From an uncultured Prevotellaceae bacterium (GTDB taxonomy: Bacteria > Bacteroidota > Bacteroidia > Bacteroidales > Muribaculaceae), in assembly GCA_900319525.1 (NCBI GenBank), contig ONOU01000039.1, forward strand, positions 1-37,721: 37,721 nt of DNA, in the 5' to 3' direction. The notes beneath the pieces were generated by a model. It saw only the letters and a program-made list of their open reading frames with translations, was not told the origin of the DNA and did not search any database. Below are positions 1 to 37,721 of the stretch, in pieces. The position numbers and the translations under genes are program-made. Every line of letters begins with the position of its first letter. Position 1 is the first letter of the stretch.

Positions 1-11
1 ACCCATTGACG

Positions 12-51
12 AAGGGTGGGCGCCATCCCAGTTGCGGGAGCGCCCACCCTT
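12..51 (-). terminator. Strong hairpin ending the first Sus-like operon
   Basis: A 12-bp GC-rich stem (AAGGGTGGGCGC at 12-23 pairing with GCGCCCACCCTT at 40-51) has a second small stem, TCCC/GGGA, inside its loop. It lies about 40 bp past the stop codon of the leftward lipoprotein gene. There is no clear U-tract, so its role as the operon terminator is inferred from position and stem strength. Confidence 0.6.
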
Positions 52-90
52 GCGGTAGTAGATTATGTTCTAGTTAAGAACTTGCAGTGA

Positions 91-921
91 TCAGTTGCCG
101 GGATAAACAATTACCATGCGGCCACCACTGTACAGACCACCATCCTTGTCATTCAACATGAAGTTGAAGTCGTGGGTGTTGCCGTCGTCGGTAACAAAGC
201 AGTAGCTGCCATACTGGCTGGGCACATAGTAGATGTAGTAGCCCCAGTAGCTCACGTGGAAGCCCTCGGTGAAACTCATCTTGCCATCGGTCAGAGTGAA
301 CTCGAGGTAGTCATGATCGTTATCGGGATCGCCAGGGAAGAGAGCCTCCATGGGATCAAGGATGCGATAAACGTTGGAACGCTCACCTTGGATAACCTTA
401 ACACCCTTTGCCTCGGTGGGTGCAGGGAGACCAAACATAGCGCATGTAAAGTCATACAGGTCGCAAGTGCCGGCATCAATCCAGTTGAAGTCGCACATAA
501 CAGATACTGTAGATGTCGCTAACTGCTCACCAAACTCGGTGTTGGCAGTCTTGACATCGGCTTCTGAGAGGCTAACCTTTGCGGTATAAGTCTCACCCGG
601 CTCCATCTCATTGAACACAACAGTAGCATAGGCAATACCCTCGCCGTCGGCAAAGGTTACCTGATTGCTCTTGAGTGATACATTGGCAGGTGCATCGGTA
701 AGCGTAACATTGGCAGTGTAACTACCGTTCTTGATAGCACGCGATAGAGCCACGGGAATCTCAATGCTGGATGCCTTGGTCACAACAGTGCTCGGCTCAG
801 CGGTCATAAAGGAGATATTGGCTACAGTGGGCTCATAGATGGCACCGATATTGTCCTGATCGCAGCTGGTCAAGCTGGCGGCAACGACTGCCAATCCTAA
901 AATATATTTACCTAATTTCAT
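91..921 (-). CDS. Third lipoprotein of a Sus-like locus (SusE/F-like position)
   Basis: A 276-residue lipoprotein. The signal peptide ends in the lipobox LTSC at Cys20, followed by DQDN; acidic residues right after the lipid-bearing Cys are typical of surface-exported Bacteroidetes lipoproteins. Residues about 35-140 look like a beta-sandwich module (alternating strands, with phrases such as VTFADGEG). The C-terminal half is rich in Tyr, Trp and Gly, as in glycan-binding surface proteins. It lies 35 bp after the susD stop and is the last gene of the operon before the terminator at 12-51. Its place suggests a surface ligand-binding accessory protein, but I do not recognise the C-terminal domain. 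The frame extends to a TTG at 930; the ATG at 921 is preferred because it gives a normal Lys-containing signal peptide. Confidence 0.75.
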   Translation of the reverse strand: MKLGKYILGLAVVAASLTSCDQDNIGAIYEPTVANISFMTAEPSTVVTKASSIEIPVALSRAIKNGSYTANVTLTDAPANVSLKSNQVTFADGEGIAYATVVFNEMEPGETYTAKVSLSEADVKTANTEFGEQLATSTVSVMCDFNWIDAGTCDLYDFTCAMFGLPAPTEAKGVKVIQGERSNVYRILDPMEALFPGDPDNDHDYLEFTLTDGKMSFTEGFHVSYWGYYIYYVPSQYGSYCFVTDDGNTHDFNFMLNDKDGGLYSGGRMVIVYPGN

Positions 922-956
922 AATATTCAATTAGTTAATGAGATTAAACATCAATT

Positions 957-2504
957 TTACTCGGGATAGTCACCAACGGGGTTCTGATCCTTGTTAATGT
1001 CCATGTTCTCATTGCCGTCAAACTCGGCCTGAGGAATGGTCAGTACCCACAGGTAGCTGGCGGGATCCTTCATAGCTTTCTGGTGGGTAGGCAGCAGCAG
1101 ACCATCGGGCCAACCATACTCGCTGGGACGCACGAAGCCCTGGTGCAGACGACGGATAGTGTAGATACGGCCATCCTCGCCCCACAGCTCCAGACGACGC
1201 TGGATCAGGATCTCCTCGCGCAGCGAACCGGTCTCATCGGTAGTCAAATTACCCAGTGCGGTACCAGTCTTGTTGGTGCTGTAATTGGGATCACGCTTGC
1301 TCATCAAAGCCATCAGGTACTCCTTGGCCAGAGCGTCATTACCACTCATACAAGCGGCCTCGGCAGCATTGAGGTACATCTCCTCAACGCGCATCCAGAT
1401 GTAGTCGGCTTCCCAGGTCTGGGAGTTGGAGAACTCAAACTTCTTCTGCAGGTAGCCTTCGGCAGGATTCCACCAAGCACGACGTGCATCGGTGCTACGC
1501 ATCTTGCCATACAGCCAGCTTGAGATTTCCTTGGGAGCACGCTCGCCATAGGGGGCGGTGCCACTCATGTGGGTCATCAACGAAGCATACATACCAGCCT
1601 GATCGCTGACGATCTGAGCACCCCACATCACGTTACCCTGGCCAACAGAGTTGATGAAGTTAGCCTTGTTGGGAGCAAATGCGCTGGCATCAACAGTCTG
1701 AATGCTCTTGCCACTGGCGGCGATAGCCTTCTGGGCAGCGTCCAGGGCCTCACCCCACTTCTCCTCGACGAGGGCGATGCGGGACTTCAGACCCAGAGCC
1801 ACAGCATAGCTGATGTGGCTGGGATGACGCTGAGCAGGGCTCTTGGCCAGCAACTCAATAGCCTTGTTGATGTCATTGTCGATCTGCTCATACACCTGAG
1901 CCACGGTCGAGCGGGGCTGACCGGTGGTGGTGGTCATAGTGGGCTCATTGTAGATGGGCACACAAGGATCGTTGCTGAAGTTGTAGTTGCGTGCAAAGGT
2001 TTGTGCCAACATGAAGTAGCTGTAGGCACGGATGGCATAAGCCTGACCGATTACGTAGCCAACATCCTCGCTGGAGCCTTCCATGGTCTCCTCGGCAGCG
2101 ATGATATAGTTAGCGTTAGCAATCCAGGTGTAGTAGGCCATCCACAGGTCATAGCTGCGCCATGAGCTGCTGGTGAAACGGCCCTTTACATTATAGGCAG
2201 CGTCGAACCAGAACCAGCCTGAACCCTGGGCACCCATGATGAAGTCGTCACCCATGACCTCGCCCATCAGGTTATAGGCGCTGATACCGAAGCACTGGTG
2301 AGTGTTACTGGTGGTGGACCAGCCAGCAGTGTACATCGAGCGGTAGATACCGTTCAGGGGGATGAGGGCCTTGGTGGCGTCGCTCATGAAGGTTGAACCC
2401 GACATCTTGTCGGTGGGCTCGGTCTCCAGCAAGTCGCTAGAGCATGACGAGAGGCAGAGCACGCCAAACATCCCAATAAACAAATATTTAAATATCTTTT
2501 TCAT
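957..2504 (-). CDS. SusD/RagB-family nutrient-binding outer-membrane lipoprotein
   Basis: A 515-residue protein with a type II signal peptide (lipobox LSSC, Cys21, then SSDLLE). It continues with typical SusD features: LETEPTDKMSGSTF, an N-terminal ALIPLNGIYRSM helix, the TPR-like segment YVIGQAYAIRAYSYFMLAQTFAR at roughly 150-175 and the C-terminal RRLELWGEDGR motif around residue 440. SusD proteins sit on the cell surface as a lid on a SusC transporter and capture the ligand. The partner transporter is directly upstream (2637-6327), separated by a 132-bp spacer that holds a hairpin element. The 3' neighbour is another surface lipoprotein. No glycoside hydrolase is linked, so the substrate cannot be inferred. 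The length and ends are normal for the family. Confidence 0.95.
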   Translation of the reverse strand: MKKIFKYLFIGMFGVLCLSSCSSDLLETEPTDKMSGSTFMSDATKALIPLNGIYRSMYTAGWSTTSNTHQCFGISAYNLMGEVMGDDFIMGAQGSGWFWFDAAYNVKGRFTSSSWRSYDLWMAYYTWIANANYIIAAEETMEGSSEDVGYVIGQAYAIRAYSYFMLAQTFARNYNFSNDPCVPIYNEPTMTTTTGQPRSTVAQVYEQIDNDINKAIELLAKSPAQRHPSHISYAVALGLKSRIALVEEKWGEALDAAQKAIAASGKSIQTVDASAFAPNKANFINSVGQGNVMWGAQIVSDQAGMYASLMTHMSGTAPYGERAPKEISSWLYGKMRSTDARRAWWNPAEGYLQKKFEFSNSQTWEADYIWMRVEEMYLNAAEAACMSGNDALAKEYLMALMSKRDPNYSTNKTGTALGNLTTDETGSLREEILIQRRLELWGEDGRIYTIRRLHQGFVRPSEYGWPDGLLLPTHQKAMKDPASYLWVLTIPQAEFDGNENMDINKDQNPVGDYPE

Positions 2505-2520
2505 GTTTGTATCTTGTTTT

Positions 2521-2628
2521 AGTTGTAAGTTGTAAGTTTTAAGTTTTAAGTACAGTTAGTATCGCCTGAAATTGAATGGTCAATAAGGTAATATTACTTA
2601 AAACTAAAAACTTAAAACTAAAAACTTA
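2521..2628 (-). repeat. Hairpin element in the susC-susD gap (copy A)
   Basis: The spacer between the transporter and susD holds an inverted repeat. Its arms are built from AAGTTTTA/TAAAACTT units (2521-2552 and about 2593-2628), and the loop of about 40 nt contains GTATCGCCTG and the palindrome GGTAATATTAC. An element with the same arms and about 80% identical loop lies upstream of the second, unrelated susD (37601-37708). It could be a processing or stability hairpin that sets the transporter-to-lipoprotein ratio, or a dispersed repeat. The function is inference. Confidence 0.65.
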
Positions 2629-2636
2629 ATTTACTC

Positions 2637-4436
2637 TTACTTCACAATGATTTCGCAAATGGAAACACGGTTCCAGCTCAATTCGTCAAACATGTTGCTG
2701 ATACCCTGGCCAGCGGCGTTGATGCGGTTGGCAGCGATACCATACTTCTTGACGAGCATATCCTTCACGCTGGCGGCACGGCCGTTAGCGAGCTTGATGT
2801 TCACCTCTTCCTTGCCCTCGGGCGAAGCATAACCCTTGATAACGCAGGTTGCCTCGGGATGGCTCTTCAGATAAGCAGCCACGCGCTCAACGTTGGCACG
2901 CTGGTCGGCAGTGATTGCGGTACCACTCTTGGGGAAGTGAACCAGGATGTTCATGTACTGCTTGCTGTTGTCAACCACCTTGGGAGCGGCATTCTTGGCA
3001 GCATTCAGGTCGTTGCGGCAGTTGGCCAGAGCGCGGTTAGCGGCGTCGAGGTCACCCTGCAGCTGAGCCAGACGGCTGTTGGCGTCGGCAGCGGCACCCT
3101 GAGCGTCAGCGAGCTGAGCGCGCAGGTCGTTGATCTGGCTGTTCAGAGCGTTCACGTTCACTGCGGGAGCAGGAGCGGCATATGCCTTACCAAAGTTCAG
3201 CTCGATACCTACGGTGTAGGTGCGGTTGGGGCTGTAGTCATAGTCAGTACCACCACTGAAGTTGTACTGGGGATCCATACCATCGAGGTGGGTGAAGAGA
3301 GCCAGGTTGTCGACCGAACCGAAGATACGGGCACCGGTCATACCCAGCTTGCTGATCCAGTTGTTGGGCAGAGCCCATGCCAAAGTGATGTTCTTGATAG
3401 CGAAGTAGCTAGCATCAATCAGGAAGCGGTCGTTGGCAGCAATCGACTCAGCGATGGTCGAGCGAGGAACGTCGGTCACGTCACCGGGCTTCTGCCAACG
3501 GCGCATAGCGTTCTTGTTCCAGGTCGAGCTCAGGTACGACAGGTTCATGTCGCTGGCATACAGGCTGTCATAAACCTTGCCACCCAGCGAATAGGTAGTC
3601 AGCACGCTCAGGGTCAGACCCTTCCAGCTGAAGTCAGTTCCCAGTGAACCAAAGATGTCAGCCTGACGGCTGCCCAGGTAGTACTTGCAGGTGTTAGCAA
3701 CCGAGTAGCTATCGGTGATATACTCAGTGCCAGGAACCATGTTGCCGTCGTCGTCCTTCTCATATGCCCAGTACAGTGAATGACCGTTCGAGGGGTCAAC
3801 ACCGGCACTCTTAGCCATATAATAGGTGTAGATGGGCATACCTTCCTTGATCACGCGAACACCGCTGATCAGCTCGGGAGCCTCCTTAGTCAGCTTGATG
3901 ACTTTGTTCTTGTTGTGGGTAGCCATTGCAGTGATGTTCCACTCAAAGTCGGCAGTGCGGACGGGGGTGATGCGCAGTGAAGCCTCAACACCACGGTTGC
4001 GCATGTCGCCCACGTTGTCCATGAAGCCGGTGAAACCGGTCGACAATGCCATGGGACGGTTAAGCAGCATGTTCTTGGTCAGACGGTTGTAGAAGTCAAC
4101 GTTCAACTGCAAGCGGTGGTTGAACAGGATAGCGTCGAAGCCAGCATTGAAGTTCTGGCTCTTCTCCCAAGATACGTTCTGGTTCTCGAGCGAAGAAATC
4201 AGTGCACCGATGTTGGTAGCGTTGCTGTAACTCAGGTCATACAGTGACTGCCAAGCATAGTAAGTGGGCAACATATCGTTACCCTTGGTCAACATATCGT
4301 TACCCTGCTCACCATAACTTGCCTTAACAGACAGGTTGTTGATCCAACCCACGTTCTGCATGAACTTCTCACCAGATACACGCCAGTTTGTGATCGGGGT
4401 GGAAACGCGAGGAAGCATCCTGACGCAGCGAAGCAC
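2637..4436 (-). CDS. SusC-type transporter, back part: barrel strands fused to coiled coil and OmpA-like domain
   Basis: A 599-residue frame whose first 18 or so residues are out-of-frame; genuine transporter sequence starts at WRVSGEKF. Barrel strands continue to the usual terminal strand RTYTVGIELNFGKAY. A normal SusC ends there, but this frame continues without a stop for another 180 codons (2640-3179). First comes an Ala/Pro linker (AAPAPAVNVN), then about 55 residues of heptad-patterned coiled coil (LNSQINDLRAQLADAQ). Last is an OmpA-like domain (2640-2957) with NILVHFPKSG, CVIKGYASPEGKEEVN, LANGRAASV and a final NRVSICEI. OmpA-like domains bind peptidoglycan in the periplasm, so the barrel would be tethered to the wall. 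The Arg of NGRA is kept; the usual Asp of GxTD is Ser (GYAS), which I recall as common in Bacteroidales OmpA proteins. Confidence 0.88.
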   Translation of the reverse strand: MLRCVRMLPRVSTPITNWRVSGEKFMQNVGWINNLSVKASYGEQGNDMLTKGNDMLPTYYAWQSLYDLSYSNATNIGALISSLENQNVSWEKSQNFNAGFDAILFNHRLQLNVDFYNRLTKNMLLNRPMALSTGFTGFMDNVGDMRNRGVEASLRITPVRTADFEWNITAMATHNKNKVIKLTKEAPELISGVRVIKEGMPIYTYYMAKSAGVDPSNGHSLYWAYEKDDDGNMVPGTEYITDSYSVANTCKYYLGSRQADIFGSLGTDFSWKGLTLSVLTTYSLGGKVYDSLYASDMNLSYLSSTWNKNAMRRWQKPGDVTDVPRSTIAESIAANDRFLIDASYFAIKNITLAWALPNNWISKLGMTGARIFGSVDNLALFTHLDGMDPQYNFSGGTDYDYSPNRTYTVGIELNFGKAYAAPAPAVNVNALNSQINDLRAQLADAQGAAADANSRLAQLQGDLDAANRALANCRNDLNAAKNAAPKVVDNSKQYMNILVHFPKSGTAITADQRANVERVAAYLKSHPEATCVIKGYASPEGKEEVNIKLANGRAASVKDMLVKKYGIAANRINAAGQGISNMFDELSWNRVSICEIIVK

Positions 4437-6327
4437 TCAGGAAGTAGCGGCCAGCGAAGTTATAGTTGGCACGACCGAACCATGAGTGGATGCGGTAATT
4501 GTCGGTATAAGAGTCAGCCTCGAGCAGTGTGGTTGCGGGACGCAACTCAAAGATGCCGTCAACCAGGTTGGTCTTGCCAGCCAGCAGGTAGCTGTACTGG
4601 TAAGCATACCACTCGTGACCCAGCAACAGGCCGATGGTGTGATCACCGAAGGAGCGGTCCCAAGTCAGCAACTGGTTGAAGGTGTAGCTCTGGGTGCGGC
4701 TATTGGTTTTCCGCAGCAGACCACCGGCGTTAGCCTGGTTACCGTGCTGCGAGTTCATGTAGCGCATGTAGTTGCGGTTCACATAGTCCATGCTGAAGTT
4801 CACAGCCAGCTTCAAGCCCTGACGCCAGCCGTACTTGGCCAGGTCGCTACCCAGCACCAGACCGGTGCGCAGGCCAGCAACGTCACGCTTGGTGTCGGCC
4901 TTATCGAGCATCAGCATACCCAGCGACGAGAAGTCGCTCAACGAACCGGGACGGGTACCGTTAGGAGTTGACTCACCCCAGTCATACTGGATGTTGCCAT
5001 CGCTGTCATATACGGTGTTACCGTTGATGTCCTTCAAGTAAACAGGCAGCAGCGGGTTGATGAACTGTGCGGTGTACCAGGGGTTAGAAGTGCTGGTACC
5101 GTCATAGTCGTTGAAGTTGCTTACCGAGTGGGCCAACGAAGCGTTGATGTTAGCACCCAACCAGTCAGTGATCTGGCTCGTGATGTTGGCACGGCCGGTG
5201 TAACGCTCATAGTTGGTGGTCTTCAGGATACCGTCCTCATTCAGGTAACCCAACGACATCATGTACTGTGCGTGCTCGCTACCGCCGGTCACCTGCAACT
5301 GGTGCTCATGACGGAAGGCGTTGTTGCGGATAACGCTGTCATACCAGTCCTCGTCCCAGGCGCTCTTGGCATCCTCGCGAACGTAACCAGTAGCGGGGTC
5401 AATCAACTGATCCCAGCTGTAATTTTTGAAGGGGTTGTACTGCTCGCCACCCAGCTGACCGCTCAGGCCAGCACGGGCGATGGCCTCGGCATCACTCCAG
5501 CTATTACCATTGTCAATAGCCTGGTTGCGCAGAGCCTCATACACGAGCTGAACATACTCCTTCTGGTCAACATGCTGGTAGCGCTTGGTGGCACGTGATG
5601 ACCAACCGAAGGTCGAACGCCACATGATGTTGCTGCGGCCCTCAACACCCTTCTTGGTGGTGATCATCACAACACCGTTGGCACCACGGGCACCATACAG
5701 AGCGGCAGCACTAGCGTCCTTCAAGACAGTCATCGACTCGATGTCCGAGGGAGCGATTGAACTCAGGTTGCCGTCAAAGGGTGCACCATCAACAACATAC
5801 AACGGGGTGCTGTAAGCGTTGATCGAACCGTAACCACGAATCTGGATATTGGGCGACGAACCGGGCTGGCCCGATGCGCTGGTCACCTGCAGACCGGCTA
5901 CGTTACCCTCGAGGGCCTTGGTAGCATCGGTCACGGGACGCAACTCCAGTTTCTTGTTGGTCACAGCCTCGGCTGAACCCGTGTAAGAGGTCTTCTTGGC
6001 AGTACCATAGGCAACTACCATCACCTCGTCCAGGTTTGTGGCACCATTGTCACTCAACGTGATGGCCATTGAAGGCTGAACAGGAAGTTCTTGGGTCTTG
6101 TAACCCACATACGAAACCTTGAGGGTCTTCACATTGTAGGGAAGATTGAGCGAGAACTCACCGTTAACGTCGGTGGCCGCGCCGTTTCCTCCGCCAATGG
6201 GCTGTACCGTTGCACCAATCAGCGGTTCGCCGTTGGGATCGGTAACTTGTCCCCTCACTACTTGTTGGGCACTCATGCCCAGTGAGATAGCACAGATGGC
6301 TATCAGCAGCAGAAATAGCTTCTTCAT
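4369..6327 (-). CDS. SusC-type transporter, front part: signal peptide, CarboxypepD_reg-like domain, plug, first barrel strands
   Basis: A 652-residue frame. It has a signal peptide (MKKLFLLLIAICAISLGMSA) and an N-terminal carboxypeptidase-regulatory-like beta-sandwich at about 24-95, with GQVTDPNGEPLIGATV and VSYVGYKTQE. The TonB-box-like segment is LDEVMVVAYGT. The plug domain at about 105-225 includes ALEGNVAGLQV, PNIQIRGYGSIN, PLYVVDGAPF, SMTVLKDASAAALYGARGA and NGVVMITTKKG. Barrel strands follow up to the break. This is the canonical SusC/RagA layout for energy-coupled outer-membrane import. The last 6 residues before the stop (KLACIW) are out-of-frame reading past the deletion. Confidence 0.9.
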   Translation of the reverse strand: MKKLFLLLIAICAISLGMSAQQVVRGQVTDPNGEPLIGATVQPIGGGNGAATDVNGEFSLNLPYNVKTLKVSYVGYKTQELPVQPSMAITLSDNGATNLDEVMVVAYGTAKKTSYTGSAEAVTNKKLELRPVTDATKALEGNVAGLQVTSASGQPGSSPNIQIRGYGSINAYSTPLYVVDGAPFDGNLSSIAPSDIESMTVLKDASAAALYGARGANGVVMITTKKGVEGRSNIMWRSTFGWSSRATKRYQHVDQKEYVQLVYEALRNQAIDNGNSWSDAEAIARAGLSGQLGGEQYNPFKNYSWDQLIDPATGYVREDAKSAWDEDWYDSVIRNNAFRHEHQLQVTGGSEHAQYMMSLGYLNEDGILKTTNYERYTGRANITSQITDWLGANINASLAHSVSNFNDYDGTSTSNPWYTAQFINPLLPVYLKDINGNTVYDSDGNIQYDWGESTPNGTRPGSLSDFSSLGMLMLDKADTKRDVAGLRTGLVLGSDLAKYGWRQGLKLAVNFSMDYVNRNYMRYMNSQHGNQANAGGLLRKTNSRTQSYTFNQLLTWDRSFGDHTIGLLLGHEWYAYQYSYLLAGKTNLVDGIFELRPATTLLEADSYTDNYRIHSWFGRANYNFAGRYFLSASLRQDASSRFHPDHKLACIW

Positions 6328-6376
6328 AAAATAGTGATGTTTATTAATAGCGCCGCTATCGATTTTTACATGTATG

Positions 6377-6408
6377 CAAAACTAGTCAAAAAATGTGAAA
6401 TGGGCAAA
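6377..6408 (-). promoter_or_regulatory. Bacteroidetes-type promoter of the transporter operon
   Basis: On the minus strand, TTTG (plus-strand CAAA, 6405-6408) is followed after 20 nt by TAGTTTTG (plus CAAAACTA, 6377-6384), matching the -33 TTTG / -7 TAnnTTTG consensus. The transcript would start near 6370, giving a leader of about 40 nt before the ATG at 6327. Confidence 0.65.
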
Positions 6409-6687
6409 ATAAATGGAAGATTTTAACTCAATGCCTTTATTTTCTATCTTTTTGCTCGTTTTGAAAATAAATTGCAAAAATATTAAAAAATCAATTCTTT
6501 ATTTCTATTAAATCATTGAATAATAGAATATTGAATTAAAAAAACAATGTTTTAAAAGTAGAAAACAACAATTAAAACTTAATGTTAAAAAAAACACCAT
6601 TTAACATTTATAATTTAACAATTTTTCCTGTCTTTTACGTCGATAAAACTACCAAATAGTCCTATTTAAGGAAGTTTTGTTTACCTG
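6409..6687. other. Very AT-rich gap upstream of the transporter promoter
   Basis: About 280 bp with long A and T runs and no reading frame. It separates the transporter promoter from the end of the methyltransferase gene. A TGTTAATAA 9-mer at 6686-6694, overlapping the methyltransferase stop, resembles those in the 7283-7613 cluster. I see no operator or RNA gene. It could contain upstream activator sites or an easily melted region, but nothing proves either. Confidence 0.4.
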
Positions 6688-7239
6688 TTAATAACTTTTT
6701 TGTGCCAAATTGATAGCCGATTGGTAGGCCTGCCACATCACGATGGCGGCGCAGCACGATATATTTAATGAGTGCTTGGTACCGTGCTGGGGTATCTCGA
6801 CACACACGTCGCTGGCATCAACCACTTCTTGGCTCACTCCCTTGACCTCGTTACCCAGGACAATGGCTATTTTGTCGCCTCCATTGAATGAATAGTCCTC
6901 AAGGCTGACGCTGTCATGCACCTGCTCGATGGAACAGATGGTGTAGCCCTCGCTCTTGAGTACGTTGATAGCGTCGAGCGTGGTAGCGTAATATTGCCAT
7001 GATACCGAGAGTTCGGCGCCTAGGGCTGTCTTGTGGATCTCGGACTTGGGCGGCTGTGGGGTAATGCCACACAGCACGATGCGCTCAATCAAAAAAGCGT
7101 CGGCCGTACGGAACACCGAACCGACGTTCATCTCGCTGCGCACGTTGTCGAGAACCACCGTCACCGGCAGCTTCTCCACCTCTTTATATTGCTCCACACC
7201 CACACGGTGCAACTCCAGCATCGATTTCTTTCTTGCCAT
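6688..7239 (-). CDS. TrmH/SpoU-family RNA 2'-O-methyltransferase
   Basis: A 183-residue SPOUT enzyme. All three SpoU motifs are present: motif 1 NVGSVFRTAD (38-47, with the conserved Asn and Arg), motif 2 IVLGNEVKGVS (126-136) and motif 3 VEIPQHGTKHSLNIS (147-161); the last two build the knotted SAM-binding site. Members methylate the 2'-OH of tRNA or rRNA nucleotides. The protein is shorter than TrmH or RlmB because it lacks the N-terminal RNA-binding extension, so the target RNA cannot be assigned. The gene is a single unit, transcribed away from nadA. A TACCTTTG box lies about 26 bp before the start. Confidence 0.9.
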   Translation of the reverse strand: MARKKSMLELHRVGVEQYKEVEKLPVTVVLDNVRSEMNVGSVFRTADAFLIERIVLCGITPQPPKSEIHKTALGAELSVSWQYYATTLDAINVLKSEGYTICSIEQVHDSVSLEDYSFNGGDKIAIVLGNEVKGVSQEVVDASDVCVEIPQHGTKHSLNISCCAAIVMWQAYQSAINLAQKSY

Positions 7240-7265
7240 ATTGTCGTGATGTAAATTAGTTTTTA

Positions 7266-7273
7266 CAAAGGTA
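7266..7273 (-). promoter_or_regulatory. -7 box for the methyltransferase gene
   Basis: Minus-strand TACCTTTG (plus CAAAGGTA) fits TAnnTTTG and lies 26 nt upstream of the ATG at 7239. No clean -33 TTTG is seen at the right spacing, so support is moderate. Confidence 0.5.
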
Positions 7274-7282
7274 CAATTATCC

Positions 7283-7613
7283 TGTCAATAACCCTGTCAA
7301 TAGCTGTTGAAAAATCTTTTAAAAAATCAATAAAAAACCCTTGACAAATCCATTTTTGTCGGGCTTAATCATTTTTTCATGTTCTCCAAAAAAGTTAGCA
7401 CTAAAATTTTATTGGTCTTTAAACATGGTTTTCATCACATTTTGACAGTTAATCCCGCAAGAATTTATTAACTTTGCAGGTTGTTTACACCCTGTTAATA
7501 AATAGCACAAGTAGCTATCATTCAGCCGCAAGGCTTGTTGATAAACTATTGATAATTCTCAAATGGCGTTGATAACCCGATACTGGGCGCCTGCGCAATA
7601 AAAGTTATCGACA
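7283..7613. other. Cluster of DnaA-box-like 9-mers between divergent genes; candidate origin element
   Basis: The 444-bp gap between the divergent methyltransferase and nadA genes contains repeated variants of TTAT(T/C)(A/G)ACA: 7283-7291, 7295-7303 (one mismatch), 7493-7501, 7536-7544, 7547-7555 (one mismatch), 7567-7575 (one mismatch) and 7605-7613. The first six are on the minus strand and the last on the plus strand. They differ from the DnaA consensus TTATCCACA mainly at position 6. An AT-rich stretch (7311-7440) and an inverted repeat GACAAA-N6-TTTGTC (about 7342-7359) lie among them. A TAACTTTG box at 7469-7476, with TTTG at 7441-7444 (24-nt spacing), could be the nadA promoter, giving a leader of about 200 nt. 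Two parS sites in the same window fit an origin-proximal location. Calling this oriC is inference. Confidence 0.4.
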
Positions 7614-7683
7614 CAATTAACAGGCATTATTATTGTAGTTAAATTAAAGTTTTTAAAAATTTAAAATTCAAATAATATATAAA

Positions 7684-8670
7684 ATGAATGTTGAAAAAGG
7701 CTACGTCGATGAGCCCATCGAGGCTGGCATCGACCTGAGAGAGGAAATACTGCGCTTGAAGAAGGAGCGCAACGCCATTATCATGGCGCACTACTACCAG
7801 CGGGAAGAGATCCAGCAGCTGGCTGACCACATAGGCGACAGCCTGGCTCTGGCACAGATGGCGGCCAAGACCGACGCTCCCGTGATCATCTTGTGTGGTG
7901 TGCACTTCATGGGCGAGACGGCCAAGATCCTGTGCCCGGACAAGACGGTTATCGTGCCCGACCTGAGTGCCGGCTGCTCGCTGGCCGACAGTTGTCCTGC
8001 CGACGAGTTTGAGCGCTTTGTCAACGAGCATCCTGACCACACGGTCATCAGCTATGTCAACACCAGTGCCGCCGTCAAGGCGGTGACCGATGTGGTGGTG
8101 ACCTCGTCCAATGCCAAGGAAATCGTGGGCAGTCTGCCGCAGGACGAGAAAATCATCTTTGGTCCCGACCGCAACTTGGGCAACTATATCAACAGCATCA
8201 CGGGTCGCGAGATGCTGCTGTGGGACGGCGCTTGCCACGTGCACGAGAAATTCAGTGCCGCCAAGCTGGCCGAACTCAAGCGCGAGCATCCTGATGCCAA
8301 GGTGCTGGTGCATCCCGAGTGCCCCAAGCCCGTGCGCATCATGGCCGACAAGGTGGGCTCCACCCAGGCCTTGTTGAACTTTGCTGTCGATGATGAGAGC
8401 CAGGAGTTCATCGTCTGCACCGAGAGCGGCATCCTCTTTGAGATGCAGCGCCGCTGCCCCGAGAAGACCTTTATTCCCGCCCCGCCCGAGGACGGCACCT
8501 GTGCCTGCAACGAGTGCGAGTACATGAAGCTCATCACGCTCGAGAAGCTCTATAACTCGCTCAAGTTCATGGCACCTGAGATCACAGTCGATCCCGGTAT
8601 TGCCGAGCGCGCCGTGCGTCCCATCCAGCGCATGCTCGACATTTCACGCGACCTGGGCATTATCAAGTAA
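7684..8670 (+). CDS. nadA: Quinolinate synthase
   Basis: A 328-residue cytoplasmic 4Fe-4S enzyme that condenses iminoaspartate with dihydroxyacetone phosphate to quinolinate, the de novo step to NAD. Family motifs include IMAHYYQREEIQ, HIGDSLALAQMA, CGVHFMGETAKIL, SAGCSLADSCP, FGPDRNLGNYI, GACHVHEKF, HPECP, DKVGSTQ and CACNECEYMKL. Likely cluster ligands, by analogy with the three Cys of E. coli NadA, are Cys98, Cys184 and Cys268 (or Cys265). No nadB or nadC is adjacent. The peroxidase gene follows after 21 bp, so the two are probably co-transcribed. The leader is long and AT-rich, consistent with the gap described at 7283-7613. Confidence 0.97.
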   Translation: MNVEKGYVDEPIEAGIDLREEILRLKKERNAIIMAHYYQREEIQQLADHIGDSLALAQMAAKTDAPVIILCGVHFMGETAKILCPDKTVIVPDLSAGCSLADSCPADEFERFVNEHPDHTVISYVNTSAAVKAVTDVVVTSSNAKEIVGSLPQDEKIIFGPDRNLGNYINSITGREMLLWDGACHVHEKFSAAKLAELKREHPDAKVLVHPECPKPVRIMADKVGSTQALLNFAVDDESQEFIVCTESGILFEMQRRCPEKTFIPAPPEDGTCACNECEYMKLITLEKLYNSLKFMAPEITVDPGIAERAVRPIQRMLDISRDLGIIK

Positions 8671-8691
8671 TTTTTTAAAATTCGAGTATAT

Positions 8692-9297
8692 ATGAAAAAG
8701 TTAAGCATTTTATCATTTTTCATCATATTTAATGTAATCAACATTATGTCACAGAACGTATATGATTTCACTGTGAAAGATCGTCGTGGCAACGACGTGT
8801 CATTAACCGAGTACAAGGGCAAGGTGTTGCTCATTGTCAACACGGCCACCCGTTGCGGTTTCACTCCGCAATACGAAGAGCTGGAGGCCCTGTACAAGCA
8901 GTACAAGGACCAGGGTCTTGAGATTCTCGACTTCCCTTGCAATCAGTTTGGTGAGCAGGCTCCTGGTACCGAGGAGGAAATCCACCAGTTCTGCACCCTG
9001 AATTTTGGTACTGAGTTTCCCCAGTTCAAGAAAATAGAGGTCAACGGCGAGAACGAGTCTCCGCTGTTCGCCTACTTGAAGGCACAACAGGGCTTCAAGG
9101 GCTTTGACAAGAATCATAAGATTGGTGCATTGCTCGACCAGATGCTGTCCAAGGCCGATCCCGACTATGCCAGCAAGCCCGACATCAAGTGGAATTTCAC
9201 CAAGTTCCTCATCGACCGCGAGGGTAACGTTGTGGAGCGCTATGAGCCCACCACCGACTGCAAGGTCATTGAGGAAGCCATCAAGAAACTCCTTTAA
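8692..9297 (+). CDS. Glutathione-peroxidase-family (thiol) peroxidase, exported
   Basis: A 201-residue thioredoxin-fold peroxidase. The catalytic tetrad is visible: Cys55 in NTATRCGFTPQY, Gln85 in FPCNQFGEQAPG, and Trp167-Asn168 in KWNFTKFLID. Like most bacterial members it uses Cys instead of selenocysteine, and probably takes electrons from thioredoxin; Cys83 is in FPCNQF, a position conserved in the family. The first 20 or so residues (MKKLSILSFFIIFNVINIMS) form a hydrophobic signal-like segment ending before QNVYDF, so it may act in the periplasm. A cytoplasmic form starting at the internal Met19 is possible. It lies 21 bp after nadA and shares its direction. Confidence 0.93.
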   Translation: MKKLSILSFFIIFNVINIMSQNVYDFTVKDRRGNDVSLTEYKGKVLLIVNTATRCGFTPQYEELEALYKQYKDQGLEILDFPCNQFGEQAPGTEEEIHQFCTLNFGTEFPQFKKIEVNGENESPLFAYLKAQQGFKGFDKNHKIGALLDQMLSKADPDYASKPDIKWNFTKFLIDREGNVVERYEPTTDCKVIEEAIKKLL

Positions 9298-9349
9298 TAT
9301 AATATCAATCAGGAACTAAAAACAGAGGACTAAAAAGTAAAAACTATAA

Positions 9350-12121
9350 ATGGACTATAATTATAAAGAGATAGAACAAAAGTGGCAACAATACTGGCGT
9401 GACCATCACACCTACAAGTGTGAGGTTGACAATAGCCGTCCCAAGTTCTATGTACTTGACATGTTCCCCTACCCCTCGGGAGCAGGATTGCACGTGGGAC
9501 ATCCCCTCGGCTACATTGCCAGCGACATCTATGCGCGCTACAAGCGCCTGAAAGGCTTCAATGTGTTGCATCCCATGGGCTATGATGCCTATGGTCTGCC
9601 TGCCGAGCAATATGCCATCCAGACGGGTCAACACCCCGAAATCACTACCAACAAGAACATCGCCCGCTATCGTGAACAGCTTGACAAGATCGGTTTCTGC
9701 TACGACTGGGACCGTGAGGTGCGCACTTGTGACCCCAAGTATTACAAGTGGACACAGTGGGCGTTCCTGCAGATGTTCAAGAGCTATTACAACACTGAGC
9801 TCGACAAGGCACGTCCCATCGAGGAACTGGTTGCCTACTTCGAGAAACACGGCACTGAGGGTTGCAATGCCCACACCAGCAGCACCGACGAGTTTACCGC
9901 CGACGAGTGGAATGCCATGACTCAGGTGCAGAAAAACGACGTGCTCATGAACTACCGCATTGCCTATCTGGGCAACACGATGGTCAACTGGTGTCCCAAG
10001 TTGGGTACTGTGCTTGCCAATGATGAGGTGAGCGAGGGCGTGTCGGTGCGCGGTGGCTATCCCGTGGAGCAGAAGATGATGAGGCAGTGGTGCCTGCGCG
10101 TGTCGGCCTATGCCGGACGCCTCTTGCGTGACCTGGACACCATCGAGTGGACCGAGTCCATCAAGGAGACCCAGCGCAACTGGATCGGTTACAGCGAGGG
10201 TGCCGAGATGACCTTCCCCATCGCCGACAGTGACAAGAGCCTGTTGATTTTCACCACCAGGGCCGATACCATCTTTGGTGTCACCTTTATGGTGCTGGCG
10301 CCCGAGAGCATCTATGTCGATGACGTGGTGACCGAGGACCAGCGTGCCGCTGTGGATGCTTATCTTGACGAGGTGAAGCACAAGACCGAGCGCGAGCGCA
10401 TGATCGAGAAAAAGGTGAGTGGCGTGTTCACCGGCAGCTATGCCATCAACCCCATTTCCAAGAAGCGGATTCCCATCTACATCAGTGACTATGTGCTGGC
10501 TGGCTACGGCACGGGCGCCATCATGGCCGTTCCCGCCCATGACAGCCGTGACTATGCCTTTGCCCGTCATTTCGACCTGCCCATTATTCCGTTGATTGAG
10601 GGTGCCGACGTCAGCGAGGAAAGTTTTGACGCCAAGGAAGGCATCATGACCAATTCCTCCAACGAGTATCTGCAGCTCAACGGCCTCCAGGTCAAGGAAG
10701 CCATTGCCAAGACCAAGCAGTATATCGAAGAGGCCGGCATCGGCCACGTCAAGGTGAATTACCGCCTGAGGGACGCCATCTTCAGCCGTCAGCGCTACTG
10801 GGGCGAGCCGTTCCCCATCTACTATGATGAGAACAATCAGCCGCAGCCCCTCGACGAGAGCCAGTTGCCGCTGCAGTTGCCCGAGGTGGATAAGTTCCTG
10901 CCTACCGAGACGGGTGAGCCGCCCCTTGGACGTGCCAAGAATTGGGTGACCACCGACGGTTATCCCTTGGAGCTGAATACCATGCCGGGCTTTGCAGGCT
11001 CGTCGGCCTACTACCTGCGCTACATGGATCCGCACAACGACGAGGCGCTCGTTTCTCGTCAGGCCGATGAGTATTGGCGGCAGGTGGACCTTTATGTGGG
11101 TGGTACCGAGCATGCCACGGGACACTTGATTTACAGCCGTTTCTGGAACAAGTTCCTCTATGACTACGGTTACGTATGTGAGGCTGAGCCGTTCCGTAAG
11201 CTCGTCAACCAGGGCATGATCCAGGGTCGCAGCAACTTTGTTTACCGCATCAAGGACACCAACAAGTTTGTTTCGCTGAACCTCAAGGATGACTATGACG
11301 TCACGCCCATCCATGTCGATGTCAACATCGTCGATAAGGATGCCCTCGACATCGAGAAGTTCTGCCAGTGGCGCCCCGAGTTCAAGGATGCCGAGTTTAT
11401 CCTCGAGAACGGCAAGTACATCTGTGGCTGGGCCATAGAAAAAATGTCCAAGTCGATGTTCAACGTCGTCAATCCCGACGACATTGTGGACGATTACGGT
11501 GCCGACACCCTGCGCCTGTATGAGATGTTCCTGGGTCCCGTCGAGGCCAGCAAGCCCTGGGACACCAACGGCATCGACGGCGTGAACCGCTTCCTCAAGC
11601 GCCTGTGGGCACTCTTCTACAAGGGCGACACGATGCAGCTCACCGATGAGCAGCCCAGTGCCGAGGCCCTCAAGTCGGTTCACAAGCTCATCAAGAAGGT
11701 GAGCGGCGACATTGAGTCCTTCAGCTACAACACGTCAGTGGCTGCCTTCATGATCTGTGTCAACGAGTTGACCAGCATGAAGTGCCGCGCCCGCGCGGTC
11801 TATGAGCCGCTGGTAGTGCTGCTGGCGCCCTTCGCGCCCCACATTGCCGAGGAGCTGTGGCACGTGCTGGGACACGACACCACCGTGTGTGACGCCCAGT
11901 GGCCCGCATGGAACGAGGACTACTTGAAGGAATCGACGGTGAAATATACCGTCCTGTTCAACGGCAAGCCCCGTTACAACATCGAGGTGCCCGCCGGAAC
12001 GGCACAGGACGAGGTGCAGCGCGTCGCCCTCGCCGACGAGGGTGCCGCCCGCTGGCTCGACGGCAAGCAGCCCAAGAAGGTCATCGTTGTTCCCAACAAG
12101 ATCGTCAACGTCGTCGTTTAA
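9350..12121 (+). CDS. leuS: Leucyl-tRNA synthetase
   Basis: A 923-residue class Ia aminoacyl-tRNA synthetase that charges tRNA-Leu. The HIGH-type motif is HVGH (48-51, in [16 protein letters not shown]) and the KMSKS loop is at 698-702. The inserted editing domain has the threonine-rich site [12 protein letters not shown] and [17 protein letters not shown]. The C-terminus carries the anticodon-binding helical bundle with [13 protein letters not shown] and a final small domain ending [14 protein letters not shown]. Length is typical of bacterial LeuRS with the editing domain. An A-rich leader of about 50 bp follows the peroxidase gene. A long hairpin lies directly after the stop. Confidence 0.98.
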
Positions 12122-12126
12122 ATCTT

Positions 12127-12203
12127 AAACGGCGAATTATGCGAATTAAACGAATTGGGCATTAACTGCGTAGCTTTCGTTTAATTTGCATAATTCGCCG
12201 TTT
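12127..12203. repeat. 28-bp inverted repeat between leuS and rdgB, with a third half-site at the rdgB start
   Basis: Arms at 12127-12154 and 12176-12203 pair over 28 bp with a single G-U-type mismatch around a 21-nt loop; TTT follows the right arm. A further copy of the arm end, ATAATTCGCCGTTT (12212-12225), sits directly before the rdgB ATG at 12226. The structure could terminate leuS transcripts. Because the left arm can also pair with the third copy, it could also mask the rdgB start. It may equally be a REP-like palindromic repeat. Confidence 0.7.
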
Positions 12204-12225
12204 TTTAAAATATAATTCGCCGTTT

Positions 12226-12804
12226 ATGAAAAAGATTGTATTTGCGACCAACAATGCGCACAAGTTACAAGAGCTGCGCCAGATGATAGGTGACCGCTAT
12301 GAGGTGATGGGCCTGGCCGACATAGGTTGTCATGAAGATATTCCCGAGACTGCCGATACCATTGAGGGAAACGCCCGCATGAAGGCGGAGTATGTCAAGG
12401 AGCACTACGGTTATGACTGCTTCAGCGACGACACGGGACTGGAAATCGACGCCCTGGGTGGCGAGCCTGGGGTGCACTCGGCGCGCTATGCCGGGCCCGG
12501 CCACGACAGCGAGGCCAACATCGACAAGGTGCTCAATAAGCTTGACGGCATTACCGAGCGCACTGCTCGCTTCCGCACCGCCATTGTGCTCATTCAGGGT
12601 GACGAGATGCACATGTTTGAGGGTCAGGTCGAGGGCGTTATCCTCACCGAGCGCCACGGTACGGGCGGCTTTGGCTACGATAGCATCTTCCAGCCCGTGG
12701 AGGGTGACGGCAGCACCTTTGCCCAGATGTCGCCCCAGGACAAGAACCGCATCAGCCACCGCGGCCGCGCCGTCTCCCGCCTTGTCTCCTACCTGAACAA
12801 ATAA
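12226..12804 (+). CDS. rdgB: XTP/dITP pyrophosphatase (HAM1/RdgB family)
   Basis: A 192-residue cytoplasmic house-cleaning enzyme that hydrolyses XTP, dITP and ITP to monophosphates, keeping deaminated purines out of DNA. Motifs are FATNNAHKLQEL (6-17), the metal-binding SDDTGLEIDALGGEPGVHSARYAG (around residue 66), FGYDSIF, FAQMSPQDKNRISHRGRA and a normal C-terminus. The length is standard. It follows leuS in the same direction, but the intervening hairpin probably separates or modulates the two. A hairpin-type repeat follows the stop. Confidence 0.97.
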   Translation: MKKIVFATNNAHKLQELRQMIGDRYEVMGLADIGCHEDIPETADTIEGNARMKAEYVKEHYGYDCFSDDTGLEIDALGGEPGVHSARYAGPGHDSEANIDKVLNKLDGITERTARFRTAIVLIQGDEMHMFEGQVEGVILTERHGTGGFGYDSIFQPVEGDGSTFAQMSPQDKNRISHRGRAVSRLVSYLNK

Positions 12805-12836
12805 GGCTTTAGGAAGCATCCGCGTTCTTCTTTGGC

Positions 12837-12975
12837 CTCACGCTAAGTCGCAAAGCCGCTAAGTTTTATGATTTGAAGACAAGAAGGACAAAAAAGACAA
12901 AATATTGATTATCAATTAAATAATCATTTATTTATTGTCCTTTTTGTCTTTCTTTCTTCCTTCTCATGTGAAATG
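12837..12975. repeat. Dispersed hairpin repeat, copy 1
   Basis: It begins with a CGCTAAGTCGCAAAG-type tract. Next come inverted arms GAAGACAAGAAGGACAA and TTGTCC-TTTTTGTCTTTC around an AT-rich core with ATTGATTATCAATTAAATAA. A second copy with the same order lies at 16244-16370. Both sit between the 3' ends of converging genes, so they may also end transcription in both directions. Confidence 0.75.
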
Positions 12976-12979
12976 GGCC

Positions 12980-14686
12980 TCACTCAATGATTTGGTCAAT
13001 ACTATTATACTGCATGATGTAGCTGTCAAGTCCTGCTTGCAAGTTCATGGCCTCAGCCACGCGGCGCTTTTTGTTGTAGGCCGAGTGCGCCTCCTTATAG
13101 CCCATGCAGGCCATAATCACCGACGTGGGCAATCCGCAACAGTAAAGTGCCAGATAATTGATGTCGGTCTTATTCAGCGCGGGATAAGTGGCAATAGATT
13201 CATCAATGATGTTGTTATACTGACTATTGACATATGTTCTCAATCCTACCCAGAACGATTCATTCATGTTGCTGATACTGTATGATTGCTCAAATGCTTT
13301 ATTAAAGTCTTTTTTTGCTTTTTCTTTTTCAGATGCAAATTTCTCAACCAATTGAGTATAGACTTCAACTTGATGTCTTATGGTATCCTTGAGTTCATCA
13401 CTCAAAGTTTTTAGGGCAATGAGCCGTGGCGTTAACTGAGCCACATCATCACGTAGCCGTTCAATTGTATCCTGCCTCTCTTGCAACTCACGACTACGGC
13501 TATTAATATAATGCTTCATTGCTATGATTACTATAACAAGTAGTGAGATGCCCAGCAGTGACATTAGCCAGCGGTTGCGGTACTGTAATGATTGTTTCTC
13601 TAATTCTTCGTTATCAAACTTCGTTTCCACTTCTCGTAGTCGCTGTTGCAAATTATTGGTTACCAGTGAATCTGCCAAATGATGGGATGTGTCATTGTGT
13701 TTCTTGAACAAGTCAATGTCGCCACAACATTGAGCAATCTCGGCACAACAGTCATGGTAAAAGACTTTCAACTCATCATTGAGATTTTCCTCTTTTATCT
13801 GGCTCAGATACAGGCTGGCCGAGTCAACCATATTGAGTCGTGCTAGGGTGTAGGCTGCTACCAGTTTGAGGTGGTCTCGTCGAGTAGATGGGCAGTATGA
13901 GCTTTCCAGTATCGATAAAACAATGCTTTTGGCCAGTTCAATGTCATGACGATTGCTGCTATACATCTTCAAGTCAGCAAGATAACTAAGGCTGGACATT
14001 TCTAAGTCCATCTCTTGACAATTATGAGCTATATCTGATGCACGTTCAAGGTAGATTAATGAACTGTCGACTTGTGAATTGGCATTGTATGAACGGCCAA
14101 TCATTGACATGCAGTTCGCGATATAAAAACTGTCAGGCACTTGCTCAAAATGATGCAGTGCTGCTTTAAAAAACACAATGTCAGAGCTATCTGCCACCAG
14201 GTGATCGCTGTACAGGCTCCCTATTCTCATCTTGGTGTACCCCAGATTGAAATGATCGTCTGGGGCTGCAATGCTTATTGCCTGCTTATAAATGGCCATG
14301 GCGGCCTCTGGCTCGCCCATGACCTCGGTGACAACCCCTTTATAGATGTATGCGCGAGTTAGTTTCTCTTGCTCGCCACGATGGTGCTTGTAGTAGTTAA
14401 GCGCTACGTTAATGGTACTATCACTGTTGATGTCCACATAACAGCGGTACTGCGCTTGCGTCAGCAGCAACGCATGATAGGCACGGTTTGCAGCACCATC
14501 AAGCCTACTGGCATTGATGGCTTCGAGCACTTGCAGGGCACTGTCAGGGTTATTCGCCCGCATCAGACTATCGGCCTTTGACAATCTCTTGTCGTAATGA
14601 TTAGTGCCACCACGATAGTTACATGATTGGAATAAAGCCAGCGCAGCAAGTATTACTACAACGATTATATCCATTTTCGTGTTCAT
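12980..14686 (-). CDS. TPR-containing membrane-bound regulator with C-terminal HTH-like domain
   Basis: A 568-residue protein. The N-terminus (MNTKMDIIVVVILAALALFQSC) is a signal segment with a lipobox-like FQSC. Residues about 30-360 form TPR-type helical repeats (ADSLMRANNPDSALQVLEAI, AYIYKGVVTEVMGEPEAAMAIYKQAI), predicted periplasmic. A single membrane helix (WLMSLLGISLLVIVIIAM) follows at about residue 375. Next come a cytoplasmic coiled coil (RELQERQDTIERLRDDV) and a C-terminal domain with LNKTDINYLALYCCGLPTSVIMACMGY, resembling a LuxR-like helix-turn-helix. This layout is widespread in Bacteroidetes and is thought to link an envelope signal to transcription; the signal and targets are unknown. 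The ATG at 14686 was chosen over an in-frame TTG at 14725, which would overlap the -7 box. The next Met (14674) is an alternative. Confidence 0.75.
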   Translation of the reverse strand: MNTKMDIIVVVILAALALFQSCNYRGGTNHYDKRLSKADSLMRANNPDSALQVLEAINASRLDGAANRAYHALLLTQAQYRCYVDINSDSTINVALNYYKHHRGEQEKLTRAYIYKGVVTEVMGEPEAAMAIYKQAISIAAPDDHFNLGYTKMRIGSLYSDHLVADSSDIVFFKAALHHFEQVPDSFYIANCMSMIGRSYNANSQVDSSLIYLERASDIAHNCQEMDLEMSSLSYLADLKMYSSNRHDIELAKSIVLSILESSYCPSTRRDHLKLVAAYTLARLNMVDSASLYLSQIKEENLNDELKVFYHDCCAEIAQCCGDIDLFKKHNDTSHHLADSLVTNNLQQRLREVETKFDNEELEKQSLQYRNRWLMSLLGISLLVIVIIAMKHYINSRSRELQERQDTIERLRDDVAQLTPRLIALKTLSDELKDTIRHQVEVYTQLVEKFASEKEKAKKDFNKAFEQSYSISNMNESFWVGLRTYVNSQYNNIIDESIATYPALNKTDINYLALYCCGLPTSVIMACMGYKEAHSAYNKKRRVAEAMNLQAGLDSYIMQYNSIDQIIE

Positions 14687-14691
14687 AATGA

Positions 14692-14699
14692 CAAAATTA
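14692..14699 (-). promoter_or_regulatory. -7 box abutting the TPR regulator start
   Basis: Minus-strand TAATTTTG (plus CAAAATTA) lies only 5 nt before the ATG at 14686. A TTTG lies 23 nt upstream (plus CAAA, 14723-14726), longer than usual spacing. If used, transcription would start at or inside the first codon, giving a leaderless mRNA or use of the Met at 14674. Confidence 0.5.
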
Positions 14700-14824
14700 G
14701 CAAAAAATTCGGATTTGAGACCCAAAATCCGAGACCCTTTTTGACACGTTACACCAATGTTACATTATTTTTTATTAAATAGCTGATAACAAGATATATA
14801 ATTATGTAATTGTTACTTAAAAAT

Positions 14825-14857
14825 TTTGGTGAAAACGATTATAAAACTGTAAATTTG
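14825..14857 (+). promoter_or_regulatory. Bacteroidetes-type promoter for the small secreted protein gene
   Basis: TTTG at 14825-14828, 21 nt, then TAAATTTG at 14850-14857. The start codon is at 14883, leaving a leader of about 18-20 nt. Confidence 0.65.
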
Positions 14858-14882
14858 CATTAAACATATTAAAAGTAACAAC

Positions 14883-15260
14883 ATGCATAAACGTATAGTT
14901 ATATTTCTTTTTTTGATGTTTGCGGCTATGCAAATTTTTGCCGATGCAAACCGTAAAGTGATTGTCCTCGACAGCAAAGGTGGGCCACGCTCGGGCAATC
15001 CGTTGTATTATGACATGCCTGCGGCTTATTATGAGTATAGCCCTAAAGGTCAATTGATTATCATTGATGGCGGCGGTGCTGTGAGTTACTATGACGTGGA
15101 GATCAGTTCTGCAACTACGGGAGCGGTGGAAATGACCACAACCGTCAGCGGCACCTACGACACGTTCAACATCTCCTCGCTGAGCGCCGGCACCCACGTC
15201 ATCACCATTGACTCCCCCTCGGGCAACACCTTCGAGGGAACGTGTTTTTATAAAAGTTAG
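14883..15260 (+). CDS. Small secreted protein, DUF3244-like
   Basis: A 125-residue protein with a signal peptide (MHKRIVIFLFLMFAAMQIFA). A short beta-rich domain follows: KVIVLDSKGG, PKGQLIIIDGGGAVSYYDVEI, and ISSLSAGTHVITIDSPSGNTFEG near the C-terminus. The pattern of a strand pair followed by 'S-L-x-x-G-x-h-x-I-x-I' is like DUF3244 and other small immunoglobulin-like secreted modules of Bacteroides; this is recognition by pattern only. It probably acts outside the cytoplasm. The next gene, also secreted, starts 60 bp later with its own -7-like box. Confidence 0.65.
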   Translation: MHKRIVIFLFLMFAAMQIFADANRKVIVLDSKGGPRSGNPLYYDMPAAYYEYSPKGQLIIIDGGGAVSYYDVEISSATTGAVEMTTTVSGTYDTFNISSLSAGTHVITIDSPSGNTFEGTCFYKS

Positions 15261-15280
15261 TTATTCTGATCAATTTCTAC

Positions 15281-15288
15281 TATTTTTG
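15281..15288 (+). promoter_or_regulatory. -7-like box before the 15321 gene
   Basis: TATTTTTG fits TAnnTTTG and lies 32 nt before the ATG at 15321. No convincing -33 TTTG is present. Confidence 0.4.
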
Positions 15289-15320
15289 CAAATAAGTTTA
15301 ACAATTAAATACAGAAAGCA

Positions 15321-16211
15321 ATGAAAAAGACATTACTATTAACGTTTTTGGCGCTACTGGGTATAACCCAGGCCGTGGCGCAGGAATACGAGTACGTCCC
15401 GTTCGTTCGCGAAGGCGTCAAGTGGGTGTACTTTTATATTAATGAACCTACTCCTGTTCACGGGGTAGACGCTGATTTAGCTTTAGGTAGAGTATTTTTG
15501 ACTCTAGAGTTGAAAGGCGATACTGTGATAGGAGGCAAGACTTACAAGGCTATGCACAAATACTATGGTAATTCAATCAACAATGAGAATGATACCATTC
15601 CTGTATATCTTCGAGAGGATAATAAGATAGTATATGGCATCATGCTTGGAGGCCCAGAAAGTCTCAATCGTGACTGTTTTCTAGGTTATGGATTCGATGA
15701 TATCTTTTATTTGAATATTTGGGATGGAAATGAGTTTGTACTCTACGATTTTAATGATACACCGCATTATTACGAAAACTTCTTTAATTATAGTGATTGT
15801 GACCCTGATAATAAGTTATTGAACTTTCTCTACAGTGATACTATAACTCTAGGGAATAAGCCTGCTAAGCGCAATATATTCAAATACCGATTCAATAATA
15901 TTTGCTTTATTGAGGGTATTGGTTATGACGGACCAAATTCGGGATATCCATTGGCCTACATGTATTCAGAGTTGATGAGTGACCCACCTTTCCACTTGAG
16001 TCATGTTATCGAGGATGGCAATATTATCTACAAAGGCTTCTGGTACGACCCCGACAACATGACGGGCATCGACGAGGTTGTGGCCGAGCAGCGTCCGCGC
16101 CGCGTGCATGACGACAACTACTACAACCTAATGGGCCAGCCCGTGGGCAAGACGTTGCCGACCACTCCCGGCATCTACATCCACCAGGGAAAGAAGATTG
16201 TCATTCGGTGA
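15321..16211 (+). CDS. Secreted protein of unknown function with a sorting-like C-terminal tail
   Basis: A 296-residue protein with a signal peptide (MKKTLLLTFLALLGITQAVA, cleaved before QEYEY). The central region (about 30-235) is rich in Tyr, Asn and Asp and has no motif I recognise; EGVKWVYFY and GDTVIGGKTYKAM resemble a recurrent module of Bacteroidales secreted proteins. The C-terminus, NYYNLMGQPVGKTLPTTPGI followed by YIHQGKKIVIR, resembles the T9SS type A sorting tail ('Y-x-h-x-G-x-x-h ... GhYhh-x-x-G-x-K'), but is short. The core DNA (about 15430-16030) is clearly more AT-rich than both ends, which suggests a patchwork origin. Confidence 0.65.
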   Translation: MKKTLLLTFLALLGITQAVAQEYEYVPFVREGVKWVYFYINEPTPVHGVDADLALGRVFLTLELKGDTVIGGKTYKAMHKYYGNSINNENDTIPVYLREDNKIVYGIMLGGPESLNRDCFLGYGFDDIFYLNIWDGNEFVLYDFNDTPHYYENFFNYSDCDPDNKLLNFLYSDTITLGNKPAKRNIFKYRFNNICFIEGIGYDGPNSGYPLAYMYSELMSDPPFHLSHVIEDGNIIYKGFWYDPDNMTGIDEVVAEQRPRRVHDDNYYNLMGQPVGKTLPTTPGIYIHQGKKIVIR

Positions 16212-16243
16212 GCGGACCTTTGGCCCGCGAGCCTCACCCTCAT

Positions 16244-16370
16244 GAACTCGCGCTAAGGCGCAGGGACGCAAAGTTTTTGGATTTGAAGACAAGAAGGACA
16301 AAATATTGATTGTCAATTAAATAATCATTTGTTGTCCTTCTTGTCTTTCTTGTCTTCCCATGAGAAATAG
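16244..16370. repeat. Dispersed hairpin repeat, copy 2
   Basis: It has the same order as copy 1 (12837-12975): a CGCGCTAAGGCGCAGGGACG-type tract, then GAAGACAAGAAGGACAA, an AT-rich core with ATTGATTGTCAATTAAATAA, then TTGTCCTTCTTGTCTT. The arms pair perfectly over at least 16 bp. It lies between converging genes (15321-16211 and 16406-18385). The rest of the gap, 16371-16405, holds only a short CTCTAGA duplication. Confidence 0.75.
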
Positions 16371-16405
16371 AGTGCGCAAGTTCCCTAAACGTTAAACTCT
16401 AGACT

Positions 16406-18385
16406 CTAGACTGCTCGCGTAGTGAGCATAGTGTCAGGCAGGAGGCGGTTCTCGTTCATGCGTGACATGTATTGCTGGATGATGGCCTTGATGAACTGTT
16501 CCATGCCCTGTTGTTGGGGTAATTGATTCACCAGGTTCTCGCGCAGCAACGGGTCGGTCTTGAAGCGATAGACGGCTGTGGTCTTGTTGCCGTCGAACTG
16601 TAGCAGCAGGTCGCCCTGGATGAGCTGATAGACGCCAGCGTTGTAGTTAAAGGCCCACGTCCCTGCCGGGCTGGCAGCCAGCACGTCGTCGCCAAAGGCC
16701 AGATAGGGCTTGCTGTAGCCCACCAGATGCAGCACGGTGGGCGTGATGTCGGTCTGCTGGACGATGACGTCGTCGCGCACGGCGGGCGCCAGTGTGCCGT
16801 CAGGGGTATAGAAGATGATTGGGATGCTGTACAGGCCCAGGTCGGTCTTATAGACGTCGTGGCTGGCCTGGTTGGTGTGGTCGGCCACGAGGACAAAGAT
16901 AGTGTTGCGGTACCACGGCTGGCGGCTGGCGCGCTCAAAGAATCGGCGCAGGGCCAGGTCGGTGTAGCGCACACACTTGTGGATGGGCTTGCCGCCCTCG
17001 TCCTTGAGGCTGTCGCGGTATTGCTCGGGCACGTTATAGGGGTGATGGGACGAGGCCGTGAACACTGTGGCCAGGAAGGGCTGCTTCATCTGCTCAATGC
17101 CATCGAGGGTGAATTGCAGGAAGGGCTCGTCCCAGATGGCCCACTTGCCGTCCCAGTCGTCCATTCCACCGTATTTTTTGGACATGCAGTACTCGTCCAG
17201 GCCGTAGTAGCGCTCGTAGCCGATGCTGTGGGCATAGGCGCTGAAACCCATCGAGATGTTGTGTCCGCCGTGGAAGAAGGCCGTGCTATAGCCCTCGCGG
17301 CCCAGCATCGACGAGATGCCGTCCACGTCGTTGAGCGAGGCGGGGGTGAGGAAGATCGACTCGACCATCATGGGCAGGCCCGACAGGATTGAGGGCATGG
17401 CATCCATGCTGATGCGCCCGTTGGCATAGCTGTACTTGAAGGTGAGCGACCGGCTGACCAGGCTGTCGATAAAGGGCATATAGCCCTTGTAATGGCCGCC
17501 GTCCAGGTCGGGATTGAGCGAGCCGATGTACTCCTTGCCCATGCTCTCGACGATGAGAATGACGACGTTCTTGCCCGTGTGACTCAAGGAGTCGGTCACG
17601 GGACGGGCATGTACGGGATTGTAGATGCGCTCCATCTGGGCAGCTGGCATGTAATCGGGCGTGACAAATGCCTTCTTGCCGATGCTGCGTATCATCGAGA
17701 ACGGCGTGTTCAGCACCACCGACGCCTCGACGGGGCGGTTGACAAACTGGTTGGCGTTGCTGATGGTAATGGGGCGCGTGCCTGCCGTGACGCTGCCTCG
17801 GATGCCCACGATGGCCAATGGAACCATCACCAGCAATGCAACGGCCTGGGAAATATAGTATTGTGAACCAAAACGATAGACGTCAAGCCGCGGGCGCGTG
17901 TAACAGCGCCACAGGGTGGCCACCAGTGCAATGAAGGCCAACACCAGGTACCAGTGGCGGACAAACTCGGTAAGGATGATGGACGTGATGTTGCCCTCGC
18001 TGGCAAACTCGGTGAACACCGTCATCGTCGAGCGCCGGCCGGTGTACTGGAAATAGACCGCGTCCATCAGGTTGCTGGCGATGGCCACGGCATTGGTCAC
18101 GACAAACAGCCACCGCAGGCCCGTGTGCACGGCAGGGCGCTCCTTGAGGTGCAGCGGCAGCAGCATGAGCACCAGGTAGAGGCTGTTGACATAGAGTAGC
18201 GCCGACGTGTCGAACACCAGCGCGCCGTGCAGCATGCTCTTGAACAGCGGCCACGACATGTAGGGCGCGAAGGTGGACCAGTTCTCGGCAAAGAAAGCCA
18301 CGCGCGAGAGCATCCACACCAGGTAGGCCACCAGCATATTCAGCACGGCGGCCCCTATATTGCTATGAATCAATTTTCTACACAT
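16406..18385 (-). CDS. LtaS-type membrane phosphotransferase (alkaline phosphatase/sulfatase superfamily)
   Basis: A 659-residue protein with about five N-terminal membrane helices (residues ~12-200) and a C-terminal extracytoplasmic catalytic domain (~265-600). By alignment with lipoteichoic acid synthase, the metal-binding Glu is in IVESMGKEYIG, the nucleophile is Ser in NGRISMDAMPSIL (Thr in classical LtaS) and the Asp-His pair is in VLVADHT. FHGGHNISMGF and SSHHPYN are also family signatures. Such enzymes move phosphoglycerol or phosphoethanolamine head groups from lipids onto envelope polymers or sugars, or act as sulfatases; the substrate here is unknown. It starts 10 bp after the GH3 gene stop and is surely in one operon with it. 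Confidence 0.88.
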   Translation of the reverse strand: MCRKLIHSNIGAAVLNMLVAYLVWMLSRVAFFAENWSTFAPYMSWPLFKSMLHGALVFDTSALLYVNSLYLVLMLLPLHLKERPAVHTGLRWLFVVTNAVAIASNLMDAVYFQYTGRRSTMTVFTEFASEGNITSIILTEFVRHWYLVLAFIALVATLWRCYTRPRLDVYRFGSQYYISQAVALLVMVPLAIVGIRGSVTAGTRPITISNANQFVNRPVEASVVLNTPFSMIRSIGKKAFVTPDYMPAAQMERIYNPVHARPVTDSLSHTGKNVVILIVESMGKEYIGSLNPDLDGGHYKGYMPFIDSLVSRSLTFKYSYANGRISMDAMPSILSGLPMMVESIFLTPASLNDVDGISSMLGREGYSTAFFHGGHNISMGFSAYAHSIGYERYYGLDEYCMSKKYGGMDDWDGKWAIWDEPFLQFTLDGIEQMKQPFLATVFTASSHHPYNVPEQYRDSLKDEGGKPIHKCVRYTDLALRRFFERASRQPWYRNTIFVLVADHTNQASHDVYKTDLGLYSIPIIFYTPDGTLAPAVRDDVIVQQTDITPTVLHLVGYSKPYLAFGDDVLAASPAGTWAFNYNAGVYQLIQGDLLLQFDGNKTTAVYRFKTDPLLRENLVNQLPQQQGMEQFIKAIIQQYMSRMNENRLLPDTMLTTRAV

Positions 18386-18395
18386 TGCGGGTGTA

Positions 18396-19919
18396 TCATG
18401 ATGATGGGTGCATCATCGTGAGCATCTGCTCGATGATGGTGCGGTTGTTGTTCAGGCGGGGAATCTTGCGCTGGCCGCCCAGCTTGCCTGTCGAGGCCAG
18501 CCAGCGGTCGAACAGGCCGGGCGAAGCAATGACCAGTTCGGGACCGTCAAGGAAGATATCGCCCGTGCGCTTGGCATCGTAGTCGCTGTTGACCTCACGC
18601 AGGTGCTGGTCAAGCAGTTGCATGAAGCGGTCGATGTCCTGAGGCTCATGTGCAAACTCGATGAGCCACTGGTGATAGCCACGCTTGCCACCCTGGGCAT
18701 AGACAGGGGCAGCAGTGTAGTTGAGCACCTCGGCGCCTGTCTGCTGGGCTGCCAGTGTGATGGCATGGTCGGCGTTGTGCACCATCAGTTCCTCGCCAAA
18801 GGCATTGATGAAGCTGTGTGTGCGGCCCGCAATCTTGATCTTGACGGGGTTAAGCTGCTCGATGGTCACCGTGTCGCCCAGGCGGTAGCGCCACAGGCCG
18901 TTGGCAGCGGTGATGATGAGCTCATAGGTCTTTCCCTGCTCGATCTCCCAGATGGGATAGACCTCGGGCGTCTCGCTGTCGATGTCCTCGATGGGCAGGA
19001 ACTCGTAGAACACACCCACGTCGAGCAAGAGCAGCATGGCCTCTGTTGACCAGTCGCTCTGCACGGCAAAGAAGCCCTCGCTGGCATTGTAGGTGTCCAG
19101 AAAGTGCATCTTGTCCATGTCGCAGATTTCTTCATACTGCTGCCTATAGGGACCGAAGGCGATACCGCCATGGAAAAACACCTCCAGATTGGGCCACACC
19201 TCATGGATGGAACTCTTGCCGGTGCGTTCCAGCACCTGCCTCAGCACGGTCAGGAACCATGAGGGCACACCGCTCAGGTTGGTCACGTTGGCGCCAATGC
19301 TGGCCTCGACCAGTCGCGGCAGTTTCTCGCTCCAGTCCTCCATGAGCGCCACCTGCTTGCCGGGGATGCGCATCAGGTTGGCCAGGGGATTCATGTTCTC
19401 GATGAGGTTGGCGCTCAAGTCCCCTACCCTCACGCCAGGCTTGAGCTGCAGGTTGTTGGCAAAGCTGCCGCCCAGGATGAACGCTTTGCCCGCAAAAATG
19501 CGGCTCGACGGGTTCAGGTTCAGGTAATGCGACACCACATCGCTGGCACCCAGGTAGTGATTCCACTGGAACGACTCACGCGTGATGGGGATGTACTTGC
19601 TGCGGCCGCCGGTCGTGCCCGACGATTGGGCAAAGTTGTAGCACCGTCCTGGCCATAGCTCGTCCTTGGAGCCATTGACCATGCGCATGATCTGGGGGCG
19701 CAAGTCCTCGTAGCTGTAGAGCGGCAACGTGGAGGCAAACTGCTTGTAGGTCCTGATGGTTGAGAAATCGTACTTGCGGCCAATGCGCGTGAGCGCAGCT
19801 TTCTCGACAAGCCGCACCAGCTCGCCCTGCTGCACAGCGTCGGCATGGTCGATGTAGCGCGCGTGCTGCTGCAAGCGGTCAATGAAACGGCTACGGACAA
19901 ATGGCGTGAAATTGATCAT
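18396..19919 (-). CDS. GH3-family (auxin-responsive-promoter-like) adenylating enzyme
   Basis: A 507-residue member of the ANL adenylate-forming superfamily, GH3 branch. Key motifs are the P-loop-like QSSGTTGGRSKYIPIT (SSGTTGG at 99-105), TYNASEGFF, NGLWRYRLGDTV and AGRTHSFINAFGEEL. Plant GH3 enzymes join acyl acids to amino acids through an acyl-adenylate; bacterial homologues are common in Bacteroidetes but have no settled substrate. It is the first gene of a two-gene operon with an LtaS-like membrane enzyme, so an envelope or lipid modification is a reasonable guess only. The ATG at 19919 is preferred to the in-frame TTG at 19928, which lies within the TAATTTTG promoter box. Confidence 0.9.
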   Translation of the reverse strand: MINFTPFVRSRFIDRLQQHARYIDHADAVQQGELVRLVEKAALTRIGRKYDFSTIRTYKQFASTLPLYSYEDLRPQIMRMVNGSKDELWPGRCYNFAQSSGTTGGRSKYIPITRESFQWNHYLGASDVVSHYLNLNPSSRIFAGKAFILGGSFANNLQLKPGVRVGDLSANLIENMNPLANLMRIPGKQVALMEDWSEKLPRLVEASIGANVTNLSGVPSWFLTVLRQVLERTGKSSIHEVWPNLEVFFHGGIAFGPYRQQYEEICDMDKMHFLDTYNASEGFFAVQSDWSTEAMLLLLDVGVFYEFLPIEDIDSETPEVYPIWEIEQGKTYELIITAANGLWRYRLGDTVTIEQLNPVKIKIAGRTHSFINAFGEELMVHNADHAITLAAQQTGAEVLNYTAAPVYAQGGKRGYHQWLIEFAHEPQDIDRFMQLLDQHLREVNSDYDAKRTGDIFLDGPELVIASPGLFDRWLASTGKLGGQRKIPRLNNNRTIIEQMLTMMHPSS

Positions 19920-19925
19920 AATGCG

Positions 19926-19933
19926 CAAAATTA
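19926..19933 (-). promoter_or_regulatory. -7 box abutting the GH3 gene start
   Basis: Minus-strand TAATTTTG (plus CAAAATTA) is 6 nt from the ATG at 19919, with a weak ATTG 17 nt further upstream. As for the TPR regulator, this predicts a leaderless or nearly leaderless transcript. The rest of the gap up to 20118 shows no gene. Confidence 0.5.
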
Positions 19934-20118
19934 CTAATAAACCCCGAAAACAATGAAATCGGTACCTAAAAATCTTGAAAATATGGCCGATAGTCTATGA
20001 TTATAAGCCTTATAGCGGCGTTTGGGCCCTGACGTGCGGCCCCCTGGCACGTAATGGCATGCGATGTGCAGAATTCAAGTGTGATTGGTCGATGAGTTGT
20101 GATAATTGGTCTAAAAAA

Positions 20119-20150
20119 TTTGCAATAATCCATCAATCAGGCTAATTTTG
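20119..20150 (+). promoter_or_regulatory. Bacteroidetes-type promoter of the 20190 gene
   Basis: TTTG at 20119-20122, 20 nt, then TAATTTTG at 20143-20150. The ATG follows 39 nt later with an A-rich leader. This is one of the best consensus matches in the window. Confidence 0.7.
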
Positions 20151-20189
20151 GCGCAACAAACATTTATAAACGTTTAAAACATACGCACT

Positions 20190-20807
20190 ATGAAACGGTT
20201 TATCTTAACAATGGTGGCAGTGCTGACCCTCGGGGTCGCCGCCAATGCGATGAGTTACAAGTCGGCCCGCGATCAGGCGTTTTTCCTGACCGATAAGATG
20301 GCCTATGAACTTGGACTGAGTGTCGACCAGTATAATGCCGTGTATGAAATCAACATGGACTACATCATGTGCCTGGAAGTGTATGATGACATCTTCGGCA
20401 CCTTCTGGACGCGCCGCAACAATGAGCTGAAGTATGTGCTCTCGCCCGTGCAGTACCAGTACTACATGCAGCTCGAGTACTTCTACCGTCCCGTGTCGTG
20501 GGAGAACAAGAAGTTTGTGTTCGGCATCTATAACCGCTATCCCAAGAACCGCTACTACAATGCCGCTCCTCCGGGATACCAGGTGTACAAGGGCTCGAAC
20601 CGCTATTTTGACCACAGTGCCTACAATGGGCGCACCTTTGGCGCTCCTGACAGCAAGTCTCAACCCAAGCCTGGTGGTGGAAACTCCTATCCCGGCGTGT
20701 ATGCTCCCAAGAGCCAACCCGGTAGCAAGAGCCAGCCTGGCATGTACACCAAAAAACAGGCTGTCAACCAGGGCAAGAAGCAGATGAGCCAGCCTCCCCG
20801 CCGTTAA
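20190..20807 (+). CDS. Secreted protein of unknown function with basic, repetitive C-terminus
   Basis: A 205-residue protein with a signal peptide (MKRFILTMVAVLTLGVAANA). Residues about 22-105 are helical, with FFLTDKMAYELGLSVDQYNA and ELKYVLSPVQYQYYMQLEY. That spacing of 'LT-D-K-M-x-x-EL-x-L-x-x-x-Q' loosely recalls Spy/CpxP-type periplasmic proteins, but I cannot assign a family. The last 70 residues are low-complexity: repeated KSQP (four copies), Gly, Pro, Ser and Lys, ending QPPRR, so the tail is strongly basic and probably disordered. It has its own strong promoter and a terminator shared with the converging neighbour, so it is monocistronic. Confidence 0.7.
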   Translation: MKRFILTMVAVLTLGVAANAMSYKSARDQAFFLTDKMAYELGLSVDQYNAVYEINMDYIMCLEVYDDIFGTFWTRRNNELKYVLSPVQYQYYMQLEYFYRPVSWENKKFVFGIYNRYPKNRYYNAAPPGYQVYKGSNRYFDHSAYNGRTFGAPDSKSQPKPGGGNSYPGVYAPKSQPGSKSQPGMYTKKQAVNQGKKQMSQPPRR

Positions 20808-20834
20808 TCGAGCGTGGGCATAATGAATGCAAAA

Positions 20835-20874
20835 GGAGAGAATTACCCATTGCCGGTAGTTCTCTCCTCTTTTC
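20835..20874. terminator. Bidirectional intrinsic terminator
   Basis: A 13-bp stem GGAGAGAATTACC/GGTAGTTCTCTCC (one wobble pair, 7-nt loop) with A-rich sequence before it and TCTTTTCTT after it. It lies between converging genes ending at 20807 and 20902. Confidence 0.8.
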
Positions 20875-20901
20875 TTAGTCCTGTACCTTGGATCGACGGG
20901 G

Positions 20902-21519
20902 TTATTTCTTAAGCTCGAACCCCACCATGATGTCCTTGTAGTTGTCGAGCAAGGTTGACACGACCTTGATGGCCGAGCTGTCGCTGAAGCGCCCCATGAA
21001 GGAAAGCAACGACAGCAGGCGGTCGGCCTCAAAGGTAAGCTGCATCTTCTTCTTGCCGTCACGCTTGAGGTTGGCGTTCAGCGGGAGGCCATGCCAGTTG
21101 ATGGAGATGCGCTCGGTCGTGGGATTGTAGTTATAGGTTCCCTTGAGGCTCGTGCCCATCATCTTGATAGCACAAGTACCGTCCACGTTGAAGGTGAATT
21201 CGGGTCTGGCCTTGTCGAGGCCAATCTTTTTGAATGCTTCTTTCAGCTTCTTCTTTAACTTGCTCTTAGCTACAGGCTTGGCAATGCCGGCAATCAGGTC
21301 TTTTCCGCTCAAGCCCACACTGGGTCCGTTATACTTCCACTGGCCTTGAAGGCCCAGGTTGATGATGCGCGTCTCGTTGGCGATGTCATCATCGGTAACA
21401 GTAAAGATTTCGTCGGGGTGCAGCTTGCCGGTAGCATTGTGTCGGGTAGAGCTGCAACTGGAGGTCACAGGCAGCATGATCGCCGCCATGACACATAAAA
21501 TGGTCACTAATCGTTTCAT
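20902..21519 (-). CDS. DUF4923-like lipoprotein
   Basis: A 205-residue lipoprotein: signal peptide with lipobox TSSC (Cys22). The mature part contains LQGQWKYNGPSVGLSGKDLI, a Lys-rich helical segment (KSKLKKKLKEAFKKIG), FTFNVDGTCAIKMMGTSLKG TYNYN (a strand pair) and a final FMGRFSDSSAIKVVSTLL helix. This order of 'W-x-Y', helical hairpin and beta strands is that of DUF4923 proteins of Bacteroidales, which have no known role. It is monocistronic, with a TATATTTG box at 21537-21544 on the minus strand. The ATG at 21519 was chosen over the in-frame TTG at 21525. Confidence 0.75.
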   Translation of the reverse strand: MKRLVTILCVMAAIMLPVTSSCSSTRHNATGKLHPDEIFTVTDDDIANETRIINLGLQGQWKYNGPSVGLSGKDLIAGIAKPVAKSKLKKKLKEAFKKIGLDKARPEFTFNVDGTCAIKMMGTSLKGTYNYNPTTERISINWHGLPLNANLKRDGKKKMQLTFEADRLLSLLSFMGRFSDSSAIKVVSTLLDNYKDIMVGFELKK

Positions 21520-21536
21520 TCTCAATAAAATTTTGG

Positions 21537-21544
21537 CAAATATA
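21537..21544 (-). promoter_or_regulatory. -7 box for the DUF4923-like gene
   Basis: Minus-strand TATATTTG (plus CAAATATA), 17 nt before the ATG at 21519. A CTTG lies 18 nt upstream (plus CAAG, 21563-21566) as a weak -33 element. Confidence 0.5.
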
Positions 21545-21597
21545 AGTCATTTTTCCAAAAAACAAGTGGAAACGCTGAGCAGAAATAAAAAAAATAT

Positions 21598-21605
21598 TAC
21601 CTTTG
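21598..21605 (+). promoter_or_regulatory. -7 box for the 21686 glycosyltransferase
   Basis: TACCTTTG fits TAnnTTTG. The ATG is 80 nt downstream. No clear -33 is seen in the A-rich stretch before it. It is divergent from the box at 21537-21544. Confidence 0.45.
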
Positions 21606-21685
21606 CAAATTGCAAACATATGTGATATACATAAATGTAGGCTAATTATTAACACGAAATCACAACGAATAAGAGATAAAAAATT

Positions 21686-22828
21686 ATGGTAGTAGGCTAC
21701 GGAGGTCGCAATATTATTATGGAGAATAACGATACGTCATACTATGGACGTATCCTGATCAAGGCGTTGGCCACGAATTATCCTGATAATTACTACATTC
21801 TGTATTCGCCCGAGAACAGGACAAACAAGCGGTTGACGTCGCTGTTCAACGAGGACAGCGTGCGCGTGAAATTCCCGCGTAACCACATTCACAACAAGAA
21901 CCACTGGTATGTAGGGAACGGAATCGTCCGTTCGGCCAAGGGCCATGGTGTAAACACGTTCCACGGCATTGATGATGGCATTGCATCGGGCTTTGAAGGC
22001 AGCAATTTCCCCACGGTGTTCACCATGACCGACCCGCTCTATCGCAATGCAGGCGGGTGGATAGCACGCATGCTCATGCAGCGTCGTGCCCGCAAGGCGT
22101 GCAAGATTGCCAAGCGCGTGATAGCCCTTAACGAGGCCGACCGCCAGCTCATCATCGACCACTACCATGTCAATCCCGATAATGTCGAGGTGGTTCATCC
22201 CTGCTTCTTTGACGGCTGTGACGAGTCGGTGCCCGAGAGCATGTTTGAAATCCTGCGTGAGAAGTATCACCTGCCGCAGCGCTTTGTCATGTACAAGGGC
22301 CGCCTGGACAAGGACGACAACCTGATTGAGGCAATGAAACTGGTGCATGAGCTGCGTGACCGCAAGATCTCGATTGTGATGATCGGTTACCGTACCGACT
22401 ACTTTGACCACGTGATCAAGGAGGAGGCACATGACCTGCACATCTTCCACCGCTTCAAGCAAGTGGACAAGATCCATCAGGCCGACTTGACCGCGATATG
22501 CAAGATGGCTCAGGCTGTCATTATCCCCAGCACCGAGCGTGCACGAGACTGCTTCAAGCTCATCAATGCGCAGCGCAGTGGCGGACTGGTGATATGTAAG
22601 GACTCGGACAAGGCACGTGAGTTTGGCGGTGACGGAGCCATCTACTATAACGATGCTCAGGACGGAGCCGAGAAGTTGAGCGATGTGCTCGAGGATGAGA
22701 ACAGGAAGGCTGCCATCATGGCTGCTGCCCGCGAGAACACGGAGCGCTTCACCAGCAAGATACTTGCCGACCACATGATCCACATCTATCGCTCGGTACT
22801 CACCCACCGTCGCCTCTTTGTGGAATAA
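21686..22828 (+). CDS. Family-4-type glycosyltransferase with altered E-x7-E motif
   Basis: A 380-residue GT-B-fold protein. The N-terminal half has alternating strands and helices with NTFHGIDDGIASGF, VFTMTDPLYR and AKRVIALNEADRQLI. The C-terminal nucleotide-sugar half has VEVVHPCF, RFVMYKGRLDKDDNLIEAMKLV, ISIVMIGY and AQAVIIPSTERARDCFKLIN. This is the order seen in GT4 enzymes that add sugars to envelope glycans. In standard members the last segment carries E-x7-E; here only the first Glu (STERAR) is obvious, and the second position reads IN/AQ. The enzyme may use a variant site or be of reduced activity. It stands alone, with no polysaccharide cluster around it. Confidence 0.85.
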   Translation: MVVGYGGRNIIMENNDTSYYGRILIKALATNYPDNYYILYSPENRTNKRLTSLFNEDSVRVKFPRNHIHNKNHWYVGNGIVRSAKGHGVNTFHGIDDGIASGFEGSNFPTVFTMTDPLYRNAGGWIARMLMQRRARKACKIAKRVIALNEADRQLIIDHYHVNPDNVEVVHPCFFDGCDESVPESMFEILREKYHLPQRFVMYKGRLDKDDNLIEAMKLVHELRDRKISIVMIGYRTDYFDHVIKEEAHDLHIFHRFKQVDKIHQADLTAICKMAQAVIIPSTERARDCFKLINAQRSGGLVICKDSDKAREFGGDGAIYYNDAQDGAEKLSDVLEDENRKAAIMAAARENTERFTSKILADHMIHIYRSVLTHRRLFVE

Positions 22829-22856
22829 AGAACCCGCACACGGCTGTTAAACTTTA

Positions 22857-22897
22857 CAGAGCGGCAATGGACTATCAAGTTGTCCAGTGCCGCTCTG
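22857..22897. terminator. Large hairpin between converging genes
   Basis: CAGAGCGGCA (22857-22866) pairs with TGCCGCTCTG (22888-22897), and TGGAC/GTCCA pair inside. It lies between the glycosyltransferase stop (22828) and the nadK stop (22936), with no strong U-tract. Confidence 0.65.
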
Positions 22898-22935
22898 CTG
22901 TTCTTGTGATGAACTGATACGATACGGGAAGTCGC

Positions 22936-23805
22936 CTAGCGCTGATCGGTGCCCCAGAGAAGTTTCTGGCGCAGGGTGCTTGCAAAGTTGTTGCCTGCCA
23001 GCTGCACGACACGGGCGCAGTGGTCAGCGCGTCTGATGGTCAACTGCGAACCGGTGGGACACAGCGTCACCTCGCCGTCGATACTCACCTCGTAGTGGGT
23101 GGCGCGCGTGTGGGTGCGAACGACGATGATGCTGTCGTCACGCACTACCAGCGGGCGCATGGTGAGCGAGTGAGGCGAGATGGGCGACAGCACCAGGCAC
23201 GACGTGGTAGGCTCCAGAATGGGACCGCCCACACTCATATTGTAGGCAGTGGATCCCGTCGGTGTGCTCACTATCAGGCCGTCGCCACGGTAGGTGGTCA
23301 GCGTGTGGCTGCGCAGGCGTGTCTCCATGTCGAGCATCGATGACGTGTCATGACGCAGGATGGCCACCTCGTTGAGTGCCCACGGATGCGGTATGTCCAC
23401 AGTGTCGCTCTCGACCTGTAGCATCGTGCGCTCCTCGATGCGGTAATTGCCTGCCAGCACCTCCTCGATGATGTTGCTGTTCTTGTCCAGATGTCCGGTG
23501 GTGAGGTAGCCCAGATGACCCATGTTGATGCCCAGGATGGGCATTCCCTGACGCGACACCCACATCGCTGTGGTCAGGAAGGTGCCATCGCCGCCCAGCG
23601 ATAGTGCCATATCGGCCTCAGGCACCTTGTCAGCGTCAAATTCATCCAGGGGGTACCCTACCCTATCCTGGCTCAAATAATGCAGATACTGGCGCTCTAC
23701 GGCGATTTCCAGGCCATGATTGCGCAGGTGCTCCAGCAGTGCCCATACCCTGGCCGGATCGTCCTGCTGATAGTTGTTTCCAAAAATGACTAGGCGTTTC
23801 ATCAT
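22936..23805 (-). CDS. nadK: NAD kinase
   Basis: A 289-residue cytoplasmic enzyme that phosphorylates NAD to NADP with ATP. Diagnostic motifs: GGDGTFL (GGDGT 71-75), GINMGHLGYLTT, the NE pair at 145-146 (ALNEVAI) and GDGLIVSTPTGSTAY (174-188), followed by the C-terminal sandwich with VSIDGE. The start ATGATG overlaps the uvrC stop by four bases (ATGA), so translation is coupled. It is the last gene of the ybeY-mnmG-apt-uvrC-nadK operon. With nadA 15 kb away it forms the NAD(P) part of the window, but the two are not co-transcribed. Confidence 0.97.
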   Translation of the reverse strand: MMKRLVIFGNNYQQDDPARVWALLEHLRNHGLEIAVERQYLHYLSQDRVGYPLDEFDADKVPEADMALSLGGDGTFLTTAMWVSRQGMPILGINMGHLGYLTTGHLDKNSNIIEEVLAGNYRIEERTMLQVESDTVDIPHPWALNEVAILRHDTSSMLDMETRLRSHTLTTYRGDGLIVSTPTGSTAYNMSVGGPILEPTTSCLVLSPISPHSLTMRPLVVRDDSIIVVRTHTRATHYEVSIDGEVTLCPTGSQLTIRRADHCARVVQLAGNNFASTLRQKLLWGTDQR

Positions 23806-25682
23806 GTGATCGTGGTGATTGTATCTAGTGGTGATTGTTCTGCGTGAAGGGAACCACCGGCTGTAGCCTGCTGTTTCGCGCCCAGGTTTTCAACCAGGGT
23901 ACGGGCCTTGGCAGGGCCGATGATAGCGGCCAGCTCCTGTTCGCTGGCCTCACGGATGCGCTTGAGCGACTTGAAATGCTTGAGCAGCGTGGTGCGCGTT
24001 TTGGGGCCGATGCCGGGCACCTCGTCGAGTGAACTGTGAACCTGTCCCTTGCTGCGCTGCTTGCGGTGGAAGGTGATGGCAAAGCGGTGAGCCTCGTCGC
24101 GCAGGCGCTGAATAACGTGCAGTGTCTCGCTGTTCTTGTCGATATACAGTGGAATGCTGTCGCCAGGAAAATAAACCTCGTTCAAGCGCTTGGCAATGCC
24201 CACGACGGTCATCTTGCCCTGCAGGCCGATGCTGTCGAGGGCCTCTACTGCTGCCGTCACCTGCCCCTTGCCGCCATCCACGATGAGCAGTTGGGGCAAT
24301 TCCTGCCCTTCCTGCTCCAGACGGCTGTAACGACGGGTGATGACCTCGCGCATCGAAGCAAAGTCGTCGGCTCCTTCGACGGTCTTGATGATGAAGTGGC
24401 GATACTCCTTTTTAGACGGCTTGGCATTGCGGAAGACCACACATGACGCCACGGGGTTTGATCCGCTGATGTTGCTGTTGTCAAAGCACTCGACATGGCG
24501 CGGCATGGACGTCATGCGCAGGTCGCGCTGCATGGTGGTCAATGTGCGGGTGAGCCGTTGCTCGGGATTCAGCTTCTCCATTGCTTTGAGCCGGTCGGTG
24601 CGCTTTTGCACCGCATTCTTGACGGCAATGTCGAGCAGGTGCTTCTTGTCGCCACGCTGGGGAATGTTGCAAGTGAGGCCGGCAAACTCCACGTCGGGCA
24701 TGACATTGACGACGGCTTCGGTGACGCGTTCACGCTTATAGGTGTCGGCAAACCGTTGATGCACCTCGGCAATGGCCATCGACATGATCTCGGCATCGGT
24801 CTCGTCACGTGTCGAGAGGCGGTACTCGAGGGTGAGCGATTGTACCACTGCCCCACCCCTCATGTGCATGAAGTTGACCCATGCGGCATCATCATCGCGT
24901 AGCAGGCCCAGCACGTCGATATTGTGAATGCTGGGATTGACGATAACCGAGCGCCGCCTGACGTGCTCCAGCAGCTTGTAGCGCCGCTTGATGGCTTCGG
25001 CTTCCTCAAATCGCAGTTCACTTGCCAGCTGCTGCATCTGCTGCATGAGCAGATCCATCAACTGGTGGGTGTCGCCATTGAGGATCTGGCGTATCTCGCT
25101 GATGTAGCCACTATACTGCTCAGCGCTTACCAGGCCCTGGCAGCATCCCTCACAGCGGTGGATGTGGTATTGCAGGCACAGGCGGTGCTTGCGTGCCTCG
25201 ATTGTTTCACGTGAAACATGTAGGCGGCAGGTGCGTAATGGGTAAATCTGGCGTATGGTGTCAATGAGCACCTTAGCGACTTCGGCCTTGGGATAGGGCC
25301 CATAGTAGCGGTCACCCTTCATGCGGGCGTCGCGCGTGATGTAGACGCGCGGATAGAGATCTCCCGAGATGCATATCCAGGGATAGCTCTTGTCATCCTT
25401 GAGCAGGACGTTGTAGCGTGGCTGGTACTCCTTGATGAGCGAGTTTTCCAGGTCCAGAGCCTCTTCCTCGGTGTTGACGACAGTGTATTCCAGGTCGGCG
25501 ATGTTGCGCACGAGCATGGTCGTGCGCAGTGACGAATGCTCCCGGTTGAAGTAGGAACTGACGCGTCGCTTCAGGTTCTTGGCTTTGCCTACGTAGATGA
25601 TGGTGCCCTCCCGATTACGGTAGCGGTAAACGCCGGGTTCATCGGGGAGCAACGAGAGCTTGAGTTTCAGTTCATCGGTCAT
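23802..25682 (-). CDS. uvrC: Excinuclease ABC subunit C
   Basis: A 626-residue nucleotide excision repair nuclease that incises on both sides of a UvrB-bound lesion. Domains in order: N-terminal GIY-YIG nuclease (LPDEPGVYRYRNREGTIIYVGKAKNLKRRVSSYF), Cys-containing linker (CLQYHIHRCEGCC), UvrB-binding UVR helix (LASELRFEEAEAIKRRYKLL), RNase-H-like nuclease (HVECFDNSNISGS, LLIVDGGKGQ) and a C-terminal helix-hairpin-helix pair (LDEVPGIGPKTRTTLLKHF). The frame extends 29 codons further up into apt; the ATG at 25682 matches the family start and leaves 37 bp after apt. A perfect parS palindrome is embedded in its coding sequence at 25203-25218, in the poorly conserved segment before CLQYH. Confidence 0.97.
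   Translation of the reverse strand: MTDELKLKLSLLPDEPGVYRYRNREGTIIYVGKAKNLKRRVSSYFNREHSSLRTTMLVRNIADLEYTVVNTEEEALDLENSLIKEYQPRYNVLLKDDKSYPWICISGDLYPRVYITRDARMKGDRYYGPYPKAEVAKVLIDTIRQIYPLRTCRLHVSRETIEARKHRLCLQYHIHRCEGCCQGLVSAEQYSGYISEIRQILNGDTHQLMDLLMQQMQQLASELRFEEAEAIKRRYKLLEHVRRRSVIVNPSIHNIDVLGLLRDDDAAWVNFMHMRGGAVVQSLTLEYRLSTRDETDAEIMSMAIAEVHQRFADTYKRERVTEAVVNVMPDVEFAGLTCNIPQRGDKKHLLDIAVKNAVQKRTDRLKAMEKLNPEQRLTRTLTTMQRDLRMTSMPRHVECFDNSNISGSNPVASCVVFRNAKPSKKEYRHFIIKTVEGADDFASMREVITRRYSRLEQEGQELPQLLIVDGGKGQVTAAVEALDSIGLQGKMTVVGIAKRLNEVYFPGDSIPLYIDKNSETLHVIQRLRDEAHRFAITFHRKQRSKGQVHSSLDEVPGIGPKTRTTLLKHFKSLKRIREASEQELAAIIGPAKARTLVENLGAKQQATAGGSLHAEQSPLDTITTIT
25203..25218. promoter_or_regulatory. 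parS site (perfect palindrome) inside uvrC
   Basis: TGTTTCACGTGAAACA, a 16-bp perfect palindrome, matches the widely conserved ParB-binding consensus TGTTNCACGTGAAACA. On the uvrC strand it encodes part of HVSRET. It is 1.06 kb from a second site. parS sites load ParB for chromosome segregation and cluster near the origin in most bacteria. Confidence 0.9.
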
Positions 25683-25719
25683 CGCGGGGACAGGCTGGAA
25701 TGGATGGTCTGATGCTGGA

Positions 25720-26253
25720 TCAGAAGGTGAACAGCGAGGAAATCTCCACGTCGGGCGGGAACACTTCACGACCGTGCAGGTCGGCCAGGTCGCAGATGAA
25801 GTTGATGTAAATCTTCTTGGGGTTCATCGACTTCACCAGCTCGTAAGCGGCCAGCATGGTGCCTCCTGTGGCGAGGAGGTCATCGTGGATGACTACCACG
25901 TCATCGGGGGTGATGGCGTCCTTGTGGATCTCGATGGTATCGGTGCCATATTCCTTGGTATAGGACTTCTGGATGACTTCGGCGGGCAGCTTGCCGGGTT
26001 TACGCAGGGGGACGAAGCCGGCGTTCAGCTGGGTAGCGAGAATCGCTCCGCCGATAAAGCCGCGTGCCTCGATGCCCACAACACGGGTCACGCCCTTGTC
26101 ACGATACAGGTCGGTCATGGCGCGAGCCATGATTTGCAGGGCCTCAGTGTCTTTAAATGCGGTGGTCAAGTCCTTGAACTGGATGCCTGGAACAGGAAAG
26201 TCCGGTATGTTGCGTACCACGCTCTTTACTCTTTCTAATTCTTGCTTATTCAT
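25720..26253 (-). CDS. apt: Adenine phosphoribosyltransferase
   Basis: A 177-residue cytoplasmic purine-salvage enzyme converting adenine and PRPP to AMP. Signatures: IPDFPVPGIQFKDLT near the N-terminus, GIEARGFIGGAIL, VPLRKPGKLPAEV and the PRPP-binding loop VVVIHDDLLATGGTM (119-133). The length is typical. It lies between mnmG (43-bp gap that contains a parS site) and uvrC (37-bp gap), in one leftward operon. A functional link to its neighbours is not obvious; the grouping looks like a conserved housekeeping order. Confidence 0.97.
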   Translation of the reverse strand: MNKQELERVKSVVRNIPDFPVPGIQFKDLTTAFKDTEALQIMARAMTDLYRDKGVTRVVGIEARGFIGGAILATQLNAGFVPLRKPGKLPAEVIQKSYTKEYGTDTIEIHKDAITPDDVVVIHDDLLATGGTMLAAYELVKSMNPKKIYINFICDLADLHGREVFPPDVEISSLFTF

Positions 26254-26279
26254 TGTATATCAATTTATTATGTGTTAAT

Positions 26280-26295
26280 TGTTTCACGTGGAACA
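26280..26295. promoter_or_regulatory. parS site in the mnmG-apt gap
   Basis: TGTTTCACGTGGAACA; its reverse complement TGTTCCACGTGAAACA is the canonical parS sequence as known in Bacillus. It begins one base beyond the mnmG stop codon (26297) and lies 26 bp upstream of the apt start. Confidence 0.9.
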
Positions 26296-26296
26296 A

Positions 26297-28174
26297 TCAT
26301 CTGCCCAATAGTGCGAGCAGGATGTTGATATCACTGGGTGAGACACCGGGAATGCGTGATGCCTGCCCTACTGTCTCGGGGTTGATGGCTTGCAGCTTCT
26401 GGCGTGCCTCGGTAGATATCTGATGAATTTGGGTATAGTCAAATTTCCCTTTCAGTGTAACATTGTCGAGACGTGAGACGCGGTTGGCGATGAGCGTCTC
26501 GCGCTCGATATAGCCTCGGTACTTGATGGCGATTTCGGCAGCCTCGATGATTTCGTCTCTCCGCGCATCTTCAATGGTGTCGAGTTGGGCTTGGAAATCG
26601 GGCAAAGCTTCGGCAAGGGTTTTGAGGTTCAGTTGCGGACGCAGTGCCAGCTCATGCAGGCGTTGTCCTTGGGTCAGGGGCTGGAATCCGCGGGCTTCTA
26701 GCATGGGGTTGATCACTGCGGCCTTGACGGTATATTGCCGGCAGAATGCGGTGAGGGCTTCAATCTGTTGGCGCTTGGAGCACATCAGGTCATATCTTTC
26801 CTGGCTGGCGAGTCCCAATCGGTAGCCTTTTTCGGTCAAACGCATGTCGGCATCGTCCTGCCGCAACAGGATGCGGTGTTCGGCGCGTGATGTGAACATG
26901 CGGTAAGGTTCATCCACGCCACAGGTCACCAAGTCGTCGATGAGGACACCGATGTAGGCTTCGTTGCGTGCGAGCGTGAATGGTTCACCGCCCGTGACAT
27001 TCTGGTGAGCGTTAATGCCGGCGATGAGCCCCTGCCCGGCAGCTTCTTCATATCCTGTAGTGCCGTTGACTTGTCCTGCAAGAAACAGGTTCTTGACAAG
27101 CTTGGACTCCAATGTGTGATTGAGCTGTGTGGGGTCAAAGAAGTCGTACTCGATGGCATAGCCAGGGCGCAGGGCATGCACGTCGCGCAAGGCTGGAATG
27201 TGGCGCAAGGCTTCGATCTGGACCTTCCAGGGCAGCGATGACGAGAAACCGTTCAGGTACATCTCGTGAGTGCTGGCGCCCTCAGGTTCGATAAACAGCT
27301 GGTGGGACGTCTTGTCGGCAAACGTGACGATCTTGGTCTCGATGCTGGGGCAATAACGGGGTCCGATGCTGGTGATCTGGCCGTTGTACAGTGGCGACAG
27401 AGGGAGTCCTTCGCGCAACACCTGGTGTACCTCTTCGTTGGTATGGACAATCCAGCAGGGACGCTGCGGCAGCCTGGATGTGATGTCGGGCAAGAAAGAG
27501 AAGTGGTGGAAATCGTTCTCTCCCTCCTGCTTGATGCACTGTGTGAAATCGATGGAGCGTTCGTCAAGTCGTGGCGGCGTGCCGGTCTTCATGCGACCAA
27601 CGGTAAAGCCCAACTGTGCCAGCTGCTCAGTGATGCCTCGTGCAGGGGGCTCGGCGACACGTCCGCCAGGGGTCTGTACTGTGCCCACGTGCATGAGCCC
27701 ATTGAGGAATGTGCCTGCTGTGAGTACCACAGCTGTTGCGCTGAATGTTAACCCCAAGGCTGTCTTGACACCCTTTACTGCCCCACCCTCGATGATGAAT
27801 TCATTGACTGAATCTTGCCACATGTACAGGTTGGGCGTGTTCTCCAGTATCGACTTCCACTCGAGGATGAACTGCTGTCGGTCGCTCTGTGAGCGTGGGC
27901 TCCACATCGCGGGTCCCTTGCTGCGGTTGAGCATCCTGAACTGGATGCTGCTGCGGTCGGTCACGATACCCATCTGGCCTCCCAGGGCGTCAATCTCGCG
28001 TACGATTTGTCCCTTGGCGATGCCACCCACGGCAGGATTGCAGCTCATCTGTGCGATCTTGTTGGTGTCGATGGTAATGAGTAGTGTACGGGAACCCAGA
28101 CGGGCTGCCGCGCAGGCTGCCTCGCAACCGGCATGGCCGGCGCCTATCACGATGACATCATAGTCGTTTCTCAT
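26297..28174 (-). CDS. mnmG: tRNA uridine-5-carboxymethylaminomethyl modification enzyme MnmG (GidA)
   Basis: A 625-residue FAD protein that, with MnmE, modifies U34 of tRNAs reading split codon boxes. The N-terminal Rossmann FAD site is VIGAGHAGCEAACAAARLG (GAGHAG at 11-16). Other signatures are MSCNPAVGGIAKGQIVREID, GRMKTGTPPRLDERSIDF, GPRYCPSIETKI, GQVNGTTGYEEAAGQGLIAGIN and TSRAEHRILLRQDDADMRLT. The C-terminal helical MnmE-binding region ends RIPGVSPSDINILLALLG. The start ATGAGA overlaps the ybeY stop by four bases. gidA was named for its closeness to the origin in other bacteria, which fits the parS sites beside it. Confidence 0.98.
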   Translation of the reverse strand: MRNDYDVIVIGAGHAGCEAACAAARLGSRTLLITIDTNKIAQMSCNPAVGGIAKGQIVREIDALGGQMGIVTDRSSIQFRMLNRSKGPAMWSPRSQSDRQQFILEWKSILENTPNLYMWQDSVNEFIIEGGAVKGVKTALGLTFSATAVVLTAGTFLNGLMHVGTVQTPGGRVAEPPARGITEQLAQLGFTVGRMKTGTPPRLDERSIDFTQCIKQEGENDFHHFSFLPDITSRLPQRPCWIVHTNEEVHQVLREGLPLSPLYNGQITSIGPRYCPSIETKIVTFADKTSHQLFIEPEGASTHEMYLNGFSSSLPWKVQIEALRHIPALRDVHALRPGYAIEYDFFDPTQLNHTLESKLVKNLFLAGQVNGTTGYEEAAGQGLIAGINAHQNVTGGEPFTLARNEAYIGVLIDDLVTCGVDEPYRMFTSRAEHRILLRQDDADMRLTEKGYRLGLASQERYDLMCSKRQQIEALTAFCRQYTVKAAVINPMLEARGFQPLTQGQRLHELALRPQLNLKTLAEALPDFQAQLDTIEDARRDEIIEAAEIAIKYRGYIERETLIANRVSRLDNVTLKGKFDYTQIHQISTEARQKLQAINPETVGQASRIPGVSPSDINILLALLGR

Positions 28175-28611
28175 GCGATGAATACGTTTTTTGGCAGGAT
28201 GGCTAGAGCCTCGTTTTCGTGCTGTTCCATGATTTCACGCTCGCCAGGACCCTTGTCGTTGATGCCGCACAGGTGCAGCACGCCGTGAATGATGACGCGC
28301 ATGAGCTCGGTGTCGCGGTCCACACCCAGCATCTCGGCATTGCTGGCAACGGTGTCAAGCGAGATGACCATGTCGCCGGCGATATGCCGTGAGTTGGTGT
28401 AGTCAAACGTGATGATGTCGGTGTAATAATCGTGTCCCAGAAACTCGCGGTTGGTGGCCAGGATGTACTCGTCGTCACAGAATACATAGGTCAGGCACCC
28501 TACCCGCTGCCCATGGCGCTCTGCCACACGGACAATCCAGTCCTGCACGGCCTCGGTATTGAGTCGTGGCATCTGGGCATTGCCCTGGGTCATGTAATTG
28601 ATTTCGGTCAT
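28171..28611 (-). CDS. ybeY: Endoribonuclease YbeY (16S rRNA 3'-end maturation)
   Basis: A 146-residue metalloprotein of the UPF0054 family, involved in 16S rRNA maturation and ribosome quality control. The core TNREFLGHDYYTDIITFDY and the metal site IIHGVLHLCGIND are clear. In E. coli the site is H-x3-H-x5-H; here it reads His109, His113 and Asp119, so the third His is replaced. I recall this as normal for Bacteroidales. A second Met at residue 7 is an alternative start. It is the first gene of the five-gene operon, with promoter box TATCTTTG at 28640-28647. Confidence 0.93.
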   Translation of the reverse strand: MTEINYMTQGNAQMPRLNTEAVQDWIVRVAERHGQRVGCLTYVFCDDEYILATNREFLGHDYYTDIITFDYTNSRHIAGDMVISLDTVASNAEMLGVDRDTELMRVIIHGVLHLCGINDKGPGEREIMEQHENEALAILPKNVFIA

Positions 28612-28639
28612 AGTGGTTCATGTCTTGGAAAACGGGACA

Positions 28640-28669
28640 CAAAGATAACACATTATTTTTATAAACAAG
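28640..28669 (-). promoter_or_regulatory. Promoter of the ybeY-mnmG-apt-uvrC-nadK operon
   Basis: Minus-strand TATCTTTG (plus CAAAGATA, 28640-28647) with CTTG 18 nt upstream (plus CAAG, 28666-28669). The leader to the ATG at 28611 is about 20 nt. The remaining gap up to 28894 contains no gene that I can support. Confidence 0.55.
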
Positions 28670-28894
28670 CATATTTCTCGAAGTTTTGACCATTGTCTGC
28701 AATATGATGATTATTTTGCTCCATCTGGCGTGATTGGCTGGCCGCGCTCTACCCTACCCAATTTTCTGAAATAATTCCAAAAACATCTAAATGCGTGAAA
28801 TGCAGCGCCAAAACTCATTTTAAGCGTCTGAGAATTGAAAATTCACGGCTCCCTGATAGATTGGACGCGTTTTTTTGATAATTTTGGCATAAAA

Positions 28895-28926
28895 TTTGCA
28901 TAGATAACTATAAACAACTATCTTTG
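28895..28926 (+). promoter_or_regulatory. Promoter of the NfeD-SPFH operon
   Basis: TTTG (28895-28898), 20 nt, TATCTTTG (28919-28926). A second -7-like TAATTTTG lies upstream near 28879-28886. The leader (about 70 nt) begins with a small GGAGA/TCTCC hairpin. Confidence 0.65.
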
Positions 28927-29004
28927 TGGAGACCTTTTCTCCTATTATGCTGGGATAAGATTTGAGACGGAATTTATTGAACAACTATATAAAAATTTAG
29001 AGTT

Positions 29005-29454
29005 ATGATCGAGTACTTCACATCCAACCTCTGGCTCGTTTGGGTTATCATTTCCATCGTCTGCCTCATTCTTGAATTATCTTCGGGTGATTTCTTCATT
29101 TTGTGTTTCGCGATCGGTGCTGCTGTTTCGGCAATTATTGCAGGATGCGGTGCCTCTCTCACGTGGCAAATCGTCATTTTTGCCGTCGTTTCGGCTTTGA
29201 GCCTGCTAATGGTGCGTCCTGCTCTCATCAAGAAATTGCATAAACCTCATCGTGAGCGCCTGAGCAATGCCGAAGCGATGGTTGGCCAGGAAGGACGTGT
29301 GAGTGCGGATATTATTGCTGGCGGATATGGCCGTGTCGCTATTGATGGCGACGACTGGAAAGCCCGCAGTGCCGATGGCAGCGCTATCGCTCAAGGCGCA
29401 CATGTGCGCGTTGTCAAGATGGACAGCATCATTGCCACAGTCGAGCCCGTCTAA
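29005..29454 (+). CDS. NfeD-like membrane protein
   Basis: A 149-residue short NfeD protein. About three membrane helices fill residues 8-75 (LWLVWVIISIVCLILELSSG, FFILCFAIGAAVSAIIAG, WQIVIFAVVSALSLLMV). A C-terminal OB-fold-like domain follows (MVGQEGRVSADIIAGGYGRVAIDGDDWKARS...GAHVRVVKMDS). Short NfeD proteins are typically encoded next to an SPFH/stomatin-like protein and form a membrane microdomain partner with it. That is the case here: the SPFH gene starts 53 bp downstream. It acts in the inner membrane; its exact role is unknown. Confidence 0.92.
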   Translation: MIEYFTSNLWLVWVIISIVCLILELSSGDFFILCFAIGAAVSAIIAGCGASLTWQIVIFAVVSALSLLMVRPALIKKLHKPHRERLSNAEAMVGQEGRVSADIIAGGYGRVAIDGDDWKARSADGSAIAQGAHVRVVKMDSIIATVEPV

Positions 29455-29480
29455 TTTTGACGCAATTCACTAAAAACCAA

Positions 29481-29506
29481 AAAACTTAAAACTTAAAACT
29501 TAAAAA
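29481..29506 (+). repeat. Three tandem AAAACTTA octamers before the SPFH gene
   Basis: AAAACTTA is repeated three times at an 8-nt period directly upstream of the ATG at 29508. The same unit builds the arms of the hairpin elements at 2521-2628 and 37601-37708. A-rich leaders favour translation in Bacteroidetes, so this may act as a ribosome-loading segment. Confidence 0.6.
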
Positions 29507-29507
29507 T

Positions 29508-30473
29508 ATGACACCACTAACCATTTTTCTTATCGTTGTAATTCTGCTGGCGCTCATTCTGGTAAAGAATAGCCTTGTGATCATTCCGCAGAGCGAGACC
29601 AAGATTATCGAGCGCTTGGGTAAATACTATGCCACGCTCAAGCCCGGTATCAACGTGATAATCCCGTTTATCGATCGTGCCAAGAGCATTGTGGCCTATG
29701 AGCACGGACGCTATCGCACCACCAACGTTATCGACCTGCGTGAGCAAGTGTACGACTTCGACAAGCAGAATGTGATTACTAAGGACAACGTGATGACCCA
29801 GATCAATGCACTGCTTTATTTCCAGATTATGGACCCGTTCAAGGCCGTGTATGAGATCAACAACCTGCCCAACGCTATCGAGAAGCTCACCCAGACGACC
29901 CTGCGTAACATCATCGGCGAACTGGAGCTGGATCAGACGCTCACCTCGCGTGATACTATCAATTCCAAACTGCGTGCCGTGCTTGACGATGCCACCAACA
30001 AGTGGGGTATTAAGGTCAACCGCGTTGAGTTACAGGACATCCAGCCGCCTCAAACTGTGCTGCAGGCCATGGAGAAGCAGATGCAGGCCGAGCGCAACAA
30101 GCGAGCCACCATCTTGACCAGTGAGGGACAGAAACAGGCTGCCATCCTCCAGTCCGAGGGACAAAAAACCGCTCGTATCAACCAGGCCGAGGCCGATAAG
30201 CAGACCGAAATCCTGCGTGCCGAAGGTGAAGCTCAGGCCCGTATCCGCAAGGCTGAGGCCGAGGCTATCGCTATCGACAAGATCACCCAGGCTGTTGGCC
30301 AGAGCACCAATCCTGCTAACTATCTGCTGGCCCAAAAGTATATCCAGATGCTCGACACCGTTGCCAGCGGCGACAAGACCAAAACGGTTTACTTGCCCTA
30401 TGAGGCTACCAATCTGCTAGGCTCTATCGGCGGCATCAAGGAGCTTTTTACCGGCGAGCAAAAGAAGGACTGA
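29508..30473 (+). CDS. SPFH-domain (stomatin/paraslipin-type) membrane protein
   Basis: A 321-residue protein with one N-terminal membrane helix (PLTIFLIVVILLALILVKNS) and an SPFH domain: IIPQSETKIIERLGKYYATL, PGINVIIPFIDR, DFDKQNVITKDNVMTQINAL and TQTTLRNIIGELELDQTLTSRD. A long charged Ala/Glu-rich coiled coil follows (AEADKQTEILRAEGEAQARI). It ends with a hydrophobic oligomerisation region. It belongs with the QmcA/paraslipin group, which assemble into large membrane rings that organise microdomains and affect proteolysis. It pairs with the NfeD gene 53 bp upstream. A terminator follows at 30524. Confidence 0.94.
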   Translation: MTPLTIFLIVVILLALILVKNSLVIIPQSETKIIERLGKYYATLKPGINVIIPFIDRAKSIVAYEHGRYRTTNVIDLREQVYDFDKQNVITKDNVMTQINALLYFQIMDPFKAVYEINNLPNAIEKLTQTTLRNIIGELELDQTLTSRDTINSKLRAVLDDATNKWGIKVNRVELQDIQPPQTVLQAMEKQMQAERNKRATILTSEGQKQAAILQSEGQKTARINQAEADKQTEILRAEGEAQARIRKAEAEAIAIDKITQAVGQSTNPANYLLAQKYIQMLDTVASGDKTKTVYLPYEATNLLGSIGGIKELFTGEQKKD

Positions 30474-30523
30474 TGGAGTAGGGGACTACACCCTGTCCTC
30501 CAGTGGCCTTAATCACTAACAGG

Positions 30524-30557
30524 CACGGCTTCCAACCATTGGGAGCCGTGTTGTTTT
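30524..30557 (+). terminator. Intrinsic terminator after the SPFH gene
   Basis: CACGGCTTCC/GGGAGCCGTG stem (30524-30533 with 30541-30550, one wobble) with a 7-nt loop and TTGTTTTT tail. A second stem CTATGCCT/AGGCATAG (30594-30623) follows and may serve the converging gene. Confidence 0.75.
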
Positions 30558-30680
30558 TGATAACTGATTTAAGTATAGCAAGCAGATTGTTGGCTATGCC
30601 TACTTCGTCCATGTAAGGCATAGAGCAAGTTACAACTTACCCTCTGCACTTACTTTGTTCGTCAGTTGCTCACTGTTTAA

Positions 30681-31778
30681 TTATCTCGTGTTTTTTTTAC
30701 GCCACTGGCCTGGTGTGGTGCCCTCGCGCGTCTTGAATGCTGCCATGAAGTGGGCCTTGGTCGAGAAACCCACTCTAGTGGCCACTTTGTCGATGGGCAG
30801 GGTGGGGGAGGAGAGCATCAACTGCTTTGCCTCATCGATGCGCAGCCCCGTGAGCCAGGTGTTGAAGTTGCAGCCATACTCGATGTTGATATACTGTGAC
30901 AGGTAATTGCGGTTGGTTGATAGTTCCTCGGCTAGCTTAACCATGGTGACACCTGGTTTGCGGTATTTCCCTTCCCGTATCCACTGGTTTATCAAGGGAG
31001 CGAGCTCACTGTGAACACTGTGTGCCAGCCTGTTGTTTCTGTCTTGTCCTGATAACTGTATTTGCTTGTTAATCAGTGTGTTATTGTAATTGATTATGAA
31101 GTTGATGATGGAAACGAACAGATAAATCAACATCATCACTAGAAGCACATTGTAGATGGCTCGCAACTGCAATGGCAGCATGACGCACAACACATATCCC
31201 ACAGCAAACATGGCCAGGGGGATAAGGCTGCGCGCAATGATGCTCAGGCAGCGCAGATGCATTTCCTCCTCAATGTCATGTTCTCGATCCTGAAGCCGCA
31301 GTGTCTGGTAATTGTATGTGAATGCGATGATGAATCTGACTAATTCAATGATATATAGTGCAATAGATGCAATAATCGCCATCTGGGACAAGTTGTGCGG
31401 GAGCTGAGTAGCAATCCATGCGATAGTGATGCATAGTGCCAGTATCAGCAGTGTGATGATGTTTCTGGATGATGCCGGATGGGAGGCCGATAACTGTTGG
31501 ACAAGCACCGCGTTCATCAAGATTGTAGCCACGCATATGATTGTGATGTTCAGGGCCAGATGAATGATTGGCCTGGTCTCACTCTGTTCCAGTCCCCATT
31601 GCAGTACTGTGGATAATCCCATGAGCAGGAATACTATGGCTGTGCCCTGTTTCATACGCTTGAGCCATGACAATCGGTTAATCTTACTGTTGCCGGTCAA
31701 GAGTAATGCCACTGCGAGGCATAATGACCCCGCCAGGCAAAACAATTGTGAACAGTGGTATAATGAGTCGGTTAGCAT
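30681..31778 (-). CDS. Membrane-bound AraC-family regulator (7 TM helices)
   Basis: A 365-residue protein. Residues about 10-235 contain around seven hydrophobic helices (AGSLCLAVALLLTG, GTAIVFLLMGLSTVL, LALNITIICVATILMNAVLV, IITLLILALCITIAWIAT and others). The C-terminal about 110 residues are an AraC/XylS DNA-binding domain: VTMVKLAEELSTNRNYLSQYI as the first helix-turn-helix, INIEYGCNFNTWLTGLRIDEAKQLML, and IDKVATRVGFSTKAHFMAAFKTREGTTPGQWR as the second. It is likely a one-component receptor that stays in the inner membrane; ligand and targets are unknown. It is paralogous to, and divergent from, the gene at 31909, with the same layout. Confidence 0.88.
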   Translation of the reverse strand: MLTDSLYHCSQLFCLAGSLCLAVALLLTGNSKINRLSWLKRMKQGTAIVFLLMGLSTVLQWGLEQSETRPIIHLALNITIICVATILMNAVLVQQLSASHPASSRNIITLLILALCITIAWIATQLPHNLSQMAIIASIALYIIELVRFIIAFTYNYQTLRLQDREHDIEEEMHLRCLSIIARSLIPLAMFAVGYVLCVMLPLQLRAIYNVLLVMMLIYLFVSIINFIINYNNTLINKQIQLSGQDRNNRLAHSVHSELAPLINQWIREGKYRKPGVTMVKLAEELSTNRNYLSQYINIEYGCNFNTWLTGLRIDEAKQLMLSSPTLPIDKVATRVGFSTKAHFMAAFKTREGTTPGQWRKKNTR

Positions 31779-31803
31779 GCGTGATTAACTTATAAAACTG
31801 AGG

Positions 31804-31891
31804 CAAAAGTAGAAAAAATCATGTAAAAAATAGAATTTTTGCCAAATTGTCAATTCCAGATGCTTCTATTTTTACTTTTTTTGTAAATTTG
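31804..31891. promoter_or_regulatory. Divergent promoter region of the two AraC regulators
   Basis: Minus-strand TACTTTTG (plus CAAAAGTA, 31804-31811) serves the leftward gene (ATG 31778). Plus-strand TAAATTTG (31884-31891) serves the rightward gene (ATG 31909). Neither has a clean -33 TTTG at normal spacing. Poor -33 elements often mean activator dependence, so auto- or cross-regulation is possible. Confidence 0.5.
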
Positions 31892-31908
31892 CGCGAGCTT
31901 TAATCAAA

Positions 31909-33051
31909 ATGAGTTTTGATGTAATAGAATATAATCTGGTATTGTTCGGATGGATCATCGCCTTCTTGCTTGGACCATTGTTATTGCTAAGGAGTTCAGA
32001 TGAGAAAGTGCATCCCTCTTACCGCAGGGCAATGGTCACATGTGCGCTTGTGATTCTGCTTCTGGGTGTGGAAATCCTGTTCCAGTGGCTGATTCGTTTT
32101 TACTTTGAGTTGAACGACCCGGTGTTGTCGGTGTCAGTTTATCTGCTTGCCTTCTGTATCGCTACATTGCTGTTCACAGCGGGCTTTTGTGCCATGATGG
32201 CGCCTGCATTGATAAGCCGCTCACAGCGCATGATTGCCTGTATAGTAGTTTCGGTATATAGTATATTCCTATTAATCAACTATTTTGTTCCCAATCGTCG
32301 TTTCCAGCTCATAGGCATCCTTGTCGCTTGCGCTCTCTTGTTTATATTCACATGTGTATGCGTTTACAAGGCGATTGTAATCTATCGTCGAGCCATTAAT
32401 GACTTGAGGACCTACTACTCTGACTTTGTTGAGAACCTGATGAGATGGATGCCGGGAGTGGGTGTGAGTATCATGTTGTTCTTATTGACGGCACCGATCA
32501 CCTGTCTGTGCCCCAGATGGGTGGGTGTGAACCAGTTGGCGCTCGGCATCATCATGTTTATCTATACATTTGTCTGCACCATCAATTTTTCGGTGAGCTA
32601 CAACGAGGTTGCAACCGCCTTTAACCAGCCTGATAATCAAGAAGCTGATCATGATGGTAGCCTTGTAACCGATGGCAGCCTTGCCGGTGAGGACCGCTCT
32701 TCTTTGAGCGAGGCCTTGCAGCAGGTCATCCAGGATAAGGAAGTGCGCTGGCGCGATCATGGCGGCTACCGTACGTCTGGATTGACCATTGACCAGGCTG
32801 CACGCGCTATGGGCACCAACCGTAGCTACTTGTCGCGTTACCTGAATGAAGTGCGCCACATGACCTTTTATGAGTGGGTAGCAATTATGCGCATCGATGA
32901 GGCCAAGTCATTGATGCTTGAGAATCGTGATACCAGCATTGAGGAGATTGCTTCCCAGGTGGGCTTCAGCTCCCTGTCAACATTCTCCAGCACGTTCAAG
33001 AAAGTGGTGGGCGAGAGCCCCGTAAAGTGGAAAAACAGCCAGAAGCTTTGA
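31909..33051 (+). CDS. Membrane-bound AraC-family regulator (7 TM helices), paralogue
   Basis: A 380-residue protein. Seven hydrophobic helices lie between residues 8 and 240 (YNLVLFGWIIAFLLGPLLLL, ALVILLLGVEILFQWLI, YLLAFCIATLLFTAGFCAMM, CIVVSVYSIFLLINYFV, IGILVACALLFIFTCVCVY, GVSIMLFLLTAPITCLC, ALGIIMFIYTFVCTINFSV). After an acidic linker comes an AraC-type DNA-binding domain: LTIDQAARAMGTNRSYLSRYL, MTFYEWVAIMRIDEAKSLML and IEEIASQVGFSSLSTFSSTF, ending SPVKWK. It shares its layout with the divergent neighbour, and the two probably arose by duplication. A terminator follows 16 bp after the stop. Confidence 0.88.
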   Translation: MSFDVIEYNLVLFGWIIAFLLGPLLLLRSSDEKVHPSYRRAMVTCALVILLLGVEILFQWLIRFYFELNDPVLSVSVYLLAFCIATLLFTAGFCAMMAPALISRSQRMIACIVVSVYSIFLLINYFVPNRRFQLIGILVACALLFIFTCVCVYKAIVIYRRAINDLRTYYSDFVENLMRWMPGVGVSIMLFLLTAPITCLCPRWVGVNQLALGIIMFIYTFVCTINFSVSYNEVATAFNQPDNQEADHDGSLVTDGSLAGEDRSSLSEALQQVIQDKEVRWRDHGGYRTSGLTIDQAARAMGTNRSYLSRYLNEVRHMTFYEWVAIMRIDEAKSLMLENRDTSIEEIASQVGFSSLSTFSSTFKKVVGESPVKWKNSQKL

Positions 33052-33066
33052 TTTTTGCTTTTATTT

Positions 33067-33098
33067 AAAAAATCCCGATTTCATCGAGGATTTTTGGT
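33067..33098 (+). terminator. Intrinsic terminator after the rightward AraC gene
   Basis: AAAAATCC-CGAT/ATCG-GGATTTTT hairpin followed by further T runs (to about 33110). It could work in both directions. Confidence 0.7.
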
Positions 33099-33206
33099 TT
33101 TTTTGATGGTTCGGAATCGTCAAATAAATCTATATGCAACAATTATTTACAGCCGCCATCATCCAGAGTATTGACAGCGAAGAAAAACGTTGTAAATTTG
33201 CAATTG

Positions 33207-33437
33207 CAATGATGGTCTTAATATGGCTTTTCAATTTGCTGAAAACAATTCGGCTTTAAATTTTATGAATATATTTTTTAAAAAGAACTGTGCAATAATA
33301 ATAATACTAGACAAAAGAAATTAAGTATCCTTTTAAGTGTTAATCGAGTAATTGCCTGGCCGCCACAGCGCCAGCAATGAGAACTAGTTAAGCAAGAATT
33401 ATTTTCAGTCCACCTGTGAAGGTAGACTGATTTTTTG
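33207..33437 (+). ncRNA. Candidate short transcript (small RNA or leader) with a 16-codon reading frame
   Basis: A promoter-like pair (weak ATTG at 33170-33173, 19 nt, TAAATTTG at 33193-33200) precedes a stretch of about 230 nt that ends in a well-formed terminator at 33406-33437. No gene-sized frame lies between. At 33209 a 16-codon frame starts (MMVLIWLFNLLKTIRL, stop at 33257-33259), almost at the predicted transcript start. It could be a small regulatory RNA, an mRNA for a hydrophobic micropeptide, or an attenuated leader of the glycosyltransferase at 33524. No known RNA family is recognised. Confidence 0.4.
33406..33437 (+). terminator. Intrinsic terminator with GTGA tetraloop
   Basis: CAGTC-c-ACCT, loop GTGA (a GNRA type), AGGT-a-GACTG, then ATTTTTTG. 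A textbook rho-independent terminator located 87 bp before the glycosyltransferase start, with no annotated gene upstream of it for 300 bp. Confidence 0.8.
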
Positions 33438-33471
33438 TTTATCAGGTGATTGTCAGACCAAAAAATAGTTG

Positions 33472-33479
33472 TAATTTCG
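33472..33479 (+). promoter_or_regulatory. Near-consensus -7 box for the GT4 gene, with structured leader
   Basis: TAATTTCG (one change from TAnnTTTG) has a weak ATTG 19 nt upstream. The following leader can fold: CCGTCA (33482-33487) with TGACGG (33518-33523, directly before the ATG at 33524), and AGGC with GCCT inside. This would close a hairpin against the start codon. Confidence 0.4.
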
Positions 33480-33523
33480 TGCCGTCATAGGCCTAATCAA
33501 TGCCTGTGAGAGTAACCTGACGG

Positions 33524-34663
33524 ATGATTAACGTTTTTCATATCGTATCTAACAAGCACTGGACCGGCGCCGAGCAGTACACCTATGACCTGGTCGATCG
33601 ACTGCGCAATGATGACGACTTCTATGTCGAGGTCGTGTGCCGCAAGCGCCCTGTTGTGTTAAAGCAGTACCGCAGGCTGGAGATACCAATCTCGATTTTG
33701 CCGCTCAAGGGTGTGACCGATATCGACAGTCCTGTGCGTTTTGCACGCCTGCTGCGCAAGGGCAAGAATATCATACACGTGCACAGCTTCAAGGACGCCT
33801 TCATGGCAGTGATGGCGCGTCGCATCAGCGAGAATCGCGACACGCGTGTCATCGTCAGTGTCCATGGCGTCTATAAGCCCAAGAGCAACTACATGTACAC
33901 CAAGCTGTACAAGTCCATCGACTGCTTTGTGTTCTCATCCCAGATGGCTCGGGATGCCTTCCTGGGCAAAGCCAAGAAACAGTATGCCGACCGTACCGTG
34001 GTCCTCCGCGACAGCGTCTGTGACAGTATGATCGGCACTCAGGTGCCCGACCTGCGTCGTGAACTGGGCATGGATAGCCATCAGGCCCTGATTATGTACC
34101 ATGGCAAGATTGCCCCCGAAAAGGGCATAGAGGCCCTCCTGGGCGCGTTAACCCACGTGGACAAGTCAAGGTATCACCTGGTCATCATTGGCGAAGGACA
34201 GCCCAAATACAAGGCAAAAATCAAAGGCTTTATTGTCGCTGCAGGCATGGTGAACAATGTGAGTCTGCTAGGATTCCGCGACAACATCATGGAGTATCTG
34301 CGTCAAGCCGACTTTGGCATCCTTCCGTCAATTTACCCTGAGGCCTTGGGAATCAGTAACCTGGAGTACATGATGGCTGGAAAGGCGCACATCGCCAGCA
34401 ACAATGGCGCCCAGCCCGAGTATGTCAACGATGGCGTGAACGGCCTGCTTGTGCCTCCTGGCGACGAAAAGGCTCTGGCTACGGCCATCAACCAGCTTAT
34501 CAATGATACTGCCGGACGCTCGCGCATGGGCACGCAGGCGCAAAAGGATTTCCGGGACAATCTGGACTATCCCACTTTCTACCAGAAGATGACCGACCTG
34601 TACCGCCGCCTGCTCGACACCGCGCCCGTGGTTGACATCGACACGCCTCCAGTAAACGACTGA
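33524..34663 (+). CDS. GT4-family glycosyltransferase
   Basis: A 379-residue GT-B-fold enzyme. The acceptor half starts with IVSNKHWTGAEQYTYDL and has IIHVHSFKDAFMAVMARR and VIVSVHGVYKPKSN. The donor half has MYHGKIAPEKGIEALLGAL, YHLVIIGEGQPKYKAKI, VSLLGFRDNIMEYLRQADFG and the E-x7-E-type PEALGISNLEYM, then NGLLVPPGDEKALATAI. These are the hallmarks of retaining GT4 transferases that build envelope glycans from nucleotide sugars. It is a single gene, not within a polysaccharide cluster, and is ended by the terminator at 34716. The acceptor is unknown. Confidence 0.93.
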   Translation: MINVFHIVSNKHWTGAEQYTYDLVDRLRNDDDFYVEVVCRKRPVVLKQYRRLEIPISILPLKGVTDIDSPVRFARLLRKGKNIIHVHSFKDAFMAVMARRISENRDTRVIVSVHGVYKPKSNYMYTKLYKSIDCFVFSSQMARDAFLGKAKKQYADRTVVLRDSVCDSMIGTQVPDLRRELGMDSHQALIMYHGKIAPEKGIEALLGALTHVDKSRYHLVIIGEGQPKYKAKIKGFIVAAGMVNNVSLLGFRDNIMEYLRQADFGILPSIYPEALGISNLEYMMAGKAHIASNNGAQPEYVNDGVNGLLVPPGDEKALATAINQLINDTAGRSRMGTQAQKDFRDNLDYPTFYQKMTDLYRRLLDTAPVVDIDTPPVND

Positions 34664-34715
34664 CAATTCTCGGAGTTTTATTTCAAGAACTCATCAGTAA
34701 TGACAATAGAAAAAT

Positions 34716-34752
34716 GACCGCCAGGGCGATGACGTCCCGGCGGTCGTTTTTT
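34716..34752 (+). terminator. Intrinsic terminator of the GT4 gene
   Basis: GACCGCC (34716-34722) pairs with GGCGGTC (34739-34745), with GGG/CCC inside, followed by GTTTTTT. Confidence 0.85.
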
Positions 34753-34759
34753 AGGTGGG

Positions 34760-34783
34760 TAGGGCAGGGGAGAGCCTGCCCTA
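34760..34783 (-). terminator. Hairpin ending the second Sus-like operon
   Basis: TAGGGCAGG/CCTGCCCTA 9-bp stem with a 6-nt loop, 5 bp past the stop of the leftward lipoprotein gene. It has no long U-tract. Confidence 0.6.
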
Positions 34784-34788
34784 ATTCA

Positions 34789-35676
34789 TTACTCGATCAC
34801 AAACTGATACAGCGTGCAGCGGATGCTCTTGCTACTGCAGTTACCGGCAGCGATCTGGCGATAAGCGCGGCCGATGTACCAGGTCCAGTAGTCGGTGAAC
34901 TCTCCCATCGAACCATTCGACTTGGTGTAGGGCAGCATACCTGTCACCTGACCATTGTTGTCCACGGCAAACAGGCAAACCTCACGACGCTGTGAACCGC
35001 TACTGTTATAGACGGTCTTGCGGATCTTGGTGTACCACCACGACGTGCACTCGCCGAAGCCGATGGGCTCGCCCACGGGCTCATACTCCTTGGTGTCCAG
35101 GTTCTGGACGCCATACTGTACCTTGCCGGTGTAAGGCGTTCCGTCGGCCTCATACAGCAGGTTGATGAACTGCACGCGGCACATCGAGTCGGTATCGAGG
35201 GCCTTGCCGAATTCGGGAGCTGGAGTCATCTCGATGGGGATGGGTGCCTTGTTCAGGTCGTGCACATACAGGCAATAGCGCTTGCCAGCCTCGACCGTCA
35301 CATTCTGGTCATAGACAACCGGGTATTCGTAGATGGGCTCACCCTCTGGGGTTTCGCCAACCTTAACGCGGCTATGAAGCTTGAGGTTCAAAGGACCGGC
35401 ATCAACAGCATAGTAGCGGTTGGTACCACCCGAAGGAACCGTATTGAAAGTGGCCAGGAAGGTAGCGCCATCATTGCCGTACTCAACACCATTGATGTCA
35501 ATGAAGTACATATAATTGGCTGCGCCAGCGGTCACGGGAGCATAGTAGCCAACCTGGACGTAGGCTTTTGCCGACTCGTCAACTGGCTCGGCCATGTAGG
35601 AAACATCCTTCTTGTCACAGGAGCCCATTGTGATAGCCACCAGCAGCAATAATGCTATATATTTGAAAAATTTCAT
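34789..35676 (-). CDS. Surface lipoprotein, third-gene position of a Sus-like locus
   Basis: A 295-residue lipoprotein. The signal peptide ends at lipobox MGSC (Cys20), followed by DKKD, an acidic export-type start. The mature part looks like two beta-sandwich units: about 38-140 (AYVQVGYYAPVTAGAANYMYFIDINGVEYGN ... NLKLHSRVKVG, then YCLYVHDLNKAPIPIEMT) and about 165-290 (CRVQFINLLYEADG ... CTLYQFVIE). The first half resembles DUF4397-type modules. It probably supports substrate capture for the SusC/D pair upstream, from which it is separated by 30 bp. It is not clearly related to the third lipoprotein of the first locus. Confidence 0.75.
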   Translation of the reverse strand: MKFFKYIALLLLVAITMGSCDKKDVSYMAEPVDESAKAYVQVGYYAPVTAGAANYMYFIDINGVEYGNDGATFLATFNTVPSGGTNRYYAVDAGPLNLKLHSRVKVGETPEGEPIYEYPVVYDQNVTVEAGKRYCLYVHDLNKAPIPIEMTPAPEFGKALDTDSMCRVQFINLLYEADGTPYTGKVQYGVQNLDTKEYEPVGEPIGFGECTSWWYTKIRKTVYNSSGSQRREVCLFAVDNNGQVTGMLPYTKSNGSMGEFTDYWTWYIGRAYRQIAAGNCSSKSIRCTLYQFVIE

Positions 35677-35706
35677 AATCTATCGGATTTTAATATCATT
35701 AATAAA

Positions 35707-37593
35707 TTATCTGGAAGTAGGCATATCACCGGGATAGCAGAACCACATGATGGAGCACTGGTAGTCAAGTTCTTGACCGCCAATGGGCAGCAGGGCATCG
35801 AGGTTGCCCTTGTTCCACATATACTCGGAGTTGTAACGCGGGCGCAGGCGGAAGCAAGGCGAACCGTTGTTGTCGGTGTTGAAGGCGCTCTTGCGGCCCT
35901 GTACCTGTGCGGGCTGCAGCCAGAATCCCTTGTAAACCTTGCTGGGATCGGTATCCAGCTTCTGATCAAGGGTTGTCTTGTCCCAGCCGTTGAGGTACTT
36001 GGGATAGTCGCCGGTGTACTGGATGTCATAGAAGTACTTGCGCAGGTCAACCCAGGCCTCGATGGCGCCCCAAGGATAGAGGGCCAGATACTTCTGCATC
36101 ATGATGTGCGACAGCGAGAAATCGCTCTGTGACAGGCCTGCCACGTAGGGACCGTTCAGGTATTCCTGAGCCAAGGCGTTGAAGGTAGCCTTGGTCACAC
36201 GGTCGCCCTGACGGTAGTTGCCGTTCAAGGTACCGGCAACGATATAGCTGGCAGTGAAGTCCATATCGGCCTGCATGGCCTTCTTCCAGGTTTCAAATGC
36301 GTCGCTCTTGCTGCCAAACTTGAACTGTACCTCGGCCAAGTCGAACAGCAGCTCGGCATAGGTGGCCATGATGTACGGGCAGTCGTCGCGATAGATCCAG
36401 TGGCCAGAGCCGTCATAGGTGGAGTTGGACACGGCATTGCGGCCCCAGAACGAGGGAGCGGTGCCGATGGGACCGGTAGCGCCGGTGAAGCCCGAGCCCA
36501 CATAGTACAGGCTGCGCAGTACCTCGCGGTCGCTGATGGTGGCATAGTTGCTGCTGTCGGTCGTGGCCAGCTTCACGAGGCGGCGCGGGTCAAAGTGACC
36601 TGCATCGGGCAGGGTGTCGCTGGTGATCTGCTTGTCGAGCAGCTGGTAAGGATAGTGTTGGCGATTGAGCTCAAGGGTGTCCTCGGTCTGGATGTAGTTA
36701 CCCTGCTCGTCATACTTGCGGATGGTACCCGTGAACAGCTGCACGGCATAGTCATGCTGGAAGTAGCTGTAGCTCAGGTTGCCACGGTAGGGGCCCCAGA
36801 AGTTGTTGTAGCCGCTCTCGGCCGCGTCGGCACCACCACCGGCAACCTTCAGGGTGGCGTTGTCATCGTTGCTGGCAAAGGCCTTGCTCACAGCCTCAAG
36901 GAACTCATTGTAGTACTTCTCCTTGAAGTCACGCTTGTTGGTCAACGAGGCCAGGTTGCGGGCAATCACTGCATAGCAGAACTTCACCCACTTGTCCTTG
37001 TCGCCACCGTAGATGTAGTCGTTGTTCTTGATGCGGTTGCCATAGGCCGAGTTGTCTTCCATCTGCAGGTACTCGATAGCCTTGTAGGCCCACTCGCGCA
37101 CCTGGGGATAGATGTCATACTGGTAGTCATACTGATGGTCGAGACGACCTGCCTCATAGGCTTGCTTCATGGGCGCCTCACCATTCACCTTGGTGAGCAG
37201 GTCCCATGAGAATGCCTTCATGGCCATGCCGATGCCGGCCAGCGTCCAGTTCTCGGCCTCAACACTCTGGTTGATCATGTTCTCCAGGTTCATACCCTGG
37301 TTCCAGTAAACCATGCGCCATGCTTCACCACCGGCATCGCTGGCCTTGGTGTAGTAGTGGTTGGCAAAGTTGGTGTAACTCGAGGTACCCATCATCTGGG
37401 TGAGCGGAGCAATGGCACGCAAGTCCCAGTAGATGCCCTGATAGGCCTGCTGGATACCTGCCAGGTAGAGGTAACCCTCCACATAGTCAGGGGCGTCGGT
37501 GTTCTTGTTCACATCCAGGTAGTCGTCACAGGATGTCAATCCCAACGTCACGCAAGCCAGCGCACACAGTATAATTGATTTGAATGATTTCAT
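35707..37593 (-). CDS. SusD-like outer-membrane lipoprotein, SusD_2-type
   Basis: A 628-residue protein with a lipoprotein signal (LTSC, Cys22, then DDYLDVNKNTDAPDYV, the standard SusD opening). Typical segments are YLYLAGIQQAYQGIYWDLRA, WRMVYWNQGMNLENMINQS, IGMAMKAFSWDLLTKVNGEAP, KWVKFCYAVIARNLASLTN, YIMATYAELLFDLAEVQFK and LALYPWGAIEAWVDLRKY. The order fits the SusD_2 group rather than the classical SusD of the first locus. It is longer than usual (about 500-550), with an extended C-terminus. The transporter partner should lie to the right of the window. The same hairpin element as in the first locus precedes it. Confidence 0.93.
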   Translation of the reverse strand: MKSFKSIILCALACVTLGLTSCDDYLDVNKNTDAPDYVEGYLYLAGIQQAYQGIYWDLRAIAPLTQMMGTSSYTNFANHYYTKASDAGGEAWRMVYWNQGMNLENMINQSVEAENWTLAGIGMAMKAFSWDLLTKVNGEAPMKQAYEAGRLDHQYDYQYDIYPQVREWAYKAIEYLQMEDNSAYGNRIKNNDYIYGGDKDKWVKFCYAVIARNLASLTNKRDFKEKYYNEFLEAVSKAFASNDDNATLKVAGGGADAAESGYNNFWGPYRGNLSYSYFQHDYAVQLFTGTIRKYDEQGNYIQTEDTLELNRQHYPYQLLDKQITSDTLPDAGHFDPRRLVKLATTDSSNYATISDREVLRSLYYVGSGFTGATGPIGTAPSFWGRNAVSNSTYDGSGHWIYRDDCPYIMATYAELLFDLAEVQFKFGSKSDAFETWKKAMQADMDFTASYIVAGTLNGNYRQGDRVTKATFNALAQEYLNGPYVAGLSQSDFSLSHIMMQKYLALYPWGAIEAWVDLRKYFYDIQYTGDYPKYLNGWDKTTLDQKLDTDPSKVYKGFWLQPAQVQGRKSAFNTDNNGSPCFRLRPRYNSEYMWNKGNLDALLPIGGQELDYQCSIMWFCYPGDMPTSR

Positions 37594-37600
37594 ATCTTTT

Positions 37601-37708
37601 TTAAGTTTTTAGTTGTTAGTTGTTAGTTTTAAGTATGGTTTGTATCGCCTGTAACTGTATCGTCATTTGGTAATATTACTTACAACTTAAAACTTACAAC
37701 TTAAAACT
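37601..37708 (-). repeat. Hairpin element upstream of the second susD (copy B)
   Basis: Arms at 37601-37635 and 37677-37708, made of AAGTTTTTAG/TTAGTTTTAAGTA and TACTTACAACTTAAAACT. The loop contains TGTATCGCCTG and GGTAATATTAC and aligns with copy A (2521-2628) at about 80% identity. It lies 7 bp before the susD_2 start and probably follows a susC gene outside the window. Confidence 0.65.
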
Positions 37709-37721
37709 CAGTTTAACCTTA

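Follow-up and report, generated by a model that had tools for sequence, protein, structure and literature searches.

A periplasmic OmpA-type arm behind four SusC barrels of one Bacteroidales lineage: candidate wall-tethered TonB-dependent transporters

The window, the whole stretch of 37,721 nucleotides analysed here, carries close to one end a SusC/SusD gene pair in which the SusC frame continues past the end of the barrel (Table 1). Across positions 2640-3179 of the minus strand it runs from SusC through a linker and a heptad coil into an OmpA domain with no intervening stop. This is the reading of the earlier note, and frame 2637-4436 (-) is indeed unbroken from the barrel through VGIELNFGKAY into the tail. 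The coil, estimated there at about 55 residues, has 56, and its a and d positions are 94% Ala, Ile, Leu, Met, Val or Phe versus 25% elsewhere, a bias that none of 2000 shuffles matched. Behind it Pfam recognizes the OmpA-like domain that the note had placed there (residues 501-581 of frame 2637-4436, 9.7e-13, 48.7 bits versus a cut-off of 27.2), with 5u1h (9.3e-11) and 3td3 as PDB relatives. The N-terminal half of the SusC, which is of the type called A below, matches the Pfam families Plug (1.8e-20) and CarbopepD_reg_2 (1.5e-17). A counterpart of the window's lipoprotein-like gene lies behind the A-type SusC/SusD pair of locus L116 (14692-15489), and in the same locus a gene of the metallo-beta-lactamase fold with a lipoprotein-like start (4925-5710) adjoins a D-type SusCD pair. 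At the opposite contig end (34789-37721) the SusD-like_2 gene and a lipoprotein-like gene stand in the gene order of the B-type fused operon of L115. The window also encodes a GH3-family protein (18396-19928; PF03321, 3.9e-44), a family known chiefly from plants.

Table 1. Coordinates of the fused SusC gene, its parts and its neighbors in the window
Feature	Positions	Strand	Remarks
SusC N-terminal half, A type	4369..6327	-	signal peptide, CarbopepD_reg_2, plug, first barrel strands; premature frame end after deletion
29-bp gap versus six relatives	4388..4389	-	SusC frame broken; placement uncertain by a few bases
SusC C-terminal barrel half	3180..4388	-	terminal barrel Phe immediately precedes tail (...VGIELNFGKAY)
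Ala/Pro linker AAPAPAV	3159..3179	-	
Heptad coiled coil, 56 residues	2991..3158	-	
OmpA-like domain PF00691	2640..2957	-	stop codon 2637-2639
SusD partner lipoprotein	957..2504	-	PF14322 1.5e-20, PF07980 8.2e-14
Lipoprotein-like protein, next after SusD	91..930	-	Pfam scan without family match
SusD-like_2 gene, opposite contig end	35707..37593	-	PF12771 3.1e-23

The assignment of the barrel to the SusC type agrees with what was found for an intact A-type relative, L033, which matches TIGR04056 at 4.6e-239 over residues 1-1014 and whose predicted model has the RagAB peptide transporter (6sln, probability 1.00) as best fold match; a D-type copy, L029, matches TIGR04056 at 3.3e-240. The full-length model is weak (pLDDT 57.7, with the coil and parts of the OmpA domain below 50) and was therefore used only for the order of strands and helices and for the SusC fold. 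A helix is predicted at the coil (residues 1027-1079), with low confidence there.

A tblastn search of genome contigs with the tail gave 202 candidate stretches, including 117 relatives, and the best 80, representing 79 loci in 36 accession groups, were kept. Within these best 80 of 117 relatives, all 79 loci are labeled Bacteroidales or one of three families within that order. The frame that contains the tail match reaches 1000 aa or more in 73 of the 80 cases and 750 aa or more in 76; 66 frames, closed on either side, measure 1210-1320 aa stop to stop, while three of the four frames below 750 aa run off contig ends and one is closed (L052, 402 aa). The 36 accession groups behind the best 80 of 117 comprise 7 titled goat, sheep, roe deer or water buffalo, 21 RUG isolates, which we take to be rumen genomes, and 8 without a host. 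The fused SusCs belong to one group of gut bacteria, largely ruminant. Of the 101 genomes in the genus, 38 have the tail at E 2.9e-63 or better, all with a frame above 1000 aa except G027, which showed a 417 aa frame only; the next-best tail match in the genus, at 2.1e-50, is a 418 aa OmpA, and two genomes were without a match. Had related genomes carried the OmpA part only as a separate gene, the fusion proposed in the earlier note would have been refuted, yet this is the situation of the sister species (8 of 8 tested) and not of these 38 genomes. Outside the genus we found no fusion among the matches listed for 397 genomes of the family (genus included), none in an order sample of 295 genomes and none among the matches listed for a phylum sample of 392 genomes, with at most 6-8 candidates scored per genome and with these tails as the only queries, so that unrelated SusC-OmpA fusions would escape.

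A PF00691 search of 16 genomes of the genus separates fused from unfused species: eight fused genomes carry 3-4 OmpA domains in frames above 1000 aa, and eight unfused ones have none in such frames (longest 831). All eight genomes of the fused clade that were tested also encode a separate OmpA of about 420 aa. The tail is thus an addition, and replacement of a lost OmpA is ruled out. Nor is it a general requirement of importers, since none of the 11 other SusCs read in the window's genome has it (L122 among them is interrupted by a stop); a further hit lies on contig C14, and an OmpA search of that genome found no SusC-length frame besides the fused ones.

The copy in the window is itself damaged. 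Its SusC consists of two overlapping frames, 4369-6327 and 2637-4436, because 29 bp are missing relative to all six relatives aligned. The earlier note, correct about the fusion, was silent on this break, which precedes the joint between barrel and tail by about 1.2 kb. L033 (isolate RUG548) is 97.7% identical to the window over 6.4 kb and its frame is unbroken; identity is high on either side of the gap, which may be an assembly fault or a recent mutation. The window's genome has three fused SusCs, namely the A copy in the window, a D copy of 1341 aa (C51) and a C copy cut by a contig end, and all three are incomplete as assembled. The D copy (L029, G000:C51) lacks 53 bp at the tail end (2191-2204) relative to L100. 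This gap and the window contig end at the same TAA, a coincidence suggestive of assembly trouble at repeated tails. In L100 the TAA follows the tail, and in the window it stands immediately before the SusD-like_2 gene; a fourth fused SusC, of B type, probably lies beyond window position 37721. Closed frames below whole-SusC size in L052 (402 aa and 851 aa) and L089 (763 aa), as well as a TGA in G071:C68, indicate that breaks like that of the window recur.

When identical cores are dropped, the best 80 of 117 relatives yield 73 fused proteins that reach 900 aa or more, the window's genome contributing two. They divide into four types: A (21, the type of the window), C (19), D (18) and B (15). 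In this set, again from the best 80 of 117 relatives, mean identity between types is 24-36% for barrels and 64-79% for tails, and within types 78-93% for barrels and 85-91% for tails. All 73 rows (best 80 of 117 relatives) extend 123-185 aa beyond the barrel end, where extensions of 123 and 157 aa are cut by contig ends and those of 167 and 178 aa have altered ends. Thirty unfused rows were compared with them: 15, including the stop-interrupted L122, do not go past the barrel-end column, and 15 end within the last strand, finishing in Phe (13), Leu (1) or Ile (1). For the unfused members read here, it therefore holds that SusCs normally stop at the barrel. SusD partners adjoin the fused SusCs, for A in the window and for B, C and D in G016. 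Every type has at least one unfused orthologue within the genus that stops at the barrel, and unfused orthologues occur in arrays of two or three resembling the fused ones (G009, G072, G076, G077 and G021).

In a barrel tree with unfused SusCs of the same genome and unfused A orthologues, well-supported branches force four label changes, and an enlarged tree (28 fused and 30 unfused rows) again forces four; both were made by a quick method and carry a long-branch warning for distant paralogues, of which the close orthologue groups are independent. The sister group of fused A consists of unfused orthologues from the genus, and an unfused orthologue of a different genus branches outside both. 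Unfused orthologues surround fused D and fused B, in the case of B with a support of only 93, and fused C has one unfused sister, so that gain or loss both fit. In a tail tree with 12 OmpA outgroups, 32 tails form one clade (100/99), which is sister to five OmpAs of fused-clade genomes (99/95), and the other seven OmpAs lie outside; compared with the OmpA that the window's genome encodes, the tails average 58-59% identity. A single tail clade next to the lineage's OmpA, taken together with unfused orthologues of each type, means that one OmpA-derived tail reached four SusCs, the gain being clearest for A and D. The simplest history consistent with these trees would be that the lineage's own OmpA arm was joined to one SusC and then copied among neighboring SusC genes.

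Several further observations touch on how the tail spread. Fused B, C and D (L058, L088 and L096) have in common the intergenic stretch after the SusC stop and the start of the SusD signal peptide, so recombination probably moved more than the tail; the intergenic stretch also resembles that of an unfused C, and part of this likeness may be older than the spread. The tails cluster mostly by type. The tail of L060, a D-type copy, falls outside the other D tails and is 81% identical to that of the window, which likely reflects a later swap. Ongoing gene conversion between tails within a genome was not clearly supported (excess 0.68 points, equaled or exceeded in 61 of 1000 permutations). An intergenic element that is rich in AT and contains AAGTTTTAAG / CTTAAAACTT units facing either way is found at 2510-2639 and 37500-37721 of the window and at G000:C51:36040-36203; it has 89 matches in the genome, stands directly downstream of A and D tails and is a possible recombination substrate.

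Two other accounts of the architecture have to be weighed. In the window's genome, contigs break off at tail repeats and two of the fused genes lack internal stretches, which is what one would expect if assembly had erroneously joined SusC to OmpA. However, fused frames of at least 900 aa occur in 35 of the 36 accession groups (best 80 of 117 relatives) and the joint sits 1.2 kb away from the deletion in the window. A join error between barrel and tail, which the earlier note had considered as a possible objection, is thus refuted, and we regard an artefact as practically negligible; the case for the fusion is carried by the 66 closed fused frames in other assemblies (best 80 of 117 relatives). 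The tail could also descend from a single old fusion and have been lost from many SusC paralogues, instead of having been gained several times. The common clade of the tails would fit such a history, as would the lone unfused orthologue of C, which agrees with either direction. Against it, within a type the barrels evolve about as fast as the tails, yet between types the barrels have diverged far more than the tails; unfused orthologues are sister to, or surround, every fused group, and where the A barrel has close homologues in a different genus of the family or in other families, these too end at the barrel. We therefore consider an old fusion with many losses very unlikely and retain the spread of one tail onto four SusCs.

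What the tail might do can be approached through its conserved residues. The motif LSX2RAX2VX3L is conserved in OmpA_C-like wall-binding domains (PMC5053529). Among the best 80 of 117 relatives, 71 of 71 tails of testable length have L[AS]xxRAxxVxxxL, and 0 of 71 the strict LS form. In characterized OmpA domains an Asp and an Arg contact diaminopimelate. At the canonical Asp position, located by alignment to 3td3, all 73 tails have Ser, the Arg is kept in 72 of 72, and the residue two past the Ser is an acid throughout, Glu in 60 and Asp in 13 of 73 (best 80 of 117 relatives); the 12 OmpAs compared all have Ser at this position as well. The conserved acid two residues on may or may not substitute for the missing Asp, and with Ser in its place the wall would either be bound in another way or be bound weakly. 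Codon comparisons within types (pairs with dS 0.1-1.5) give a median dN/dS of 0.15-0.22 for the tail versus 0.11-0.22 for the barrels, which points to purifying selection on the tail at a level like that of the barrels. By part, the values are 0.12-0.17 for the OmpA domain and 0.16-0.28 for the coil, the former being lower in all four types, and the C-terminal residues of the tail (MFDELSWNRVSICEI.VK) are nearly invariant.

We propose that these SusCD importers double as envelope tethers through an OmpA-type arm with predicted wall binding. In the proposed mechanism, a SusC/RagA importer with its SusD would have gained the periplasmic arm of its own lineage's OmpA directly behind the barrel end, consisting of a flexible linker, a coil and an OmpA domain. 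A helix of 56 residues at 1.5 Angstrom per residue would be about 8 nm long, enough to reach wallward, and the arm would cross the periplasm and grip peptidoglycan non-covalently, as in OmpA. Four SusCD systems might in this way be held in place while TonB pulls the plug. The architecture itself, its occurrence within a single clade behind four barrels of distant kinship and the purifying selection on the tail are observed; that the tail binds the wall, spans the distance and acts mechanically is what we infer from them.

Because Ser in place of Asp could mean another or a weak mode of wall binding, tethering is in our judgment the probable function, though far from a settled one, and two alternatives keep some weight. 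The tail could be a device for oligomerization or clustering, in which the coil bundles SusCs mutually or with OmpA and the wall is hardly bound, if at all. The near-perfect heptad and the replaced Asp would suit this idea, and the OmpA of one Bacteroidales species has been described as a heterotrimer (PMC5300881). Nevertheless, in all four types it is the OmpA domain and not the coil that is under the tighter constraint, and its last stretch hardly varies, so that clustering as the main function seems to us rather unlikely; oligomers driven by the coil, mutual or with OmpA, would also be possible with a tether. The tail could further be a neutral or selfish module that was spread by recombination among neighboring SusCs and does little. 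Tails much more alike than their barrels, an intergenic stretch and SusD start that B, C and D have in common, the hint of a later swap in L060 and the existence of broken or short frames are all in line with this. Yet selection on the tail equals that on the barrels, 73 of the 80 matches belong to frames that reach 1000 aa or more (best 80 of 117 relatives) and the tail is kept in 38 genomes of the genus, and a tail of little function is accordingly improbable. We thus favor the tether. For the complete picture of wall-tethered TonB-dependent transporters, with the lineage's OmpA arm copied onto four SusC barrels and import and tethering combined in one protein, we would assume about an even chance.

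The elements of this architecture are familiar from other systems. With SusC/RagA (TIGR04056; RagAB, 6sln) the fused proteins have the N-terminal extension, plug, barrel and SusD partner in common, but the fused ones add the coil and the OmpA domain behind the barrel, where the unfused members read here stop. Coil and OmpA domain are likewise found in the roughly 420 aa OmpA of the lineage, whose arm forms the sister clade of the tails; that protein, however, has the small OmpA barrel, which is absent from the fused protein, where the barrel is that of a TonB-dependent importer and matches SusC/RagA. The coil of the fusions is longer than that of the aligned lineage OmpA. OmpM of diderm Firmicutes, described as both nutrient channel and outer-membrane tether through a coiled-coil stalk, is a precedent for a wall-binding stalk on a nutrient channel, but it is portrayed as a diffusion porin that forms trimers and carries its SLH domain at the N-terminus (PMC10628300). 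In place of a 16-strand porin barrel the fusions have the plug and barrel of TonB-dependent importers, with a C-terminal OmpA domain, and Pfam scans found no SLH domain in them. In PorE and Pal, too, an OmpA-type domain joins the outer membrane to the wall, although the cited accounts describe both as lipoproteins without an importer barrel (PMC12204202, PMC5053529). PorE is a proposed tether in Bacteroidetes, and one survey detected no pal genes in Bacteroidota (PMC12204202). A classification of 34,893 TonB-dependent transporters was based on their N-terminal architecture (PMC6434023). We found no description of a SusC-OmpA fusion in the open-access PMC literature, and within that scope the note's remark that no such system has been described is borne out. 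A barrel with a wall-binding arm is therefore already known from OmpA and OmpM; on a TonB-dependent importer none was found described in the open-access literature.

TonB-dependent importers get pulled from the inner membrane. The fusions bear on how such importers stay put under this pull and on how Bacteroidota secure their outer membrane to the wall. The coil-plus-OmpA arm behaves as a portable domain that can be appended past the end of a large barrel. Within one genus, some species have a wall-type arm on importers whose orthologues in other species, in similar gene arrays, are without it, which amounts to a natural experiment. Such pairs of fused and unfused orthologues allow a direct test of what tethering does to import, mobility and envelope strength.
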